This document shows, piece after piece, positions 1 through 64,000 of a stretch of DNA of 64,000 bases. The stretch is from contig JANXVY010000073.1 of assembly GCA_025351425.1 (NCBI GenBank), positions 1-64,000 on the forward strand. Reading direction: 5' to 3'. The translations under genes and the position numbers were made by a program. Below the pieces are notes generated by a model. The model ran no database searches and had not been told where the DNA came from. It saw only the letters and a program-made list of their open reading frames with translations. Origin of the DNA: Hyphomicrobium sp. (GTDB taxonomy: Bacteria > Pseudomonadota > Alphaproteobacteria > Rhizobiales > Hyphomicrobiaceae). The number at the start of each line of letters is the position of its first letter. Positions within the stretch are counted from its first letter, which is position 1.

Positions 1-383
1 CCCTTGGCGCGGTATTGCTCCTCGATCTTCCACTCGATCGGCAAACCATGGCAATCCCAGCCCGGCACGTAGTTCGAATCGTGCCCCGCCATCTGCTGCG
101 ACTTGACCACCAGATCCTTCAGGATCTTGTTCAACGCATGCCCGATGTGGATGTTGCCATTAGCGTACGGAGGCCCATCGTGCAGCACGAACTTCGGCTT
201 ACCCTTGGAACCCGCGCGCAGATGCTCGTAAAGCCCGATCTCTTGCCAGCGCTTCAATAACTTGGGCTCGAGCTCCGGCAGCCCCGCGCGCATTGGAAAT
301 TCGGTCTGCGGCAGCAGCAGCGTTTCGCTCCAATCGCGCCCTGTGGTTTTGGGGCTGTCCTGTTCGGTCGTATCGTTGGCCAT
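1..383 (-). CDS. ileS: Isoleucyl-tRNA synthetase, N-terminal part (runs off the window)
   Basis: Class I aminoacyl-tRNA synthetase that charges tRNA-Ile in the cytoplasm. Only the first 127 codons lie in the window, read leftwards from an ATG at 383. The translation has the [20 protein letters not shown] block, with the class I HIGH signature at residues 79-82, and then the conserved [16 protein letters not shown] block. Both are diagnostic of IleRS. The editing domain, the KMSKS loop and the C-terminus lie beyond the left edge. ribF lies upstream on the same strand, an arrangement common in Rhizobiales. The gap between them holds a GC-rich hairpin repeat, so ileS may have its own promoter. 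Confidence 0.95.
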
Positions 384-436
384 GATCGTCTTTCGTTTCA
401 CCTTGCCGGTCGCCGCAAAGCCGTGCTGCGCCGGAA

Positions 437-530
437 CGTGGGAAGGGCGAGGGTGGGGTCGCACGCCCGGCGGTTTGCTTCGTCCTACCCCTACCCTATC
501 CCTCCCCACAAGGGGGAGGGGAAAGGTCGG
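437..530. repeat. GC-rich intergenic hairpin repeat (C/T-rich and G/A-rich arms)
   Basis: The ileS-ribF gap holds complementary G/A- and C/T-rich arms: GAGGGTGGGG near 450 faces CCTACCCCTACCC near 484-496. A tight hairpin, CCCTCCCC (500-507) and GGGGAGGG (513-520), sits inside. The same class appears more fully at 39619-39732, and a fragment lies near 2047-2072. Such elements are widespread between genes in Rhizobiales. It could act as a transcript-end stabiliser or terminator for ribF, but no T-tract follows it. Confidence 0.5.
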
Positions 531-545
531 GGCCAACCCGGCGCG

Positions 546-1487
546 CTATGCACCCGTATCTCGGGGAATGTTTGCCAGCACCAAGCGCGCTTTCGCGACG
601 TCGATATCCATCTGCGCGACGAGCGCTTCCATGCTGTCGAACTTGCGGTCTCCGCGCAGGAATTCGATGAACTCGACGGCGATGGTCTTGCCGTAGAGAT
701 CCCCATCGAAATCGAACAAGAACACTTCCAGCACCGGCATGCCGTCGTCGAATGTGGGGCGCGTACCAAGGTAGGCTGCTCCATCGTGCCAGCAGTCGTC
801 GATCAAAACCCGCACAGCAAAAATCCCATGCGCAAGCGCGGTGCCCTTGGGCATTGGGATATTGGCGGTCGGATACCCCATGCCGGTTCCGCGATGTGCG
901 CCGCCGACGACGCTGCCGGTCACACGCCACCAGCGGCCAAGGCTCTTGGCGGCGCCTGCAAAGTCGCCCTCGGCAAGCTTCAAGCGCACCGCAGTTGACG
1001 AAAACACTTCGCCCAGTTCCGCGACCGGCGGCACGATCTCGACGGCAAAGCCACGCCGCGCACCGGCCTCCGCAAGCATTTGCGGCGTGCCCGCCCGCTT
1101 GTGGCCAAAGAAAAAGTCGTAGCCGACGACGGCACCCGATATGCCGAGGCCCTGCACGAGAACGACTTCGATGAAGGCTTCTGCGCTCATCTGCGAAAGG
1201 CCGGCATCGAACGTCAGAACGCGCACGAAGTCGAGCCCCAGTTCGGCAAACAGCCGCAGCTTTTCCGGCAGCGGCGTCAACCGGAAATGCGGTTCGCCCG
1301 GCACGAAGAATTCGCGCGGATGCGGGTCGAACACGATGACGCCGGCGGGCTTGGACGCGCTGCGCGCCATCGCCAGCGCTCGCTCGATCAACGCCTGATG
1401 GCCCCGGTGGACGCCATCGAAATTTCCAATGGCAACGACCGCACCGCGCAACGCCGCAGTCCGCTCGTCGCCCGTTAGAACGATCAT
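546..1487 (-). CDS. ribF: Bifunctional riboflavin kinase / FAD synthetase
   Basis: Makes FMN from riboflavin and ATP, then FAD from FMN and ATP, in the cytoplasm. The 313-residue length is typical. The N-terminal nucleotidyltransferase domain shows AIGNFDGVHRGHQ (HxGH-type nucleotide-binding motif) near residue 20, FDPHPREFF, and VVGYDFFFGHKRAGT near residue 120. The C-terminal flavokinase domain shows GYPTANIP near residue 205 and ends with the VEFIEFLRGDRKFDS block. The ATG at 1487 is preferred because GAGGG lies just upstream, overlapping the stop of maoC. An in-frame TTG six bases earlier is less likely. The gene begins 10 nt after the maoC stop, so the two are probably co-transcribed. 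It needs no riboflavin pathway neighbours. Confidence 0.95.
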   Translation of the reverse strand: MIVLTGDERTAALRGAVVAIGNFDGVHRGHQALIERALAMARSASKPAGVIVFDPHPREFFVPGEPHFRLTPLPEKLRLFAELGLDFVRVLTFDAGLSQMSAEAFIEVVLVQGLGISGAVVGYDFFFGHKRAGTPQMLAEAGARRGFAVEIVPPVAELGEVFSSTAVRLKLAEGDFAGAAKSLGRWWRVTGSVVGGAHRGTGMGYPTANIPMPKGTALAHGIFAVRVLIDDCWHDGAAYLGTRPTFDDGMPVLEVFLFDFDGDLYGKTIAVEFIEFLRGDRKFDSMEALVAQMDIDVAKARLVLANIPRDTGA

Positions 1488-1497
1488 TGGCAAGCCC

Positions 1498-1932
1498 TCA
1501 AGCGCCCCGCGAAGGCACCATCATGACAGCCTCGCCCTCGACGACCGCCTTGCCGTTGACGGCGCACACCGTGGCGAGCCGCACCCGCCGCTTCGGCAGC
1601 ATCTCTGCGACCTTCACCGTCGTGACCACCGTATCGCCGATCTTGACGGGTCCCTTGAAGTTCAACGTCTGCGAAACGTAGATACAGCCGGGACCGGGCA
1701 GATCCATCCCGATCACCGCGGTGATATAGGCCGCCGACAACATGCCGTGGGCAATCCGCTCCTTGAAAATCGTGCCGGCCGCGTAGGCAGCGTCAAGATG
1801 CACCGGATTGCGGTCACCCGAAATATCGGCGAACGCGTTGATCACGCCTTCGGTGACGAGGCAGGAGCGGACCGCCTCCTGTCCTGCGGACATGTCTTCG
1901 TAGAAGTGGCCGTGGGTTGGTGCGCTCGTCAT
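1498..1932 (-). CDS. MaoC-family (R)-specific enoyl-CoA hydratase
   Basis: A 144-residue hot-dog-fold hydratase of the MaoC/PhaJ type, which adds water to trans-2-enoyl-CoA to give (R)-3-hydroxyacyl-CoA. The hydratase-2 signature is present near residues 35-50: FADISGDRNPVHLDAAYA, with the expected catalytic Asp and His. A later GPVKIGDTV segment is also typical of the family. The ATG at 1932 gives the full family length. Just downstream, ribF starts almost at the stop codon, suggesting an operon. Substrate range (polyhydroxyalkanoate monomer supply or another role) cannot be read from the sequence. No phaC or phaA is in the window. Confidence 0.88.
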   Translation of the reverse strand: MTSAPTHGHFYEDMSAGQEAVRSCLVTEGVINAFADISGDRNPVHLDAAYAAGTIFKERIAHGMLSAAYITAVIGMDLPGPGCIYVSQTLNFKGPVKIGDTVVTTVKVAEMLPKRRVRLATVCAVNGKAVVEGEAVMMVPSRGA

Positions 1933-2299
1933 GCAGGTCTCGTTGTTGAAGGGTAAAGCCTGGGCAGAAGCTTGGACGCACTCCTAAAGCCTCCCCGCCG
2001 CCGAGGGAAGCGCATTGCGTTTCCGGCCCTCGCGGACGTGCCACTTCACCCCTCCCCTTGACGGCGAGGGATGGGACAATCGGCAGGGCTTTAAAAAGGC
2101 TTGTTCTTTGGATGTTTCACCCCCGCCACGAACTACGCAATGGGGCCGTACTCAAACCGAGCCCCCCAAAGCTCACGACCCTTGCGAAGTGACCCCCTTT
2201 GAGCTATGGGTCCATCATCCCCACACCCTTATTTGCTTAACGGTCCGCGGCTTAACATCCCTGGACCACGCCTGCAAAGCATTGTCCGGAGCTTCCCCC
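1933..2299. other. Intergenic region between divergent maoC and trcR-like genes
   Basis: No convincing gene in 367 bases. It must hold the promoters of both divergent transcription units. A short C-rich/G-rich element near 2047-2072 (ACCCCTCCCC, then GAGGGATGGG) resembles the intergenic hairpin repeats seen at 437 and 39619. In-frame upstream codons of the trcR-like gene extend here but lack protein-like composition. Confidence 0.5.
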
Positions 2300-3034
2300 A
2301 TGAGCGAGCGTTTACCATTGATGCCGAAGGCGACCGCCGTCTGGCTGGTCGAGAATACGGCACTGACCTTCGAACAGGTTGCAGCTTTCTGCGGCCTCCA
2401 TGTGCTCGAGGTCAAAGGCATCGCCGATGGCGACGTTGCGCAAGGCATCCAGGGCCGTGACCCGATATCCGCCGGCCAGCTGACGGCCGAAGAAATCGAG
2501 CGCGCCGTGAAGGACCCGGCCCACGTGCTGGAAATCGCCGCGTTGAAAGTTGCGATCACGCCGTCGACCGCCAAGCGCGGCCCCAAGTACACGCCGGTTT
2601 CACGCCGCCATGACCGGCCCAATGCAGTGCTCTGGCTGATCCGCAACCACCCGGAATTGAAGGACAGCCAGCTCATGCGCCTCGTCGGCACGACGAAGCC
2701 GACGATCGCCCAGATCCGCGACCGCAGCCATTGGAATTCGGCCAACCTGACGCCGCAGGACCCGGTGGCGCTCGGGCTGTGCTCCCAGATCGACCTCGAC
2801 GCCGAAGTCAAGAAGAGCGCCAAGCGGGCCGAGAAGGGGGGCGCGGAACCGGAAATGGCCGGCACGCTGCTGCCCACGTCGGAAACCGCCGGCGGCCTGG
2901 AAACGCCGCGCGCAACCGCTTCGATCATGCAGCCCAAGGCCGCCGCCGCGCCGCGGGAGGAAACCGAGGCAGAAGAACAGGCCCGCGTGTTCGCCAAGCT
3001 CAAGGAATTGAAGAGCGAAAACGACGAGGAGTAG
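2300..3034 (+). CDS. trcR: DUF1013 / TrcR-type cell-cycle transcriptional regulator
   Basis: A 244-residue protein of the alphaproteobacterial DUF1013 family, annotated elsewhere as cell-cycle transcriptional regulator TrcR. Diagnostic segments are MPKATAVWLVENTALTFEQV at the N-terminus, then AAFCGLH, and RHDRPNAVLWLIRNHPELKD followed by LMRLVGTTKPTIAQIRDRSHW. The last segment looks like a helix-turn-helix. The C-terminal 60 residues are charged and low in complexity, ending in EEEQARVFAKLKELK-like helix and acidic residues. The ATG at 2300 has GGAG about 9 nt upstream; the longer open frame to 2015 is not supported. A GC-rich hairpin at 3041-3066 follows the stop. DNA targets are not deducible. 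The symbol follows the family name, not a direct match. Confidence 0.8.
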   Translation: MSERLPLMPKATAVWLVENTALTFEQVAAFCGLHVLEVKGIADGDVAQGIQGRDPISAGQLTAEEIERAVKDPAHVLEIAALKVAITPSTAKRGPKYTPVSRRHDRPNAVLWLIRNHPELKDSQLMRLVGTTKPTIAQIRDRSHWNSANLTPQDPVALGLCSQIDLDAEVKKSAKRAEKGGAEPEMAGTLLPTSETAGGLETPRATASIMQPKAAAAPREETEAEEQARVFAKLKELKSENDEE

Positions 3035-3040
3035 AGGACA

Positions 3041-3066
3041 GCCGGGGGAGCCGAAACCTCTCCCGG
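3041..3066 (+). terminator. Possible transcript-end hairpin after the trcR-like gene
   Basis: GCCGGGGGAG (3041-3050) pairs with CTCTCCCGGC-type sequence (3057-3066), forming about ten pairs with one G-T wobble and a 6-base loop. It lies seven bases after the stop codon. There is no T-run, so Rho-independent termination is uncertain. Confidence 0.4.
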
Positions 3067-3126
3067 CCCATCGGTGCGTAGCGACGCCGCGCAGTACCGC
3101 TGGTTCGCAATAGGGCGTGCCCGTTA

Positions 3127-3153
3127 GGTGGATTAGGCAATCGGTAATCCACC
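3127..3153. repeat. REP-like palindrome GGTGGATTA...TAATCCACC
   Basis: A perfect 9-bp inverted repeat, GGTGGATTA and TAATCCACC, encloses a 9-base loop between two convergent genes (trcR-like and prpE). The GTGGATTA...TAATCCAC core, preceded by a GGGCGT-type sequence, resembles REP palindromes common across proteobacteria that are mobilised by RAYT transposases. No RAYT gene is in the window. It may also act as a bidirectional end-of-transcript structure. Confidence 0.5.
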
Positions 3154-3209
3154 CCTCGGGCCCCGGAGTTGTCCCAAGACGGCCAACGCTTGAAGATGCG
3201 GCGAGGCCG

Positions 3210-5132
3210 CTACACCTTCGCGATGCCGTGTGCCTTGAGGACCGCGGCGATCTCGCCGAGAATCGCAGGATCGTCGATCGTGGCGGGCACCTTGAAGTCA
3301 ACGCCGTCGGCGACGTTGCGAAGCGAACCGCGCAGCGTTTTACCCGAGCGCGTCTTGGGCAGCCGCTCGACCACGAACACATTCTTGAACGCAGCGACCG
3401 GCCCGATCTCGGTGCGAACAAGCTTGACGGCCTCGGCCTCGATGTCCGCATGCGAGCGCGTCACGCCCTTGTGGAGCACGACAAAGCCCATCGGCAGCTG
3501 CCCCTTGAGCTCATCTGCAACGCCGACGACGGCGCATTCGGTCACGTCGGGATGCTTGGCGAGCACTTCCTCCATCTGCCCGGTGGACAACCGGTGGCCT
3601 GCGACGTTGATCACGTCGTCGGTGCGCGCCATCACCCACACATAACCGTCCTCGTCACGGAAGCCCGCATCCGACGTCGAGTAATAGCCTTTGAATTCTG
3701 AGAGATAGCTCTTAACGAACCGGTCGTCGTTACCCCAGATCGTGGTCGCGACCGAAGGCGGCAATGGCAGCTTGATGGCGAGCGTACCCGGCGTGTTCGG
3801 GCCGAGCGGTTCGCCGCGGTCGTTCAGCACGTGCAACACGTAGCCCGGCATCGGCAGCGTAGGCGAGCCGATCTTGACCGGCTGCAGTTCGATGCCGACG
3901 GGGTTTCCGGCAATCGGCCAGCCCGTTTCGGTTTGCCACCAATTGTCGATGACAGGCTTGCCGAGATGTGCACCGATCCACTTGACGGTATCGGGATCCG
4001 CCCGCTCGCCGGCGAGGAACAGCGTCCGCAGGCTGGAGAGATCGTACTTCGCCATAAGAGCGCCGTCCGGATCTTCTTTTCGGATGGCGCGGATTGCGGT
4101 CGGCGCGGTGAACAGCGCCGCCACCTTGTGCTGGGAGCACACGCGCCAGAACGCGCCCGCGTCCGGCGTACCAACAGGCTTGCCCTCGTAGAGGATCGTG
4201 GTCGCCCCCTGTAGCAGCGGCGCATAGACGATATAGGAATGACCGACCACCCAGCCCACATCGGACGCAGCCCAAAGGACTTCGCCGGGCTTGACGTCGT
4301 AATGGTTCGTCATCGACCACTTGAGCGCCACCATGTGCCCGCCGACATCGCGCACGATGCCTTTGGGCTGGCCTGTCGTGCCTGAGGTATAGAGGATGTA
4401 GGCCGGATCGGTGGATGCGACCACCGCGCAGTCTGCCTTGCGCCCCTCGGCCTTGGCCTTCGCACACGTAACCGACCAATCGAGATCGCGCCCGGAGGTC
4501 AGCTCGGCCTGCATCATCGGGCGCTGCAGGATCAGGCAATGGGCGGGTTTATGGTTGGCGAGCAAGATAGCCTTGTCGAGCAACGGCTTGTACGCAACGA
4601 CTTTGGTGCCTTCGATCCCGCACGAACCCGCCAGCATGGCGACCGGGGTGCAATCATCGATACGCGCGGCAAGCTCAGCCGACGCGAACCCACCGAACAC
4701 GACGGAGTGAACCGCTCCCAGCCGCGCGCAGGCCAACATTGCCATGACGGCTTCGGGCACCGCGGGCATGTAGATCATGACCCGGTCGCCCTTCTTGACG
4801 CCGAACTCGTCACGCAGAACGGCGGCGAGCGTCGCGACCTCGTCAGTCAGTTCCGCGTATGAGAATGAGCGGACGTTGTTGGTGACCGGGCTATCCCAGA
4901 TCAGCGCGGCTTGCGCGCCACGGCCGGCCGCCACATGGCGGTCCAGGCAATTGAAGGCAGTATTGGTTTCCCCTCCCACGAACCAGCGGCCGAAGTGGCC
5001 GGCATAGGGGTCGAACACCTTGTCCCAGGCCTTGAACCAGCTGATATCACGGCCGACCGCCTCCCAGAACTCGTTGGGTTTGTCGCGCGCAAAATCATAG
5101 ACAGCTTTATACCGGCTCCCGACCGCATCCAT
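3210..5132 (-). CDS. prpE: Propionate-CoA ligase (propionyl-CoA synthetase)
   Basis: Activates propionate (or acetate) with ATP and CoA to the acyl-CoA. The 640-residue length and full ANL-superfamily architecture fit. The N-terminal acetyl-CoA-synthetase cap domain includes FNCLDRHV. P-loop motif YILYTSGTTGQPKGIVRD lies in the middle. The segment AASDVGWVVGHSYIVYAPLL is typical of PrpE rather than AcsA. WWQTETGWP carries the adenine-binding motif, and the catalytic lysine sits in PKTRSGKTLRGSLRN near the C-terminus. The ATG at 5132 has GAGGGAG upstream; the longer frame to 5204 adds an unlikely basic leader. It faces the trcR-like gene. No methylcitrate-cycle genes adjoin it, so the propionyl-CoA fate (methylmalonyl or methylcitrate route) is unknown. 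Confidence 0.9.
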   Translation of the reverse strand: MDAVGSRYKAVYDFARDKPNEFWEAVGRDISWFKAWDKVFDPYAGHFGRWFVGGETNTAFNCLDRHVAAGRGAQAALIWDSPVTNNVRSFSYAELTDEVATLAAVLRDEFGVKKGDRVMIYMPAVPEAVMAMLACARLGAVHSVVFGGFASAELAARIDDCTPVAMLAGSCGIEGTKVVAYKPLLDKAILLANHKPAHCLILQRPMMQAELTSGRDLDWSVTCAKAKAEGRKADCAVVASTDPAYILYTSGTTGQPKGIVRDVGGHMVALKWSMTNHYDVKPGEVLWAASDVGWVVGHSYIVYAPLLQGATTILYEGKPVGTPDAGAFWRVCSQHKVAALFTAPTAIRAIRKEDPDGALMAKYDLSSLRTLFLAGERADPDTVKWIGAHLGKPVIDNWWQTETGWPIAGNPVGIELQPVKIGSPTLPMPGYVLHVLNDRGEPLGPNTPGTLAIKLPLPPSVATTIWGNDDRFVKSYLSEFKGYYSTSDAGFRDEDGYVWVMARTDDVINVAGHRLSTGQMEEVLAKHPDVTECAVVGVADELKGQLPMGFVVLHKGVTRSHADIEAEAVKLVRTEIGPVAAFKNVFVVERLPKTRSGKTLRGSLRNVADGVDFKVPATIDDPAILGEIAAVLKAHGIAKV

Positions 5133-5701
5133 CTCGGCACTCCCTCGCTCGCATTTTCTTTTTTGGGCCAGCGACACCGGCCTGCAGTTTTTTGCAGCCT
5201 GCACCGCATCTGCGCAAGAGGAGTGATGAGCCTAAGGCCTTGAACTTTCGAAAGGCCCCAGCCGGGCAATTCCCGAGCCCTGTGGACCAATGTCGGCCGC
5301 AGTTTAAGGAAACTCGATTCCATAATCGGGCAATTGGAGCCAGACCGGATATGCGACCCGCGGCGGCCGGGTGAACTTCCAGCTATCGCCCGGCCTTGAG
5401 GTCAATCCGTCAGATAAATACGAGCGATGCGATCATCAGCAGCATCACAAACAGCCAAAGAGCCGCCAATTCGAGCCGTGTCTCAGTCATGAAACCCTCC
5501 AACGGTATGCGAAGGAACGTGTCTCGGCGTCACAATTACACAGTATCATAAATTGGCGGCGGAAGTCTCGAATATCAACGATATTGAACGGTAATCGGGG
5601 ATAACCATGGGGGTCCATCGAGGGGCGTCACGCCCTTTTGCTCATTGCTGGGGCAGTGGAGTTTCGCTAGCCTCGTACGGCAAAGTGAACCGGACCCCCA
5701 A
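5133..5701. other. Intergenic region between prpE and the fatty-acyl-CoA ligase gene
   Basis: About 570 bases between divergent acyl-CoA ligase genes. It should hold both promoters. The only gene candidate is a 26-codon membrane-peptide ORF at 5410-5490, listed separately. Nothing else protein-like, and no tRNA-like fold, is evident. Confidence 0.5.
5410..5490 (-). CDS. Possible 26-residue single-span membrane peptide
   Basis: Read leftwards, an ATG at 5490 follows a strong GGAGGG ribosome site with 4 nt spacing. The peptide begins MTETRLELAALWLFV and continues MLLMIASLVFI: a short polar head then about 18 hydrophobic residues, ending at a TGA. This is the profile of a small inner-membrane protein. 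It is too short for gene finders. I recognise no family. The evidence is the ribosome site plus composition only; conservation in relatives would decide. Confidence 0.4.
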   Translation of the reverse strand: MTETRLELAALWLFVMLLMIASLVFI

Positions 5702-7387
5702 ATGTCAGAATCCCACGCTTCCGCCCCCCGCGTCTCGGCCCCGTATGCCTCAGCGCCTATGTATGTCAATCCGTACGCTACGCACCTCGACAAGACCCCT
5801 GCCAATTATCAGCCCTTGACGCCCATCGTCCTGCTGGAGCGCGCAGCTGCGATCTACCCCGATCATGTCGCGGTCATTCACGGCAACGCCCGGATGACCT
5901 ACCGCGAGTTCTTCGCCCGCACGCGCCAGCTGGCTTGCGCTTTGTCGCAGCGCTTCATCGGCCCTGGCGACACGGTGTCGGTGATGCTGCCTAATATTCC
6001 GGCGATGCTGGAAGCGCACTACGCCATTCCCATGACAGGTGCGGTTATCCATTCGATCAATACGCGCCTGGACGCCGCCGTCATCGCGTTCCAACTCGAT
6101 CATGCAAATACCAAGGTGCTGATCACGGACCGCGAATTCTCGCCGGTCATGAAAGAGGCGCTGAAGCTCGCCAAGGTCCGCCCGATCATCATCGACTGCC
6201 ACGACCGCGAATTCCCCCAGACCGGCGAAGCGCTGTCGAGCCTCGACTATGAAGTCTTCGTCAGCAATGGCGATCCCGAGTTCAAATGGCGCATGCCCGA
6301 CGACGAATGGGACGCCATCGCCCTGAACTACACGTCCGGCACGACGGGCAATCCCAAGGGCGTCGTCTATCACCACCGCGGCGCGGCGCTGATGTGCTAC
6401 TCGAACACCGTTTCCACAAGCATGCTGAAGCACCCGGTATACTTGTGGACGCTGCCGATGTTCCATTGCAACGGCTGGTGCTTCCCGTGGTCTCTGTCGA
6501 CGGTGGCCGGCACCCACGTCTGCCTCCGCTGGGTACGCGCCACGTCGGTCTACGACCTCATCACGGAGCACAAGGTCACGCATTTGTCGGGCGCGCCGAT
6601 CGTGATGGCGACGCTCCTCAATGCGCCCGAGGCAGAAAAAAAGCCGATCGGCCACAAGGTACAGTTCATCACAGCGGGCGCGCCGCCGCCGGCAGCCCTG
6701 TTGGGCGCCATGACGGCCGCCGGCTTCGACGTCACCCATGTCTACGGCCTCACCGAAACCTATGGCCCCGCAGTCGTGAACGAATGGCAGGCAGCGTGGA
6801 ACGCGGCATCGGCAGACGAGCGGGCGCAGAAACAAGCCCGCCAGGGTGTACGCTATCCAGCGCTCGAAGCACTGACCGTCATGGACCCGGTGACAATGAC
6901 TCAGGTGCCAGCCGACGGCGAGACGCTGGGCGAGGTCATGTTCCGCGGCAACATCGTGATGAAGGGCTACCTCAACAATAAGGCGGCCACCGATGAGGCG
7001 TTCGAGGGCGGTTGGTTCCATTCCGGCGACTTAGGCGTGCTGTACCCGGACGGGTATGTCCAGTTGAAGGATCGCTCGAAAGACATCATCATCTCGGGCG
7101 GCGAAAATATCTCGTCGATCGAGGTGGAGGACGCCATTTACTCCCACCCGGCCGTGCTCTCGTGCGCCGTGGTCGCCCGCCCCGACGAGAAATGGGGCGA
7201 AACGCCGTGCGCGTTCGTTGAATTGAAGCCGGGCGCAACCGTCACCAAGGACGAGATGATCGCGTGGTGCCTGGAGCGCATGGCGCGCTACAAGGCCCCT
7301 CGCCACATCGTATTCGCGCCGGTTCCCAAGACGTCGACGGGCAAGGTGCAGAAATACGTCCTGCGCGAACTGGCGAAACAAGTGTGA
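5702..7387 (+). CDS. Fatty-acyl-CoA ligase (AMP-forming, medium/long-chain type)
   Basis: ANL-superfamily acyl-CoA synthetase of 561 residues that converts a fatty acid, ATP and CoA to acyl-CoA. Seen in order: the P-loop LNYTSGTTGNPKGVVYHHRG near residue 195, the VYGLTETYGP adenine motif, SGDLGVLYPDGYVQLKDRSKD hinge segment, IISGGENISSIEVED, and the catalytic lysine in PKTSTGKVQK near the C-terminus. The family resembles AlkK-type ligases. The ATG at 5702 lacks a strong ribosome site. An ATG at 5759 (MYVNPYATHLDK) is a credible alternative because conserved sequence begins there. A DUF6891 gene follows 22 nt later on the same strand. Chain length is inference. Confidence 0.87.
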   Translation: MSESHASAPRVSAPYASAPMYVNPYATHLDKTPANYQPLTPIVLLERAAAIYPDHVAVIHGNARMTYREFFARTRQLACALSQRFIGPGDTVSVMLPNIPAMLEAHYAIPMTGAVIHSINTRLDAAVIAFQLDHANTKVLITDREFSPVMKEALKLAKVRPIIIDCHDREFPQTGEALSSLDYEVFVSNGDPEFKWRMPDDEWDAIALNYTSGTTGNPKGVVYHHRGAALMCYSNTVSTSMLKHPVYLWTLPMFHCNGWCFPWSLSTVAGTHVCLRWVRATSVYDLITEHKVTHLSGAPIVMATLLNAPEAEKKPIGHKVQFITAGAPPPAALLGAMTAAGFDVTHVYGLTETYGPAVVNEWQAAWNAASADERAQKQARQGVRYPALEALTVMDPVTMTQVPADGETLGEVMFRGNIVMKGYLNNKAATDEAFEGGWFHSGDLGVLYPDGYVQLKDRSKDIIISGGENISSIEVEDAIYSHPAVLSCAVVARPDEKWGETPCAFVELKPGATVTKDEMIAWCLERMARYKAPRHIVFAPVPKTSTGKVQKYVLRELAKQV

Positions 7388-7409
7388 TCGGCGGCGGGGG
7401 GACCAATTC

Positions 7410-8027
7410 ATGGCGGCACCTGAGGCATCAACTCCGGAAACCGATTTACGGGCGTTCTTGGAGCGCGCGCTCGCAGGCGGCTTCGACCACCCTGAAGATA
7501 TCGCCGAAGCGGCCCTCGAATACGATCCCGACATCGGAACCGACGCTGCTGCAGCCTTCGTAGAAAAACTGCTGCCCGAACTCATTCGGGCGAAGCTCGC
7601 AGTTCAGGTCGCGTGGCCCGCCGTAACCGATTGCGACAGGCTCGATGCAGCCTTCGAAGAATTGACGAGATCAGGCATCGTCGGCCGGCAGAACTTCACC
7701 TGTTGCCAGAACTGCGGCTTCGCCGAAATCGGCGCCGAGATCGATGTCGAGCAAGCCCGCGGCATCTTCCCGCGCGGCTTCGCATTCTATCACCAGCAGG
7801 ATACGGAGGGCGCCGCCGAAGGTGATGGCAGCCATGGCTTACACCTGAGTTTCGGTGCGATGACGACGGACAAGGCGCTTTACGAGCCGGCCGCCATAGC
7901 AATCGGCCGCGAAGTTGTTGCCACGCTTGTCCGTCATGGGCTCGTATGCGAGTGGGATGAAACATTGGGCAAACGCATCGCCGTCAAGCTGAACTGGAAG
8001 CGCAGACTTGCGACGTCAGCAACCTGA
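7410..8027 (+). CDS. DUF6891 family protein
   Basis: A 205-residue soluble protein of unknown function that matches what I recall of the DUF6891 family. The core is WPAVTDCDRLDAAFEELTR followed by SGIVGRQNFTCCQNCGF. The central CCQNC cluster could bind a metal. The N-terminal 75 residues form an acidic, probably helical segment with no signal peptide. It starts 22 nt after the acyl-CoA ligase stop with GGCGGGG upstream, so it may be co-transcribed with it, though nothing links it to lipid metabolism. Function not known. Confidence 0.7.
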   Translation: MAAPEASTPETDLRAFLERALAGGFDHPEDIAEAALEYDPDIGTDAAAAFVEKLLPELIRAKLAVQVAWPAVTDCDRLDAAFEELTRSGIVGRQNFTCCQNCGFAEIGAEIDVEQARGIFPRGFAFYHQQDTEGAAEGDGSHGLHLSFGAMTTDKALYEPAAIAIGREVVATLVRHGLVCEWDETLGKRIAVKLNWKRRLATSAT

Positions 8028-8156
8028 AGATTGCAATTGTTTAATTCTCGGGTCCAACGGAAAACGCGTCCCACTCCAGTTTATTCCCCTGAGAACGCAG
8101 CAGACGGCGTGAGTAGTCGCCGGGCTGGCTGAGCGGATCTCTCAGGAGTTACGATC

Positions 8157-8798
8157 ATGACACGAAACAAAAAGTTATTGGCAGGCGGCTTGGCCCTCGC
8201 TCTCATTTCAGCAGGCGGCCTAGCAGCCTCGGCCCACCGCGGTGGCATGGGACACGGTCCCGGCGGCCACGGCATGATGGGCGGCCCGATGATGGGTGCC
8301 GTCTGTAGCGGTCGCGGCGCCGAGATGGCCGATCATATGCTGGTTGGCCTTCAGTACAAGGTGAACCCGACCGACGCCCAGAAGCCCGCCTTTGAGGAGC
8401 TGAAGGCTGCTGCCAAGACCGCTGCCGCTAAGGCTCAGGCCGGCTGCCCGGCAAAACCCGCGGCGACGGCTGACGGCACGCCGCCCCCGCGCAAAGCCCC
8501 GACCGAACGCTTGGCGCTGATGGAAACGGCCCTCGCAGCCCAACTCGATGCGATCCGCACCGTGCGCCCGGCTGCGGAGAAGTTCTACGCAACGCTCTCG
8601 GATGACCAGAAGAAGACCGTCACCGAGATGGGTCCGGGCGGCAAGGGCGGCTGGAATCGTGACGGCGGGCGTGACGGCGAGCGCGGCGGTGAACGTGGCC
8701 ACCACGGCTGGGGGCACCACATGGGCGGCGACCGTGGCGGAGATCGTGGCGGCGACGCTGGTCCGGGCGCAGCGCCGGCCAACCCTGACAAGAAGTAA
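8157..8798 (+). CDS. Exported Spy/CpxP-like (LTXXQ) periplasmic protein
   Basis: A 213-residue exported protein with an N-terminal signal peptide (basic MTRNKK head, hydrophobic LALALISAGGLAASA core, cleavage after ASA). It has a His/Gly/Met-rich mature start (GHGPGGHGMMGGPMM). The middle is helical, with a Spy-type LSDDQKK match to the LTxxQ motif near residue 150. The tail is Gly/Arg/Asp/His rich. Family members are periplasmic chaperones or metal-stress proteins. The His- and Met-rich termini suggest metal binding, which is inference. The ATG at 8157 follows CAGGAG. A second exported gene follows 135 nt downstream. Confidence 0.75.
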   Translation: MTRNKKLLAGGLALALISAGGLAASAHRGGMGHGPGGHGMMGGPMMGAVCSGRGAEMADHMLVGLQYKVNPTDAQKPAFEELKAAAKTAAAKAQAGCPAKPAATADGTPPPRKAPTERLALMETALAAQLDAIRTVRPAAEKFYATLSDDQKKTVTEMGPGGKGGWNRDGGRDGERGGERGHHGWGHHMGGDRGGDRGGDAGPGAAPANPDKK

Positions 8799-8933
8799 GC
8801 CAGGCCGACGGGCTGCTCCAGAAACGTGACAGACGGCGCCACTCTCGGAGACGGAAGGGGCGCCGTAATTCTTTTCCCTTGGCAAGCAGGCGCACACCCT
8901 GGAAAGTGCGGCCAAATCCCAGGAGGAGACATA

Positions 8934-9284
8934 ATGAAACGTGCTTTGATCGCTGCCAGCTTGATTTTGGTCGCGTTGCCCGCAACCGCCGAGGAAAAGA
9001 AAAACAAGGGTACGCGGTTCTGGAACCTGACCGGCGAAACGATCACGAAGCTGGAATTGGCCCCCGCCGGCACCGCCACATTCGGCCCCGATCAAGCCAA
9101 GAACGATAAGGACGGCGCCGTCGACAACGATGAGCGCCTCAAGGTCACCGATCTGGCGGACGGCAAATACGATGCCCGCTTGACCGACAAAGCCGGCCGC
9201 GTGTGCATGGCGACAGGCCTCGACATCAAGGCCGACGGCGTCTTCTCGGTCGAAAAAGACCAGCTCAAGGACTGCAAGCCCTGA
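8934..9284 (+). CDS. Small exported protein, function unknown
   Basis: A 116-residue protein with a clear signal peptide (MKRALIAASLILVALPATAEE, cleavage after ATA). A compact mature domain of about 95 residues begins KGTRFWNLTGETITKLELAP. It contains two cysteines (VCMATG and the C-terminal DCKP) that could form a disulfide. The ATG at 8934 is preceded by a perfect AGGAGGAG ribosome site, which rules out the upstream in-frame ATG at 8826. I do not recognise a named family; the fold looks beta-rich. Its place after the Spy-like gene suggests related envelope duty, but nothing more can be said. Confidence 0.7.
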   Translation: MKRALIAASLILVALPATAEEKKNKGTRFWNLTGETITKLELAPAGTATFGPDQAKNDKDGAVDNDERLKVTDLADGKYDARLTDKAGRVCMATGLDIKADGVFSVEKDQLKDCKP

Positions 9285-9300
9285 GCACGGCCAACACGGA

Positions 9301-10515
9301 TCACTCGCGCTCGCCAGGCTCGGGCCTGATACCGTAGGGCGCAAGCAGGGTCCAGACGTGGGCTGGGATCATCCGCTTCATCCGGCGTGGGTGGGCGCGC
9401 CGCAGATGCATGACCGTCTCGACGGCCTTCATCTCGACGCGCGTGCGTGCAAATTCCAACCCGCGAGGGCCGAACCGGGTCTGCATGAAAGATACGATGG
9501 GCCGCAGCCAATCGGGCATCCGGTTGACGGGCAAACCGCCTGCCGCTAGTGCCACATTGGCGGCGAAACCTTTGACCGCGGCAGCCCGCTTCCCGCCGCT
9601 GCCCGGAGCCGATATCGCAACTTCGTCGCCGAGCAGCGCCAACAGTTCTTCGCCGCGCGCGTTGCGCACAATGAGCCATTGCTGACCCTCCCCGCCCATA
9701 TAGCCAACCGTGATATCGGCCAGCACGTTGGTGTAGTCGACGCAGGTCCGGCAGGTCAGCGGGAAGAAGTCCGGTGGCAGTTTTGAAATCGGCAGCTGGA
9801 GGAAGGGTATCTCCTTCACGCGCCCATCTGTGAACCGCAGCTCGACGTGGTAGTCGGGGCGAAACTCAAGATACGTGATCGTCGCAGGATCGTCCTCGAG
9901 CAGCGCGAGGAATGTGTGAAAGTTTTCCGTCGTCGTGTTGTCGGAGCACGGCGTGCCGATCACGTACAGCCGCTCGAACCCAAGCTCACGCTCCAGCGCA
10001 CGCAGTGCATAGACTTGGCAAGGAATACCGATGATCGCGAGGCGCTTGTAGCCTGCCGACTGCGCTGGTTCGAGCAGCGCCAGTAACGGCGCATAGCCCA
10101 TCCGCATTCCCCTGCACAGCGCCATATCCTCAGCCCGCGTGATGAGGACCGGCACCGGCTTCCAGCCGTCCTGTGCATCCCGCGCCATGGTCAGCACCGC
10201 GTCGACCGCCTCCGTTTCCAACAGCCGCTCGGCGATGCGCGTGGTGATTCCGCTCCATTGCGCCCCTGCCCGCGGCGCTCTGAGTGCCGCCCGCACCATC
10301 CTCAGATGCGGCCCGAAGTGCAGCTCGTCCGGCTTGGTTGGATCCCGAGTTCGGCCATGCGCACGCACTTCGAGGGCTGGATAATCGGGGACAATGAACT
10401 GGCACGCGCGCCCGCAGCGTTTGGGCTCGGACGACCGCGAAATCCCGCAATCGGTGCACAGATCTCGGAGGCCTGCAGGGCCAGCGGGGTTAAGCAGGAA
10501 GAGAGGACGCGTCAC
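9301..10515 (-). CDS. Coenzyme F420 hydrogenase/dehydrogenase beta-subunit family (BciB/FrhB-like) Fe-S flavoprotein
   Basis: A 404-residue iron-sulfur flavoprotein of the FrhB_FdhB family, closest by eye to BciB-type 8-vinyl-(proto)chlorophyllide reductases and their non-phototrophic homologues. Near the N-terminus LCTDCGISRSSEPKRCGRAC supplies four cysteines for a [4Fe-4S] cluster. More follow in IGIPCQVYALRALE, VIGTPCSDNTTTENFH and FFPLTCRTCVDYTNVLADI. The GTG at 10515 starts just before conserved sequence. An alternative GTG at 10620 would overlap the amidase stop as GTGA, but its added 35 residues look non-conserved. It lies downstream of the amidase gene on the same strand. No bacteriochlorophyll genes are nearby, so the substrate is open. 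Confidence 0.78.
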   Translation of the reverse strand: MTRPLFLLNPAGPAGLRDLCTDCGISRSSEPKRCGRACQFIVPDYPALEVRAHGRTRDPTKPDELHFGPHLRMVRAALRAPRAGAQWSGITTRIAERLLETEAVDAVLTMARDAQDGWKPVPVLITRAEDMALCRGMRMGYAPLLALLEPAQSAGYKRLAIIGIPCQVYALRALERELGFERLYVIGTPCSDNTTTENFHTFLALLEDDPATITYLEFRPDYHVELRFTDGRVKEIPFLQLPISKLPPDFFPLTCRTCVDYTNVLADITVGYMGGEGQQWLIVRNARGEELLALLGDEVAISAPGSGGKRAAAVKGFAANVALAAGGLPVNRMPDWLRPIVSFMQTRFGPRGLEFARTRVEMKAVETVMHLRRAHPRRMKRMIPAHVWTLLAPYGIRPEPGERE

Positions 10516-10616
10516 GCAAGGATGTCCAGCTAGAATGGGATCACCAAATCCTAGCCGAGATCGGAAGATGTGGCGAGAGCGGGCCTGACCGTTTCCTCCG
10601 CGTTGCAAGCCAACCC

Positions 10617-11879
10617 TCACATGGGCAGGTGAGCGAGCTTGTTGGAGAAGTAGTTGTCGACGGCCGTAACGATCGATTGCGAGACTTCCGCGCGCCAGTC
10701 CTCGGACTTGAGGTTTTCCGCGTCTTGTTTGTTGGTGACGTAGGCCAGCTCGATCAGCACGGATGGAAACTGCGCCGTTTTTAACACCCGGAACGCCGCC
10801 TGCTGGTCGGGCGAAGAGCGCATGTCGGTTGCATCCGACATTTTCTCGATGACTGCTTCCGCAAATAGCTTGCTGCGGTCCTTGTTGGCATCGACTTCCT
10901 GCTTGGCGAGATCTTCCAGGATATTTTTAACTGCCTCGACATCGCCCTCGGAGGCTTTCGCCTGCGATATCAGAGGATTGGTCATCACGCGCTTTGCGAG
11001 TTCGCCCTTGGCGGACCGCTTGAGATCGTCGGCCACACCGTCGCGCAGCGAGAAGATCGTAGCCCCCCGGGCGCGCGACTGCGCGTAGTCGGCGTGGACG
11101 GCAATGAACAGCGCGGCATTGTTGCGTTCGCCGAACGCCCGCCGCTCATCGAGTTCGACGAACGTGTCGTTGTCGCGGGTCATGATGACTTTATATTGGC
11201 CGGTCTTGCTGAGCTTGTCGCGCAGGGTCTTGGCAAACGCGAGCACGACGTCCTTCTCGACCGCACCGTTCTTCGTGGCGCCCGAATCGTGTCCGCCGTG
11301 GCCGGGATCGATGACGATCGTAGGCTTGTAGGCGCGTTCCGCTTTTTTCTTGGGGCTGAGCGCCGGCATCGGCAGCGGCGGCTGCAGGCCGCTGGCTCCA
11401 AGCCCTACTGGCTGCGGCATCTTACGGCCCGACTTGGACTTGTCGAGCGAAGCAACCGTGACGATTTCCAGCGCGAGGCGGTGCCCTTTGCCGTCAGCGG
11501 TCTTCTCGATTTTGGAACTTGCGACGATGACGGGTTCGGTGACGTCGATAACCACGCGCATCTTATCGGCCGAGGAGAGCCCACCGCGCAGCGACTTGAC
11601 AAGACCGACGGGTTTATCGCCCGCAAGCGTTGGAAGGGAGAGCTTGACGTCCGGCATTTCCACCACCACCCGATTGGGGTTGGAGAGAGAAAACACCTGG
11701 AATTGAACGGATTTATCAAGGCCGATGACGAACCGCGTACGGGACTGATCGATTGCGGTGGCTGCGTCTTCGTGGCTGGGAGGAGGTGTCTGCGCGACGC
11801 TCGGCGCCGCAGCAAGAACGGCGAGCAAACTCGCCAAAGCACAGGTACGGCCCCGCGGCCGCGACCAACTGGCAATCAT
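10617..11879 (-). CDS. N-acetylmuramoyl-L-alanine amidase (AmiC-type, AMIN + Amidase_3)
   Basis: Periplasmic zinc amidase that cleaves the MurNAc-L-Ala bond of peptidoglycan, chiefly for daughter-cell separation. It has 420 residues. There is a signal peptide (TCALASLLAVLAAAPSVAQ), then an AMIN domain (about 45-155) that targets the septum. A linker follows, then the Amidase_3 catalytic domain from about 185: IVIDPGHGGHDSGA (zinc His), a zinc Glu in NGAVEKDVVLA, FIAVHADYAQ (zinc His) and VLIELAYVTNKQDA (catalytic Glu). The ATG at 11879 follows GGGGAAA, better than the upstream in-frame codon at 11900. It fits functionally with the Tol-Pal and transglycosylase genes elsewhere in the window. 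Confidence 0.93.
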   Translation of the reverse strand: MIASWSRPRGRTCALASLLAVLAAAPSVAQTPPPSHEDAATAIDQSRTRFVIGLDKSVQFQVFSLSNPNRVVVEMPDVKLSLPTLAGDKPVGLVKSLRGGLSSADKMRVVIDVTEPVIVASSKIEKTADGKGHRLALEIVTVASLDKSKSGRKMPQPVGLGASGLQPPLPMPALSPKKKAERAYKPTIVIDPGHGGHDSGATKNGAVEKDVVLAFAKTLRDKLSKTGQYKVIMTRDNDTFVELDERRAFGERNNAALFIAVHADYAQSRARGATIFSLRDGVADDLKRSAKGELAKRVMTNPLISQAKASEGDVEAVKNILEDLAKQEVDANKDRSKLFAEAVIEKMSDATDMRSSPDQQAAFRVLKTAQFPSVLIELAYVTNKQDAENLKSEDWRAEVSQSIVTAVDNYFSNKLAHLPM

Positions 11880-12018
11880 ATGATTTTCCCCGTGACGCAA
11901 AACTACCCGTGAAACAACGGGTTTACTGGGTGTGCCTCAGGATGATGGCGGATTTCGGCTGCTCCTGGGGCATGGTTAAGACCATGCCGTGGCTTGGTTC
12001 AAAAACCGTTAATGGGCA

Positions 12019-12483
12019 TTACGAATGCGGAAGATTCCAGCGGGCGAGGGCTGCATCGTCGCTCTCGCGCGCATCGACCCATCCGCCGCTGCCGTCGAGG
12101 GCGGTTTCCTTTTTCCAGAACGGCGCCCGCGTCTTGAGATAATCCATCAGGAAGCTCGCCGCCTCGAACGCCGCATGCCGGTGGGGCGAGGCGACGACGA
12201 CGAGCACGATGCCTTCGCCGGGCATAAGCATTCCTACGCGGTGGATGATAAGCGTATCCTGCAGCGACCAACGCGTATGCGCCTGCGCCTCGACGCGGAC
12301 AAGCTCGGCCTCCGTCATGCCGGGATAATGCTCCAGCTCCATGGAAGCGAGCAGCTTACCGTGGGCCTCGCCCCGCACCGTGCCCGTGAAGGTGACGATG
12401 GCACCTATGTCGGTTCGGCCCATGGTGATCGCCGCGATCCCGGCGGAAACGTCGAACGGCTCGGTTTGGACACGCACTGTCAT
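12019..12483 (-). CDS. moaE: Molybdopterin synthase catalytic subunit
   Basis: MoaE transfers sulfur from thiocarboxylated MoaD to precursor Z (cPMP) to form molybdopterin. The 154 residues match the family. Visible are TFTGTVRGEAHGKLLASMELEHYPGM, HRVGMLMPGEGIVLV, the conserved SPHRHAAFEAASFLMDYLKT and the lysine-bearing APFWKKE motif near the active site. The ATG at 12483 is the natural start; upstream in-frame codons run into a palindromic repeat region. moaD lies 154 nt upstream on the same strand, and the pair is completed by the gap repeat at 12560-12589. The other Mo-cofactor genes are not in the window. Confidence 0.93.
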   Translation of the reverse strand: MTVRVQTEPFDVSAGIAAITMGRTDIGAIVTFTGTVRGEAHGKLLASMELEHYPGMTEAELVRVEAQAHTRWSLQDTLIIHRVGMLMPGEGIVLVVVASPHRHAAFEAASFLMDYLKTRAPFWKKETALDGSGGWVDARESDDAALARWNLPHS

Positions 12484-12559
12484 GGCGTCGAACCCGGATG
12501 CCGTCGTTTGCAGGTAGGGTTGCCCCCTCCGACTCCGCACGTTTCAAGACGCAATAAGG

Positions 12560-12589
12560 GAAGTGGCTTTGGGAAACTCGTTTCCCCAA
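12560..12589. repeat. Dispersed palindromic repeat, copy A (between moaD and moaE)
   Basis: GAAGTGG at 12560-12566 is followed by the near-palindrome TTGGGAAACTCGTTTCCCCA at 12569 onward. The same order, GAAGTGG, three bases, then a perfect palindrome, recurs at 24149-24176. The two copies share spacing and core and differ inside the dyad. Here it separates two genes whose products form one complex, so it may alter moaD/moaE transcript stability or be a site for a DNA-binding protein. Confidence 0.5.
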
Positions 12590-12637
12590 TTGGGTGCGGG
12601 CGATTGCCCGCTTGCCAAGCAAGTGCGCAAGCCATAC

Positions 12638-12916
12638 TCACCCCCCAGTCACGGGCGGGAAGAAGGCGACTTCGCGCGCACTCGCGAGGCTAGCCGTGGC
12701 TTTGACGTGCACCTGGTTGATGGCGGCGCGTATGATGTCGGGCTTAGCGAACGCGTTCGCATAGTGCGGCCCGCGCGCGGAGAGCCAACCGATCAGGTCG
12801 GCGACGGTGGCAACCGATGCGGGCAACGCAATCTCTTCGCGCGCAACCCCGACTTTCTCGCGCACCCACGCGAAATACATTAGGGTTACGGGACGAGTGT
12901 CTGAGCCGGCTGCCAT
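12638..12916 (-). CDS. moaD: Molybdopterin synthase sulfur-carrier subunit
   Basis: Ubiquitin-fold carrier of 92 residues ending in the obligatory Gly-Gly (PPVTGG), which is adenylated by MoeB and thiocarboxylated before sulfur transfer to the MoaE active site. Family features are LMYFAWVREKVG at the N-terminus, the TVADLIGWL helix, INQVHVKATASL and the AFFPPVTGG end. The ATG at 12916 starts one base after the pgsA stop (TGACATG), so translation is probably coupled to pgsA. Such a pgsA-moaD-moaE order is common in alphaproteobacteria. Confidence 0.93.
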   Translation of the reverse strand: MAAGSDTRPVTLMYFAWVREKVGVAREEIALPASVATVADLIGWLSARGPHYANAFAKPDIIRAAINQVHVKATASLASAREVAFFPPVTGG

Positions 12917-12917
12917 G

Positions 12918-13535
12918 TCAGTCCTCGATGGCGCGGGCGATGCCGGCCTTGAGATAATCATACCCCGTCCACAGCGTCAGCACGGCCGCAATCCACAGCA
13001 GGGCGAGCCCCACCATCGTGATTCCCGGCACGATCTTTTCCGCCGCGGGCCCCGCGAGCAGCACGCCGAGCGCAACCATCTGGAGCGCGGTCTTCCATTT
13101 GGCAAGCCGGCTCACCCGGATCTTGACGTTGAGTTCGGCAAGAAATTCGCGCAAGCCCGACACCAGGATTTCGCGGCACAGGATGATGATGGCAGCGAAG
13201 ATCGCCATGCCACTGAGCGTTCCGTCAAAAACCAGCATCATGAGCACTGCGCCAACGATCAGCTTGTCGGCAATCGGATCGAGCATACGGCCGAGCGTCG
13301 ACTGCTGTTCCCAAACGCGTGCGAGATAGCCATCCAGCCAGTCGGTGATGCCGGCGGCTGCAAACAGCGCGAATGCGGCCCACCGCGCGGCGTCTCCGTG
13401 CATGAAATAGAGCACAGCGACCAGCGCCGGTACGGCTGCTATGCGGCCATAGGTCAACATATTGGGCAAGCTCATGGCGAGCCGGCGCTCACCCATTGCC
13501 CGCCCGCTGACGTTGGGGCTGACGATTTGATCCAT
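12918..13535 (-). CDS. pgsA: CDP-diacylglycerol--glycerol-3-phosphate 3-phosphatidyltransferase
   Basis: Integral inner-membrane enzyme that makes phosphatidylglycerolphosphate, the precursor of phosphatidylglycerol and cardiolipin. About 205 residues with several membrane spans. The CDP-alcohol phosphotransferase signature is complete, DWLDGYLARVWEQQSTLGRM followed by LDPIADK, giving the four metal/CDP-binding aspartates. The start is uncertain. The ATG at 13535 (MDQIVSPN) gives a leader of 20 residues; an ATG at 13475 (MSLPNMLTYGR) begins at the conserved region. Neither has a strong ribosome site. The stop is followed one base later by moaD. Confidence 0.92.
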   Translation of the reverse strand: MDQIVSPNVSGRAMGERRLAMSLPNMLTYGRIAAVPALVAVLYFMHGDAARWAAFALFAAAGITDWLDGYLARVWEQQSTLGRMLDPIADKLIVGAVLMMLVFDGTLSGMAIFAAIIILCREILVSGLREFLAELNVKIRVSRLAKWKTALQMVALGVLLAGPAAEKIVPGITMVGLALLWIAAVLTLWTGYDYLKAGIARAIED

Positions 13536-13611
13536 GACGGAAGGGTATAGCAGAAGACGCAGACAGGGGAAGTGCCGCAAAAACAAGGCCTCCTGCACCG
13601 CCCCCTACCCC

Positions 13612-15375
13612 CTACTTCGCATATTTCCAGTATTGCAGCGTGCCCTGTTGCAGCAGCTGGAACTTAGCGCTGCGCTTATTGGGCGGGTGGTCACCTTTGG
13701 TGAACAAGGCGGCGATATCGGCGAGCAGCTCGGAACTGTCCGCATAGCTGTCGTGGCCCCAAGAGAACACGGACGTCGGAATGGCGGAGACATCGATGGT
13801 GTCGATGCCGGCGACGACGGCCGGACCCGGCGGCATTAGCGACTCTCCCGCCCTGGGCGTGCCGCCGCGCACCTTGCGGGCGAGCGCCAGGGCATTATCG
13901 CCTTGCGACGCGTACAGCGTCATGCCCTTGGCGACGCGCTCGACGCTTTTTGCTACCAATTCGAACTGCTGCTTGTCGACATCGGGGGCGGCGAGAATGA
14001 TCTGGTTGACTTTCGCCTTGGTCTCGTTGCGCGCCATCTCTTGCAGAGCGCCGATCAAGGCGACATTGCCCATGGAGTGGGCAATAATGTGCACGTTTTC
14101 GACGCCCGTCTTGTCGATCACGGTGCGTAGGAAGGCTTGTAGGTGCGGCACCGAAAACTGGGCGCTGTCCTGATCGTAGATGTAGGCGGAGGCGTTACCC
14201 GCAGACGGCCAGGAATACAGGAACGCAGTGCCGAACGGTCGGCCGTCGGGCGACAGATCGTAGGCGATCTGAGCGGTGCGGTAGAGAGCATTGTCGAACG
14301 AGACGTAGAACCCGTGCACGAAGATGAACGCGTGATTCTTGAAGTCGCCTGCGGTCGCAATGTGTTTCTTGGCGGCGGTCAGGAACTCGGCCTCGGTCGA
14401 ATACACGACGACGCCATTCTTGGGGATCGTGAAGTGGCGCGCGGGGTCGCCTTCCGCAGGCACGCCCAGCACGTACTTGTCCCAGATACCCGGCAGCGGA
14501 ATAGCCCCCTTGGCGCGCTGCGACTTGGGCACGGTGACGAAGGCGTGACCGAGCGTCAGCTTGTTGGCGCGGTCGCCGCCAAACGACAGCCGGTCGGGAC
14601 CTGGAACGGCGGCGCGGTCGGTGCCGTAGAAGACGTCCACGATGGTGCAGACGGACTGGTCCACGCACACGTTGGGCTTGGGCGGCGCAGCAATATCGAC
14701 AACTGGCGGCACCGGCACCGGCGGCCTGCTCCCGCCCGGAGGAGCCGGCAATGGCGAAGGACCGGCGTCGGTAATGCCGCGCGTTGCCGGTGCGGGCTGG
14801 GCAGGGGGCGGCGGCGCAGTTGCGACCGGCGGCGACGCTGGCTCGGCGGATTCGATCGCCCGCTTGGCAGCGCCGACGGACCTCTCGCGCGCGCCCTGCG
14901 TGGATTTCTCAGCTTCGTCTCGTTTGCTGAGCTGCTCATCCGCCATCTTGCGTTTCGCGGCGGTTGCTTCCTTCGCCGCATCGTCGCGCAGCTGCCCCCA
15001 GATTGTGAGCTTTACTGGGCCGTTCGCCAACGAATCAGCCTTCCAGGCGACTTCGACAGTGTCCACGCTGCTGACGATATCGTTGCGAACGAGTTCGGCC
15101 TGGTTGCCCGCCACAACAACGGTCAACGTAGCTTTGGAAGCGCCGGGCACAATGGCCCAAGACAGCCCGACACCCCTGTCTGCCACGCACCGCAGCGACT
15201 TGAAACGTCCAGCGCCGCCGAGGTCTATGTTCTTTTTACCCGTGACGCGTGGATCGATTTCAACGGAGGCAATCTTGATCCAGGTCGCGGCCGTCTCCGC
15301 CCGTGCCGAGCCTCCTGACAGGGCAGAACAGGCAGCAACGACCGCTACAAATGCCAGCAGCACAACACGGATCAT
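13612..15375 (-). CDS. Exported alpha/beta hydrolase of the DUF900 (COG4782) family
   Basis: A 587-residue exported protein, probably a lipoprotein (MIRVVLLAFVAVVAAC with a cysteine after a lipobox-like VAA). An N-terminal domain of about 120 residues is followed by a charged helical stretch and a Pro-rich linker (about 170-230). A DUF900 alpha/beta-hydrolase domain fills the C-terminal half. The nucleophile elbow is HIIAHSMGN with serine near residue 435, an acid in LAAPDVDKQQF, and a histidine in SWGHDSYAD. FIFVHGFYVSFDNA carries the oxyanion-hole HG motif. VDVFYGTDR opens the domain, as usual in this family. GGAGGGG precedes the ATG at 15375. Substrate unknown; lipid or peptide esters are possible. 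Confidence 0.8.
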   Translation of the reverse strand: MIRVVLLAFVAVVAACSALSGGSARAETAATWIKIASVEIDPRVTGKKNIDLGGAGRFKSLRCVADRGVGLSWAIVPGASKATLTVVVAGNQAELVRNDIVSSVDTVEVAWKADSLANGPVKLTIWGQLRDDAAKEATAAKRKMADEQLSKRDEAEKSTQGARERSVGAAKRAIESAEPASPPVATAPPPPAQPAPATRGITDAGPSPLPAPPGGSRPPVPVPPVVDIAAPPKPNVCVDQSVCTIVDVFYGTDRAAVPGPDRLSFGGDRANKLTLGHAFVTVPKSQRAKGAIPLPGIWDKYVLGVPAEGDPARHFTIPKNGVVVYSTEAEFLTAAKKHIATAGDFKNHAFIFVHGFYVSFDNALYRTAQIAYDLSPDGRPFGTAFLYSWPSAGNASAYIYDQDSAQFSVPHLQAFLRTVIDKTGVENVHIIAHSMGNVALIGALQEMARNETKAKVNQIILAAPDVDKQQFELVAKSVERVAKGMTLYASQGDNALALARKVRGGTPRAGESLMPPGPAVVAGIDTIDVSAIPTSVFSWGHDSYADSSELLADIAALFTKGDHPPNKRSAKFQLLQQGTLQYWKYAK

Positions 15376-15467
15376 GAAACCCCTCCAGCAGACTTGTGTC
15401 GGCGCGTGACAACTACCATAGCAAGTGCGACGGCAATTGGACATTCCAGCGTCGCCTGCCAGCGGGG

Positions 15468-17471
15468 TCAGGATTTTTGTTCGTTGAAGAAATCGTAGAC
15501 CTTCTGGGCCATCTCGGCGGAAATTCCGGTCACGGCCTTGAGATCCTCGATGCCGGCGCGCGACACGCCCTTCGCCGACCCGAAATGCGACAGCAGCGCC
15601 CGCTTGCGCGTCGGACCGATGCCTTCGATTTCATCCAGCGGATTGGCGATTAGCGTCTTGGCACGCTTGGCGCGGTGCGTACCGATGACGAACCGGTGGG
15701 CTTCATCGCGCAGCCGCTGCACGAAATAAAGCACCGGATCGCGCGGTTCGAGCATCAGCGACTTGGCCCGGCCAGGAATATGAAAGTGTTCGCGTCCGGC
15801 GTCGCGATCGGGTCCTTTAGCGACGCCGACGAGCGCGATATCGGCAATACCGAGGTCCGCAAACACCTCCCGCGCAATCGAAAGCTGACCCAACCCACCG
15901 TCGATCAGCACGAGATCCGGCCGGTCGGGGAAAGCCGCGTCGGGCGTCCCATCGTCCAGGGTTTCCAAAGCACCCGTGCTTTGGTGGGGGTGCGGGGGCA
16001 AAGCCCCTGCGCTCTCGCCATCTAGATCGCGCGCAGAAAGCTTTTTAAATCGCCGCGTAAGCACCTCGCGCATCATGGCGTAGTCATCGCCCGGCGTAAG
16101 GCCGTCGGGCTTGATGTTGAACTTGCGGTACTGGTTCTTGACGAACCCATCCTGCCCCGCGACGATCATCGCGCCGACGGCATTGCTGCCCATGATGTGG
16201 CTGTTGTCGTAGACCTCGACGCGGCGTGGAACCTTGTCCAACCCGAACCGCTCGGCGACGCCCTCCAGCAACCGGGCCTGCGACGACGTTTCGGCAAGCT
16301 TCCGGCCCAGCGCCTCACGCGCGTTCTGCATGGCATGGGCCACGAGCCCCGTTTTGACGCCCCGCTCCGGCACGCGGATTTCGACCCGCCGCCCGGCCGT
16401 AAGCGAGAGGGCATCGACTAGCACGTCGTGGCCGAGGACCGCATGCGAGAGCAGGATCAACCGCGGCACCGGCTTGTCGTCGTAGAATTGCGCCAGGAAA
16501 GGATCGAGCACCTCCTCGACGGAAAGTGAACGGTCCGCGCGCGGGTAATACGCCCGATTGCCCCAATTCTGGCCCATGCGGAAAAAGAAGACCTGGATGC
16601 AGGTCTGGCCGCCTTCCTGGTAGGCCGCGAACACGTCCGCTTCCTCGACACCCTCGGGATTGATCGCCTGATCCGCCGTGACGTGCGCAAGCGCCCACAG
16701 CCGGTTGCGGATGATCGCGGCCCGCTCGTATTCGAGCCGGTCGGCCGCATCCGTCATCGCCGCCTTCAGCTGCACGCGCACCAATTGGCTGTCGCCGCGC
16801 AGAAACCGCACAGCCTCATTGGCGAGTTCCAGATAATCCGCTGGCGCAATTTCGTTGGTGCATGGCGCCGAGCAGCGCTTGATCTGATGCAGGATGCACG
16901 GCCGCGTAACGGTGTCGAACATGCTGTCGCTGCACGTCCGCAGCAGGAACGCGCGCTGCAGCACGTTGATCGTCCGGTTGACCGCGCCTGCCGATGCGAA
17001 CGGCCCGAAATAATCGCCCTCGCCGGTGCGAGCCCCGCGATGCTTGGTCAGCATCGGCGCCCGCGAACCGCGTGTGATCAGGATATAGGGAAACGATTTG
17101 TCGTCGCGCAGCAGCACATTGTAGCGCGGACGGAACCGCTTGATGAGATTGGCTTCCAGCAGCAGCGCTTCAGCTTCCGTCGCGACCGAGACGAATTCCA
17201 TGGCGACCGTCGCCGCAATCATGCGCGCGATCCGGGTCGTATGCGGCCCAGACCGCGCATAGTTGGCCACCCGCGCCTTGAGCGAACGGGCCTTGCCGAC
17301 ATAAATTACATCGCCCGCAGCATCGATCATCCGGTAGACGCCGGGCTGGGTCGTGAGATGCTTGAGATAGCCCGCGATCACCTCGTGTCCCGCTGGCAGC
17401 ACGGTCTTTACGGCAACCGGCAGAACGGGTTCAGGTGCGAAGGGAACCTTGGGTGGCGTGTCTTCGATCAT
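15468..17471 (-). CDS. uvrC: Excinuclease ABC subunit C
   Basis: UvrC makes both incisions in nucleotide excision repair within the UvrB-DNA complex. The 667 residues hold the GIY-YIG nuclease domain near the N-terminus ([20 protein letters not shown], residues 44-63). A cysteine-rich [13 protein letters not shown] segment follows, then the UVR helix ([18 protein letters not shown]) that binds UvrB. The RNase H-like domain has [14 protein letters not shown] and [10 protein letters not shown], and tandem helix-hairpin-helix motifs end the protein ([17 protein letters not shown]). A short low-complexity insert (about [20 protein letters not shown]) separates two parts of the RNase H domain. The start is uncertain: ATG 17471 is chosen, while ATG 17522 would add 17 residues. 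The DUF900 gene follows on the same strand. Confidence 0.93.
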
Positions 17472-17641
17472 TTTCAACGTTGTGCCAGCTTGATGTGCAA
17501 GGTCAAGAGGACGCAAAAACATGAGAGAACGGGTGATATAGGTGGCGTGCCGTGCGCGGCAACGTGAACGTTCACGGGCCCCGCGCATTGGTTTAACTCC
17601 CCATCACGGCAAACCCTGCCCCAAACGAAAGCAAGAACGCC

Positions 17642-18481
17642 ATGCCGAACGCAACCTGCAACCCCAATCGCACAGCGGCGGGCCTGCTGGCAGCCGCGAT
17701 GATTCTGGCATGCAGTCCCGCCCTCGCGGCCCAATGCGGAGAAGGCGGCGGCGGATTTGACGGTTGGCTCCAGCAGTTCAAGGCCCAGGCAGCCGCGAAG
17801 GGCATCAAGCCAGCCACGATCGCCGCAGCGCTCTCAGGGGTGAGCTACGATACAACCGTCATCCACCTCGACCACTCGCAGCATTCCTTCAAGCTGAGCT
17901 TCGAGAAATTCTACGCCCGCCGCGTCGATGCAGGTTTGATCCGCCGCGGCCAATCGCTGATGCAGACGCACAAAGGCACGCTCGAGCGGATCGAGAAGCG
18001 CTTCGGCGTGCCAGGCGCCGTGCTGATTTCGATCTGGGGCCTGGAAACGGCCTACGGTGCCCAGACCAGCGGCAAGTATTCGATCCTGCGCTCGCTCGCG
18101 ACGCTGGCGTATGATTGCCGCCGCTCCGAGTTCTTTACCGGCCAGCTGATGGATGCGCTGCACATCGTCGAACGCGGAGATCTATCACCCGCGCAACTGC
18201 GCGGCGGCTGGGCCGGCGAGATCGGCCAGACCCAATTCTTGCCCACCCCCTACGTCAAGTTCGCGGTTGATTTCGACGGCGACGGCCGCAAGGATCTGAT
18301 CCACAGCGTACCCGACATCCTGGCCTCGACGGCCAATTTCCTCAAAGGCCATGGCTGGCAAGCCGGCCAAGGCTGGCAGCCCGGCTCTCACAACTACAAT
18401 GTGTTGGCCGAATGGAACAAGGCCGAAGTCTACCAGCGTACGATTGCAGTGATGGCCAGCAAGTTGGGCGGTGGCGAATAA
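17642..18481 (+). CDS. Lytic murein transglycosylase, MltB family
   Basis: Cleaves the MurNAc-GlcNAc bond of peptidoglycan with formation of a 1,6-anhydro end. The 279-residue protein has a signal peptide (GLLAAAMILACSPALAA), which contains a cysteine but not a clear lipobox, so it is probably periplasmic. The SLT_2 domain shows ISIWGLETAYGAQTSGKYS with the catalytic glutamate near residue 138, then LRGGWAGEIGQTQFLPTPY and the FDGDGRKDL calcium-binding-like loop. The C-terminal peptidoglycan-binding domain found in many homologues is absent, so this is the short form. It is transcribed divergently from uvrC. Confidence 0.88.
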   Translation: MPNATCNPNRTAAGLLAAAMILACSPALAAQCGEGGGGFDGWLQQFKAQAAAKGIKPATIAAALSGVSYDTTVIHLDHSQHSFKLSFEKFYARRVDAGLIRRGQSLMQTHKGTLERIEKRFGVPGAVLISIWGLETAYGAQTSGKYSILRSLATLAYDCRRSEFFTGQLMDALHIVERGDLSPAQLRGGWAGEIGQTQFLPTPYVKFAVDFDGDGRKDLIHSVPDILASTANFLKGHGWQAGQGWQPGSHNYNVLAEWNKAEVYQRTIAVMASKLGGGE

Positions 18482-18662
18482 GCCACCGCGGACGGACGGC
18501 AACGCATGCACGCGTGACTACAAAGCGAGCAGAATCGCAGTTCGGTGAACAGCGCGTTGCCAGCATCATTGCCCGCAGCGGCTGCCGCCGCCCGCGCTGC
18601 CGGTGGTGGCGTGGCCTTTGCAACACCTTAGCCGTCCGCAACGCTGGCCGAAGGCGCCCGTC

Positions 18663-19616
18663 ATGCCGAACTTGGAACTTGCGGTCCGCGAAATCGCCGG
18701 CGAAATGCGGCTGAGAACAGACCGCGGTCAGGTTGCGTCATATATCCCGGAACTTGCCAGGGTCTCGCCCCAGGCCTTCGGTTTGGCCGTGGTCGACGTC
18801 GAGGGCAACGTCGCAGCCGCGGGCGATTGCGACGCCCCGTTTTCCATTCAAAGCATTTCGAAAGTCTTCACGCTGACCCTGGCGTTGGGGAAGGTTGGCG
18901 ACCGGCTCTGGGCACGTGTGGGCCGCGAGCCATCCGGCAGCCCTTTCAACTCGATCGTTCAGCTGGAAAACGAGCGCGGCATCCCGCGCAATCCATTCAT
19001 TAATGCAGGCGCCATTGCCGTGACCGACCTCATCTTGTCGGGTCACCAACCGCGCGAGGCGTTGGGCGAGATCTTGCGGTTCGTGCGCTACCTCGCCGGA
19101 GATCAGACGATTACCATCGACGACGCCGTGGCAGCGTCCGAGCAGCGCACAGGTTTCCGCAACCGCGCGCTTGCAAACTACATGAAGTCGTTCGGCGTCT
19201 TGGATAATCCAGTCGACTTCACCTTGGGCGTCTATTTCCACCACTGCGCAATTGCTATGTCCTGCCGGCAGCTCGCTCTCGCCGGCCGTTACCTGGCGCA
19301 GTTCGGGAACAATCCAAGCACGGGATTGCCAGTGATCCAGCCCGAGCGCGCACGGCGCATCAACGCCATCATGCTGACGTGCGGCCATTATGATGGGTCG
19401 GGCGAGTTCGCCTACCGCGTCGGTCTGCCGGGCAAGAGCGGCGTAGGCGGTGGAATTCTTGTGATCGCCCCTGGTAAGGCATCGATTGCCGTGTGGTCTC
19501 CGGGCCTCGACAAGGCCGGAAACTCTCATCTTGGACGTATTGCGCTCGAGCGTCTCACGAAACGGATGGGCTGGTCGGTTTTTGCCGGCCAACCGATCAT
19601 CGGGGAAAGGCCGTAG
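18663..19616 (+). CDS. glsA: Glutaminase (serine-dependent beta-lactamase-like fold)
   Basis: Hydrolyses glutamine to glutamate and ammonia. The 317-residue length fits GlsA/GlsB. The catalytic Ser-x-x-Lys is in [16 protein letters not shown] near residue 65. [54 protein letters not shown] and KSGVGGGI are all conserved blocks. The ATG at 18663 (MPNLELAV) is chosen over the upstream ATG at 18603, which would add a non-conserved leader. It converges on hflC, with a hairpin-like GC-rich sequence at about 19648-19676 between them. Typical physiological roles are nitrogen balance and acid resistance. Confidence 0.93.
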
Positions 19617-19680
19617 GCGGCTCAAGGAAATCGCCCGTCGCACGATCGAGGAGGGCGTGGCGCCCCCCCCTCGACCCCGC

Positions 19681-20580
19681 TCAGGGTTTCGGAGCGTGTG
19701 ATGGACCAAGCGGCTTGACTGCTTCAGTGAAGGCAGAGCAGACCGACGAGGTGTTGTCGGGCGACAGCATGAAGCGGGTCTCGCCTGGCTTGAAGGCCGT
19801 TTCGCACGCCTGCATGGCGCGGTAGAAGCGCGCGAAATCCGGATCCTGCCCGTAGGCGTCTCCGAAGATCTTGTTGCGCAGGCCTTCCCCCTCGCCCCTC
19901 AGAATGTCGGAGGCTTTCGTCGCCTCGGCGCGGATGACGGTGACTTCACGGTCTGCGTTCGCCGTCACACGGTTGTTCTCGGCGGTGCCTTGCGCGCGAA
20001 GCTCGGTCGCCACCCTCTCGCGGTCGGCGGTCATGCGGGCGAACACGCTCTTCGAGATGGTGGGGTGAAGGTTCGCCCGCTTCAGCCGCACGTCAACGAC
20101 CTCGACGCCGTAGCCCTTGCCCTCACGATCAACCGTTTCCTTGATTTGCTTCATAATGGCTTCGCGCTTGTCCTTGACGACTTCCGACAACCGCGCGGTA
20201 TTGACCACATTGCGGATGGTGGACTCAACGACCGGACCCATAACTTTGGTGACCAGCGCCTGGCTGTGCACCTGCTGATAGAATTTGAGCGGATCGGTGA
20301 TCCGGTAGCGCGTGTAGGCGTCGATCACGAGCCGCTGCTGGTCGTTCGTCGTGACTTCGAGTTCGGTCGTATCGAGATCGAGAATGCGCTTGTCAAAAAT
20401 CTCGACCGTGTCGAGCACGGGCGCCTTCCACTTGAGGCCAGGCTGCTGGATGACGATCTTAGGCTCGCCAAAGCGCAGTACGATCGCCTGTTCATTCTGG
20501 TGGACGACGAACGCCGACGCATACAGCCCGGCCGCCGCAAGTCCGAGCAGGATCAGAAGAAATCCAAGGAATGTCCGCAT
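19681..20580 (-). CDS. hflC: HflC, membrane modulator of the FtsH protease (SPFH family)
   Basis: Partner of HflK. Together they form the large periplasmic cage around the FtsH protease. The 299-residue protein has an N-terminal membrane anchor (FLGFLLILLGLAAAGLYASAFV) then an SPFH/band-7 domain: VVHQNEQAIVLRFGEPK, DKRILDLDTTELEVTTNDQQ, YRITDPLKFYQQV. A long coiled-coil segment contains MTADRERVATELRAQGTAEN and the RAEATKASDILRGEGEGLRN motif. It starts two bases after the hflK stop (20583), which marks a tight operon. The DegP/Do protease gene that often follows in alphaproteobacteria is absent here; glutaminase faces it instead. Confidence 0.93.
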   Translation of the reverse strand: MRTFLGFLLILLGLAAAGLYASAFVVHQNEQAIVLRFGEPKIVIQQPGLKWKAPVLDTVEIFDKRILDLDTTELEVTTNDQQRLVIDAYTRYRITDPLKFYQQVHSQALVTKVMGPVVESTIRNVVNTARLSEVVKDKREAIMKQIKETVDREGKGYGVEVVDVRLKRANLHPTISKSVFARMTADRERVATELRAQGTAENNRVTANADREVTVIRAEATKASDILRGEGEGLRNKIFGDAYGQDPDFARFYRAMQACETAFKPGETRFMLSPDNTSSVCSAFTEAVKPLGPSHAPKP

Positions 20581-20582
20581 GA

Positions 20583-21683
20583 TCAGTTCGCCCCCTCGGT
20601 CTTCTTTTTCGTCAGCTCGCCAAGCGGCAGATACGGCACGACGCCCTGCCCGCCCTTGCTATCGATAACGATCTTTTCAGACCCGCCCAGCACCCGCTCC
20701 ATGGTTTCCAGATAGAGCCGTTGGCGCGTCACCTCGGGCGCCTTCTTGTATTCATCGAACACCTTGAGAAAGCGCTGCGCCTGGCCTGAGGCTTCGGCGA
20801 TGGTTTGGTCGCGATAGCCTTGCGCGTTGGCCTTGATGCGGTCGGCGTCGCCCTTGGCGAGCTGCACCACCTGTTCGGCGTACTTTTGCGCTTCTTTGAT
20901 CTTGGTTTCCTTGTCCTGCGCCGCCGCCTGGACTTCGCGGAACGCGGCAATCACCTCCTGCGGAGGATCGACTTCCTTGAGCTGGACCTGATCGATGGTG
21001 ATGCCGGCCCCGTAACCGTCGAGAATATCCTGCATCCGCTTGGCGACCGACTTCTGCACGTCGGTACGCGCTTCCGTGAGCAGTGCGAGCAGCGGCGTCT
21101 GGCCGACGACTTCGCGCATGACGCTCTCGCCGACTTCGCGCACGGTCGCTTCCTGGCTTGCGATGTTGAACAGGTACTTCTGCACCTGATCGAGCTTGAT
21201 GCGCCAGTAGACCGCGAACCGCACATCGACGATATTCTCGTCGCCCGTCAGCATCATCGTACTGTCGCCCTTGTTGGACGACCCGCCCGTGGTGCGCGTG
21301 CCGATGTCCATGATGCGCTGGTCGGTGACCTTCAGCACCTTCACTTCATCGATTGGCGGCGGCAGGCGGAAGTGCAGGCCTGCCGGCTCTTGCCGCTGGA
21401 ATTCGCCGAACCGCATGACGACCCCGAATTCGTCGGCGTTCACGCGGAAAAAGAAGGCATGCCACGCAACGAGCGCACAGATGGCCGCTGCGGCGAGCAG
21501 CAATATGGGACCGGGCAACCCGCCGCCGTCCATAACTTGCTTCATCTTGTCCTGGCTGCGCTTCAGAATATCTTCGAGATCGGGGGGCTGATTACCCCCG
21601 CCCTGGCCCCAAGGGCCGCCGCCGCCGCCACTGCCGCCGCCGCTTTTCCAGCCGCCACCGCCGCCTTGATTGTTCCAGGGCAT
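20583..21683 (-). CDS. hflK: HflK, membrane modulator of the FtsH protease (SPFH family)
   Basis: A 366-residue SPFH protein. The N-terminus is Gly/Trp-rich (MPWNNQGGGGGWKSGGG), typical of HflK. A membrane segment (GPILLLAAAAICALVAWHAFF) follows near residue 70, then VNADEFGVVMRFGEFQRQEPAGLHFRLP-type SPFH sequence and a long helical tail with EAQKYAEQVVQLAKGDADRIKANAQ. The ATG at 21683 is used; a TTG nine bases upstream is in frame but not needed. TGAGG lies upstream. folA lies 178 nt upstream on the same strand, so one transcript thyA-folA-hflK-hflC is possible, as in other alphaproteobacteria. Confidence 0.93.
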   Translation of the reverse strand: MPWNNQGGGGGWKSGGGSGGGGGPWGQGGGNQPPDLEDILKRSQDKMKQVMDGGGLPGPILLLAAAAICALVAWHAFFFRVNADEFGVVMRFGEFQRQEPAGLHFRLPPPIDEVKVLKVTDQRIMDIGTRTTGGSSNKGDSTMMLTGDENIVDVRFAVYWRIKLDQVQKYLFNIASQEATVREVGESVMREVVGQTPLLALLTEARTDVQKSVAKRMQDILDGYGAGITIDQVQLKEVDPPQEVIAAFREVQAAAQDKETKIKEAQKYAEQVVQLAKGDADRIKANAQGYRDQTIAEASGQAQRFLKVFDEYKKAPEVTRQRLYLETMERVLGGSEKIVIDSKGGQGVVPYLPLGELTKKKTEGAN

Positions 21684-21861
21684 GCCGTTCAAAACCTCAT
21701 TTTGCAGGGGAACTCATCGCTCGACCCGCGTACGCGGATCGCTGCTGTAGGCGCAAAACGCCCGGGCAGGTCATCAAGTCATTGCCCATATAGGACACGA
21801 TACCGTTCCACGCAAACCGCAACCTCGCTATTGCCGCCCGGTTCGAGCTTCAAGGGCCGCG

Positions 21862-22383
21862 TCAGGCCCCAATCCGCTCCAGGGTTACCAATGTGGCGGC
21901 GAAATCGTCCTTCGGCCCCTGTGGGAGCGCCTCCCGCGCGGTTTCCCGCCACTGCGAGCGGTCGAGATTGGGAAACCAGGTGTCACCATCGGGATCGGCG
22001 GCCACTTCGGTCCAATAGATGCGCTCGGTGCGTGGTAGTACCTGGGCATAGATGTCGGCCCCGCCGATCACCATGATTTCACCTGCGCCACTTTTAGTTG
22101 CGAGCGCCCGCCCCCGCATGAGCGCCGCATCCAGCGTCGAAAACACCTCCGCCCCGTTGGCCCGGAAATTGAGATCGCGCGTGACGACAAGATTGGGCCG
22201 TCCGTCGAGCGGCTTTGGCAACGATTGGAACGTGCGCCGCCCCATGATGATGGGCTTACCCATCGTCAAGCGCCGGAATGTCTTCAGATCCGACGACAGC
22301 CGCCACGGCAGCCCGCCGGCCTTGCCGATAACGCCGTTCCGCGCCACGGCAACGACGAGAGTGATTTTGATCCAGTGGCTCAA
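21862..22383 (-). CDS. folA: Dihydrofolate reductase
   Basis: Reduces dihydrofolate to tetrahydrofolate with NADPH, replenishing the pool used by thymidylate synthase. The protein has 173 residues. Conserved motifs are [28 protein letters not shown] (substrate site), [21 protein letters not shown] and [15 protein letters not shown]. No ATG is available upstream of the conserved start. The codon at 22383 is TTG, and it overlaps the thyA stop as TTGA. This is the only sensible start and implies translational coupling to thyA. The two products act in consecutive reactions. Confidence 0.93.
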
Positions 22384-23174
22384 ACCGCAACCGCCGCTTT
22401 GATATGAGGATAGGGCTCGTAGCCCGTGAGCGCGAAATCCTCGTAGCGGAATGAGAAAATATCGCGCACGTCTGGGTTAATCGCCATTTTTGGCAGCGGC
22501 CGGGGCGTCCGCACAAGCTGGAGATCGGCCTGCGCCAGGTGATTGAGATAGAGATGCGCGTCGCCAAACGTGTGAACGAATTCGCCGGGCTTGAGGCCAG
22601 TCACCTGCGCCATCATCATCGTCAGCAATGCATAGCTCGCGATGTTGAACGGCACGCCGAGGAAGATATCCGCCGAACGCTGATAGAGCTGACAGGAGAG
22701 CTTGCCGTCCGCGACGTAGAACTGGAACAGGCAATGGCACGGCGCGAGCGCCATGTCCGGGATGTCGGCCGGGTTCCACGCCGAGACGATGAGCCGGCGG
22801 CTGTCGGGGTTGGACTTGAGCTGCCCGACCACGTCTGAAATCTGGTCGATCGTCCGCCCGTCAGGGCAGGCCCAGCTGCGCCATTGCTTGCCATAAACGG
22901 GGCCAAGGCTGCCATCGGCCCGCGCCCATTCGTCCCAAATGCCAACGCCGTTCGCCTTGAGATAGGCGACATTGGTATCGCCGGCGAGAAACCAGATCAG
23001 TTCGTGAATGATCGATTTGATGTGCAGCTTTTTGGTCGTGACCAACGGAAACCCGCCGGCAAGATCGAACCGCATCTGATGGCCGAACACGGACAGCGTG
23101 CCGGTGCCGGTGCGATCGGTCTTGCGGGTGCCGGTGTCGCGCACGCGGCGCATGAGGTCGAGATATTGTTGCAT
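22380..23174 (-). CDS. thyA: Thymidylate synthase (folate-dependent, ThyA type)
   Basis: Converts dUMP to dTMP with methylene-tetrahydrofolate, releasing dihydrofolate that the next gene product reduces. The length, 264 residues, is that of E. coli ThyA. Visible are [19 protein letters not shown], the [15 protein letters not shown] block, the catalytic cysteine in [12 protein letters not shown] (about residue 146), [20 protein letters not shown] and [10 protein letters not shown]-type sequence near the end. The start ATG at 23174 gives the canonical N-terminus MQQYLDLM. folA overlaps its stop. Confidence 0.96.
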
Positions 23175-23367
23175 TCCGAGACCTTAGACGATTCCTATCC
23201 GAACCCAAGCCTAACCCCGCCACAATTGACAGCCGAGGTTCATGTTCCTGCCCTGTACTCGCTTTGATTCAGCCCTGAGCCAACCCGAATCTGACGCGAA
23301 TTTATCTCTCGTTAGGTGATTCTCGTTGAGAACTGCTCTTGACCCGCCGCTGCACTAGGAGATGATG

Positions 23368-24123
23368 ATGTTTATGAGTGTGATCGACAACAGTCTTACG
23401 TCAGCGCGTTATGGGGAGCTTGCGGGCGCCCGGGTCATGATTACGGGCCTGTCGCCCGTCCACGGCGTCGATATTGCGCGCGCGTTTGCCGATCACAAGG
23501 CCCGCCTGGTGCTGCAGACGGCAGCGGGGATGGACGAAGAAACCACCGCCCTGATCACGCTGCTGGCAGAATCAGCTCATGAAATCAAGCTGTTCGACGA
23601 GCCCTTGGTGACGACGGCCGAAGCCCAGAAGTTCGCTCAAAACGCAACCCAGACCTACGGCAGCGTCGACGCGGTGATCAACCTGATCCCGGTAAATGCG
23701 GCCGACCTCGCTGGACTGCAAAGCCTCGAAGACATCGAAAGCTTTGTGGCCGCCAAGCTTCAGGCGGCGAGCGCCATCACCCGGATCGCGGCCAACCGTA
23801 TGCGGCTGATGCTGACGGAAGGCCTGATCTTGAATATCGTGGTGATGCCGGACGGCATGACGAAATCGGCCACGATGATTGGTGGCATTCTGCGCGCGGC
23901 GCTCGCCACGATGACCCGCCTCGAAGCCGAAACCTGGGCCGGCAACGGCATCCGCATCAACGCCATCGGCCCGCGCGCAAACTTGCCCGGCGAAAATGCC
24001 CCGGCGGCGCTGGCCAGCGAGCCGGAAATGGCGGCCGTCGCGTTATATCTCGCTTCAAAGCGCGCCCGCGGCCTGTCAGGCCACGTGTTCGACGCCGAAG
24101 GCTCGCTGACGACCTGCGGCTAA
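23368..24123 (+). CDS. Short-chain dehydrogenase/reductase-like protein with lost active-site residues
   Basis: A 251-residue Rossmann-fold SDR-family protein. The fold is recognisable from VMITGLSPVHGVDIARAFAD (altered TGxxxGxG), the YGSVDAVINL segment and the late ALATMTRLEAETWAGNGIRIN. GIRINAIGPRANLP is the usual SDR end of the sixth strand. The catalytic residues are missing. Where Ser, Tyr and Lys should align there are Val (NIVVMP), Gly and Arg. AGGAGA lies six bases before the ATG at 23368; neighbouring ATGs at 23362, 23365 and 23374 are alternatives. It may be a non-catalytic binding protein or an enzyme that has lost activity. Confident in the family, not in a function. Confidence 0.75.
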   Translation: MFMSVIDNSLTSARYGELAGARVMITGLSPVHGVDIARAFADHKARLVLQTAAGMDEETTALITLLAESAHEIKLFDEPLVTTAEAQKFAQNATQTYGSVDAVINLIPVNAADLAGLQSLEDIESFVAAKLQAASAITRIAANRMRLMLTEGLILNIVVMPDGMTKSATMIGGILRAALATMTRLEAETWAGNGIRINAIGPRANLPGENAPAALASEPEMAAVALYLASKRARGLSGHVFDAEGSLTTCG

Positions 24124-24148
24124 GCCTGCGCTGCCCGGTCAGATAGGA

Positions 24149-24176
24149 AGTGGAACTTGGGGAACGCGTTCCCCAA
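24149..24176. repeat. Dispersed palindromic repeat, copy B (perfect 20-bp palindrome)
   Basis: GAAGTGG at about 24148-24153 precedes the perfect palindrome TTGGGGAACGCGTTCCCCAA at 24157-24176. It lies between the convergent SDR and YdcZ genes. Copy A lies between moaD and moaE at 12560-12589, with the same leader and spacing. It could serve as a transcription end structure for both flanking genes, or as a protein-binding dyad. Confidence 0.55.
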
Positions 24177-24219
24177 TCGGTCGAGGACTAAAGCTCGCTC
24201 GCGCCCGCAGCGCGAATAT

Positions 24220-24687
24220 TCAATTTACCCGCGTCACGCTGATTTGGGCAACGAAAAGCCCAACGAGCATCAAGAGGATACCCCCGAGCCGCATCGGGCT
24301 GACGGGTCGAATGGCGGCGCCAAACAGGCCGAAATGATCCATCGCGGCAGACATCAGGATCTGGGCGGTCATTGCGAATAAAATCGTATTGCCGACGCCG
24401 AAGATGGGAATGAGCACTGTCACGCTGATGACGTAGAAAGCGACGATCAGCCCGCCGAGATACAGCGTCCCCGGCGCAGCGCTGAATTGCGCGGCGGCAG
24501 GAACGCTCTGGCGCAGAACGAAAAACAGCCCAGCCATCGCCACCAGAGCGACCATGAACAGCACGACCGCGGCAGCCGGTGCGCCGCCGAGTTCGCGGGC
24601 CAGCCGTCCGTTGAGGCTGCCCATGACCGGAATAAGCGCTCCGGCGGCAAAGGCCCAGGCGGCAAGGACCGGATAGGATGTCATCAT
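24220..24687 (-). CDS. YdcZ/DUF606-family DMT membrane transporter
   Basis: A 155-residue membrane protein of the drug/metabolite-transporter clan with about five transmembrane helices, the half-size (DUF606) form. Typical features are IPVMGSLNGRLARELGGAPAAAV near the N-terminus and the LYLGGLIVAFYVISVTVLIP helix. The late MRLGGILLMLVGLFVAQ is also conserved. The ATG at 24687 overlaps the stop of the preceding DUF962 gene as ATGA, so translation is probably coupled. Substrate unknown. Homologues usually act as homo- or hetero-dimers; no second copy is nearby. Confidence 0.75.
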   Translation of the reverse strand: MMTSYPVLAAWAFAAGALIPVMGSLNGRLARELGGAPAAAVVLFMVALVAMAGLFFVLRQSVPAAAQFSAAPGTLYLGGLIVAFYVISVTVLIPIFGVGNTILFAMTAQILMSAAMDHFGLFGAAIRPVSPMRLGGILLMLVGLFVAQISVTRVN

Positions 24688-24986
24688 GCGCGGCCCCTGA
24701 TCTTGGCGAACCACCAGCGTAAGCCGACGAACAGGAAACGCCAGTCTTTGAAAAATTCGGGCGGTTTGCCCTCGAACGCGTGGCCGATGAACTGCAGCAC
24801 CCAGCCCACGGCAAACAGACCAATGGCCCATGGCCAGAACGCGGGCACAAAGATCGCGGCGGCAAACAGCGGCAGCGAAACCGCAATCATGGGAATGCCG
24901 AACATATGAGTGAGCCTATTCACAGGGTTCCGATGCGCCTGCGAATATTCGGCGATCCACGATTCCCAGCTTCTGCCGCCCATCAT
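24684..24986 (-). CDS. Mpo1/DUF962-family membrane protein
   Basis: A 100-residue membrane protein of the DUF962 family, related to yeast Mpo1, a 2-hydroxy fatty-acid dioxygenase. The histidine signatures are visible: YSQAHRNPVNRLTHMFGIP near residues 14-32, and QFIGHAFEGKPPEF near residues 66-79. Two hydrophobic segments lie between them (LFAAAIFVPAFWPWAIGLFAV). The protein could oxidise fatty acids in the membrane, but this is inference from family. Its stop overlaps the YdcZ start. The ATG could be 24986 or 24983. Confidence 0.78.
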   Translation of the reverse strand: MMGGRSWESWIAEYSQAHRNPVNRLTHMFGIPMIAVSLPLFAAAIFVPAFWPWAIGLFAVGWVLQFIGHAFEGKPPEFFKDWRFLFVGLRWWFAKIRGRA

Positions 24987-25063
24987 GACCCGATGCTCCT
25001 AGCCCGAAAGCCGAAATCTAGGCCGCGTGACGCCCGCAGGCAATCGCGCGGCCCAGAGCGCAA

Positions 25064-26146
25064 CTACACGCCTTCGAGCGCGGGATAGTCGATGTAGCCT
25101 GCGGGGCCAGGAGTGTAGAACGTCGCCTGGTTGGGCTCCGTGAGCCCAGCGCCCGTGCGCAGCCGCAACGCGAGATCGGGGTTCGAGATGAACATCCGGC
25201 CGAACGCGATGGCCTCCGCGCCGCCCGACGCAATAAGGGCCGCGCCGGTTTCGCTGCTGTAGCCGCCGCACGCTATGACAGGCCCGCGGAACAAGGACCG
25301 TGCCATGGTCACCGGATCGGCGTCCGTCGCGTTGGCGAACGGCCGCATGACATGGAGATAGGCCAGACCCAAGCCATCCAGCGCCTTGATGTACCTCGCA
25401 TAGAGCGCAGGCATATCGGCTTCGACGATGTCGTTGAACGTGTGGCCTGGGCTGATGCGAACGCCGGTGCGATCGGCCCCGACGCGGTCGGAGACAGCCT
25501 TGACGACTTGCAACGGCATACGCATGCGGTTCTCGATCGAGCCGCCATAATCGTCGGTGCGCAGGTTGGCGTTCGTCGACAGGAACTGATTGAGCAGGTA
25601 GCCGTTGGCCGAATGCACCTCGACGCCGTCGAAACCGACATCGATCGCGCGCTGCGCGGTATCGGAAAAATCCTGCGCGATGCCCGCGATCTCGCTCACC
25701 GTCAGCGCGCGCGGCACGTCGTGCGGCTGCAAGCCCTGCTGGTCGGTATACATCATGCCGGCAGCTTGGACGGCGCTCGGAGCGACGGCCTCGGTTCCAG
25801 CAGCGCGGTTGAGAGCGTGAGTTATCCGCCCGACATGCCAGATCTGCAGTACGATTTTTCCGCCCGCATCATGCGCGGCATCGACGATCCGCGACCAAGC
25901 GGCCATCTGCTCGCCCGTGTGTGCACCCGGTGTGCGGCAATAGCCTTGGGCGGCGAACGAAACCTGCGTTGCTTCACAAATGACCAAGCCAGCGCCTTCC
26001 GCACGCTCGCTGTAGTACTGCGCGGCATGGCGCGAGGGCACGCCCTCGGTATCGGCGCGCGAACGCGTCAGCGGCGCCATGACGACGCGATTCCTGAGCG
26101 CGATGGCTCCCAGCTTGGTGGGCGTGAAGAGAGCAGCAGTCGACAT
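25064..26146 (-). CDS. Old yellow enzyme family ene-reductase (NemA-like)
   Basis: FMN-dependent oxidoreductase of 360 residues that reduces activated double bonds (N-ethylmaleimide, enones, nitro esters) with NAD(P)H. The TIM-barrel signatures are LFTPTKLGAIALRNRVVMAPLTRSR-type N-terminus, LQIWHVGRIT, the GFDGVEVHSANGYLLNQFL fingerprint with substrate-binding His and Asn, NLRTDDYGGSIENRMR, and AFGRMFISNPDLALRLR near the end. The ATG at 26146 follows GGAG and gives the family-standard MSTAALFTP. A small inverted repeat upstream (26174-26187) may be the operator. Confidence 0.88.
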   Translation of the reverse strand: MSTAALFTPTKLGAIALRNRVVMAPLTRSRADTEGVPSRHAAQYYSERAEGAGLVICEATQVSFAAQGYCRTPGAHTGEQMAAWSRIVDAAHDAGGKIVLQIWHVGRITHALNRAAGTEAVAPSAVQAAGMMYTDQQGLQPHDVPRALTVSEIAGIAQDFSDTAQRAIDVGFDGVEVHSANGYLLNQFLSTNANLRTDDYGGSIENRMRMPLQVVKAVSDRVGADRTGVRISPGHTFNDIVEADMPALYARYIKALDGLGLAYLHVMRPFANATDADPVTMARSLFRGPVIACGGYSSETGAALIASGGAEAIAFGRMFISNPDLALRLRTGAGLTEPNQATFYTPGPAGYIDYPALEGV

Positions 26147-26173
26147 TGAAAGACTCCATGATGGAACGTCCAC

Positions 26174-26187
26174 GATACTTATGTATC
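26174..26187 (-). promoter_or_regulatory. Inverted repeat upstream of the ene-reductase gene
   Basis: GATAC-TTAT-GTATC, a perfect 5+4+5 inverted repeat, lies 28 bases before the ene-reductase ATG, roughly where a promoter or repressor site would be. It could bind a TetR, HxlR or MarR regulator that senses electrophiles. No such regulator is adjacent, so this is inference. Confidence 0.35.
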
Positions 26188-26271
26188 ACTTGTTCGGATT
26201 TTGAGAACATATTTTTGTGAGCACATCGAGAATGCGCAAGCAGCCGCCATGGTTCCCCGAGGCGGGCAGCG

Positions 26272-27417
26272 TCAGCGTGTCACCAGCATTCCAACCCCGA
26301 ACGCGGTCGCGAGCACCGAGCCGATCAGCACGCCGAGCCGTACTTGATCCATCCGCACCCCGTCGCCGAATGCGAGATAGCCGACGAACAGGCTCATGGT
26401 AAATCCGATGCCGGCCAGCGCGCCGATGCCAGTCAATTGCCGCCAGTTGGCCCCGGCGGGCGGGCTCGCCAGATCGAGCTGGCGTGCGCCCCAGATGGCG
26501 AGCGTGATGCCGGCTGGCTTCCCCAGCGCGAGGCCAAGCACGATCGCGAGCGTCAATGGCGCGAACACATCGGCAAGCCCCATTCCGGCGACCGAAACGC
26601 CGGCGTTCGCAAACGCGAACAGCGGCATGATGCCAAACACCACCGGATATTTGAGCGCGTGCGCGAGCCGGTGCACCGGACTGCCCCCGGCCGCATCCTT
26701 GAGCGGCACGAACAGCGCAAGGACGACGCCCGCTAGCGTCGGATTGATGCCGCTGTGATAGACCGCAATCCACAGCGCGACGCCAATCGCGAGATACGGC
26801 CAAAGCGCGCGGCCCCCTTGCCGGTTCAGAAACGCGAGCACGGCAACGATAGCCAGCGCGGCTACAAGCGGCCCAAGCGCGATGCCGCCCGAATAGAAAA
26901 CCGCGATGATGAGGATGGCGCCGAGATCATCGATGACGGCAATCGCGAGCAAAAACGCCTTCAGCGAACCCGGTACGTGACGGCCCAGCAGGCCGACGAC
27001 GCCGATTGCGAATGCGATATCGGTAGCCGAAGGTATCGCCCAGCCCCGCATCAACGCGCCGTGGCCCCCGATCGCGGCGATATACACCAGCGCCGGCATG
27101 GCCATCCCGCCGGCCGCCGCAATAAAGGGCAGGATTGCCCGTTTACGGTCGGCAAGCGCGCCCTCGGTGAACTCGACCTTGATCTCCAGCCCCACGTAAA
27201 TGAAGAACACCGCCATCAGTGCGTTCTTGATCCAGGACTTGACGGGATCGGCGATCGCGAAATCGCCCCAGCCAATCGTCAGCGGCGCGGCGAGCACCGA
27301 TTTATACAGCGGCGCGAGTGCGGAGTTGGCGCAGATCAGCGCGAGCACCGTGGCCGCGAGCAGCACGAGACTGGCGGCGACGTCTGTGTTGGAGGCGCGG
27401 TCGGGATGCTGGCTCAT
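26272..27417 (-). CDS. nhaA: Na+/H+ antiporter NhaA
   Basis: Secondary transporter that exchanges internal Na+ for external H+. The 381-residue protein is hydrophobic with about 11-12 helices. Conserved sites are IYVGLEIKVEFTEG, PSATDIAFAIGVVGLLG (the Asp and Thr near the broken helix 4) and LAIAVIDDLGAILIIA (the two ion-binding aspartates of helix 5). FAFANAGVS and PAGI...WG follow, and the fold ends with IGFTMSLFVGYLAF. The open frame extends far upstream, but sequence before 27417 is a shadow of the DUF3597 gene; MSQHPDRASNTDVAAS is the natural start. Confidence 0.93.
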   Translation of the reverse strand: MSQHPDRASNTDVAASLVLLAATVLALICANSALAPLYKSVLAAPLTIGWGDFAIADPVKSWIKNALMAVFFIYVGLEIKVEFTEGALADRKRAILPFIAAAGGMAMPALVYIAAIGGHGALMRGWAIPSATDIAFAIGVVGLLGRHVPGSLKAFLLAIAVIDDLGAILIIAVFYSGGIALGPLVAALAIVAVLAFLNRQGGRALWPYLAIGVALWIAVYHSGINPTLAGVVLALFVPLKDAAGGSPVHRLAHALKYPVVFGIMPLFAFANAGVSVAGMGLADVFAPLTLAIVLGLALGKPAGITLAIWGARQLDLASPPAGANWRQLTGIGALAGIGFTMSLFVGYLAFGDGVRMDQVRLGVLIGSVLATAFGVGMLVTR

Positions 27418-27601
27418 CGGGCAGTTGGTGACATAACGATATTCGACCGGCAAGCTCCAACGTGCCTTTAGCATTTCGAAAAAATGTTCCGAAGCGCTAG
27501 AGTTTATTCTAACCGAGAGCATATGTTGTGCTGCTTTGGTGATTGTGACCGCAAGGCCAACACTGTACGACCTGTTCGCATACCAACCATGGAGTGACGA
27601 C

Positions 27602-28054
27602 GTGAGCATTTTTGGATCCATCGCATCCGCGATTTTCGGCAGCGCCGCACATGCCGGCGAGCTCCCGCCGGCTCCTGCCGGCCCGAGCGCACCCGCGGAC
27701 GCACCCGTGGTGACCGCGGCGAATGAAACGAAGCCGGCAGCCAGCGCCGCCACGCCAGCCCCCGCTGCCGCTTCGCCCAACATCGTCGCCAAGACCCCGG
27801 TCGACGTGATGGCCGTACTCGACAAACTGGACGATGCGACCGACGAAAAGCTCGACTGGTCGACCTCTATCGTCGACCTGATGAAGCTGCTGAAGCTCGA
27901 TTCGAGCCTCACCGCCCGCAAGACGCTGGCGCATGAACTGGGCTTCACCGGCGACATGCACGACTCGGCCAAGATGAACGTCTGGCTGCATAAGGCCGTG
28001 ATGACGAAGCTCGCCGAAAACGGCGGCATCGTGCCGAAAGAACTGACCCATTAA
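27602..28054 (+). CDS. DUF3597 domain protein
   Basis: A 150-residue protein of the DUF3597 family. The N-terminus is amphipathic (MSIFGSIASAIFGSAA), followed by an Ala/Pro-rich linker of about 50 residues. The conserved C-terminal domain reads VDVMAVLDKLDDATDEKLDW, then STSIVDLMKLLKLDSSLTAR and AKMNVWLHKAVMTKLAENGG. The start is GTG at 27602, with GGAG about 10 nt upstream; this restores the family-standard MSIFG start. Function is not known. The family is often near or encoded with LysM or cell-envelope proteins, which I cannot confirm here. Confidence 0.82.
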   Translation: MSIFGSIASAIFGSAAHAGELPPAPAGPSAPADAPVVTAANETKPAASAATPAPAAASPNIVAKTPVDVMAVLDKLDDATDEKLDWSTSIVDLMKLLKLDSSLTARKTLAHELGFTGDMHDSAKMNVWLHKAVMTKLAENGGIVPKELTH

Positions 28055-28384
28055 GCGCATCACCCGCGGCTGGTACCAAGCCCCTCGCAGACGAGTTCTG
28101 CAAGGGCCTCGCGGTCTGTTGGACGCGGTCAGTTGAAGCTGGCTGCCTGAGAGCGCGAGCTCGAAAATCGCCACCGTCCGTTTTTCTGTGGACACCGTGA
28201 CCTTATCGCGCGCGCGGCTGTCCTTGTTTGGTCATATTGCACAGCAACAAACGTTCGTGGGACATCCGCAAACCAATACGCTCGCAGCGAGCACTTCGCG
28301 GCGGGCGCTTTTGCGTGACGCAGACGACGCGAGACACGAATAACGTCAGCCAAACGCCTTTATTCCAACGACGGGGCCAACCGA
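28055..28384. other. Leader region of the tol-pal locus
   Basis: 330 bases without a gene. It should carry the promoter for tolQRAB. The acyl-CoA thioesterase gene ybgC, often first in this operon in other proteobacteria, is not here. I could not pick out a firm -35/-10 pair. Confidence 0.5.
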
Positions 28385-29101
<717 letters not shown>

Positions 29102-29166
29102 GCAGGATTTAGGAAAAGTGTAATCGCGGTTTTCCGTAAAAATCCTCCTCAAACCAAGGAACTACC

Positions 29167-29628
29167 ATGGGCGCCAGCCTGAACACGGGATCATCGGGCG
29201 GCGGCGGACGCCGCGGACGCCGGCGCGCCCGCAAAGCCCCCATGAGCGAAATCAACGTCACCCCGATGGTCGATGTGATGCTCGTGCTGCTGATCATCTT
29301 CATGGTGGCCGCCCCGCTTCTGACGGTGGGTGTGCCGATTGAACTGCCCAGCGCCAGGGGCAAGCAGCTCGAGTCGAAGAACGAGCCGCTCGCGATCTCG
29401 ATCAAGGCCAATGGCGACGTGTTCATCGGCGAAAGCGCGATCCCCTTGAACGAACTCGTTGAGAAATTGAAGGCAATCTCCGCCAACCGCAAGGGCGAAG
29501 AGGAGCCGGTGTTCGTGCGCGGCGACAAGGGCGTGACCTACGGCACGGTGATGAAGGTCATGGGCCGCATTTCAGCGGGCGGATTCAAGAAGGTATCCCT
29601 CGTCACCGAGGTCGAGGACGGAGGCTGA
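29167..29628 (+). CDS. tolR: TolR, inner-membrane stator subunit of the Tol-Pal system
   Basis: A 153-residue single-span protein with a Gly/Arg-rich cytoplasmic head, then SEINVTPMVDVMLVLLIIFM. The proton-binding aspartate is residue 36 in the membrane segment. The periplasmic ExbD/TolR domain follows with IPLNELVEKLKAI and the VFVRGDKGVTYGTVMKVMG block, typical of the family. It sits 65 nt after tolQ and 10 nt before tolA. Confidence 0.95.
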   Translation: MGASLNTGSSGGGGRRGRRRARKAPMSEINVTPMVDVMLVLLIIFMVAAPLLTVGVPIELPSARGKQLESKNEPLAISIKANGDVFIGESAIPLNELVEKLKAISANRKGEEEPVFVRGDKGVTYGTVMKVMGRISAGGFKKVSLVTEVEDGG

Positions 29629-29638
29629 TCGCGCCCCG

Positions 29639-30691
29639 ATGCAGCTAGGCTTCATCATATCGTTGGCGGTGCACGTCGCGGTTCTGGGTTGGATGCTCGT
29701 CAACCTCCACCAGACGCCGAAGATCGACGTGCCCGACACCGTGACGATTTCGGTCGCGATCGTGACGCCATCCGAAGTCACCCGCATGAAGCAGGGCGAC
29801 GAAAACACGAAGAACCTCGAATCGAAGGCCGCCGACAAGCCGTCGGAAGAAGACAGCACGAAGGAAGCCGCAAAGCCCAAGGCCGCCCCACCCGCAGCCG
29901 CTCCCCCGCCGCCACCGCCCGTGGAAGTGGCCAAAGCCGAGCCGCCGCCGCCGCCGGAGCCGCCGAAAGCTGAACCCCCGCCCCCCGTACCGCCGCCGGA
30001 ACCTCCCAAGGCCGAAACACCCCCGCCGCCTGAACCCGCGGGTCCCACGCCCGAGGAACAGGCAGCGCTCGCGGCGAAGCTTGCCGCTGAACAGAAGGCC
30101 GCCGAAGCCAAGGCGAAAGCCGACGCCGCCGCCAAGGCCAAGGCTGACGCCGCCAAGAAAGCGAAGGCCGACGCCGCCTCCAAGGCCAAGGCTGACGCCG
30201 AGAAAAAGAAATTCGACGCCAACAAGCTCGCTGAATTGATCAACAAATCCGCCGACGACGCTCCCCAGAAGGCGCTGATCGACAAATCCAACAAACCGGT
30301 CGGCGCCAAGCCGACGGGCACGAGCCAGACCGCGACCAACACGGGGCCGTCGGCCGGCACCAAGGAAGGCCGCGACACCGTGCTGTCGGCACGCGAAGCC
30401 GATATGCTGAATTCGTTGCTCAACAGCCAGCTGAGCGCGTGCTGGACGCTTCCGGCGGGCGGTGGCGGATCTCAAACGCCTATTGTTGCGTTGAGCTGGC
30501 ACTTGAAACAGGACGGCACGCTGGACGGCGAGCCGCAGATCCTGCAGTCGCAGAACACCCCGTTGTTTGCGGTCGCGGCGGAAGCAGCCGTCAAGGCCGT
30601 AAAGAAATGTGCCCCGTTCAACTTGCCGCCCGATAAATATGCCAATTGGCGCGATATCACCTGGAAGTTCGACCCCAGTAAGATGCTTTAG
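29639..30691 (+). CDS. tolA: TolA, trans-periplasmic link protein of the Tol-Pal system
   Basis: Anchors in the inner membrane by an N-terminal helix (MQLGFIISLAVHVAVLGWML) and reaches Pal and TolB through a long rod. In the 350 residues the rod is a Pro/Glu/Lys-rich then Ala/Lys-rich coiled region (about 60-210) containing AKAKADAAAKAKADAAKKAK-like repeats. The compact C-terminal TolA domain begins around residue 245 (LSAREADMLNSLLNSQLSACW). Two cysteines (SACWTL and KKCAPFN) probably form a disulfide, as in alphaproteobacterial TolA. It begins 10 nt after tolR. Confidence 0.9.
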   Translation: MQLGFIISLAVHVAVLGWMLVNLHQTPKIDVPDTVTISVAIVTPSEVTRMKQGDENTKNLESKAADKPSEEDSTKEAAKPKAAPPAAAPPPPPPVEVAKAEPPPPPEPPKAEPPPPVPPPEPPKAETPPPPEPAGPTPEEQAALAAKLAAEQKAAEAKAKADAAAKAKADAAKKAKADAASKAKADAEKKKFDANKLAELINKSADDAPQKALIDKSNKPVGAKPTGTSQTATNTGPSAGTKEGRDTVLSAREADMLNSLLNSQLSACWTLPAGGGGSQTPIVALSWHLKQDGTLDGEPQILQSQNTPLFAVAAEAAVKAVKKCAPFNLPPDKYANWRDITWKFDPSKML

Positions 30692-30739
30692 GCCGGATTT
30701 CGCAAAAGTGCCGCCCAACTAACGAAACAGAAAGCCCTG

Positions 30740-32071
30740 ATGATGATCGCCCGCCAGTCGCTCCGGTCTGTCCGCACCCTCATGATTGCGTTTGCTGCAT
30801 TGACAGCGCTGGCGTCCGCGCCCGCAAGTGCTTTGGAAGGCACCACGACCCAAGGCCAGATCGCCCCCACCCCCATCGCGGTGCCGGTGTTCGTGAGCGA
30901 CGACCCCAAGCTCGGCGCGGACGTCGCAGGCGTGATCGCAGCTGACCTCGGAAATTCGGGCCTGTTCGCGATCCTCGACCCGGCATCCTATCTCGAAAAG
31001 ATCGCCGATGTGAACGCCCCCCCCAACTTCGTAAACTGGCGCCAGATTCGCGCCGACGGCCTGGTGGTCGGCAAGGTCACGCGCGCGCCCGATGGCCGCC
31101 TGACCTCGGAATTCCGCCTCTGGGACGTGGTCAACGGCAAGCAAAAAGCCGGCCAGCGCTTCACCACTACCGCGCAAAACTGGCGCCGCATCGGCCATCT
31201 GATCGCAGATCAGGTCTATGAACAGCTCACGGGCGAAAAGGGCTATTTCGACACGCGTGTCGTCTACGTCGACGAAACCGGACCCAAGGACCACCGCACG
31301 AAGCGGTTAGCCATCATGGACCAGGACGGCGCACCCAGCTCCATCCGGCTGCTGACCCAGGGCAAGGAGCTGGTGCTGACCCCGCGCTTCAACCCCGTTG
31401 CTCAGGAAATCGCCTTCATGGCCTACCAGGGCGATAAGGTGAAAGTCTACGTGATGAACCTCGAAACCGGCCAGCGCCAGCAGGTCGGCGATTTCCAAGG
31501 CGAGACATTCGCCCCGCGTTTCTCCCCCGACGGCCAGCGCCTGCTGATGAGCGTCTCCGGCGGGGCCGATACCTCGATCTTCGAAGTTGACTTGAAATCG
31601 CGCCAGTCGCGCCGCCTGACGCAGACCGCGGGCCTTGATACCAGCCCCTGCTACGCGCCCGACAGCCGCCAGATCGTATTCGAATCGGACCGCGAAGGCA
31701 CCCAGCAGTTGTATGTCATGAACGCCGACGGCACCGGCGTGCGCCGTCTGTCGACGGGCGATGGCCGTTATTCGACGCCCGTTTGGAGCCCGCGCGGCGA
31801 CTACATCGCTTTTACGAAGCAGCAGGGCGGCCGCTTCCTCATCGGCGTGATGCGCCCGGATGGTACGGGCGAGCGCATCCTGAGCGAAGGCTTCCACGGC
31901 GAAGGCCCCACCTGGGCCCCGAACGGCCGCGTTTTGATGTTCTTCCGCGAGGGCCAGGGCGCCAATGCAGGCCCAGCGATTCGCTCGGTCGACGTGACTG
32001 GTTACAACGAACGCACCATCCCCACGCCAGCCTTCGCCTCTGACCCCGCCTGGTCTCCGCTCCTGAATTGA
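30740..32071 (+). CDS. tolB: TolB, periplasmic beta-propeller of the Tol-Pal system
   Basis: Periplasmic protein that binds Pal and shuttles it during division. The 443 residues start with a signal peptide ([18 protein letters not shown]). The N-terminal TolB_N domain follows ([16 protein letters not shown] onward). Then comes a WD40-like PD40 propeller: [67 protein letters not shown] and [15 protein letters not shown] are the repeated blades. It starts at one of two adjacent ATGs (30740 or 30743), 48 nt after tolA. Confidence 0.95.
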
Positions 32072-32343
32072 GGCGGAACTTTACCGGATATTAACGGTTT
32101 CAGCCCTTAATGTTGACCAAGTTGCCGGTGGTCGGCGACGGCGAATCTTGTATTTTAATCAAGTGCTTCGCCAAGGTGCATCCGCACCCTGGTTAGGCGT
32201 GAGGTGAGCTGATCACGGCGTGTCTTTTTCGCATCAACACGTTCGGAAAACAGAGCATTTCGCCCCTCAGTCCTTGATCAAAACAGGCGGCGCCAGTACC
32301 CCAATATACGGCTAGTGCCGATAAAGCAGCAGGAGACACTACT
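32072..32343. other. Intergenic region between tolB and the twin lipoprotein genes
   Basis: About 270 bases. It holds an imperfect hairpin at 32171-32192 (CCAaGGTGC and GCACCcTGG) that could end the tolB transcript, though no T-run follows. The 15-mer GTGAGGTGAGCTGAT at 32199-32213 recurs at 38180-38194 ahead of the RND pump. A separate promoter for the lipoprotein genes probably lies here. Confidence 0.4.
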
Positions 32344-32475
32344 ATGAAGGGTTACAAGGGGCTGATCGCGATTTCGACGATCATCGCGGCTGTCGCGCTC
32401 GGCGCTTGCCGTAAGGAAGTCGAGCATACGCCGATGAAACTCGGCGCTCCCGTTGCTGAGCAGGTTGCTCGCTAA
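32344..32475 (+). CDS. Tiny lipoprotein 1 of a tandem pair (43 residues)
   Basis: A 43-residue predicted lipoprotein. The signal peptide is MKGYKGLIAISTIIAAVALG, with a lipobox LGAC and Cys22 as the predicted acylated residue. The mature peptide is only 22 residues: CRKEVEHTPMKLGAPVAEQ then VAR. GGAG lies about 10 nt upstream of the ATG at 32344. The gene favours GCT, GTT and CGT codons in its second half, unlike the GC-ending codons of its neighbours; in such genomes that often marks very high expression. A paralogue follows 48 nt downstream. The position, between tolB and pal, suggests envelope duty. I recognise no named family. Confidence 0.8.
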   Translation: MKGYKGLIAISTIIAAVALGACRKEVEHTPMKLGAPVAEQVAR

Positions 32476-32523
32476 GTCCAATTTACGGCTTCCGTTAAAA
32501 TTTAGAACTATGGAGAGAAGATC

Positions 32524-32643
32524 ATGAAGAGCGTTCTCGTTCTCGCTATCGTCGCTGCAGTTGCTCTCGGCGCTTGCCGTCGTGAAGTTGAGCACACCCC
32601 CATGAAGCTCGGCGCTCCGGCTGCTGAGCAGGTTGCTCGCTAA
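32524..32643 (+). CDS. Tiny lipoprotein 2 of a tandem pair (39 residues)
   Basis: Paralogue of the preceding gene. The signal peptide MKSVLVLAIVAAVALGA leads to a lipobox LGAC with Cys18. The mature peptide, CRREVEHTPMKLGAPAAEQ then VAR, differs from copy 1 only by Lys to Arg and Val to Ala. The ATG at 32524 has GGAGAG 7-10 nt upstream. Codons again favour T endings. Nineteen or more of the mature residues are identical, but the signal peptides have diverged, which points to selection on the mature peptide. A hairpin at 32649-32672 follows the stop. Confidence 0.8.
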   Translation: MKSVLVLAIVAAVALGACRREVEHTPMKLGAPAAEQVAR

Positions 32644-32648
32644 CTAAC

Positions 32649-32672
32649 AACCTCCGGCTTCGGCTGGGGTTT
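32649..32672 (+). terminator. Probable terminator of the twin lipoprotein genes
   Basis: AACCTC(C)GGC pairs with GCTGGGGTT around a TTCG tetraloop, a stable hairpin six bases after the stop codon, followed by TTGCTTCT. The T-tract is weak, so the call is moderate. Confidence 0.5.
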
Positions 32673-33009
32673 GCTTCTAAGGTCGGCCAAGTGGTGTTCA
32701 GCGCCATTCGGTCGACCTTTGACGTTTAGGGGCCTCGCTTTGATGGGAGGCCATGCGTTGTGAGTCCCACCTCGTGCCACACGTGGGGCCTCACTATGTG
32801 GCCAAGCAGACTGCCCTCGGTCCGCCAAACCTCCGGCGGATCTAACGGGGATTGAGCCGGGCGCCAATAAGCCGCGATGTTTTCCACCCCGCAGTTGCCG
32901 CAATACCCTATTACCAGCTTGCAACGGCCATATTTTCGCACGATCCATCACGTACGCGATGGACGACGCAGGTCCGATCGCCCGAGATCGACGAAAAGGA
33001 TGACACCGA
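32673..33009. other. Intergenic region upstream of pal
   Basis: About 340 bases without a convincing gene. It likely carries a pal promoter separate from tolB. A short stem CCATC...GATGG lies at about 32947-32963. No long open frame has protein-like composition. Confidence 0.4.
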
Positions 33010-33531
33010 ATGGCAGCCCCCATTAATTCACGCCGCATGGCCCGTGCGCTCCTCATGAGCGCCGCCGTCCTTCTCGTTGCGGCTTGCGCCAACAAGGATG
33101 CCAACGGCCCTGACAACGCCTTGCTCGGCCCCAACGGCGGCAAGGGCGGGCCGGTCGTCCCCGGCACGCAACGCGACTTCAGCGTCAACGTCGGCGACAT
33201 CGTCTACTTTTCATCCGACAGCTCGGACCTCACGCCTGAGTCGCAGGCGACGCTGCAGAAGCAGTCGCGCTGGCTCGCGCAATATCCGCAGTTCACGATC
33301 ACCGTCGAAGGCCACGCCGACGAGCGCGGCACCCGGGAATACAACATCGCGCTTGGCGCCCGCCGCGCCACCACAGTGCGCAACTTCCTGGCCCAGAACG
33401 GCGTCCAGGCTGCCCGCCTCAGAACGGTGTCCTACGGCAAGGAACGCCCCGTCGCAGTATGCAACGACATCTCGTGCTGGTCGCAGAACCGCCGCGCGCA
33501 GACGGTGCTCAACTCACGCGCTGGAACCTGA
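33010..33531 (+). CDS. pal: Pal, peptidoglycan-associated lipoprotein
   Basis: Outer-membrane lipoprotein that binds meso-diaminopimelate in peptidoglycan and interacts with TolB and TolA. The 173-residue protein has a signal peptide ending in a lipobox, AVLLVAAC (Cys near residue 26). An OmpA_C domain follows: VYFSSDSSDLTPESQATLQ, then TVEGHADERGTREYNIALG, which holds the Asp and Arg that bind diaminopimelate, and VSYGKERPVAVCNDISCWSQ followed by NRRAQTVL. The pair of cysteines near the C-terminus is usual in alphaproteobacterial Pal. The ATG at 33010 has an AAAAGG purine site about 13 nt upstream. Confidence 0.95.
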   Translation: MAAPINSRRMARALLMSAAVLLVAACANKDANGPDNALLGPNGGKGGPVVPGTQRDFSVNVGDIVYFSSDSSDLTPESQATLQKQSRWLAQYPQFTITVEGHADERGTREYNIALGARRATTVRNFLAQNGVQAARLRTVSYGKERPVAVCNDISCWSQNRRAQTVLNSRAGT

Positions 33532-33702
33532 AGGGCAGCGGCATTCGCGCCACAGCGGTGGCCTGATCCGCCCGGCCGCCCAGGACTTACCGGCCTGCTT
33601 TTTCTAACCTGATCCCCTACGCTGACGGGGCCTTATGGTTTTGCGAAATCGGCAAGCCTGACCACGAAGCCCATCGCGATTATCACGACGGATAGGTCTC
33701 AG

Positions 33703-34872
33703 ATGCCAGATTTGCGCGCTTTTTTTCTTGAGAGCTGGGCAGGGCCCCAGTCTTCGGCGCCCAAGTCTTCAGGGTCCAAGTCTTCGGCGCCCAAGTCTTC
33801 GGCGCCCAAGTCTTCGGCGCCCAAGTCTTCGGCGCCCAAGTCTCCGGCACTAAGCAGGCCTTGGGCTTCAGCGTCGGCTAGATACCTCGCCGTGTGCTCG
33901 GCGCTGACGATCGCAGCCCCCCTTCAAGCCCAGACGCCGCCCAGTGCCGCCCCCGCCGCCAAACCGGCCGCAAAGACTGCAGCCGCCAAACCCGGCAAGT
34001 CCGAGCAACCGCCTTCAGGCGGCGGTGACGCGGCGTTGAAGCAGCGCGTCGAAAATCTCGAAGAACAACTCGTCGACATGCAGGTCGTCGTCGGCACGCT
34101 GGAAAGTTTCGCAAAATCGAGCGGCGCCGCCTCCGCGTCTCCGGCCTACCGAGCGGGCGGAGCAAGTGCGGATCCGGCTTCTGGCGCCGGCGTCGATCAG
34201 GCCCGCGTGTCCGGCCTCGAAGCCCAGGTGCGAAGCCTGACGGCACAAGTCCAACAGCTCTCCGAACAGGTCCGCGCCCAGAACGCACCGACCCGCCGTA
34301 TGGACCAAACGCAGGCGGCCCCCGTTGCGCCGCCACCCTCTGCCGCTCAAACCGGGTTCGGCACTGCGACCGTATCGCCAACTAAGGACGACTCGATCGA
34401 CAGCCTCCTGGAACCGCCGTTCCCGGAAGGCTCGCCCGCCAGCGCCGCGCAGCCAACGCAAATGGCAGCCGTCGCTCCCGATGGCGGCAACCCCAAGCAG
34501 CTTTACGAAACCGCCTACGGCTATCTTTTGCAGCAAGACTACGGCGCGGCCGAAGTCGCCTTCGACGATTTCCTGAAACGCTTTCCCAACGATGCGCTCT
34601 CTGGGAACGCCCAGTTCTGGTTGGGAGAATCCTTTTTTGTGCGCGCCCAATATAAGCCTGCCGCCAGCGCCTTCCTGAAGGGCTATCAGACCTACGGCCG
34701 CAGCTCCAAAGCACCCGACAGCCTGTTGAAACTCGCCATGTCGCTCGGGCGGATGGGCCAGAAGGATGCGGCCTGTTCCTCGTTCAACGAACTCGCGACA
34801 CGGTTCCCAGCCGCGTCCACCGACGTCAAATCCCGCACGGCCGTGGAAAAGCAACGTGCAGGTTGCCCGTGA
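33703..34872 (+). CDS. cpoB: CpoB/YbgF, Tol-Pal periplasmic cell-division coordinator
   Basis: Periplasmic protein that couples Tol-Pal to peptidoglycan synthesis. The 389 residues end with a TPR domain that starts around residue 265 (PKQLYETAYGYLLQQDYGAAE, then FWLGESFFVRAQYKPAASAF and ...LKLAMSLGRMGQKDAACSSF). A trimeric coiled-coil precedes it (ALKQRVENLEEQLVDMQVVV and VSGLEAQVRSLTAQVQQLSEQ). The signal peptide-like YLAVCSALTIAAPLQAQ lies at about residues 61-77, after about 60 extra N-terminal residues dominated by SSAPK repeats encoded by 15-bp tandem DNA units. No closer start codon fits except a GTG inside the signal sequence, so the extension is likely real or the start has been altered. 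Confidence 0.85.
   Translation: MPDLRAFFLESWAGPQSSAPKSSGSKSSAPKSSAPKSSAPKSSAPKSPALSRPWASASARYLAVCSALTIAAPLQAQTPPSAAPAAKPAAKTAAAKPGKSEQPPSGGGDAALKQRVENLEEQLVDMQVVVGTLESFAKSSGAASASPAYRAGGASADPASGAGVDQARVSGLEAQVRSLTAQVQQLSEQVRAQNAPTRRMDQTQAAPVAPPPSAAQTGFGTATVSPTKDDSIDSLLEPPFPEGSPASAAQPTQMAAVAPDGGNPKQLYETAYGYLLQQDYGAAEVAFDDFLKRFPNDALSGNAQFWLGESFFVRAQYKPAASAFLKGYQTYGRSSKAPDSLLKLAMSLGRMGQKDAACSSFNELATRFPAASTDVKSRTAVEKQRAGCP
33749..33853 (+). repeat. 15-bp tandem repeat within cpoB, about seven units
   Basis: Units of AGTCTTCGGCGCCCA run head to tail. Units 1 and 3-6 are near-identical, unit 2 is AGTCTTCAGGGTCCA and unit 7 is decayed. They encode the peptide SSAPK. Because 15 is a multiple of three, copy-number changes stay in frame. 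A T7 run lies at 33720-33726, just upstream within the same reading frame. Confidence 0.85.
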
Positions 34873-34960
34873 ACGGTTGATCGAAAGGCCAGGGCGGGTT
34901 AGGCGAGGTGACCTGCGGTTCACCGAACGAACTGCACTAGCTCCCAGCCAAAGGCCCCCC

Positions 34961-35725
34961 ATGTCCGAACACGTCGAAATCGCGGCCCGCGGCTCGTGCC
35001 TTGAAATCCATCTCAACCGGCCCGACAAGAAGAACGCGATCACCAACGCGATGTATGCAGCGATGGCGGACGCCATGACGGCGGCAGCCGCAAACCCCGC
35101 CGTGCGCAGCATTGTATTTGCCGGCAACGGCGCCTCGTTCTGCTCGGGCAACGATCTGCAGGATTTCCTGCAGGCCCCGCCCAAGAATCCAAGCAGTCCC
35201 GTCCTGCGTTTCCTCGACTGCATCGCCGCCACGCCCAAGGTAATGATCGCCGCCGTGCATGGCCATTGCGTAGGGATCGGCGCGACGCTGCTGCTTCACT
35301 GCGATTACGTCGCGGCTGATCCGACGACGAGCTTGCAATACAGCTTCGTGAAGATGGCGCTGGTGCCCGAAGCCGGCAGCTCTCTGCTTTTGCCGCGCGC
35401 GGTCGGCCGCCTGAAAGCGGCCGAGTTGCTGTTGTTGGGCGATAAGATCCCTGCCGGAGAAGCGCTGAGTTTGGGTCTCGTCAGCCGCGTGACGGCCGAG
35501 GGTGACCAGTTGACCGCCGCGCGCGCGTTTGCCGCCCGCCTCGACGCGCTGCCCCCGGAAGCGATCGCCGCCACACGCAAATTGCTCAACGCGGATCGTC
35601 AGACCGTATCGGCCCGCATGGCCGAAGAAATTACAGCTTTCCAGCACCGCCTGGCATCCAGCGAATTCCGCGAAGCGGTCGCAGCCTTCATGCAGAAGCG
35701 CGCGCCCAACTTCGCCAAATCGTAA
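34961..35725 (+). CDS. Enoyl-CoA hydratase/isomerase family protein (crotonase)
   Basis: A 254-residue crotonase-fold protein. Typical features are HLNRPDKKNAITNAMYAAMAD, the oxyanion-hole segments SFCSGNDLQDF and HGHCVGIGATLLLHCDYVAAD, and LVPEAGSSLLLPRAVG. The active-site glutamate that defines hydratases aligns with the E in LVPEAGSS. The segment GIGATLL is the usual GGG-type turn. The ATG at 34961 starts a clean N-terminus (MSEHVEIAARG); the open frame to 34766 overlaps cpoB and is not used. It lies between cpoB and fthC on the same strand, with no other fatty-acid genes nearby. Hydratase or isomerase activity cannot be separated. Confidence 0.83.
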   Translation: MSEHVEIAARGSCLEIHLNRPDKKNAITNAMYAAMADAMTAAAANPAVRSIVFAGNGASFCSGNDLQDFLQAPPKNPSSPVLRFLDCIAATPKVMIAAVHGHCVGIGATLLLHCDYVAADPTTSLQYSFVKMALVPEAGSSLLLPRAVGRLKAAELLLLGDKIPAGEALSLGLVSRVTAEGDQLTAARAFAARLDALPPEAIAATRKLLNADRQTVSARMAEEITAFQHRLASSEFREAVAAFMQKRAPNFAKS

Positions 35726-35749
35726 GCCGGTGTCAAAAGGAACCGCGAC

Positions 35750-36334
35750 GTGACCGACCCTACGGCCGAAAAGAAGACCCTGCGCACCACGGCCAAGACC
35801 GCGCGCGCCGCAGCCTTTGCCGAACACGGCCAAGCGGCCTCCGTGCGGCTCGCCCAGCAGGGTGTGGCGCTGCTTGCAGGGATGGCTGGAGCGACGATCG
35901 CCGGCTTTTCCGCCATCAACGACGAGATCGATCCAAAGCCGTTGATGGTGCTACTGGCGGGGCTGGGGCATCGGCTGGCGTTGCCGGCCATGCAGGGCAA
36001 AGGCAAGCCGCTCGTGTTCCGGGAATGGACGCCGGGGGATGAGATGGCGCCTGCCGTCTGGGGGATAGCCGAACCACTTGCCTCGCGGGCAGCGGTCGCC
36101 CCTGACGTGCTGCTAGTGCCGCTGCTGGCGTTCGACCCCCATGGCTTTCGCCTAGGCTACGGCGGCGGCTTCTACGACCGCTCTCTAGCCGAGTTGCGCG
36201 CTCAAAAGCCCGTCACGGCCGTTGGCGTCGCCTATGACGAGCAACGCCTGGACGCCGTGCCTCATCTCGACTACGACCAGCCCTTGGACTGGGTCCTGAC
36301 GCCGTCGGGACACTTGAAATGTCTTAAGGATTGA
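35750..36334 (+). CDS. fthC: 5-formyltetrahydrofolate cyclo-ligase
   Basis: Converts 5-formyl-THF to 5,10-methenyl-THF with ATP. It has 194 residues. Visible are the N-terminal Lys/Arg segment, FSAINDEIDPKPLM and the signature LLVPLLAFDPHGFRLGYGGG followed by FYDRSLAEL. The start is GTG at 35750 with AAAAGGAA 6-10 nt upstream. metallophosphoesterase gene follows one base after the stop. In many bacteria 6S RNA lies upstream of this gene; I see no clear 6S fold here, but the gap to the crotonase gene is only 24 nt. Confidence 0.9.
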   Translation: MTDPTAEKKTLRTTAKTARAAAFAEHGQAASVRLAQQGVALLAGMAGATIAGFSAINDEIDPKPLMVLLAGLGHRLALPAMQGKGKPLVFREWTPGDEMAPAVWGIAEPLASRAAVAPDVLLVPLLAFDPHGFRLGYGGGFYDRSLAELRAQKPVTAVGVAYDEQRLDAVPHLDYDQPLDWVLTPSGHLKCLKD

Positions 36335-36335
36335 A

Positions 36336-37166
36336 ATGCGTCTGCTCTTTCTGGGTGACGTGGTCGGCAGTTCGGGCCGCGCCGCCGTTTACGATGCCAT
36401 CCCCAAACTGCGCGCACGCTATGATCTCGACTTCCTGATCGTGAATGGCGAGAACGCGGCCGGCGGCTTCGGAATCACGGAAAAAATCTTCAATGAATTG
36501 ATCGACGCGGGCGCCGACGTGGTGACGCTTGGTAATCACGCGTTCGACCAGAAGGATACGCTTGTTTATATCGAGCGCTGTCCCCAGCTGCTGCGGCCGC
36601 TGAATTTCCCCAAGGGCACGCCAGGCAAGGGCGCGGGCCTGTTCAAGGCCAAGAACGGCGCCGACGTGCTGGTGATGAACGCCATGGGCCGCGTCTTCAT
36701 GAGCGAGATCGACTGCCCGTTCCGCGCTGTCGACCACGAAGTGACCGCCTGCAAGTTGAAGCGCGGCGCCGACGCGATCTTCCTCGACATGCACGCCGAG
36801 GCGACCAGCGAAAAACAGTCGATGGCCTATTTCATGGACGGCCGCGTCAGCGCCGTTGTGGGCACCCACACCCATGCGCCGACAGCCGACGACCGCGTGC
36901 TGCCGAACGGCACGGCGTATCTGTCGGATGCCGGCATGTGCGGAGATTACAATTCGGTGCTCGGCATGACGACGGATGAGCCGATCAACCGCTTCATTAC
37001 CAAGATCCCGCGCGGCCGCTTTGAACCCTCCGAAGGCCCCGGCTCCGTTGCCGGCTTCGCCGTCGAAATCGACGATAAGACGGGCCTCGCGACCGACTGC
37101 TCGCCCTTACGCTCGGGTCCCGGCCTGCGTGCGATCGAGCCTCCGTTCTGGACCACGGGGGCCTGA
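36336..37166 (+). CDS. YmdB-family (TIGR00282) metallophosphoesterase
   Basis: A 276-residue calcineurin-like metal phosphoesterase of the YmdB family, which in Bacillus hydrolyses 2',3'-cAMP. The metal ligands are visible: MRLLFLGDVVGSSGR at the N-terminus, LIVNGENAAGGFG, VVTLGNHAFDQKD, DMHAEATSEK, VVGTHTHAPTADDRVLPNGT and DAGMCGDYNSVLG. The ATG follows the fthC stop almost directly, which implies a two-gene operon. Substrate by family only. Confidence 0.88.
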   Translation: MRLLFLGDVVGSSGRAAVYDAIPKLRARYDLDFLIVNGENAAGGFGITEKIFNELIDAGADVVTLGNHAFDQKDTLVYIERCPQLLRPLNFPKGTPGKGAGLFKAKNGADVLVMNAMGRVFMSEIDCPFRAVDHEVTACKLKRGADAIFLDMHAEATSEKQSMAYFMDGRVSAVVGTHTHAPTADDRVLPNGTAYLSDAGMCGDYNSVLGMTTDEPINRFITKIPRGRFEPSEGPGSVAGFAVEIDDKTGLATDCSPLRSGPGLRAIEPPFWTTGA

Positions 37167-37310
37167 CCTCTGTCGAATTTGCATACCGCTGATTCAAAAT
37201 GGGAATTGCCGAAATTGCTCGGCATCCTCGCGCCCGTTTTAAGCAATTCGCATAGGATTTGACGCTAAACAGGCAGCTCTCGGACAAGTCGTAGTGGTGT
37301 GGAGTTGAGT

Positions 37311-38153
37311 ATGGTGCGCGCGTGTTACGGCCTCGCCTTGAGCGTGGCTCTTGGATTGACCGCTATGAGTGCTCCGCCCGGCTTGGCGGCCGATGCGCCG
37401 GCAGCCCAACAGGCCCAGATAACCGAACCAACCCCGGCAGCCGCCACCCCCGCCGCTGGAACAATACCGGTAGCAACGGCACCCGCTGCAGCCGTGAAAA
37501 CGGCCCCGCCGAAGCCCGAAACGACGCTCGCGATCGATATCGACCTGACGCGCCAGCGTATGACCGTGACCGAATACGGCCGTGAAGTCGGCAGCTGGGC
37601 AATTTCGTCGGGCCGCGAAGGCTACCGCTCGCCGACCGGCACATACCGCCCGCTGTGGTCGTCGAAAATGTGGTATTCCAAGAAATACGACAACGCCCCG
37701 ATGCCCCATGCAGTGTTCTTTTCGGGCGGCGTCGCGATGCACGCGACGCAGGCGACCGGCATGCTCGGCCAACCCGCGTCCCATGGCTGTATCCGCCAAA
37801 GCCCGGCCAACGCCGCCACGACCTACAAGCTCGTCGCCAAGCACGGCAACGCCGCAACCCGGATCTTCGTCCATGGCAAACCTCGCCACGACGAACCCCG
37901 GCTCGCCCGCCGCGATGCCCAACCCGCAAACCCGCGCTTGGCAGTCGAGCGCCCGAATGGCCGCCAGGTCGCAGCGGCGCCTCGCCCCGCCATGCGCCGC
38001 GTCCTCCTGGTCGACTCCAACGGCTTTCGCCAGGTCGCGGAAATTCCCGCCAACGATCCCCGCCTGATCGCCTACTATCAGCGGGTCGCACAGATGCAAT
38101 CCCGCCGTGCGGCCTACACACAAGCGGGTGGCAACTCCCGTCAGGCGTGGTAA
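37311..38153 (+). CDS. L,D-transpeptidase (YkuD domain), longer copy
   Basis: Exported L,D-transpeptidase of 280 residues, which makes 3-3 peptide cross-links or attaches proteins to peptidoglycan. The signal peptide (CYGLALSVALGLTAMSAPPGLAA) is followed by an Ala/Pro linker, and the YkuD domain spans about 65-195. The active site is HATQATGMLGQPASHGCIRQ, with the histidine and catalytic cysteine of the HGCIR motif. A basic Arg-rich tail of about 80 residues follows. GGAG sits six bases before the ATG at 37311. A second, shorter YkuD gene lies at 56392 with an almost identical core sequence (GTYRP, WYSKxYDNAP, SHGCIR). Confidence 0.85.
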   Translation: MVRACYGLALSVALGLTAMSAPPGLAADAPAAQQAQITEPTPAAATPAAGTIPVATAPAAAVKTAPPKPETTLAIDIDLTRQRMTVTEYGREVGSWAISSGREGYRSPTGTYRPLWSSKMWYSKKYDNAPMPHAVFFSGGVAMHATQATGMLGQPASHGCIRQSPANAATTYKLVAKHGNAATRIFVHGKPRHDEPRLARRDAQPANPRLAVERPNGRQVAAAPRPAMRRVLLVDSNGFRQVAEIPANDPRLIAYYQRVAQMQSRRAAYTQAGGNSRQAW

Positions 38154-38337
38154 GAAGCCCCGTGCTAACACGTGCTAAAGTGAGGTGAGCTGATACGTCG
38201 AACCCGGTTGAGACGGGTCGGCCGCAGCTGCCACGTTCAGCATCATGGCGATGCATCGATATGCACGTCACAGTGAGCAGGAAGCAGCAACAGCCAGATC
38301 CGCGGCCGTGCTGTGAATGAACAGTAGGACAGAACGA

Positions 38338-39612
38338 ATGCGCACACGAACAGGGCTGCTTGGAGCGGCCGTGGCAGCCGTTGGCGTCTACCTGATAATG
38401 CCTTTGGTAACAGGACGCTCGTGGAACGCCATCCTGGGTGACGTCTCGACGAGCAGCCGCGCCTTGCTCGACAATTCGTTGCGCCCGCCCACCGCCGCGG
38501 CTCCCGCAACCGGAGCCCCCGCAGCGCCTGCTGCCGTCGTGACGGTTAGCCAGCCGCTGCGCCGCCAGATCACCGAATGGGACGAGGCGACCGGGCGCTT
38601 CGACGCCGTCGAAACGGTCGACCTGCGCGCCCGCGTCAACGGATATCTCGATCAGGTTCTGTTCAAGGACGGGCAGGAAGTGAAGAAAGGCGACACGCTC
38701 TTCATCATCGACGCCCGCCCCTACGAACGCGCGCTCGCGCAATCCCAGGCTGAACTGGAACAGGCGAGAACCAAGATCGCCAACGCCAGCCTGGACGTGG
38801 AGCGCGCCCGCCCGCTGGTGGAGCGCAAGGTCGTGTCCGAGAAAACCTTCGATGACCGCGCGAACCTGCAGCGAGAAGCGGAATCCGCCGCCAAGGTTGC
38901 CGAAGAGAAGGTCAAGTCCGCCGAACTGGATTTGAGCTTCACCCGCATCACAGCGCCCGTCTCGGGCCGCATCGGCCGCACGTCGGTGACGCCGGGCAAC
39001 TACGTGACGGCCGGCGGCGGCAGCGGCGTGACGACGCTCGCCTCCATCGTCAGCCAGGACCCGATCTATCTGTATTTCGACATCACCGAAGCCGACGCGC
39101 TGAAGTACAAGCGCCTGGCCGAACGCGGGGCGGTCTCCGCAAGCCAGGCCGGCGCCCGCGTGGAAGCAGCCCTCCCCGACGAAAAAGGTTTCCCCCACAC
39201 GGGCTTGATCGACTTCCTCGACAACCGGCTGGACCCCGTAACCGGCTCTCAGAAGGCCCGCGCGGTGTTTGAAAACACGGCGCGGCTGTTCACGCCTGGC
39301 CAGTTCGCCAAGCTGCGGCTGATGGGATCGGAAGCCTATACGGCAACGCTAGTGCCCGATGAGGCGATCGGCGCAGACCAAGGCAACCGCTTCGTGGTGG
39401 CCGTTGGCGCCGACAATCTCCCGGTTCGCAAGACGGTCAAGCTCGGGCCGCTCGTGGACGGCCTGCGCGTGGTGCGCGAAGGCTTGGACGCCGAGGAGTG
39501 GATCGTGGTGAAGGGCCTGACCCGCGTGCGTGCGGGCCAGAAGGTTGCTCCCGTGCGCCAACCCCTCAACGTATCGCAAGACATAGCGCCCGCGAGCGGC
39601 GTGACCAGATAG
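38338..39612 (+). CDS. RND efflux periplasmic adaptor (membrane fusion protein)
   Basis: Adaptor of a tripartite resistance pump, 424 residues. An N-terminal membrane or signal segment (TGLLGAAVAAVGVYLIMPLV) is followed by the barrel-sandwich domain: TGRFDAVETVDLRARVNGYL, FKDGQEVKKGDTLFIIDARPY. The alpha-hairpin (LAQSQAELEQARTKIANASL) comes next, then the second lipoyl half, LSFTRITAPVSGRIGRTSVT, and beta-barrel and membrane-proximal domains (VFENTARLFTPGQFAKLRL). The ATG at 38338 has AGGACA upstream; an ATG at 38317 is an alternative. The permease gene follows 130 nt later after a GC-rich hairpin repeat. No outer-membrane channel gene is adjacent. Confidence 0.9.
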   Translation: MRTRTGLLGAAVAAVGVYLIMPLVTGRSWNAILGDVSTSSRALLDNSLRPPTAAAPATGAPAAPAAVVTVSQPLRRQITEWDEATGRFDAVETVDLRARVNGYLDQVLFKDGQEVKKGDTLFIIDARPYERALAQSQAELEQARTKIANASLDVERARPLVERKVVSEKTFDDRANLQREAESAAKVAEEKVKSAELDLSFTRITAPVSGRIGRTSVTPGNYVTAGGGSGVTTLASIVSQDPIYLYFDITEADALKYKRLAERGAVSASQAGARVEAALPDEKGFPHTGLIDFLDNRLDPVTGSQKARAVFENTARLFTPGQFAKLRLMGSEAYTATLVPDEAIGADQGNRFVVAVGADNLPVRKTVKLGPLVDGLRVVREGLDAEEWIVVKGLTRVRAGQKVAPVRQPLNVSQDIAPASGVTR

Positions 39613-39618
39613 TGACTT

Positions 39619-39732
39619 CCCTCTCCCCGTACTTACGGGGAGAGGGTTAGGGTGAGGGGCGGCAACAGGTCGAGTTTGCGGCCGCCCCTCACCCCGACCC
39701 TCTCCCCATCAAGCGCAGGGATGGGGAGAGGG
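39619..39732. repeat. Triple-hairpin GC-rich intergenic repeat inside the RND operon
   Basis: Three perfect hairpins stand in a row: CCCTCTCCCCGT/ACGGGGAGAGGG (39619-39646), GGGTGAGGGGCGGC/GCCGCCCCTCACCC (39650-39694) and CCCTCTCCCCATC/GATGGGGAGAGGG (39698-39732). The outer arms of hairpins 1 and 3 can also pair with each other. It separates adaptor and permease genes and may damp or stabilise the downstream transcript. A simpler relative lies at 437-530. Confidence 0.8.
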
Positions 39733-39742
39733 AGAACAAGAT

Positions 39743-42700
39743 ATGCGCCTAAGCCGCTTTTTCATCGACCGGCCGATCTTTGCCGCAGTCATCTCGATCT
39801 TCATGATGATCGTGGGCTCGATCGCGTACTTCGCGTTGCCCGTCGCCCAGTTCCCCGAGATCGTACCGCCAACGGTCCAGATCACGGCGACCTATCCCGG
39901 CGCGAGCGCTGAGACCGTCGCCGACACGGTGGCGGCCGTCATCGAGCAGGAGGTGAACGGCGTCGAGGGCATGATCTACATGTCCTCGCAATCGACCGGC
40001 GACGGCGGCCTCTCCATCGCGGTGACGTTCGACCTCGGCACCGACATCGACCGCGCGACCGTGCTGGTGCAGAACCGTGTTGCAGCAGCCACGCCGAGGC
40101 TTCCCGATGAAGTCCAGCGGAGCGGCGTCACCGTCCGCAAGAGTTCCCCCGACCTCCTGCTCGTCGTGCACATGATCTCGCCGACGAAGAAATACGACAA
40201 CGTCTACATTTCGAACTACGCGCTGCTGAACGTCGCCGACGAACTGGCCCGCATCGAGGGCGTCGGCGGCGTCGCGCTGTTCGGCTCTCGCGAATATTCG
40301 ATGCGCGTGTGGCTGGAGCCCGACCGGATCGCGGCTCGCGGCATGACAGCCGACGAAGTGATCGCAGCGCTGCGCCAGAGCAACGTGCAGGTGGCAGGCG
40401 GCGCAGTCGGCCAGCCCCCGCTCGACAACACCGGCGCGTTCCAGACCTCGCTGCGCCTGAAAGGCCGCCTGCGCGAGCCGGGCGAGTTCCAGGATATCGT
40501 GCTGAAGACCGGCACGGATGGCCGCGTGGTGCGGTTGCGCGACGTCGGACGCGTGGAATTGGGCGCGCTCAACTACACGACCTACGGCTATCTGTCGTAC
40601 AACCCTGCAACCGTTGTCGTCATCACCCAGCAGCCCGGAACCAACGCAATTCGCACCACGGAACTGATCAAGTCCGAGATGAAGCGGATTTCGAGCCTGT
40701 TCCCGCCTGGCCTCGAATATCGCATCGAATATAATCCAACCGAATTCATCGAGGTTTCGATCGCCGAACTCTACAAGACGATCGGCGAAGCAGTGCTTCT
40801 GGTCGTGATCGTGGTGCTGGTGTTCCTCCAGACGTGGCGCGCCGCCATTATTCCGCTTGTTGCGATCCCCGTCTCGCTGATCGGCACGTTCGCGATCATG
40901 GGCGCCTTCGGCTTCTCCATCAACATGCTGACGCTGTTCGGATTGGTGCTGGCCGTCGGCATCGTGGTCGACGACGCCATCGTGGTGGTCGAGAACGCGG
41001 AACGCAAGCTGGCGCAGGGACTGTCGCCGGTGGAAGCGGCGCGCGTAACCATGGACGAGGTGGGAACCGCGCTCATCGCCATCGCCATCGTGCTGTCGGC
41101 GGTGTTCATTCCGACCGCGTTCGCCGGTGGCATCACCGGGCAGTTCTACCGCCAGTTCGCCGTTACCATCGCGACCGCGACCATCCTCTCCGCCTTCAAC
41201 TCGCTGACGCTGAGCCCCGCGCTGGCAGCGATCCTGCTGCGTCCCCACGGTCATGATAAGCCGAACCTGCTGATGGCTCCGCTGACAGCCTTCTTCAACG
41301 GCTTCAACCGCGTGTTCGAAGGCCTCGAACGGTCCTATGCCACGTTTGCTCGCGGCCTGATCCGCGTTTCGCCCCTGATGTTGCTGATCTACGCCGGACT
41401 GATCGCGCTCGCCATCGCCATGGTGACGAGCACGCCGACCGGGTTCATCCCCAAGATGGACCGCGGCATCCTCATCATCTCGCTCCAGTTGCCCGACGGC
41501 GCCTCGCTCTCGCGCACCGACGAGGTGGTACGCACGGCAAGCGAGATCGTCCTGAAAACGCCGGGCGTCAAGGCGACGTCGGCCTATGCGGGTCGTTCGG
41601 GCGCAACCTTTACCAACGCCACCAACTCTGGGGCCATCTTCGCGGTGCTGGACGACGCCGAACAGCGCCATAGGCTGGGCCAGGATATCGACACGTTGGC
41701 CGGCAAGTTACGGATGTCCTTGGGCACCATCCAAGACGCCAGCACTTTCGTGTTCATTCCCCCGCCGGTGCGCGGCATGGGCGGCCAGACCGGCTTCTCC
41801 ATGCGCCTTCAGAACCGCGCCAACATGAACACGGACGAGTTCGCGGCAACCGCGCGCGACTTCATCCAGGCGGCAAACCAGGTGCCCGGCTTGGCGAACG
41901 TCTTCACCACCTTCGCAACCTCCACGCCCCAGTTGTTCATCGACGTCGACCGCACCAAGTCGCAAATGCTGTCGGTACCGCTGTCGGCCATCAACGAAGC
42001 GCTGCGCATCTACATGGGCTCGGCCTACGTCAACGATTTCAACATGTTCGGCCGCACGTTCCGCGTGACGGCCCAGGCCGACGCCAATTTCCGCATTGAG
42101 CCCGACAACGTCGGCCGCATCAAGGTCAAGAGCACAAACGGCGACATGGTCCCGCTCGCAAACCTCGTGACCATCCGCACCATCGCCGGCCCCGACCGCG
42201 TACCCCGCTATAATCTCTATCCCACCATCGAAGTGCAGGGCGCGACCAAGCCCGGCGTCAGCTCGGGCGAAGCGCTGCGGCTGATGGCGGAACTCGCCGC
42301 GAGGCAGCTGCCGCAAGGCATCACCTACGAGTGGACGGATCTGTCCTACCAGGAAGCGAAGGCCGGCCGCGCGGGTTACATGATCTTCGGGCTGTCGGTG
42401 TTGTTCGTGTTCCTGGCACTCGCCGCTCAGTACGAGAGCTGGACGCTGCCCTTGGCAATCATGCTGATCGTGCCCATGTGCCTGCTCTCCGCCCTGTTCG
42501 GCGTGAAGCTGCACGGCCAGGACATTAACATACTCACGCAAATCGGCTTCATCGTGCTGATCGGGCTTGCGGCCAAGAATGCAGTGCTGATCGTCGAGTT
42601 CGCCCGCCAGCTGGAAGACCAGGGCCGCTCGACAGTAGATGCAGCCGTGGAAGCCGCGCGCCTGCGCCTGCGGCCGATCCTGATGACGTCGCTCGCCTTC

Positions 42701-42910
42701 ACCTTCGGCGTGGTGCCCCTCTATATGTCGACGGGGGCTGGCGCCGAACTGCGCATCGCGCTTGGCACCGCGGTGTTCTGGGGCATGATCGGCGTCACCG
42801 TATTCGGCCTCGTGTTCACGCCGGTGTTTTACACCGTGATCCGCGGATGGACGGTAAAGAAGGACGCCGCGGCCGAAGGCCACACGGGACTGCCCGCCGC
42901 GGCTGAGTGA
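39743..42910 (+). CDS. RND efflux permease, HAE1 (AcrB/MexF) family
   Basis: Inner-membrane proton-driven pump subunit of 1055 residues with the usual twelve helices and two large periplasmic loops. The start MRLSRFFIDRPIFAAVISIF is canonical for the family. ATYPGASAETV and TVRKSSPDLLLVVHMIS lie in the porter domain. GLVLAVGIVVDDAIVVVENAER carries the two aspartates of helix 4 used in proton relay, and PMCLLSALFGVKLHGQDINI with TQIGFIVLIGLAAKNAVLIVEF is the helix 10 Lys motif. The usual arrangement of adaptor then permease is kept. Substrates cannot be predicted from sequence. Confidence 0.95.
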   Translation: MRLSRFFIDRPIFAAVISIFMMIVGSIAYFALPVAQFPEIVPPTVQITATYPGASAETVADTVAAVIEQEVNGVEGMIYMSSQSTGDGGLSIAVTFDLGTDIDRATVLVQNRVAAATPRLPDEVQRSGVTVRKSSPDLLLVVHMISPTKKYDNVYISNYALLNVADELARIEGVGGVALFGSREYSMRVWLEPDRIAARGMTADEVIAALRQSNVQVAGGAVGQPPLDNTGAFQTSLRLKGRLREPGEFQDIVLKTGTDGRVVRLRDVGRVELGALNYTTYGYLSYNPATVVVITQQPGTNAIRTTELIKSEMKRISSLFPPGLEYRIEYNPTEFIEVSIAELYKTIGEAVLLVVIVVLVFLQTWRAAIIPLVAIPVSLIGTFAIMGAFGFSINMLTLFGLVLAVGIVVDDAIVVVENAERKLAQGLSPVEAARVTMDEVGTALIAIAIVLSAVFIPTAFAGGITGQFYRQFAVTIATATILSAFNSLTLSPALAAILLRPHGHDKPNLLMAPLTAFFNGFNRVFEGLERSYATFARGLIRVSPLMLLIYAGLIALAIAMVTSTPTGFIPKMDRGILIISLQLPDGASLSRTDEVVRTASEIVLKTPGVKATSAYAGRSGATFTNATNSGAIFAVLDDAEQRHRLGQDIDTLAGKLRMSLGTIQDASTFVFIPPPVRGMGGQTGFSMRLQNRANMNTDEFAATARDFIQAANQVPGLANVFTTFATSTPQLFIDVDRTKSQMLSVPLSAINEALRIYMGSAYVNDFNMFGRTFRVTAQADANFRIEPDNVGRIKVKSTNGDMVPLANLVTIRTIAGPDRVPRYNLYPTIEVQGATKPGVSSGEALRLMAELAARQLPQGITYEWTDLSYQEAKAGRAGYMIFGLSVLFVFLALAAQYESWTLPLAIMLIVPMCLLSALFGVKLHGQDINILTQIGFIVLIGLAAKNAVLIVEFARQLEDQGRSTVDAAVEAARLRLRPILMTSLAFTFGVVPLYMSTGAGAELRIALGTAVFWGMIGVTVFGLVFTPVFYTVIRGWTVKKDAAAEGHTGLPAAAE

Positions 42911-42935
42911 GGCGGCGGAGTAAGCCGGGAACAGT

Positions 42936-43793
42936 TCAATTTTCGCGTGTTGTGATCCGCACGGCGCCTGTCATACCCGGCTTGAGCAGCAGGTCTGGAT
43001 TGTCCACATCAAGAACGGCGTCGAACCGGACGTCGTTGTCGGCAACGACGCCGTTCGATCTGATTTGTACGACTTTTCCGGTGAAGGTCTTTTGCCCATA
43101 TGCCTTGACCGTGAACGTCGCTGCATCGCCAGCCTTCACGCTGCCGATCTCGCTTTCGCTCACGCGGGCAATGAGCCTGATGCGTTTCAAATCGCTGGCC
43201 ATGACGAACAGCACGGGCGACTGAAGGCTCGCAGCGACCGTCTCCCCGGCCGCGACCTTGCGCGTAAGGACAATCCCGTCGAGCGGCGCAACGATATCCG
43301 TGTAGCTGAGATTGAGTTCTGCGGTTTCAAGCTCGGCCTGACGCTGCCCGACCGTCGCGCCGTCGAGGTCGACCTGCGATCTCATCTGCTGGTAGTTCGA
43401 CTGCGCGTTTTCGAATCCATCCTTTGAAACGACCCCGCGCTGCACGAGTGTCAGGTTGCGGTCATGCGTGGCTTTGGAATACGTGAGCGCTGCCGCGTGC
43501 AAGGCAAGCTGGGCATTCGCCGTGGCAACGGCGGCTCGCCGGAGTTCAACCGCACTCTGGTACGGCCGGGGATCGATCTTGGCGCAGACCTGCCCTTTCG
43601 TGACGGCCGTTTCGAAATCGCATGAGACGTCCTGGACGATGCCGGACACATAGCTCCCGACCGTCACCGTCGCGACGGGTTCGAGCGTACCGGTGGCCAC
43701 TACCGTCCGCGCATTTGCGGCAACCGCCGCTGGCGGGATCAGGGCAAGGACGAGAACGGCTGCAGGAAGCTTTCGAACGCAAATTTGCATCAT
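42936..43793 (-). CDS. Orphan HlyD/MacA-type periplasmic adaptor
   Basis: A 285-residue exported adaptor (signal AAVLVLALIPPAAVAANA) with a barrel-sandwich hybrid domain: ATVTVGSYVSGIVQDVSCDF, KGQVCAKIDPRPYQSAV, and LSYTDIVAPLDGIVLTRKVA. It is shorter than usual and ends right after the beta-barrel (LLKPGMTGAVRITTREN), so the membrane-proximal domain is missing. Two cysteines (SCDF, VCAK) could form a disulfide. It converges on the RND permease gene and is divergent to the P-loop gene. There is no MacB-type ABC pump or membrane partner next to it; it may serve the adjacent pump or act elsewhere. Confidence 0.8.
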   Translation of the reverse strand: MMQICVRKLPAAVLVLALIPPAAVAANARTVVATGTLEPVATVTVGSYVSGIVQDVSCDFETAVTKGQVCAKIDPRPYQSAVELRRAAVATANAQLALHAAALTYSKATHDRNLTLVQRGVVSKDGFENAQSNYQQMRSQVDLDGATVGQRQAELETAELNLSYTDIVAPLDGIVLTRKVAAGETVAASLQSPVLFVMASDLKRIRLIARVSESEIGSVKAGDAATFTVKAYGQKTFTGKVVQIRSNGVVADNDVRFDAVLDVDNPDLLLKPGMTGAVRITTREN

Positions 43794-43843
43794 GGCGGCA
43801 CCGTCGCGATCCTAAGTCGCTTTCGAAGCAAAGCACCTCTAAC

Positions 43844-43863
43844 ATGCTAAAGCATATCATGCT
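43844..43863. promoter_or_regulatory. ATGCT half-site cluster in the divergent promoter region
   Basis: ATGCT-AA-AGCAT-ATC-ATGCT: an inverted pair and a third half-site in direct orientation, between the divergent adaptor and P-loop genes. The arrangement suits a dimeric TetR/MarR-like repressor. No regulator gene is adjacent. Pattern only. Confidence 0.3.
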
Positions 43864-43911
43864 CCGGCTTGGCGTGGTTGTCATTTGTCATACGAACGAA
43901 CGGAGCGGGCG

Positions 43912-45714
43912 ATGACCGCCAGCGAAGGCCCCAGCATTGAACTCGGACCCTGGAATCCCGGGATCGAATCGACGTTGCCGCGCGTGTATCTCTCACTCTC
44001 GACGCTCTTCAGGCCGGAAAACACGACGACAAGCGTAGCATCCGTGCTGGAACTGGCCGATTTTTCCGGCCTCCCGCGCGAGGAGCTGTCGGCGCTAAAA
44101 CCCGAACGGCTGGCGCTTCACGAACTGCTCGTCCGCGTGACGGCCGACCTCTCTGTTCCCGACGGCAACAAGTATGAAGACCTCGGCATCAACTTCCGCT
44201 CGATCACCCGCACCATCCTGACGAAGGACATCGCGCCTCACATGGCCGAACTCCGGGCAGCCTATTCGGACATGCGCGGCCGCGCGGCCGAAATTCTCGA
44301 CGCGGAACTTTCACGCACACTCTTTGCGCAATCCTCAAAGTCCCCCACGCCTCCCGGCCGCGGGCTGTTCGGTTGGCTGAATAGAAACAGCACCGCAGCA
44401 CAGCCCCAGGCACGCCCCGAAAGCATCGAGGCGCGGGACCACCTGCTGCTGGCGGACTGGACGAGTCGCAGCGCCGCCGAAGCTGACACGCTGACGGACG
44501 CCGTATTCGCAAGCCTGGCGCGCGTCGCCGCGGCCATCTACCAGCGCCACGGCCGCCTGATCGGGTCGAAGCCGCTTTTCGAAACCCTGTGCCTCACACT
44601 CGTGGGCAACAGCTACGGCAGCGAGCTGATCGGCCGCAGCATCGACCCCTTCGTCGCCGAAGGGGCAGTGCGCGAGGGCTACCGGCGGCTTCCAGTCCAA
44701 GACCATCCGGTCGTGATGAACGTCAAGGGCGCCTCTGCCTCCGGCAAAAGCACGATGCGGCCGTTGCATCGCAACCTGGCCCAGGCGCTCGGTGTGAAGT
44801 GGGACGAGTTCGCCCTCATCAGCCCCGACATCTGGCGCAAGTATCTGCTCGATTATGATGCGATAGGAGAGGCCCACCGCTACGCCGGGACGCTCACGGG
44901 GCACGAAGTTGCGATCATCGACAGGAAGCTCGACCGCTACATGGCCGCGAAGGGCGAGCAAGGGCAGATGTCGCACCTGCTCATCGACCGCTTCCGCTTC
45001 GACAGCTTTTCAAGCGACCCCGACCAAGAGGACGGCAGCCGCCTGCTGACCCGCTTCGGCCACATCGTCTATATGTATTTCATGATCACGCCGCCCGAGG
45101 CGACTGTCGAGCGGGCCTGGAAACGGGGCCAGCAATTCGGGCGCTACAAGGCCGTCGACGACCTGCTGGACCACAACATCGAAGCCTATAACGGCATGCC
45201 GCGCCTGTTCTTCACCTGGGCGATGCGCAAGGACAAACAGGTGCACTATGAGTTCCTCGACAACTCCGTGCCGGAAGGGCAGGTGCCGCGCACGGTCGCC
45301 TTCGGCTGGAATGGCGAGATGAACATTCTCGACGTGAGATGTTTCATCAATGTCGATCGCTACGCCAAGCTCAACGTGGCCGCGAAAACGGCAAGCGAGG
45401 TATACCCCGCAGCCGGTGCGATGGCGCCGGAGCGCAACACCCAGTTCCTCTGCCAGTGCGCGCGCACGCTGCCCGTGGTGAACTTCGCCGATTTCTCAAC
45501 CGGCCGGATCTACGCGCGGCTGGAGGAAGGCGCGCTCGCCTGGTTCGACGGGGAAGCATTGAGCGCGGCCGTGAAGGATCCCGAGGTCCATGCCGGTTTG
45601 CTCGCCGTGGCGCCCAAAATTACGGACGCCCTGCAAACGCTGGCATCTAGCCCCCAGCGCACCCTCGATCGCGCGAACGCCCGCACGCTCGGCGTTTGGG
45701 GCACGCCGGCCTGA
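43912..45714 (+). CDS. Large P-loop (zeta-toxin-like kinase?) protein, function unknown
   Basis: A 600-residue cytoplasmic protein. A helical N-terminal part of about 260 residues is followed by a P-loop NTPase core. Walker A is GASASGKST at 273-281, preceded by the strand VVMN. ALISPDIWRKYLLDYD (301-316) and the IDRKLDRYM / LIDRFRFDSF segments resemble the acceptor-binding and DR/ID-type motifs of zeta-toxin and related small-molecule kinases. IVYMYFMITPPEATVERAWKR fits the following strand and lid helix. A further 150 residues follow. GGAG lies seven bases before the ATG at 43912. No antitoxin neighbour is seen, and I cannot name a family. It could phosphorylate a small molecule or a nucleotide sugar. 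Confidence 0.75.
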   Translation: MTASEGPSIELGPWNPGIESTLPRVYLSLSTLFRPENTTTSVASVLELADFSGLPREELSALKPERLALHELLVRVTADLSVPDGNKYEDLGINFRSITRTILTKDIAPHMAELRAAYSDMRGRAAEILDAELSRTLFAQSSKSPTPPGRGLFGWLNRNSTAAQPQARPESIEARDHLLLADWTSRSAAEADTLTDAVFASLARVAAAIYQRHGRLIGSKPLFETLCLTLVGNSYGSELIGRSIDPFVAEGAVREGYRRLPVQDHPVVMNVKGASASGKSTMRPLHRNLAQALGVKWDEFALISPDIWRKYLLDYDAIGEAHRYAGTLTGHEVAIIDRKLDRYMAAKGEQGQMSHLLIDRFRFDSFSSDPDQEDGSRLLTRFGHIVYMYFMITPPEATVERAWKRGQQFGRYKAVDDLLDHNIEAYNGMPRLFFTWAMRKDKQVHYEFLDNSVPEGQVPRTVAFGWNGEMNILDVRCFINVDRYAKLNVAAKTASEVYPAAGAMAPERNTQFLCQCARTLPVVNFADFSTGRIYARLEEGALAWFDGEALSAAVKDPEVHAGLLAVAPKITDALQTLASSPQRTLDRANARTLGVWGTPA

Positions 45715-45742
45715 CGGCTTTCGGCCGCCCGCGCCCGCAGGA

Positions 45743-46207
45743 TCACGCCTTGAGCGGCCGATTGAGTTCGGTGCGCCACTGCGCGGGATCGGGCGTCGAC
45801 TGTGGCCCGACGTTGTACACTTCCCACAGGTCGCCGGCCTGTTCGTGGCCATGCGCTTTCAACCACGCCGTGAACTCCCCCCACCCAGCCGGCAGCCCTT
45901 CGTAGGGACCGCTGTAGATGGTGCGGGCAACCTTGGCCGCGGGAAGCTCGCCCGGGGTCACCCGCCCGCTGGCCGCGACCGGCTTGTCGACCCCCACACC
46001 CACGTCGAAATCAAAAGTCTCGTCCGTGATTTTGTAATGGCGGGCGAATACCGCACCGGTGGGCGTCACGCCTTGCGCCTGCAGCACCGCCATCAACTCG
46101 CCGACCGCAGGGCCGAACAACTTCATCATCTCGTTGCGCGCAATGGTCAGCCGAATGACGGCCGCCCGCTCGGTCTTGGTCTCAAGGATTTCAGGCGTCG
46201 ATATCAT
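45743..46207 (-). CDS. GyrI-like small-molecule-binding domain protein
   Basis: A 154-residue stand-alone GyrI/AraC-effector-type domain. Features are TIARNEMMKLFGPAVGELMAVL near the N-terminus and FARHYKITDETFDFDVGVGV in the middle. AARTIYSGPYEGLP-like sequence (VARTIYSGPYEGLPAGW) and LWEVYNVGPQSTPDPAQWRT close the fold. Such proteins bind hydrophobic or cationic small molecules and are often linked to drug resistance, or protect DNA gyrase. The ATG at 46207 starts the gene. A truncated SRPBCC remnant lies just upstream on the same strand, a pairing that is common for small stress-type ligand-binding proteins. Confidence 0.8.
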   Translation of the reverse strand: MISTPEILETKTERAAVIRLTIARNEMMKLFGPAVGELMAVLQAQGVTPTGAVFARHYKITDETFDFDVGVGVDKPVAASGRVTPGELPAAKVARTIYSGPYEGLPAGWGEFTAWLKAHGHEQAGDLWEVYNVGPQSTPDPAQWRTELNRPLKA

Positions 46208-46246
46208 GAGGCGTCTCCTGGTTGTGAGGTAGCGATGACCATGGTT

Positions 46247-46417
46247 TCAGCCCATACGCTCGAGCCGCGCGTAGCGAAACGCCCCGCCAGGCCGCGCGTC
46301 GCAGATGCAAACCGGCTTGGTCCACCCCTCGGGTCCAAGCAGCCCTTGCTGGATGAACTTCGGCTCGATGTGAGCGCGGAACGCGGCTTCGGCCGAAGCC
46401 GCGAGCACGGCCTTCAT
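46247..46417 (-). pseudogene. Truncated SRPBCC/AHSA1-type gene remnant
   Basis: Read leftwards from an ATG at 46417, 56 residues begin MKAVLAASAEAAFRAHIEPK and continue GLLGPEGWTKPVCICDARPG then GAFRYARLERMG, ending in a TGA. This matches the N-terminal third of AHSA1/SRPBCC proteins (the pattern FRAWTxPExLxxWxGPEGWxxPVCxxDxRPGGxxR). Full-length members have about 140-160 residues, so the rest is lost. The next intact gene, GyrI-like, begins 40 nt further on. The reading is by eye; an intact small protein is possible but unlikely. Confidence 0.55.
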
Positions 46418-46444
46418 TCCCCAGTCCTGTAGGCCTAGACTAGC

Positions 46445-46828
46445 TCAACCCGGGAAGCTGATCAGGATTTTCATTTTGATGAGTTGTGGGAAATAGGCTT
46501 GCAGCGCGAGGCCGAGACCGTAGAGCATCGCAATCAGAACGATGAGCGCAGGAATGGCGGCGAACACTGCCTTGAGGAAAAACCCCATCAAGGAGAAGAA
46601 CGGCACTTTGATCCGTGTGACGGTCGCCTGGGGCAGGTCGCCTGCTTGGGGAGGATAGCCGCTGCCGTAAGAGTTCGCGTGCTCGGACGTGCCGTAGCTG
46701 GAGGACTGCGCGGAGGGCATTTGCTCCCGCTCGCGCGCGGCGCGTTCGCGGCTCTCCCGCTCGCGCCGCAGTGTACGCGGCAAATCGTCCATTTCACCGG
46801 TCAACGGCTGATATTTGCCGTCAGTCAT
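46445..46828 (-). CDS. Single-span membrane protein, unknown function
   Basis: A 127-residue protein. An Arg/Glu-rich helical N-terminal region (RTLRRERESRERAAREREQM) is followed by a Ser/Gly/Tyr-rich linker. A hydrophobic segment near the end reads FFLKAVFAAIPALIVLIAML and YGLGLALQAYFPQLI, which may form one long or two short spans. The ATG at 46828 has GGAG about 12 nt upstream; the longer frame from 46843 adds only five residues. It is divergent from apt. I recognise no family; members of this shape are common in Rhizobiales as hypothetical proteins. Confidence 0.65.
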   Translation of the reverse strand: MTDGKYQPLTGEMDDLPRTLRRERESRERAAREREQMPSAQSSSYGTSEHANSYGSGYPPQAGDLPQATVTRIKVPFFSLMGFFLKAVFAAIPALIVLIAMLYGLGLALQAYFPQLIKMKILISFPG

Positions 46829-46997
46829 CGTGCTGCACTCCATGGGCGATGACAGCGATAGCTGTCACCTGGCCCAATTATCCTACCCTACGCGGAAAGG
46901 TATTGCTATTTTGCGCCTTCAATTTGACGGGGAATAACCACGCACCGCGATCCGGCAGCCCGAGCTGCAGCTCGCGTCGCGCCAAAAGGGAAAATCG

Positions 46998-47525
46998 ATG
47001 AACGACCTGAAAAGCTTGATCCGCGCGATTCCGGACTATCCCAAGCCCGGCATCATGTTCCGCGACGTGACGACGTTGATGGGGCACCCGGCGGGCTTCA
47101 AGAGCGCGATCGATGCACTCGCCGCCCCCTTCATGGGCAAGGTCGACGCGGTGGCCGGCATCGAGGCGCGCGGCTTCGTGTTCGGCGGCGCGGTGGCCGA
47201 AAAACTCGGCTGCGGATTCATTCCCGTGCGCAAGAAGGGCAAGCTGCCCTGGACTACCATTGGCCAGCAGTACACGCTCGAATATGGCATCGATACGATC
47301 GAGATCCATCTCGATGCGATCCAGAAAGGCCAGCGCATCCTCATTGTGGACGACCTGATCGCAACCGGCGGCACGGCGGAAGCGGCCGTCAAGCTGGTGT
47401 CGCGCGTGGGCGGAACAGTTGCCGGTTGCGCCTTCGTGATCGACCTGCCCGAACTCGGCGGCGTGAAACTGCTGGCGAGCCATGGCATCGCGTCCCATAC
47501 GCTGGTAGCCTTCGAGGGACACTAA
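46998..47525 (+). CDS. apt: Adenine phosphoribosyltransferase
   Basis: Salvages adenine to AMP with PRPP. It has 175 residues. Motifs are IPDYPKPGIMFRDVTTLM, GIEARGFVFGGAVAEKLGCG, VRKKGKLPW, LEYGIDTIEIHLDAI and the PRPP-binding ILIVDDLIATGGTAEAAVKL. The ATG at 46998 follows AAAAGGGAAA. Two small genes follow on the same strand. It may link to the mtnA gene downstream, because methylthioadenosine breakdown releases adenine, but the 770-nt distance makes co-regulation uncertain. Confidence 0.93.
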   Translation: MNDLKSLIRAIPDYPKPGIMFRDVTTLMGHPAGFKSAIDALAAPFMGKVDAVAGIEARGFVFGGAVAEKLGCGFIPVRKKGKLPWTTIGQQYTLEYGIDTIEIHLDAIQKGQRILIVDDLIATGGTAEAAVKLVSRVGGTVAGCAFVIDLPELGGVKLLASHGIASHTLVAFEGH

Positions 47526-47542
47526 CACGCGAGGACCACCAG

Positions 47543-47776
47543 ATGAGCGGCGACGGAAGCAACACCTCGGATTCGGCGTTGATGGCAGTCGTGCGCGCGT
47601 GGCAGGTGGACGAGGTGAAACCCGTCCACTGCCCCGAGTGCCAGACGCCCGCACTTGAAATCACCGACCAATCGACGCGGCCCTACCGGGAGTGGTACGC
47701 GCTATCCTGCCCAGCCTGCGGCTTCGAGAAAACGCTCTCGATTCCGCTCGGTGCCGCGGTTCCAGGCGCGGATTGA
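47543..47776 (+). CDS. Small zinc-ribbon protein
   Basis: A 77-residue protein with two CPxC knuckles, HCPECQTPALEITD and LSCPACGFEKTLSI, spaced about 28 residues apart, as in a four-cysteine zinc ribbon. The rest is charged and short. GAGGA lies about 10 nt upstream of the ATG at 47543, and the gene starts 17 nt after apt, so they are probably co-transcribed. Function unknown; such proteins may act as nucleic-acid or protein-binding adaptors. Confidence 0.65.
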   Translation: MSGDGSNTSDSALMAVVRAWQVDEVKPVHCPECQTPALEITDQSTRPYREWYALSCPACGFEKTLSIPLGAAVPGAD

Positions 47777-47894
47777 GGGGCAAAACCTCAAACCAGATAA
47801 ATTTGAAGCAATTCGATTTACAGCCTTTTATGACACAGATGCGATCATTGCCGGATGGGTGCTGGGAGAGCGCTCACAGTACGGGCGAACGCAT

Positions 47895-48164
47895 ATGCAG
47901 AACTATAACGCTTCTTCGATGCCGGCCATTGCCGGCCTTCTCAGTTCACCGATGCTGGACGGCGACCGGTCCATGGCCTCGGCCGCGAACGTGGGTCATG
48001 GGGCAGCGCAGGCGGCCGTGGATGCAGCTTTCGACGATCTGCTGGCCTCGCCGCTCGATCAAGGCGTGCTGATCATCCGCATCCTCTACCGGATGGTGCT
48101 TTTCATGGCGGCGAGCGTTTTCCTGTTCACGACGCTTTTCGGCGACCGCTGCTTCGTCCACTGA
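47895..48164 (+). CDS. Small membrane protein, unknown function
   Basis: An 89-residue open frame starting MQNYNASSMPAIAGLLSSPM with a C-terminal hydrophobic stretch (VLIIRILYRMVLFMAASVFLF) likely to span the membrane once. The segment HGAAQAAVDAAFDDLLASPL is helical. No strong ribosome site precedes the ATG at 47895, and longer alternative starts exist in the same frame. It is not recognised. Codon use looks real, but the call is weak. Confidence 0.45.
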   Translation: MQNYNASSMPAIAGLLSSPMLDGDRSMASAANVGHGAAQAAVDAAFDDLLASPLDQGVLIIRILYRMVLFMAASVFLFTTLFGDRCFVH

Positions 48165-48295
48165 GACCACGCACTCGCCTTGAGCGCCGCTGGCCGCCGT
48201 TACCCGTGCCGGGAGCGTACACTTAACTCCAAGCTTGACCTGTTCCCGCTGGCGGACGACACCTGGGGCACATTGCTGCGCAGGACCCGACAGTC

Positions 48296-49417
48296 ATGAA
48301 AATTCACGGCCGCCCGTATCGCACGATCTGGCTACGCCCCGACGGCTGGTCGGTGGAAGTCATCGACCAGACGCTGCTGCCATTCACGTTCGCAACGGCG
48401 CTGCTGACGACGGTGGACGAAGCAGCAAAGGCAATCCTGATCATGCAGGTGCGCGGGGCGCCCCTCATTGGTGCAACGGCGGCCTATGGGGTGGCGCTCG
48501 CCATGCACGCCGACCCGTCCGACACCAACCTGAACCTGGCAATCGCGCACCTCGCCAAACAGCGCCCGACCGCCATCAACCTGCGATGGGCGTTGGATGA
48601 AATGCGCACCTCCCTGAGCCCGCTGGCGCCGGGCGAGCGCGAGGCGCGCGCCTATGCGCGCGCTGCCGAAATCTGCGATGAGGATGTCGAGAACTGCCGC
48701 CGCATCGGTATGCACGGCCTCGAAATCATCCGTGCCATCGCGGCCAGGAAAAAGCCTGGCCAACCCGTCAACATCCTCACCCATTGCAATGCCGGCTGGA
48801 TCGCCTGCGTCGACTGGGGCACCGCGACCTCGCCGATCTATCATGCCCACGACAGCGGCATCCCGGTCCACGTCTGGGTCGACGAAACGAGGCCGCGCAA
48901 CCAGGGCGCGTTCCTCACCGCCTATGAACTGGGCGCCCACGGCGTGCCGCACACGATCATCGTAGACAATGCCGGCGGCCACTACATGCAGCATGGGCAA
49001 GTCGACCTGTGCATCGTCGGCACCGACAGGGTGACCGCGAACGGCGACGTCTGCAACAAGATCGGCACCTATCTCAAGGCGCTGGCGGCAAAAGACACCG
49101 GCGTGCCGTTTTACGTGGCGCTGCCGCACTCGACCATCGACTGGACGCTGCACGATGGCCGCACGATCCCCATCGAGGAACGCTCGGCCGACGAGGTGCT
49201 GCGCATCCAAGGCCGCTTGCCCGATGGCACAATCGTGACGACCGAGATAGGCGCGCCCGGCTCCAAGGCCGCCAATCCAGCCTTCGACGTGACGCCAGCC
49301 CGGCTGGTGACCGGCCTCATCACCGAGCGCGGCTTGTGCGCAGCCTCGCCCGAAGGGCTCTTGAAACTCTATCCCGAGCGCGCCGCGCAAGCAGCCCCAG
49401 CAAAGCGGATGGCCTGA
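48296..49417 (+). CDS. mtnA: 5-methylthioribose-1-phosphate isomerase
   Basis: Isomerises MTR-1-phosphate to 5-methylthioribulose-1-phosphate in methionine-derived nucleoside salvage. It has 373 residues. Conserved sites include [18 protein letters not shown], the catalytic cysteine in [18 protein letters not shown] (about residue 163) and the catalytic aspartate in [20 protein letters not shown] (about residue 245). [12 protein letters not shown] and [12 protein letters not shown] also match. The ATG at 48296 gives the standard start. A class II aldolase begins 3 nt after its stop. The next enzymes of the classical pathway (MtnB, MtnC, MtnD) are not here, which favours the DHAP shunt. Confidence 0.93.
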
Positions 49418-49420
49418 ACC

Positions 49421-50098
49421 ATGCCGGTCAACCTCCCCAAAACGATTCCAGACGAGGAGGCCGAAATCCGTTCGCGGGTGCTGCACGCCGCCCGCACGCT
49501 CGCAACACGAGGGCTGTCGCCAAATCGTTCGGGCAACATCTCCGCGCGCTACGCCGGCGGCATGCTGATCACGCCCTCCGGTATGGCCTATGACGAACTG
49601 CGCGAGGGCGACATCGTCTTTGTGAGCCCCGACGGCCGCGCCGCCAGCAACAGCCGCAAGCCGTCGAGCGAATGGCATTTTCACTTGGCGGCCTACCACG
49701 CGCGCCCCGACCGCGGCGGCGTGGTCCATACCCACTCGATGTACGCAACTGTGCTGGCCTGCGCGCACAAACCAATCCCCGCATTCCACTATATGGTAGC
49801 GGTGGCCGGCGGCACCGACATCCCGCTCGTACCCTACGCGACGTTCGGAACCCCGGAACTGGCTGCTCACGTCACGGTTGGCCTCGCCCACCGCGACGCC
49901 TGCCTCATGGCCAACCACGGCCTGATTGCCATCGGCGCAGATGTCGACAAAGCGCTCGAATTGGCGACCGAGGTCGAAACGCTGGCCGAGCAATACGTGA
50001 AAGTCCTGAGCCTGGGGCCCCCGCACGTTTTGCCGGATGCCGAGATGCGCGTTGTGCTCGAAAAGTTCAAATCCTACGGCCAGAACGCCCAGAAATAG
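49421..50098 (+). CDS. Class II aldolase, probable 5-methylthioribulose-1-phosphate aldolase (DHAP shunt)
   Basis: A 225-residue aldolase of the fuculose-1-phosphate type. Features are GLSPNRSGNISARYAGGMLI, then ITPSGMAYDELREGDIVF, the acid/base Glu in SSEWHFHLAAY, zinc-binding His in GVVHTHSMYATVLACAHK, and zinc-binding His in MANHGLIAIGAD. It starts 3 nt after mtnA, so the two are tightly coupled. In known DHAP shunts (Rhodospirillum rubrum, some E. coli) the Ald2 aldolase cleaves methylthioribulose-1-phosphate to DHAP and 2-(methylthio)acetaldehyde; the pairing with mtnA makes that the best reading. An L-fuculose-phosphate function cannot be excluded from sequence alone. Confidence 0.85.
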   Translation: MPVNLPKTIPDEEAEIRSRVLHAARTLATRGLSPNRSGNISARYAGGMLITPSGMAYDELREGDIVFVSPDGRAASNSRKPSSEWHFHLAAYHARPDRGGVVHTHSMYATVLACAHKPIPAFHYMVAVAGGTDIPLVPYATFGTPELAAHVTVGLAHRDACLMANHGLIAIGADVDKALELATEVETLAEQYVKVLSLGPPHVLPDAEMRVVLEKFKSYGQNAQK

Positions 50099-50215
50099 GG
50101 CGTCCCTCTCGCGCTGCACTGCAGCATGGCGAGCGACGGGTGGCGTAGCTATCGCAACGTCGCTGTTGTACGCTCTGGTTTAGGAATGCGTTGAAATGGT
50201 CGCGGGTTTGCGCCG

Positions 50216-51223
50216 ATGAAGACGGCAGCGTTTGGAGGGGCTCGTCTCGGGCTTGGGGCAGTGCTGGCCGCAGCGCTGGCAAGCGGCCCGGCTTTGGCCC
50301 AATCTCCTGTGGCGCCGAAAGACCCCTCACTGGGCCAGCAGCCCCCCACCGCGTCAGTGACCTCGCGTGCAAAGCCGTCGGCATTGGCCCCGCCCTCGGC
50401 CCCGCCTGCTGCGAAATCCAACCCGCAGTTGAAGCCGATGACGGTGACGCTGGTTCGGGCAGGTGGCGGCTGCGAACCCAATTGCCCCGAATGGATCGCC
50501 GCCACCGGCATGATCGACGCCGAAACCTTGCCCCGGTTCAAGAAGGTGCTAAAAACGCTCGGCACCCGCAAGCCGCCCGTGCTGATCAGTTCGAACGGCG
50601 GACTAGTCGACGAAAGCTTGGCGATCGGCCGTCTGTTGCGCGCGTACAGCCTCGATATCGCAGTCGCCAACACCATCATCAACCCGTGCGGCGAGAGCGA
50701 TGCGGCCTGCCGTTCCGGCAAAGCGCCGCCGACCGCTTACCCCAAGGCGTTCCTCGCCCGCTGCGCCTCGTCGTGCGCGTTTCTGCTGGCGGGCGGCGTG
50801 CACCGGTACGCTGGCCCGCGCACACCCGTCGGCGTGCATCAGCTGAAATCGTTGCAGACGACGGCCAAGATCGTGCAGAAATTCCGCATCGAGCAGCACT
50901 ACGTCTGGGGCGTACCAACCGAAACCCGCCGCACTCTGGTCTCGGAAAAGCGCATCGGCGAGCGCACGGTGGAAACGAAGACGCCAGCCAGCGCCTACGC
51001 CAAGATAGCAACGTACTTCCACGACATGGGTGTGACGGATGCGGTGATGCCGATGGTCAAACTGACGCCGCATACTTCGATCCATTGGCTGACCCGCGCC
51101 GAACTGGTCTCGACGCGGCTTGCGACCGACATGATCGACGGCGAACAGCTGATCTCCGGCGCCATCATGCCTACCAAGGCGAACGCTCCTGCGACCGCAA
51201 ACGCGGCCCCTGCCAAACCCTAG
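50216..51223 (+). CDS. COG3904-type exported ClpP-fold protein
   Basis: A 335-residue protein with a signal peptide (GLGAVLAAALASGPALAQ) and a Pro/Ala-rich linker. A crotonase/ClpP-like domain begins near residue 75: VLISSNGGLVDESLAIGRLL, ARCASSCAFLLAGGVHRYAG, and VGVHQLKSLQTT. The ATG at 50216 is the natural start. The central CASSCAF carries the serine position used by related periplasmic proteases and could be catalytic. Three cysteine pairs may form disulfides. Function is not established; the family is listed as predicted periplasmic. Confidence 0.7.
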   Translation: MKTAAFGGARLGLGAVLAAALASGPALAQSPVAPKDPSLGQQPPTASVTSRAKPSALAPPSAPPAAKSNPQLKPMTVTLVRAGGGCEPNCPEWIAATGMIDAETLPRFKKVLKTLGTRKPPVLISSNGGLVDESLAIGRLLRAYSLDIAVANTIINPCGESDAACRSGKAPPTAYPKAFLARCASSCAFLLAGGVHRYAGPRTPVGVHQLKSLQTTAKIVQKFRIEQHYVWGVPTETRRTLVSEKRIGERTVETKTPASAYAKIATYFHDMGVTDAVMPMVKLTPHTSIHWLTRAELVSTRLATDMIDGEQLISGAIMPTKANAPATANAAPAKP

Positions 51224-51296
51224 GCAATGGGGGCCAGGGGATCGGAGGGCTGCTGAGCCCGGCCAACCCAAAGCCTCCGCTGGCCCTCCCTCTCTT

Positions 51297-52046
51297 TTAG
51301 GCGGCCGTCAGCTTCTTGAGCACGTCTTCGGAAATCTCGAAGTTGGCGAACACGTTCTGCACGTCATCGTCGTCTTCGAGTATGTTGATGAGCTTCATGA
51401 TGCTCTCGGCGTGTTCTTGACTGACGTCGGTCGAGAGATTGGGCTTCCACACGGCTTTCACGCTGGTCGCATCGCCGAGCTTGCCTTCGAGCGCGCCCGC
51501 GACGGTGCCCAAGCTATCGAACCCGCACACGATGGTGTGGCCGTTCTCGTCGGTGACGGCGTCGTCGGCACCGGCCTCGATGGCGGCTTCCATCACGGCG
51601 TCCGCCGATCCGGCGGCCAGTTTGTAGGTGATCTCGCCCACGTGGGAGAACTGGTGCGACACCGACCCGGTCGAACCGAGGTTGCCGCCGTATTTTGCGA
51701 ACGCGGCGCGCACGACAGGCGCCGTCCGATTGGGGTTGTCGGTCAACGCTTCGACGATGACGGCAACGCCGCCCGGCGCATAACCCTCGTAACGTACGGT
51801 CTTGAAGGCCTCCGTGTCGGGGCTGGTCGCCTTCTTGATGGCGCGCTGGATGTTGTCGTTGGGCATGTTTTCCGCCCGCGCATCCTTTAGAGCAAGGCGC
51901 AGCCGCGGGTTCATGTCGGGATCGGGTCCGCCGAGCTTGGCCGCGACCGAAATTTCGCGGCCGATCTTGGTGAAAACCTTAGCCCGGACCGCATCCTTGC
52001 GGCCCTTCTTGTGCATGATGTTTTTGTACGCGCTATGGCCGGCCAT
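51297..52046 (-). CDS. YebC/PmpR-family regulator
   Basis: A 249-residue TACO1/YebC-type protein, a translation- or transcription-associated factor. The start [20 protein letters not shown] is near-universal in the family. Further conserved blocks are [59 protein letters not shown] and [20 protein letters not shown]. Acidic residues end the protein. In the related subfamily it binds polyproline-stalled ribosomes; older work calls it a DNA-binding regulator. It converges on the COG3904 gene. In many bacteria yebC lies beside ruvC, but not here. Confidence 0.93.
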
Positions 52047-52142
52047 GGGAGGTCTCGTTCAAGAAATCATAGGCTGCAGCAAGCCAAACTGCGGCGCCAC
52101 AAACCTTTGTGACAGCTTCCCTAGCTCAAGTTCAAGACGACC

Positions 52143-52721
52143 TCAACGCTCCGATGACGTCAAGGGATAGCCCGCTGCGCTGATCTTGAGCGCGCCGTCC
52201 GCCTTGAGGAACGCCTCGATTTCGGGCGAGATCGGTGGACTTTCGGCCGTGACGCCGATTTCCCGCATCAACCGCCCCGTATCGACAAACTTGCGCTCGG
52301 CGCGCGAGTAGATACCGCCCTTGAAGAGCGCACGGGCCGCGACTTGGCCCCGCTGCGGCCCGCTCATCAGCACGAAGACCTGCTCCATGACGACGCTCGC
52401 CTCGGCCCAAGAGACGAGCCGGGTCTCCAGCCGGAACCGGACCAACGGGCGCAGTTCGCGGCGGTAGCGGATCGCGACGGCGCTCGCAATCGGCGTCCAG
52501 CCGTGCCGACGGACCGCCCGCCACAACCCCGACCGCACGAGAAAATCGAGCCGGCCGAGGTCCATCAGCTGGAGATAGCGGCCGTTGTTCATGTGCAGGC
52601 TGAGATCGAGATCGAGCAGGGAGACGCTGAACTCGAGCACGCTGACCGCTTGCGCGGGATTGAGCGCGGGCCGCCGCCACGTGGTGAGCGCATACCAGAT
52701 CAACCGGAGCCACAAATTCAT
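52143..52721 (-). CDS. Thioesterase-family protein (4HBT/THEM6-like)
   Basis: A 192-residue hot-dog-fold thioesterase-like protein. The N-terminus (MNLWLRLIWYALTTWRR) is a membrane-associated helix. It shows LSLHMNNGRYLQLMDLGRLD, the typical HMNNxxYL motif near residues 43-50, and ALFKGGIYSRAERKFVDTGR. The substrate and activity are unknown. Start at 52721. It lies between yebC and the TPR gene, divergent from the latter. Confidence 0.8.
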   Translation of the reverse strand: MNLWLRLIWYALTTWRRPALNPAQAVSVLEFSVSLLDLDLSLHMNNGRYLQLMDLGRLDFLVRSGLWRAVRRHGWTPIASAVAIRYRRELRPLVRFRLETRLVSWAEASVVMEQVFVLMSGPQRGQVAARALFKGGIYSRAERKFVDTGRLMREIGVTAESPPISPEIEAFLKADGALKISAAGYPLTSSER

Positions 52722-52923
52722 CGGCGCCTATCCTTTAGTTCGCGGCGTGCAGGACCACCTCAACCCGCACCGGCCACACCGTCCATCAATGGACTATCAT
52801 CCTGTAGCATAGATTGCCACAATGAGCTTTTATTGGCCCCTGAGTCGGGGCGCATGTGATATGCGGATCACGCTTATCGGTGATTGTGCTGCGGTTAAAT
52901 ATATAGAGACCCACAGGTCATTG

Positions 52924-54711
52924 ATGAAACGCTTGAGCCTGAATGTTGGAAGCTCGTGTTGGCTGGCTTTAGGCCTGCTGGCGCAGACGGCGCTGGCAGC
53001 CCCCGGCGACGGCGCGGCGCCCGCCAGCCCGCAGCCCCCAACCGCCTCTGTGACGGCGGCCCAGGAAGGCGCGTCCTCGCTGCTGCGCGGAAACACGGCG
53101 CAGGCGATCACCCAGTACACCGACGCGCTGAAGGACCAGACCCTCCCGAACGACCGCCGCGGCGCGATCCTGAACGACCGCGCGGTCGCCTACGCACGCT
53201 CGGGCCAGACCAAGCTGGCGATCGACGACTTCAACCGTGCAATCCAGCTCTTCCCCGAACACGCGGCAACCTACAACAATCGCGGCAACCTGTTGCTGGC
53301 GCTCGGCCTGCCCAAGGAAGCGGTGCGCGACTTCGACCGCGCAGTGCTGCTGGCGCCGGGTTATGCAGCTGCCTATGCCAACCGCGCCGGCGCTTACGAT
53401 CGCTTGGGGCTGGCTGAAGACGCGCTGCGCGACTACAGCCGCTCCATTGAACTTGCTCCCTCGAGCGCGGTGCCGCTGGCAGGCCGCGGGCGCGTGCTGC
53501 TGTCGCTGGGCAAACCGCACGCGGCGATCCGCGACTTTGGCCGCGCCGTCAGCGCCGACGCCCGCTTTTCGAATGCCTATCGCGGCCGCGCGGCAGCCAA
53601 GCTGCGCATCCGCCGCTACGACGATGCCATCGAAGACCTCTCCCGCGCCATCGCCTTCGACAACGGCAACGTGGAACTCTATATCTTGCGCGGCCACGCC
53701 TATCTGGGTTTGCGCAACTTTGCCTCCGGCTTGCGCGATTTTTCGCGCGCAATCGAACTCGACAGCAAATCGCCAGCAGCCTACGCGGGGCGCGGTTTGG
53801 CGAACGGCTTCGTGGAAGCCTTCGATGACGGCTTTTCCGATCTCAACCGCGCAATCGATCTGGACCCCAAGAACGCGACGGTCTTTGCCTACCGCGCGAT
53901 CGTCTACAATCTGGCAGGCCAAACCGACGTTGGCCTGAAGGACGTGGAAACCGCCCTGAAACTGGACGCCAACCGCGCCGAAGCGTTCTGGGCAAGGGGC
54001 GCGATCGCCGAACAACTGGGCCGCACCAGTGAAGCCGTGGCCGACTACCGCCACGCGCTGTCCAAAAATTCGGAACTGGCGCTCGCGGCCGAAGGGCTGG
54101 CGCGGCTCGGCGGCGAAATGCCCGACAGCTCGGAAACGCCAGTGGCAGGCCTCGGCATAGAGGGCTGGACCGTGGTTGCGCGCGGCGCTGATTTTTACGC
54201 CGTCAATACGCTGCAACCGGCGCTGCGGGTGCCGCTGGAAAGCCGCGGCATAGGCCAGCCCAGGCTGCTCGATTGGGAGCTGAAAAAGGCGCCCTTCAAG
54301 GGTATCGGCGTCCTGCGCTTCTCCGGCGGCACGCTGGCAGGCAAGGACGGCCCGCAGGAGGTTGAAATGATCGCGATCGTCGATGTCGCGGCCCGCTCCG
54401 TGATCACGGTCGAGCCCAACAAGCTGGGCTCGAAAACGGCAGCCTGGACCTGGGAAGAGGGCAAGGTGACGGTCGCGAGCATCGACGGCGTCACCGATGA
54501 ATTCAACTTGCGCCCCTCTGTTGCCGCCGACACCGCGCCGCCCGAACGCACCAAACGGGCGCGGAGTGCCGATGGCCGCTCCCCAAGTGATGACGATGCC
54601 GATCCCGAGGACCGGCCCAAACCCGAGCGCGAGCGGCCGCAACGCTCGGCCGGCAACAACCGCTCCGCCCCGAAGCCCAAGTCGATCTTCCAGCTATTGT
54701 TTGGCAATTGA
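52924..54711 (+). CDS. Exported TPR-repeat protein
   Basis: A 595-residue protein with a signal peptide (CWLALGLLAQTALAAPG) then about nine or ten tetratricopeptide repeats (about 45-400): for example YNNRGNLLLALGLPKEAVRD, YANRAGAYDRLGLAEDALRD and LYILRGHAYLGLRNFASGLRD. A non-repetitive domain of about 150 residues follows (EGWTVVARGADFYAVNTLQP onward), then an Arg/Pro/Asp-rich tail. The ATG at 52924 (MKRLSLNV) is preferred over an upstream ATG at 52822 because the signal peptide starts there. Its partner is unknown; such proteins scaffold envelope assemblies. Confidence 0.8.
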   Translation: MKRLSLNVGSSCWLALGLLAQTALAAPGDGAAPASPQPPTASVTAAQEGASSLLRGNTAQAITQYTDALKDQTLPNDRRGAILNDRAVAYARSGQTKLAIDDFNRAIQLFPEHAATYNNRGNLLLALGLPKEAVRDFDRAVLLAPGYAAAYANRAGAYDRLGLAEDALRDYSRSIELAPSSAVPLAGRGRVLLSLGKPHAAIRDFGRAVSADARFSNAYRGRAAAKLRIRRYDDAIEDLSRAIAFDNGNVELYILRGHAYLGLRNFASGLRDFSRAIELDSKSPAAYAGRGLANGFVEAFDDGFSDLNRAIDLDPKNATVFAYRAIVYNLAGQTDVGLKDVETALKLDANRAEAFWARGAIAEQLGRTSEAVADYRHALSKNSELALAAEGLARLGGEMPDSSETPVAGLGIEGWTVVARGADFYAVNTLQPALRVPLESRGIGQPRLLDWELKKAPFKGIGVLRFSGGTLAGKDGPQEVEMIAIVDVAARSVITVEPNKLGSKTAAWTWEEGKVTVASIDGVTDEFNLRPSVAADTAPPERTKRARSADGRSPSDDDADPEDRPKPERERPQRSAGNNRSAPKPKSIFQLLFGN

Positions 54712-54790
54712 GCTGAGCTGATCCGGTCTCGCGCGGAACGCGTTTGACAAACCACCCGTAACAGCTCTGCGAGAGCCAGAAAGACCGCCC

Positions 54791-56260
54791 ATGAAGCCCG
54801 TCGTCGTCTGGTTCCGCCAGGATTTGCGGATGACGGATCAGCGCGCGCTGGCGGCAGCCGTCGAAACCGGGCAGCCGGTCATCCCTTTGTATATTCTGGA
54901 CGATGTGTCGCCCAGCCACTGGCGCATGGGAGGCGCGTCGCGTTGGTGGCTGGACAAGAGCCTGGCGAGATTGGGGCACAACCTCGCCGAGTGCGGCAGT
55001 CGCCTTATCCTTCGCAGAGGTGCCGCAGCAGACGTTTTGGACCAATTCGTGACCGAGACGAGCGCCAGCGCCGTTTTCACCCAGGCCGCGTTCGAGCCCT
55101 GGGCAAGCGCGCTCGAAACGGACGTTCACACGCGGCTGCTAGGCCGCGGCGTGGAGTTGAAGCGCAAGACGGGCGCACTGCTGATGAGGCCCGACGCCAT
55201 GCGCACCAAGACCGGCGGCCCGTTCAAGGTCTACACCCCGTTCTGGCGCGCGCTGCGATCTGGAGCCCCCCCGACTTCCCCACTGCCGGCCCCCACGTCG
55301 ATCAAAGCCCCGGCGCATTGGCCCGCAAGCGAAAACCGGCACGCCTGGAAGCTGCACCCTGCCAAGCCGGATTGGTCCAAGGGCTTCGATGACCACTGGT
55401 CTCCGGGCGAACAGGGCGCCCGCGCGCGCCTCGATACCTTCCTCGAAAGCGCGCTGCGCGACTACGGCGCTAACCGCAATCGCCCGGACTGCCCGGGCAC
55501 ATCGAAGCTGTCACCCCACCTCCATTTTGGTGAGATCAGTCCGGCGGCATGCTGGCATGCGGCAGAGGCGGAAGGCCAGCGTCTCGCAGCCGAGGGCCGC
55601 AACGCGGACAACGGCCTGGAGACCTTTCTCAAGGAACTGGTGTGGCGCGAGTTTTCAGCCCACCTGCTGGTCCACTGGCCAACCTTGCCCGAGCTACCCT
55701 TCAAGCCCGAATACGCGAACTTCCCTTGGGCCGACGATGCGGCAGGCCTCAGGGCGTGGCAACGCGGCTTGACCGGCTACCCCATCGTCGACGCCGGCAT
55801 GCGGGAACTATGGCACACAGGCTGGATGCACAATCGCGTACGCATGATCGTGGCCTCGTTCCTGGTCAAGGATCTGCTCATCCCCTGGCAGCACGGCGAA
55901 GCCTGGTTCTGGGATACGCTGGTCGACGCCGACCTCGCCAGCAACGCGGCGAGCTGGCAGTGGGTTGCGGGCTGCGGCGCGGATGCCGCGCCCTATTTCC
56001 GCATTTTCAACCCGTCCCGCCAGGGTGCGACGTTTGACCCCGATGGCGCCTACGTGCGCCGTTGGGTTCCCGAACTTGCGAAGCTCCCAAACCAACATCT
56101 GTTCGAGCCGTGGAACGCGCCGTCCCTCGTATTGTCGGCATCTGACGTGACCTTGGGTGTGAGCTATCCGCTGCCCGTGGTGGATCATGCCATTGCGCGC
56201 AAGAGGGCGTTGGACGCCTTGAACGAAGTCACCAAGCGCAGGCAGGAAAGTGCTTCGTAA
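54791..56260 (+). CDS. phrB: Deoxyribodipyrimidine photolyase
   Basis: A 489-residue photolyase that repairs cyclobutane pyrimidine dimers with light, using FADH- and an antenna pigment. The N-terminal domain starts VVVWFRQDLRMTDQRALAAA. The FAD-binding domain shows TSKLSPHLHFGEISPAACWH, FLKELVWREFSAHLL, GLTGYPIVDAGMRELWHTGW and NRVRMIVASFLVKDLLIPW followed by LASNAASWQWVAGCG. These match class I CPD photolyases. The order upstream is a TPR gene; downstream is a YkuD transpeptidase. No regulator lies nearby. Confidence 0.93.
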   Translation: MKPVVVWFRQDLRMTDQRALAAAVETGQPVIPLYILDDVSPSHWRMGGASRWWLDKSLARLGHNLAECGSRLILRRGAAADVLDQFVTETSASAVFTQAAFEPWASALETDVHTRLLGRGVELKRKTGALLMRPDAMRTKTGGPFKVYTPFWRALRSGAPPTSPLPAPTSIKAPAHWPASENRHAWKLHPAKPDWSKGFDDHWSPGEQGARARLDTFLESALRDYGANRNRPDCPGTSKLSPHLHFGEISPAACWHAAEAEGQRLAAEGRNADNGLETFLKELVWREFSAHLLVHWPTLPELPFKPEYANFPWADDAAGLRAWQRGLTGYPIVDAGMRELWHTGWMHNRVRMIVASFLVKDLLIPWQHGEAWFWDTLVDADLASNAASWQWVAGCGADAAPYFRIFNPSRQGATFDPDGAYVRRWVPELAKLPNQHLFEPWNAPSLVLSASDVTLGVSYPLPVVDHAIARKRALDALNEVTKRRQESAS

Positions 56261-56391
56261 TCAGATTGCTGCGATAAACGATTGCGAGCCCGTCTCGCGC
56301 GCGTTAACTTTGGGTCCGGCGGTGCGACGCGTGCGGACGAGACGGACCGCTGGTGTGAAAAACCGCGAAGTTGCGTAAAGGAACGGACGAA

Positions 56392-56853
56392 ATGAAAACA
56401 GCGGGTTTGGCGCGGGCACTGATGCTCGCAGTTATAATGGCCGGCGCCCTTTTGGGTCAGGCCGGCAGCGCTGAGGCGCGCCGGGCAGCAGGCGAAGGCC
56501 TCCAGGTCAACGTCGACGTGGCCGGTCAGACGATGGACGTCTACGTCGATGGCGAACTTCGTCACCGCTGGAAGGTGTCGACGGGCCGCGACGGCTTCGA
56601 CACGCCAGGCGGCACCTATCGCCCCCAGCGCCTCGAAAAGGAATGGTATTCCAAGCAATACGACAACGCGCCGATGCACAACGCCGTGTTCTTCCATAAC
56701 GGCTATGCGATCCACGCAACGACCGAAACGCGCCGTCTCGGCCGGGCAGCATCCCACGGCTGCATTCGCCTGCATCCCGAACACGCCGAAGAACTGTTCG
56801 ACCTCGTGGAGGACTACGGCGTGCGCAAGACGCGCATCGTGATCGAGAACTGA
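56392..56853 (+). CDS. L,D-transpeptidase (YkuD domain), compact copy
   Basis: A 153-residue exported enzyme with a signal peptide (ARALMLAVIMAGALLGQAGSAEA) and a minimal YkuD domain. The segment WKVSTGRDGFDTPGGTYRPQ, WYSKQYDNAPMHNAVFFHNG and the active site HATTETRRLGRAASHGCIRL hold the catalytic His and Cys. AAAGGAA lies 10 nt before the ATG at 56392. The core closely resembles the longer copy at 37311. A terminator follows the stop. Role in 3-3 cross-linking or in anchoring outer-membrane proteins to peptidoglycan is inferred. Confidence 0.88.
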   Translation: MKTAGLARALMLAVIMAGALLGQAGSAEARRAAGEGLQVNVDVAGQTMDVYVDGELRHRWKVSTGRDGFDTPGGTYRPQRLEKEWYSKQYDNAPMHNAVFFHNGYAIHATTETRRLGRAASHGCIRLHPEHAEELFDLVEDYGVRKTRIVIEN

Positions 56854-56859
56854 TGGGGA

Positions 56860-56900
56860 GCGCGGGCCTTTTCCAAGCTAAGGAAAAGCCCGCGCGTTCT
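56860..56900 (+). terminator. Rho-independent-like terminator after the compact YkuD gene
   Basis: GCGCGGGCCTTTTCC and GGAAAAGCCCGCGC form a stem of about 14 pairs with one bulged base and a 7-base loop, followed by GTTCTGTT. It lies about seven bases after the stop codon. The next gene is convergent, so it may serve both strands. Confidence 0.75.
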
Positions 56901-56934
56901 GTTGCCGCGCTCCATGGCCCCCGGGTCCGGACCG

Positions 56935-57450
56935 TTATGTAGGAGCGTGTGGCTTATCTTCCGAGGTGACGACCGGCAGCTCCGGTTCCGCGAGCGAACG
57001 CACGAGGTCGATGACCGACCGGCGCACTTTCGGGTCTACGAGACGCCCGAACGCCCGGTTGAGATCGATGCCGTCCCGGCTCGACAGGAAATCGACCACG
57101 AAGCTTTCGCTTGGACGCTCGGCAAAGCCCGTGATTCCGGAGTGTCCGTTGGCATATCCGGTGTCGGCCGCCGCCTGAGTCAACTCATCATAGAAGAATT
57201 GGATTGGTACGCCCAGAACGCGGGCCAAGTCGAACAGCCGACTGGCCCCGATCCGATTGGCGCCCTTTTCATACTTCTGCACCTGCTGGAACGTGAGCCC
57301 GAGTGCTTCGCCGAGCTTCTCCTGGCTCATCCCCAGCAGCATGCGGCGCAAACGGACACGTGCCCCCACGTGCTGATCAATCTCGTTGGCCTGACGTGCA
57401 TCACGTTCGGTGGCGGATGTGGCAACATTTGGTTCGGCTTTGTCGCTCAT
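56935..57450 (-). CDS. PraR-type XRE-family transcriptional regulator
   Basis: A 171-residue regulator with an N-terminal HTH_3 domain (about 24-80: IDQHVGARVRLRRMLLGMSQ, then EKLGEALGLTFQQVQKYEKG and ANRIGASRLFDLARVLGVPI). A conserved C-terminal extension includes VVDFLSSRDGIDLNRAFGRL and DPKVRRSVIDLVRSLA. This matches the Rhizobiales PraR/PhrR-like family, where it affects biofilm, quorum sensing and symbiosis. The ATG at 57450 is used. It runs convergent with the YkuD gene. An inverted repeat 44-97 bases upstream (57494-57547) may be its own regulatory site. The symbol is withheld because it is by family only. Confidence 0.85.
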   Translation of the reverse strand: MSDKAEPNVATSATERDARQANEIDQHVGARVRLRRMLLGMSQEKLGEALGLTFQQVQKYEKGANRIGASRLFDLARVLGVPIQFFYDELTQAAADTGYANGHSGITGFAERPSESFVVDFLSSRDGIDLNRAFGRLVDPKVRRSVIDLVRSLAEPELPVVTSEDKPHAPT

Positions 57451-57802
57451 TAATATGTATCCTGATTAGCGCGTCCAAAATTCGTGACAAAACATTGCAA
57501 AAATAACTTCTTGAAAAAGACTGGACCCTCCAAGTTATTTTCGCAATAGCGTTGTAGGTTCTCGACCAGAACTCATCTTCCGACCCGCTTTTTCAGGCCG
57601 TAAGCGCACTGAATTTTTCCACACAAATGGCGTATTGAATGTCAAAATCGCCCAGCATTGAATTTGAACTGCCCGTTCTAAAACACGCATGTTTCAATCA
57701 GTTTTTTGACGACGTCGCCTAGCTACCCGTTCAGCACGACACTTCAAGAACTTCGATTGTCAGCATTCTGTCTTAAACCGTACACACCAAACTGCAAAAA
57801 GT
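57451..57802. other. Intergenic region upstream of the PraR-like gene
   Basis: About 350 bases, visibly less GC-rich than the surroundings. It holds the long inverted repeat at 57494-57547 (separate entry) and probably the PraR-like promoter. It also carries the eroded beginning of the Crp/Fnr pseudogene, but no readable start. Confidence 0.5.
57494..57547. repeat. 16-bp inverted repeat with 22-nt spacer
   Basis: ATTGCAAAAATAACTT (57494-57509) and AAGTTATTTTCGCAAT (57532-57547) match at 15 of 16 positions. It is AT-rich in a GC-rich neighbourhood, 44 bases upstream of the PraR-like start. It could be an operator, a small-RNA hairpin or the trace of a mobile element. Confidence 0.7.
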
Positions 57803-58249
57803 CTCGAACCCGTTGCCCTGCCGCTTAACAAAAAACTGTTCGAGACCAACCAACCCAGTTCGCACGTCTATTTCCTTGAAAGCGGTATTGTGTCCGCAAT
57901 CATCGAGACGAGAGGAAAGCCCAGCGTCGAAGTCGGCATTTACGTCGCGAAGGCTGAGGCGGAACCGCGATCCTGTTCGGCGTAGATCTCAGCCCGCAGA
58001 AGGATTTCATCCAGCTGGAAGGCTCCGGGCATCGCATCGCTGCAGTGGCCACTGTCCAAGATGCTGGGCGAACGCCGGCCGGGGATCACGGAAGCCCTCC
58101 ATAAATTCGACCACCTCGGGCTGATCAAGGCCCGCCGCGGACGGGTGAAAATTTTAGACCGGGCCGGGCTTTTGAAAATCGCCGGCCCCGTCTACGGCGT
58201 GCCTGAAACCGAGGACGCGCGCCTTTTCGGCACCCTCCCTGCACGCTGA
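57803..58249 (+). pseudogene. Decayed Crp/Fnr-family transcriptional regulator
   Basis: Three fragments in different frames match the Crp/Fnr family common in Rhizobiales. Fragment 1 has LEPVALPLNKKLFETNQPSS, then HVYFLESGIVSAIIETRG and VEVGIYVAK (cyclic-nucleotide-like domain). After a frameshift, TAILFGVDLSPQKDFIQLEG then SGHRIAA continues that domain. Then the long helix and much of the middle are missing. After another shift, the HTH remains as LGERRPGITEALHKFDHLGL then IKARRGRVKILDRAGLLKI, ending in TGA at 58247-58249. No start codon, two frame changes and a large internal loss show that it is not functional. Confidence 0.75.
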
Positions 58250-58429
58250 CCTGGAATAAAGTCTGGCGCCCGGCAGTCTTGTCATGAGCGTCCACGAACG
58301 CCGGATACGATAAGGCGTCCCGCCCCAAAGACCTGAAAACAATAGCGAACTTCGGACGAGAATCCGGAGCTGGCGGGATGCAGCACTCGGGTCGCGGACG
58401 CCCAACCTGAACGATTGGAGAAACCTCAG

Positions 58430-58699
58430 ATGACCAAGACCTTCGCCCGTTCCACGTCAGCGCTCATGCTGGCAACCGCCGCGATGACGCTCGCGCTTTC
58501 GGCAGCACCCGCCGCCGCCCGCATGGACTGCCACGCCGAGTACGATGCCGCAAAAGCAACGATCAACAAGAAGAACGTCAGCGCCGACCACCGCGAGGCA
58601 GCATTCCGCCTCGCCCAGCACGCCTACGACCTCTGCACGATCGGCGACGAAGAATGGGCCAAGCGCTTTTTCGACAAGCTGCGCGACGGCGGCAACTGA
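58430..58699 (+). CDS. Small exported protein, unknown function
   Basis: An 89-residue protein with a signal peptide (ALMLATAAMTLALSAAPAAA, cleavage after AAA) and a mature domain of about 55 residues: MDCHAEYDAAKATINKKNVS, then HREAAFRLAQHAYDLCTIGD. Two cysteines could make a disulfide. The domain is helical. GGAG lies 9 nt before the ATG at 58430. I recognise no named family; small secreted proteins of this type are widespread in Rhizobiales. Confidence 0.7.
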   Translation: MTKTFARSTSALMLATAAMTLALSAAPAAARMDCHAEYDAAKATINKKNVSADHREAAFRLAQHAYDLCTIGDEEWAKRFFDKLRDGGN

Positions 58700-58711
58700 T
58701 CGCCAGCCTGC

Positions 58712-59404
58712 TTAGGACGGCTCAGCAGCGATGATGCGCCGCGAACGCGAGAAGAAATCGCGGCGCAGCAGAATGGCGAGCACGGCGGTGGTGGCGAAGA
58801 TGAACACGACGGGGTCGAAAAACCACGTCATTGCGGCAGCGGCATAATAAAAGGCGCGCAGCCCGCTGTTGGAATGTGCAGCCGCAAGGCCGTTGAGGTC
58901 GGCCGTGTGCATGGCGTGCCGCTCGAGCGCGTCCGGATCCGCAGCCCCCGGCAACGGCATGGCCCCGATCATGATCGCGGTATAGTGCGTCAACCGGAAC
59001 GCCCACGCAAACTTGAAGAACGCGTAGACGAAGATCCCGATCAGCAGCAGCACCTTGATCTCCACCAGCAACGGCGAAGCTTTGGCGATGGACGGCAACC
59101 GTTCCAGGAGGCCGTCCGACTTCTCATGCGAACCAACGATGGCCGCCAGACCGCCTATTGCGATCGCGCAGGTGGACGCGAAGAATGCATTGCCGTTGCT
59201 GAGCACACCCAGCAGCAACGCATCGGAATTACGGTTGTCGCGCGAGGCCATGGTGCGCATCCACGCAACGCGGTGGCCTTGGATGGCCCCGGTGATGGAG
59301 CGCTGGTACAGCGACGGGATCTGCGTGACGATCTGATAACCGATCAAGGTGACGACGAACCAGACGAAAGCAAAGATGTCGACGAAGTCGATGGATGACA
59401 ACAC
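58712..59404 (-). CDS. DUF599 integral membrane protein
   Basis: A 230-residue membrane protein of the DUF599 family with about four spans. Start segment IDFVDIFAFVWFVVTLIGYQI and later LLLIGIFVYAFFKFAWAFRL are conserved, as are RDNRNSDALLLGVLSNGNAF, FFASTCAIAIGGLAA and HTADLNGLAAAHSNSGLRAFYYA. Function unknown. It lies 21 nt after the MotB-like gene stop, so the two are probably in one transcript with the MotA/TolQ-like gene. Confidence 0.82.
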   Translation of the reverse strand: MLSSIDFVDIFAFVWFVVTLIGYQIVTQIPSLYQRSITGAIQGHRVAWMRTMASRDNRNSDALLLGVLSNGNAFFASTCAIAIGGLAAIVGSHEKSDGLLERLPSIAKASPLLVEIKVLLLIGIFVYAFFKFAWAFRLTHYTAIMIGAMPLPGAADPDALERHAMHTADLNGLAAAHSNSGLRAFYYAAAAMTWFFDPVVFIFATTAVLAILLRRDFFSRSRRIIAAEPS

Positions 59405-59425
59405 GGGCAGCCCTCGGAATAAGAA

Positions 59426-60457
59426 TCAGCGATTGGTCAACTTGAGCTCGATGCGGCGGTTTCGGCGCAGCACGTCTTCGCTGGAGCCGTCCTCAAGCGG
59501 GGCGAACTCGCCGTGACCCGCAGGAACGAGCCGCCGGGATGGCACGCCACGGCTGATCAGGTATTTGACGACCGACACCGCACGCGCCGTCGACAGCTCC
59601 CAGTTGGAGGGGAACTGCGGGCTCTGGATGGGCCGGATGTCGGTGTGGCCATCGACCTGAAGCACCCAGTCGACCTCCTTGGGGATCGTCTTCTCGAGCT
59701 CGACGATGGCTGACGCCAACGGATCGAGCGCCCCGAGCCCTTCGGGGCTCATGGCCGCCTGGCCCGACGGGAACAACACTTCCGACTGGAACACGAACCG
59801 GTCGCCGACGACGCGGATGTCCTTGCGGTCGGCGAGCGCCGCCCGGAGACGCCCGAAGAAGTCGGAGCGGTAACGGCGCAATTCCTGGACTTGCACGGCA
59901 AGCGCCGCATTGAGCCGCTGCCCGAGATCCTTGATCGCACTCTGGCTGTCCTTGTCCTTGGACTCCGAAGCAGAGAGCGCCTCGTTCAGCGCCGCGATCT
60001 GCCGCCGCAACGCAAGCAGCTGCTGATTGAGCAGATCGACCTTGGACAGCGCTTCGGCGGAAATATCCTTTTCCTTGGCGAGTTCTCCAGCGAGGGTGGC
60101 GATCTGCGTCTGCGCCCCTTTGACCTTCTCGTCGATGCCAAACCCGCTTGCGGCGAGCTTTTCGTTTTCGGACTTGAGGCTCGACAGCGTCGCCTGCAGC
60201 ACGGCGAGATCGTCCTCGGACTTCTGGCTCTTGTCCTTTTCCAGACTGAGCATATTGGTCAGCTCGGAAATCTGCCGCGTAAGGCGCTTCAGCGCGTTGT
60301 CCTTGCCGCTGCTTTCCTGTGCGACGAAGAACTGCGCGATCATGAAGATCGACATCAGCATGGTGACCACGAGCAGCAGCGTGGACAGCACGTCGACATA
60401 GGCCGGCCAGAACTCGCCGTACTCGCCACCGCTGCGTTTGGAGCGTCCCCGTGCCAT
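59426..60457 (-). CDS. MotB-like peptidoglycan-binding stator protein
   Basis: A 343-residue protein with one N-terminal membrane span (FWPAYVDVLSTLLLVVTMLM), with Asp22 at the position of the proton-binding aspartate of MotB/TolR. A long coiled-coil follows (about 60-190), and then an OmpA_C domain: FQSEVLFPSGQAAMSPEGLG, LQVDGHTDIRPIQSPQFPSN, WELSTARAVSVVKYLISRGV, GHGEFAPLEDGS and RRIELKLTN. It has no flagellar neighbours. It begins 10 nt after the MotA/TolQ-like gene, so the two are probably an ion-channel pair that harnesses proton flow for envelope or other work. Confidence 0.85.
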   Translation of the reverse strand: MARGRSKRSGGEYGEFWPAYVDVLSTLLLVVTMLMSIFMIAQFFVAQESSGKDNALKRLTRQISELTNMLSLEKDKSQKSEDDLAVLQATLSSLKSENEKLAASGFGIDEKVKGAQTQIATLAGELAKEKDISAEALSKVDLLNQQLLALRRQIAALNEALSASESKDKDSQSAIKDLGQRLNAALAVQVQELRRYRSDFFGRLRAALADRKDIRVVGDRFVFQSEVLFPSGQAAMSPEGLGALDPLASAIVELEKTIPKEVDWVLQVDGHTDIRPIQSPQFPSNWELSTARAVSVVKYLISRGVPSRRLVPAGHGEFAPLEDGSSEDVLRRNRRIELKLTNR

Positions 60458-60467
60458 CGCTGCTGCC

Positions 60468-61499
60468 TCAAACCTTGCGCAAGTTCATTTGCGAGACGAC
60501 ATCACGCAGCGTGCTGGTGGCCTCGGCCTGATGGTTGGCCTGTTCGTCGAGCCACTCCCGCACGACCTTCTGCTCGGCCCGCATCTGGCCGACCAGCGTA
60601 TTGACGCTGCGGGCGAGTTCTTTGGTGTGCTCCTCGCCCTGCTCCGTGCCCACGTGCATCTGCTCGAGGCGCGAGGCCAGCCCCGCGACCGACGTGTTCA
60701 ATGTGCCAAGCGTGATCAGCAGCTGCCGCGTGCCTTCGTCGGCGACGCCCAAGCCCGGCGTCAGCTCGGTGATGTGAGAAAGCCACTCTTCGAGTTCGTT
60801 GTAGAAGCGGTTGTGCGCGTGCGACGCTTGCAGTTCGAGAAAGCCCAGGATGAGCGAGCCGGCAAGACCCAGCAGCGAGGATGAGAACGCGGTGCCCATG
60901 CCGCGCAGCGGCGCCGACAAGCCAGCCTTCAGGTCATCGAACACCGCGACGCTATCGGTCGACTTGGTGTCGAGCGTGGCGATCGCCTTGGAGACAGACG
61001 TGATGGTGTCGAGCAACCCCCAGAACGTGCCGAGCAACCCCAGAAACACGAGCAGCCCGACGAGGTAGCGCCCCGTGTCGCGCGCCTCATCGAGCCGCGA
61101 ACCGATCGAATCCATGATCGTGCGCATGGCGTTGGTCGACAGCGAGAGCGCGCCTTTGCGGTCGCGCAGCATGGTCGCCATGGGCGCGAGCAACTTGGGC
61201 TCGAACGTTTGCGTGAGGCCGGGGTCCGAGATGCGGAACGCGTTGACGAAGCGGATTTCCGGATAGAGGCGGATCACCTGCCGGAAGGCATAGATGATGC
61301 CAAGCGCCAGCACACCGAGGATGAGGCCGTTGAGGCCCGGATTGGTGAACAGGGACGTCTTGAGCTGATCAAACAGAACCGCCGCGAGAAACGCGACCAA
61401 AATCAAAAAGATGACCATCCGCAGCAGGAACACGCCGGGCGGATTGAGCGACAGGACGCGGTGCTCGGGTGCGATGTCGCCAGTTCGTTTCCGTGCCAT
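60468..61499 (-). CDS. MotA/TolQ/ExbB-family stator membrane protein
   Basis: A 343-residue protein. Two spans lie near the N-terminus (LLRMVIFLILVAFLAAVLFDQ and LNGLILGVLALGIIYAF). Two more are in the MotA/TolQ/ExbB core: VGLLVFLGLLGTFWGLLDTI and LGLAGSLILGFLELQ. The long cytoplasmic-type C-terminal tail (about 240-340) is helical, with repeated ELARSVNTLVGQMRAEQKVV. The ATG at 61499 (MARKRTGD) is preferred. It forms a pair with the MotB-like gene 10 nt downstream and is divergent from an OmpA gene. No mot or fli gene is nearby. Confidence 0.83.
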   Translation of the reverse strand: MARKRTGDIAPEHRVLSLNPPGVFLLRMVIFLILVAFLAAVLFDQLKTSLFTNPGLNGLILGVLALGIIYAFRQVIRLYPEIRFVNAFRISDPGLTQTFEPKLLAPMATMLRDRKGALSLSTNAMRTIMDSIGSRLDEARDTGRYLVGLLVFLGLLGTFWGLLDTITSVSKAIATLDTKSTDSVAVFDDLKAGLSAPLRGMGTAFSSSLLGLAGSLILGFLELQASHAHNRFYNELEEWLSHITELTPGLGVADEGTRQLLITLGTLNTSVAGLASRLEQMHVGTEQGEEHTKELARSVNTLVGQMRAEQKVVREWLDEQANHQAEATSTLRDVVSQMNLRKV

Positions 61500-61893
61500 G
61501 CAAAATCCCTTGAGCCCGCGCGAACGCATCATCCATGCAACAGTACGCCAGTCTTTGCATCAAACCATAATAGCTCCATCATGTGATTTTTGCGGCAGGT
61601 GCAGCCCGCCAGGTGTTGCAAAGTGGCGACGATCGGGGGCGCTGGACCACTTGCGGCAGGGAAAGTTCGGGTCAAATCGTTCAGCTCGTCCAAAATCCGC
61701 CATCGGCCAGGAACATGACCCGTCCGGCGTCGTTAGGGGGACGAGGGACTTTCTATTCAGATCTACTCGCTTTGGTTGCAGAAGAGCCGGTTGCAACCCA
61801 AGAGAGCACGCCCACGGTCAGCAACCGTTCAGCTGCCATCGCGTTTTATGTGATTTCCGTCTCGCCCGAAGTCTTCAACGAACAGGAACAACC
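61500..61893. other. Divergent promoter region between the stator-like pair and the OmpA gene
   Basis: About 390 bases. The open reading frame of the OmpA gene extends through it, but no start codon with a ribosome site or protein-like composition is seen. A palindrome GGTTGCAACC lies at about 61789-61798. Both promoters probably lie here. No other gene is evident. Confidence 0.5.
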
Positions 61894-63621
61894 GTGTCCC
61901 ACCGTCATCCCCTTAAAGGCTTGGGCCTGGCCCTCGCGATGTCATGCCAGGCAACCATCGCGCTCGCGCAGCAACCGCAGCCGCCAGTCGATCCCAATGC
62001 GGTCGAGAAGCCGAAGCCTGGCGAGGTCAAACCCAAGCCGAAGCCGGAAAATAGCGGTCCGGCCCAGGAACGTCAGCGTCCGCCGGAAAACCGCCAGCCC
62101 CCACAGCCCCCGCAGCAGCAGCCCAAAGCCGCGCCCGAGCAACCGCCGCCAGCAAGGCCACCGGTGGCGCGCCCCCCCGTTCCGCCACCGAGCCCGCCGC
62201 ACGATCAGCCGCGCGCCCAACCCGAACAGCGTCCCCGCTTGGACGATCGCCCACGGCCGCCGGAAGGAAAACCGGTGCCGGAAAGCGCGCCGCCAGTGCG
62301 GCCAAACCCGCAGGCGCTTCCGCCCACTGCCCAGCCTCCGGTAGCCCTGCCCCCGCCCAAGCCCGCGGCAGTTCCCCCCGCACAGCCGGTTCCGCCGGCA
62401 CAACCCGCACCCCCTGCGCCAACGGCCGCACCTGCGCCTGTTGCCCCTCCAAGCCCAGCTCCCGCGCCGCCAGCGCCCAAGCCGAATGCGCTGCCACCGG
62501 TTGGAGCACCTCCGGCGCCTGCGACCGCACCCGGCGCACCCGCAAGCACGCCCCCTGCACCCGCACCGGCTCCCCAGGCAGGCGGGGCGACCCCCCCTGC
62601 ACCGCCCGTACAGGCAGCCAAAATTCCGCCACCCCCGCCGGTCGCAGCCGGTGCACCTGCTGTAGCGTTCGTGCCGGGCTTCCAGCCCACGGGACCAGCC
62701 CCGGCCCGGCTGCAGGATGTCCAGAAGGGCCGCACGGAACGCGTAGAAGACGGCGGCAAGCGCACGGTGATCCAGGAGATAGACAACCGGGTGATCATCA
62801 AGCAGCAAAACACGACCATCATCCGTCACGACGAGACGCAACGGTTTGCCAAGACGGCAACCGACGTCCGCTCGGAACGGCGCCCGGATGGCACGACCCA
62901 GACCGTGATCATTCAGCCCGGCGGCGTCCAGATCTACAACATCGTCGACAACAGCGGCCGGCTGGTGCGTCGCTACCGTCACGACGAGCGCGGCCGCGAT
63001 GTCGACATCATCGATAACCGCAGCTTCTACCGCAATGGCGCATTGATCGGCGCCGGACTTGTGCTCGGCGTCATCGCGCTCGAACTGGCCGCACCCGAAA
63101 TCCGCATCCCGCGCGAAAAGTACGTGGTCGATTACGACCGCGCCTCCGACGACGACGTGTATGAAGCCCTGACGGCCCCGCCTGTCGAACGGCTCGAACG
63201 GCGCTATTCGCTGGAAGAAGTGCGCTACAGCCACGAACTGCGCGAGCACATGCGCAGGCTCGACCTGGACGCGGTGACGTTCGAAACGGGCTCCTGGGAG
63301 GTTGCAGACGCACAGTTTCCCAAGCTCGAACGCGTGGCCCGCATCATGGACCGCATCCTTGCGGACCGGCCCGACGAGGTCTTCATGGTCGAAGGCCACA
63401 CCGATGCGGTCGGCAGCGAGATCGACAACCTGACGCTGTCGGACCGGCGCGCCCAGGCTGTGGCCGAAATTCTGTCGGGCGTGTTCCATGTCCCGCCCGA
63501 AAACCTCGTGACGCAAGGCTACGGCGCGCAATATCTCAAAATCCCGACGCCCCACGCCGAGCGCGCCAACCGCCGCGTCGCCATCCGCCGCATAACGCCG
63601 CTGATGTCGAGCCGCGATTAA
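61894..63621 (+). CDS. Proline-rich OmpA-family outer-membrane/peptidoglycan protein
   Basis: A 575-residue protein. A signal peptide (LGLALAMSCQATIALAQ) precedes about 240 residues of Pro/Ala-rich low complexity. A middle domain of about 180 residues contains EIDNRVIIKQQNTTIIRHDE and VIIQPGGVQIYNIVDNSGRL then RGRDVDIIDNRSFYRNGALI and a hydrophobic IGAGLVLGVIALELA. The C-terminal OmpA domain holds VTFETGSWEVADAQFPKLER, MVEGHTDAVGSEIDNLTLSD, RRAQAVAEILSGVFH and NRRVAIRRITPL. GTG at 61894 is the start, with CAGGAAC upstream; the longer open frame to 61411 is not protein-like. A strong terminator follows. It likely spans the periplasm and holds peptidoglycan. Confidence 0.82.
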   Translation: MSHRHPLKGLGLALAMSCQATIALAQQPQPPVDPNAVEKPKPGEVKPKPKPENSGPAQERQRPPENRQPPQPPQQQPKAAPEQPPPARPPVARPPVPPPSPPHDQPRAQPEQRPRLDDRPRPPEGKPVPESAPPVRPNPQALPPTAQPPVALPPPKPAAVPPAQPVPPAQPAPPAPTAAPAPVAPPSPAPAPPAPKPNALPPVGAPPAPATAPGAPASTPPAPAPAPQAGGATPPAPPVQAAKIPPPPPVAAGAPAVAFVPGFQPTGPAPARLQDVQKGRTERVEDGGKRTVIQEIDNRVIIKQQNTTIIRHDETQRFAKTATDVRSERRPDGTTQTVIIQPGGVQIYNIVDNSGRLVRRYRHDERGRDVDIIDNRSFYRNGALIGAGLVLGVIALELAAPEIRIPREKYVVDYDRASDDDVYEALTAPPVERLERRYSLEEVRYSHELREHMRRLDLDAVTFETGSWEVADAQFPKLERVARIMDRILADRPDEVFMVEGHTDAVGSEIDNLTLSDRRAQAVAEILSGVFHVPPENLVTQGYGAQYLKIPTPHAERANRRVAIRRITPLMSSRD

Positions 63622-63636
63622 CTCAGACATCGCGAG

Positions 63637-63676
63637 AAAAGGGCCAAGGGACACTCTCTCCTTGGCCCTTTTTTTT
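63637..63676 (+). terminator. Rho-independent terminator after the OmpA gene
   Basis: AAAAGGGCCAAGG and CCTTGGCCCTTTT form a perfect stem with a loop of about ten bases, followed by TTTTTT. It lies 15 bases after the stop codon. This is the clearest intrinsic terminator in the window. Confidence 0.92.
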
Positions 63677-63806
63677 GAGCAGCGCGCAGCCTGCTGATGG
63701 AAGGGGCTTGCGCACGGGCTCGGGCGGCGCGAACATCGATGATGTCGCGCCGTCCCGTCAGGCGCAGAGACGCGGCAACGGTTCCCGGCGCCTGGCTGGA
63801 GGACTT

Positions 63807-64000
63807 ATGGGATCAAATGTCGCTCAAAATGGCAGTAGGCGCCCCGCCCGCTGCATTGCCCTCGTAGGGCCCTATCTGGCGGGCAAGACCACTCTCCTCG
63901 AAGCAATCCTCGAACGCACCGGCACGATCAAACGGCAAGGCAGCGTGGACGCCAAGTCGACGATCGGCGACGCAAGCCCGGAGGCGCGCGGCCACGGCAT
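63807..64000 (+). CDS. Elongation factor G-like GTPase, N-terminus (runs off the window)
   Basis: Only the first 64 codons are present. They begin MGSNVAQNGSRRPARCIALV and contain the P-loop GPYLAGKTTLLEAILERTGT. Then come QGSVDAKSTIGDASPEARGHG, where canonical EF-G has the switch I region after a D-x-x-x-x-E-x-x-R-G motif. This matches the divergent EF-G-like proteins of Rhizobiales rather than canonical FusA. GGAGG lies 6-10 nt before the ATG at 63807. Function in translation is unconfirmed. Confidence 0.75.
   Translation, partial: MGSNVAQNGSRRPARCIALVGPYLAGKTTLLEAILERTGTIKRQGSVDAKSTIGDASPEARGHG

Follow-up and report, generated by a model that had tools for sequence, protein, structure and literature searches.

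Tandem genes for tiny predicted lipoproteins between tolB and pal in Hyphomicrobium and related bacteria

The tolB-pal gap and its signals

In the window, as we call the whole 64,000-nt stretch of Hyphomicrobium sp. DNA that was analysed, reading of the open reading frames (ORFs) revealed two tiny ORFs of 43 aa and 39 aa on the + strand between tolB and pal. The features of the locus are the following:

30740-32071, + strand: tolB, the upstream neighbour, named by its position and by homology among relatives
32273-32301, + strand: promoter-like element CTTGATC-N17-TACCC upstream of copy 1, conserved in the family upstreams
32309-32320, + strand: short 5' leader hairpin CGGC-TAGT-GCCG, its stem present in many of 62 relatives' upstreams
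32331-32336, + strand: Shine-Dalgarno sequence of copy 1, AGGAGA, upstream of the ATG at 32344
32344-32475, + strand: small lipoprotein copy 1, 43 aa, LGAC lipobox, mature peptide CRKEVEHTPMKLGAPVAEQVAR; family members found
32512-32517, + strand: Shine-Dalgarno sequence of copy 2, GGAGAG, upstream of the ATG at 32524
32524-32643, + strand: small lipoprotein copy 2, 39 aa, LGAC lipobox, mature peptide CRREVEHTPMKLGAPAAEQVAR; family members found
32652-32669, + strand: terminator-like stem-loop after copy 2, weak in the window's genome
33010-33531, + strand: pal, the downstream neighbour, with a Pfam OmpA domain (E 1.8e-22)

This confirmed the description given in an earlier note on this DNA, namely two ORFs with ribosome sites, an LGAC lipobox and near-identical mature peptides of 22 residues. 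The mature peptides of copies 1 and 2 differ solely by one K/R and one V/A exchange, and the last 21 nt of the two copies are identical. The lipobox pattern [LVI]-x-[AGS]-C takes the form LGAC in the two window copies, as in most of the relatives that were read; the remaining relatives have the variants SAC, AAC, TAC or GGC. The residue after the lipobox Cys in the window copies is Arg, not Asp, and basic residues adjoin the predicted lipid anchor. The window peptides end in VAR and other members in R, H, K, E or Q; a C-terminal Lys is not conserved. Elsewhere in the window, a cpoB-like ORF (33703-34872) has an SSAPK repeat run preceding its apparent signal peptide, and its true start may be internal.

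The window proteins matched no Pfam family at E ≤ 10, and none exceeded an NCBIfam cut-off. Scans of 18 aligned members gave only weak matches that did not agree with each other (Pfam, best E 0.013; NCBIfam, best E 0.00059; the cut-off itself being checked for the window proteins only), and a PDB profile search returned nothing (best E 0.6). Two sub-threshold Rfam matches on the tolB-pal gap were taken as chance. In the open-licence literature, as covered by titles and the starts of abstracts, no description of these genes was found, which does not prove their absence from print. Pal, encoded by the next gene downstream in the same locus, is likewise a lipobox lipoprotein, but it carries an OmpA domain, whereas the lipopeptides have 22 mature residues and are domain-free. 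Entericidins A and B (ecnAB) are a tandem pair of tiny lipoproteins, and Braun lipoprotein (Lpp) is a 58-residue coiled coil whose C-terminal Lys is bound to peptidoglycan. The analogy with Lpp-type or entericidin-type lipoproteins drawn in the earlier note held for size or layout only. The genes described here share with ecnAB the tandem arrangement, but they have no Pfam match at E ≤ 10 (the entericidin family being presumably PF08085), their sequence and locus are different, and there is no evidence of a toxin-antidote function. With Lpp they share the small size and probable abundance of the product, but the peptides have 22 residues without a conserved C-terminal Lys.

Codon choice, scored towards the genome's own ribosomal operon, was 0.101 for copy 1 and 0.195 for copy 2 (p=0.0006 and 0.0002, respectively, against random codons for the same amino acids), compared to -0.07 to 0.02 for the tolQ-cpoB genes, in agreement with the previous observation of a codon choice like that of highly expressed genes and unlike that of the neighbours. 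Both copies scored above 13 ribosomal or elongation-factor genes (-0.03 to 0.09), which were selected by eye among mechanical ORFs, the background being 39 mechanical ORFs of the window. Third-position G+C was 0.70 and 0.56 in the lipopeptide copies compared to 0.71-0.86 in the tol genes. These signs of high expression suggest that the products are abundant.

Of 77 family upstreams, 62 contain the element CTTG-N20-TACCC ahead of the first copy, with 0.1 expected by shuffling, among them those of 55 of the 58 arrays with at least two copies; in most cases a short hairpin and then AGGAG come next. Near versions (such as TAGCC and TACGC) were present in several of the 15 upstreams without the exact element. 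In carriers from other families, as judged by eye, the first part and GGTA are often kept and CCC is not. The longer form CTTGATC-N17-TACCC has a single exact match in the window's genome, the element itself, and 13 matches with at most one mismatch (12 with one), compared to 8 for a reversed control. A simple sigma-70 scan revealed no promoter at 32273-32301; the 17-nt spacing after TTGATC fits a putative sigma-70 type layout, but the second half is unusual. Farther upstream (32226-32251), TTTTCGCATCAA and GGAAAAC form blocks that, by eye, appear conserved in relatives and perhaps constitute a candidate activator site.

The putative leader hairpin has alternative pairs among relatives (CGGC/GCCG, TGGC/GCCA and TTCGGC/GCCGAA) and had a mean stem score of 10.98 versus 7.58 (sd 3.09) in shuffled sequences; it is weak or broken in genera g15 and g2 and in locus L207. 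At the 3' end, 14 of 18 genera show folding just past the last copy (first 50 nt, genus-mean z ≤ -1.18), with an overall mean z across the 18 genera of -2.15 compared to -0.26 in a control window. Among these 18 genera, the stem-loop is absent in the window's genus, Hyphomicrobium (g11) and g9, and barely present in g13. In the window itself, one stem-loop was found after copy 2, compared to 1.2 expected in shuffles, and the first 50 nt gave a z of +0.24.

Occurrence and position of the family

The family was defined by the lipobox, a C-R-[RK]-E...P-[ML]-K-L-G core and the position between tolB and pal, all present in the window copies; the core is relaxed in divergent members of families f10, f16 and f27-f29 and of genus g8. 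A protein search in 103 genomes of the same family detected relatives in 100 of them at E ≤ 1 and in 97 at E ≤ 1e-4. Matches were weak only (0.36-0.60) in G004, G028 and G091, and none was obtained in G058, G089 and G093, three genomes that are 54-73% complete. Homologues were thus found where the earlier note had pointed, in relatives and in their tolB-pal gaps. An order-wide profile search of 397 genomes yielded matches at E ≤ 0.01 in 59, 26 of them from the same family; none of the misses listed was a same-family genome, and there were 318 more misses beyond those. Outside the own family, clear profile scores were obtained in f8, f16, f23, f27-f30, f36 and f43, and a divergent candidate in f10 was visible only on reading its tolB-pal gap. 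As judged from these sequences, relatives are present in about ten other families of the order. Order-wide matches at E 0.002-0.008 in f11, f20, f21, f25 and f32 are probably chance matches.

A class-wide sample of 387 genomes returned only the window's genome and one match with an internal stop, taken as chance. Among named records, the core pattern was present in 52 stretches under Hyphomicrobium, Filomicrobium (including F. insigne), Hyphomicrobiaceae, Methyloligella and Rhodomicrobium, also under unplaced Hyphomicrobiales, Rhizobiales or Alphaproteobacteria, and in a few cases under other submitter names (Devosia, Hyphomonadaceae, Bradyrhizobiaceae). The DNA pattern of the lipopeptide genes was not found in viral contigs. 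In divergent members from f28 (L142, L143 and L171), His clusters (GHH, HGHH, HHH) lie just after the lipidated Cys, perhaps for metal or pH sensing, or for contact with a different partner surface.

The order tolB-member(s)-pal on a single strand was found in 93 of the 93 pieces holding all three, with one copy in 21, two in 70 and three in 2, as counted with a search expression liable to overlook divergent copies. This expression missed the divergent g8 members and gave one false ORF each in L055 and L192, both removed by a later core filter; by the same expression, one of 110 loci (L115) had no member and was dropped from the counts. The side agreed in 16 of 16 pieces with just one of the neighbour genes. 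Locus pieces overlap because many genomes sit in both collections.

Gaps between tolB and pal were read in 59 pieces from 44 families, 11 of which (L165-L175) had been chosen for earlier search matches, and a member was present in 19, including that of the window; three of the 59 rows have no TolB and seven no Pal on the piece. Member-bearing gaps span 591-1748 nt (18 measured), and 29 of the 31 measured member-free gaps 63-275 nt. Two long gaps, in L132 (f19) and L137 (f25), held no member in 733 and 1033 nt, respectively, and in the remaining nine memberless rows TolB or Pal is absent from the piece. The statement that this gap normally holds no such genes was therefore borne out for most families sampled, but a whole clade carries them.

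In a quick, unrooted TolB tree of 54 rows, 33 of whose 51 inner branches lack SH-aLRT support, a starred branch (SH-aLRT 95) separated 32 of the 33 non-carriers from the carriers, and the carrier state changed twice compared to a shuffled mean of 17 changes. Six non-carrier rows (f12, f17, f31, f32, f39 and f46) have pal off the piece, so that their label means no member within 1.5 kb of tolB. The exception was G128, which has no member in a 191-nt gap and belongs to the same genus as the carrier G224; the family member therefore seems dispensable there. The simplest history would be one gain and one loss, and a gain before the split followed by loss in the other branch would also be compatible with this unrooted tree. 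A TolB match at E ≤ 1e-60 was missing in 4 of 159 genomes, three of them (G129, G169 and G199) from genus g52 of f28, in which TolB may have been lost or have strongly diverged.

Members were also detected outside the tol locus. In six of six third-copy loci retrieved from Hyphomicrobium (g11) (L176, L177, L178, L179, L182 and L183), the third member is convergent with a TonB-like gene. One of four scanned TonB-like proteins exceeded the Pfam cut-off for TonB_C, three were below it, and the other two proteins are alike by eye. The one pair compared, the window's TolA and a Hyphomicrobium TonB-like protein, had no meaningful similarity. The window's genome encodes a distant homologue of the TonB-like protein (C23, E 5e-10), beside which no family member was seen in 3.8 kb. 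Extra-tol members in L180, L181 and L243 have other neighbours, which in L181 include a transglycosylase-domain gene.

Selection and agreement between copies

Within genera, dN/dS calculated from equal-length ungapped pairs only was 0.05-0.25 in 19 of 23 genus-by-copy rows, and 0, 0.32, 0.45 and 0.50 in the other four, with one pair each. Conservation at the protein level, set as a test beforehand, was thus found, and by this measure the members are under purifying selection. The copies were compared in 58 arrays with at least two copies from 18 genera, leaving out single-copy arrays. Genus g21, in which both copies have the same signal peptide and the whole protein is identical, was excluded from the distance and permutation test, which used 17 genera.

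The amino-acid difference of the core was 5.9% between copies within a genome compared to 19-20% between genera, and core identity within genomes was 0.941 versus 0.807 when permuted between genera, and none of 10000 permutations reached the observed value. Signal peptides differed by 34% between copies of one genome and by 29-39% between genera (identity 0.658 versus 0.615 permuted, with 0.5% of permutations as high). The silent core difference, at codons for the same amino acid, was 0.409 within a genome, and between genera 0.426 for copy 1 against copy 1, 0.340 for copy 2 against copy 2 and 0.419 for copy 1 against copy 2. New here is the agreement of cores within genomes without convergence of silent sites, which favours a shared constraint over recent gene conversion. 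Our reading is that a shared constraint would act on all copies, most simply through one partner surface. Most core changes follow the tree. Against this reading, 248 non-independent tallies of core changes within genera comprised 177 in a single copy, 47 that were identical in the two copies and 24 that hit both copies differently, and 25 disjoint within-genus pairs gave 7.1 changes alike compared to 4.4 expected overlaps of any kind.

Possible roles of the lipopeptides

We favour, tentatively, the reading that these genes encode outer-membrane lipopeptides that are abundant and share a single partner, probably within Tol-Pal or at its junction with peptidoglycan; the two copies probably share one cell-envelope job. 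The lipidated Cys would anchor peptides of ~22 residues in the outer membrane, the destination predicted from Arg rather than Asp at +2, where both would do the same molecular job, and several gene copies would raise the dosage. If both copies touch one partner surface, a change in the shared partner would select the same change in every copy. The place of the genes, together with the third copy beside a TonB-like gene in Hyphomicrobium, suggests that the partner is most likely a Tol-Pal protein of the periplasm or outer membrane (TolB, Pal) or the junction between peptidoglycan and outer membrane that this system serves, and the peptide would adjust Pal/TolB traffic or outer-membrane tethering. 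The Tol system of E. coli is described as mobilising Pal, which is then recaptured where the cell divides, with TolA dissociating TolB-Pal (PMC10666116). A short peptide touching TolB or Pal could tune such a cycle of mobilisation and recapture. The TolB-binding epitope of colicin E9 is a short disordered peptide that binds TolB at Pal's site and illustrates, as an analogy only, a conceivable mode of action for a short peptide on TolB. Tuning of Tol-Pal is suggested by the fixed position and the co-varying cores, and membership in the system by synteny only. Genes often remain together by inertia, which counts against a Tol-Pal role, and with a separate promoter the lipopeptides need not act with TolB or Pal. 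Further points against it are the member-free gap of G128, the TonB_C cut-off being exceeded by just one of four scanned TonB-like proteins, the lack of similarity between TolA and the TonB-like protein in the pair compared, and the different neighbours of the extra-tol members in L180, L181 and L243.

It is possible, if doubtful, that they are instead general abundant lipopeptides of the outer membrane, structural or charge-modulating in an Lpp-like role and not acting on Tol-Pal. The promoter-like element of their own, the several gene copies, the codon scores exceeding those found for 13 genes of ribosomal proteins or elongation factors and the basic residues beside the lipid anchor would suit such a role. 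However, the genes are fixed at one place across the clade, the peptides have 22 residues and no conserved C-terminal Lys, and the cores vary yet agree within a genome, an agreement that would not be required of a generic surface coat.

Concerted evolution by short-tract gene conversion, and not selection by a partner, might also keep the copies alike, and would account for cores far more alike within a genome than orthologues are between genera, for the identical last 21 nt of the window copies and for the same whole protein in both g21 copies. G012 and G063 each carry one new codon in identical form in the two copies, a pattern in its favour that does not separate conversion from parallel change. 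This explanation seems quite unlikely, since the silent sites of the core resemble each other within a genome no more than they do between genera, the median core dS between copies is 0.96 (11 of 58 pairs being saturated or undefined), and the signal peptides adjoining the core stay different. Moreover, some parallel changes retained copy-specific third bases, as in GTA/GTT of G095 versus GCA/GCT of G096, and in GTG/GTT of G036 versus GCG/GCT of G033 and G039. In genus g11, copy 1 encodes Leu mostly by TTG and copy 2 by CTG or CTT. In any case, old gene conversion with later silent drift could explain part of the signal between genera.

A role as a small lipoprotein chaperone or translocon subunit in outer-membrane protein assembly, like that of LptM (YifL), appears very improbable. 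Small lipoproteins can act by substrate mimicry, as described for LptM on LptD (PMC10567701), and LptM resembles the lipopeptides in being a small lipoprotein, but the LptM profile (NF047847, cut-off 27.7 bits) matched copy 2 with 9.8 bits over the signal peptide only and did not match copy 1, and a separate, better candidate lies elsewhere in the genome (C39, 23.9 bits, below the cut-off too). That the ORFs are spurious or neutral remnants, as their shortness and the lack of matches in the Pfam and NCBIfam libraries might suggest, is already contradicted by their conservation in 97 of 103 same-family genomes, by dN/dS well below 1 and by the conserved start signals, promoter-like element and synteny.

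The favoured reading, that of a partner shared in or near Tol-Pal, has a more specific form that we regard as speculative and somewhat unlikely, in which the family would be a clade-specific extra component of Tol-Pal: multi-copy lipopeptides whose core would dock on TolB, Pal or the junction and set Pal release and capture, with cores tracking the partner so that the copies change in parallel. The protein composition of Tol-Pal is usually regarded as fixed, and several bacteria of the carrier clade bud or grow from the pole. One clade appears to have added, and has almost always kept, a tiny multi-copy lipopeptide unnamed in Pfam and NCBIfam. The agreement between copies makes the question of its binding partner testable with two peptides and a few candidate proteins, and the case illustrates a way of recognising function in genes as short as these.
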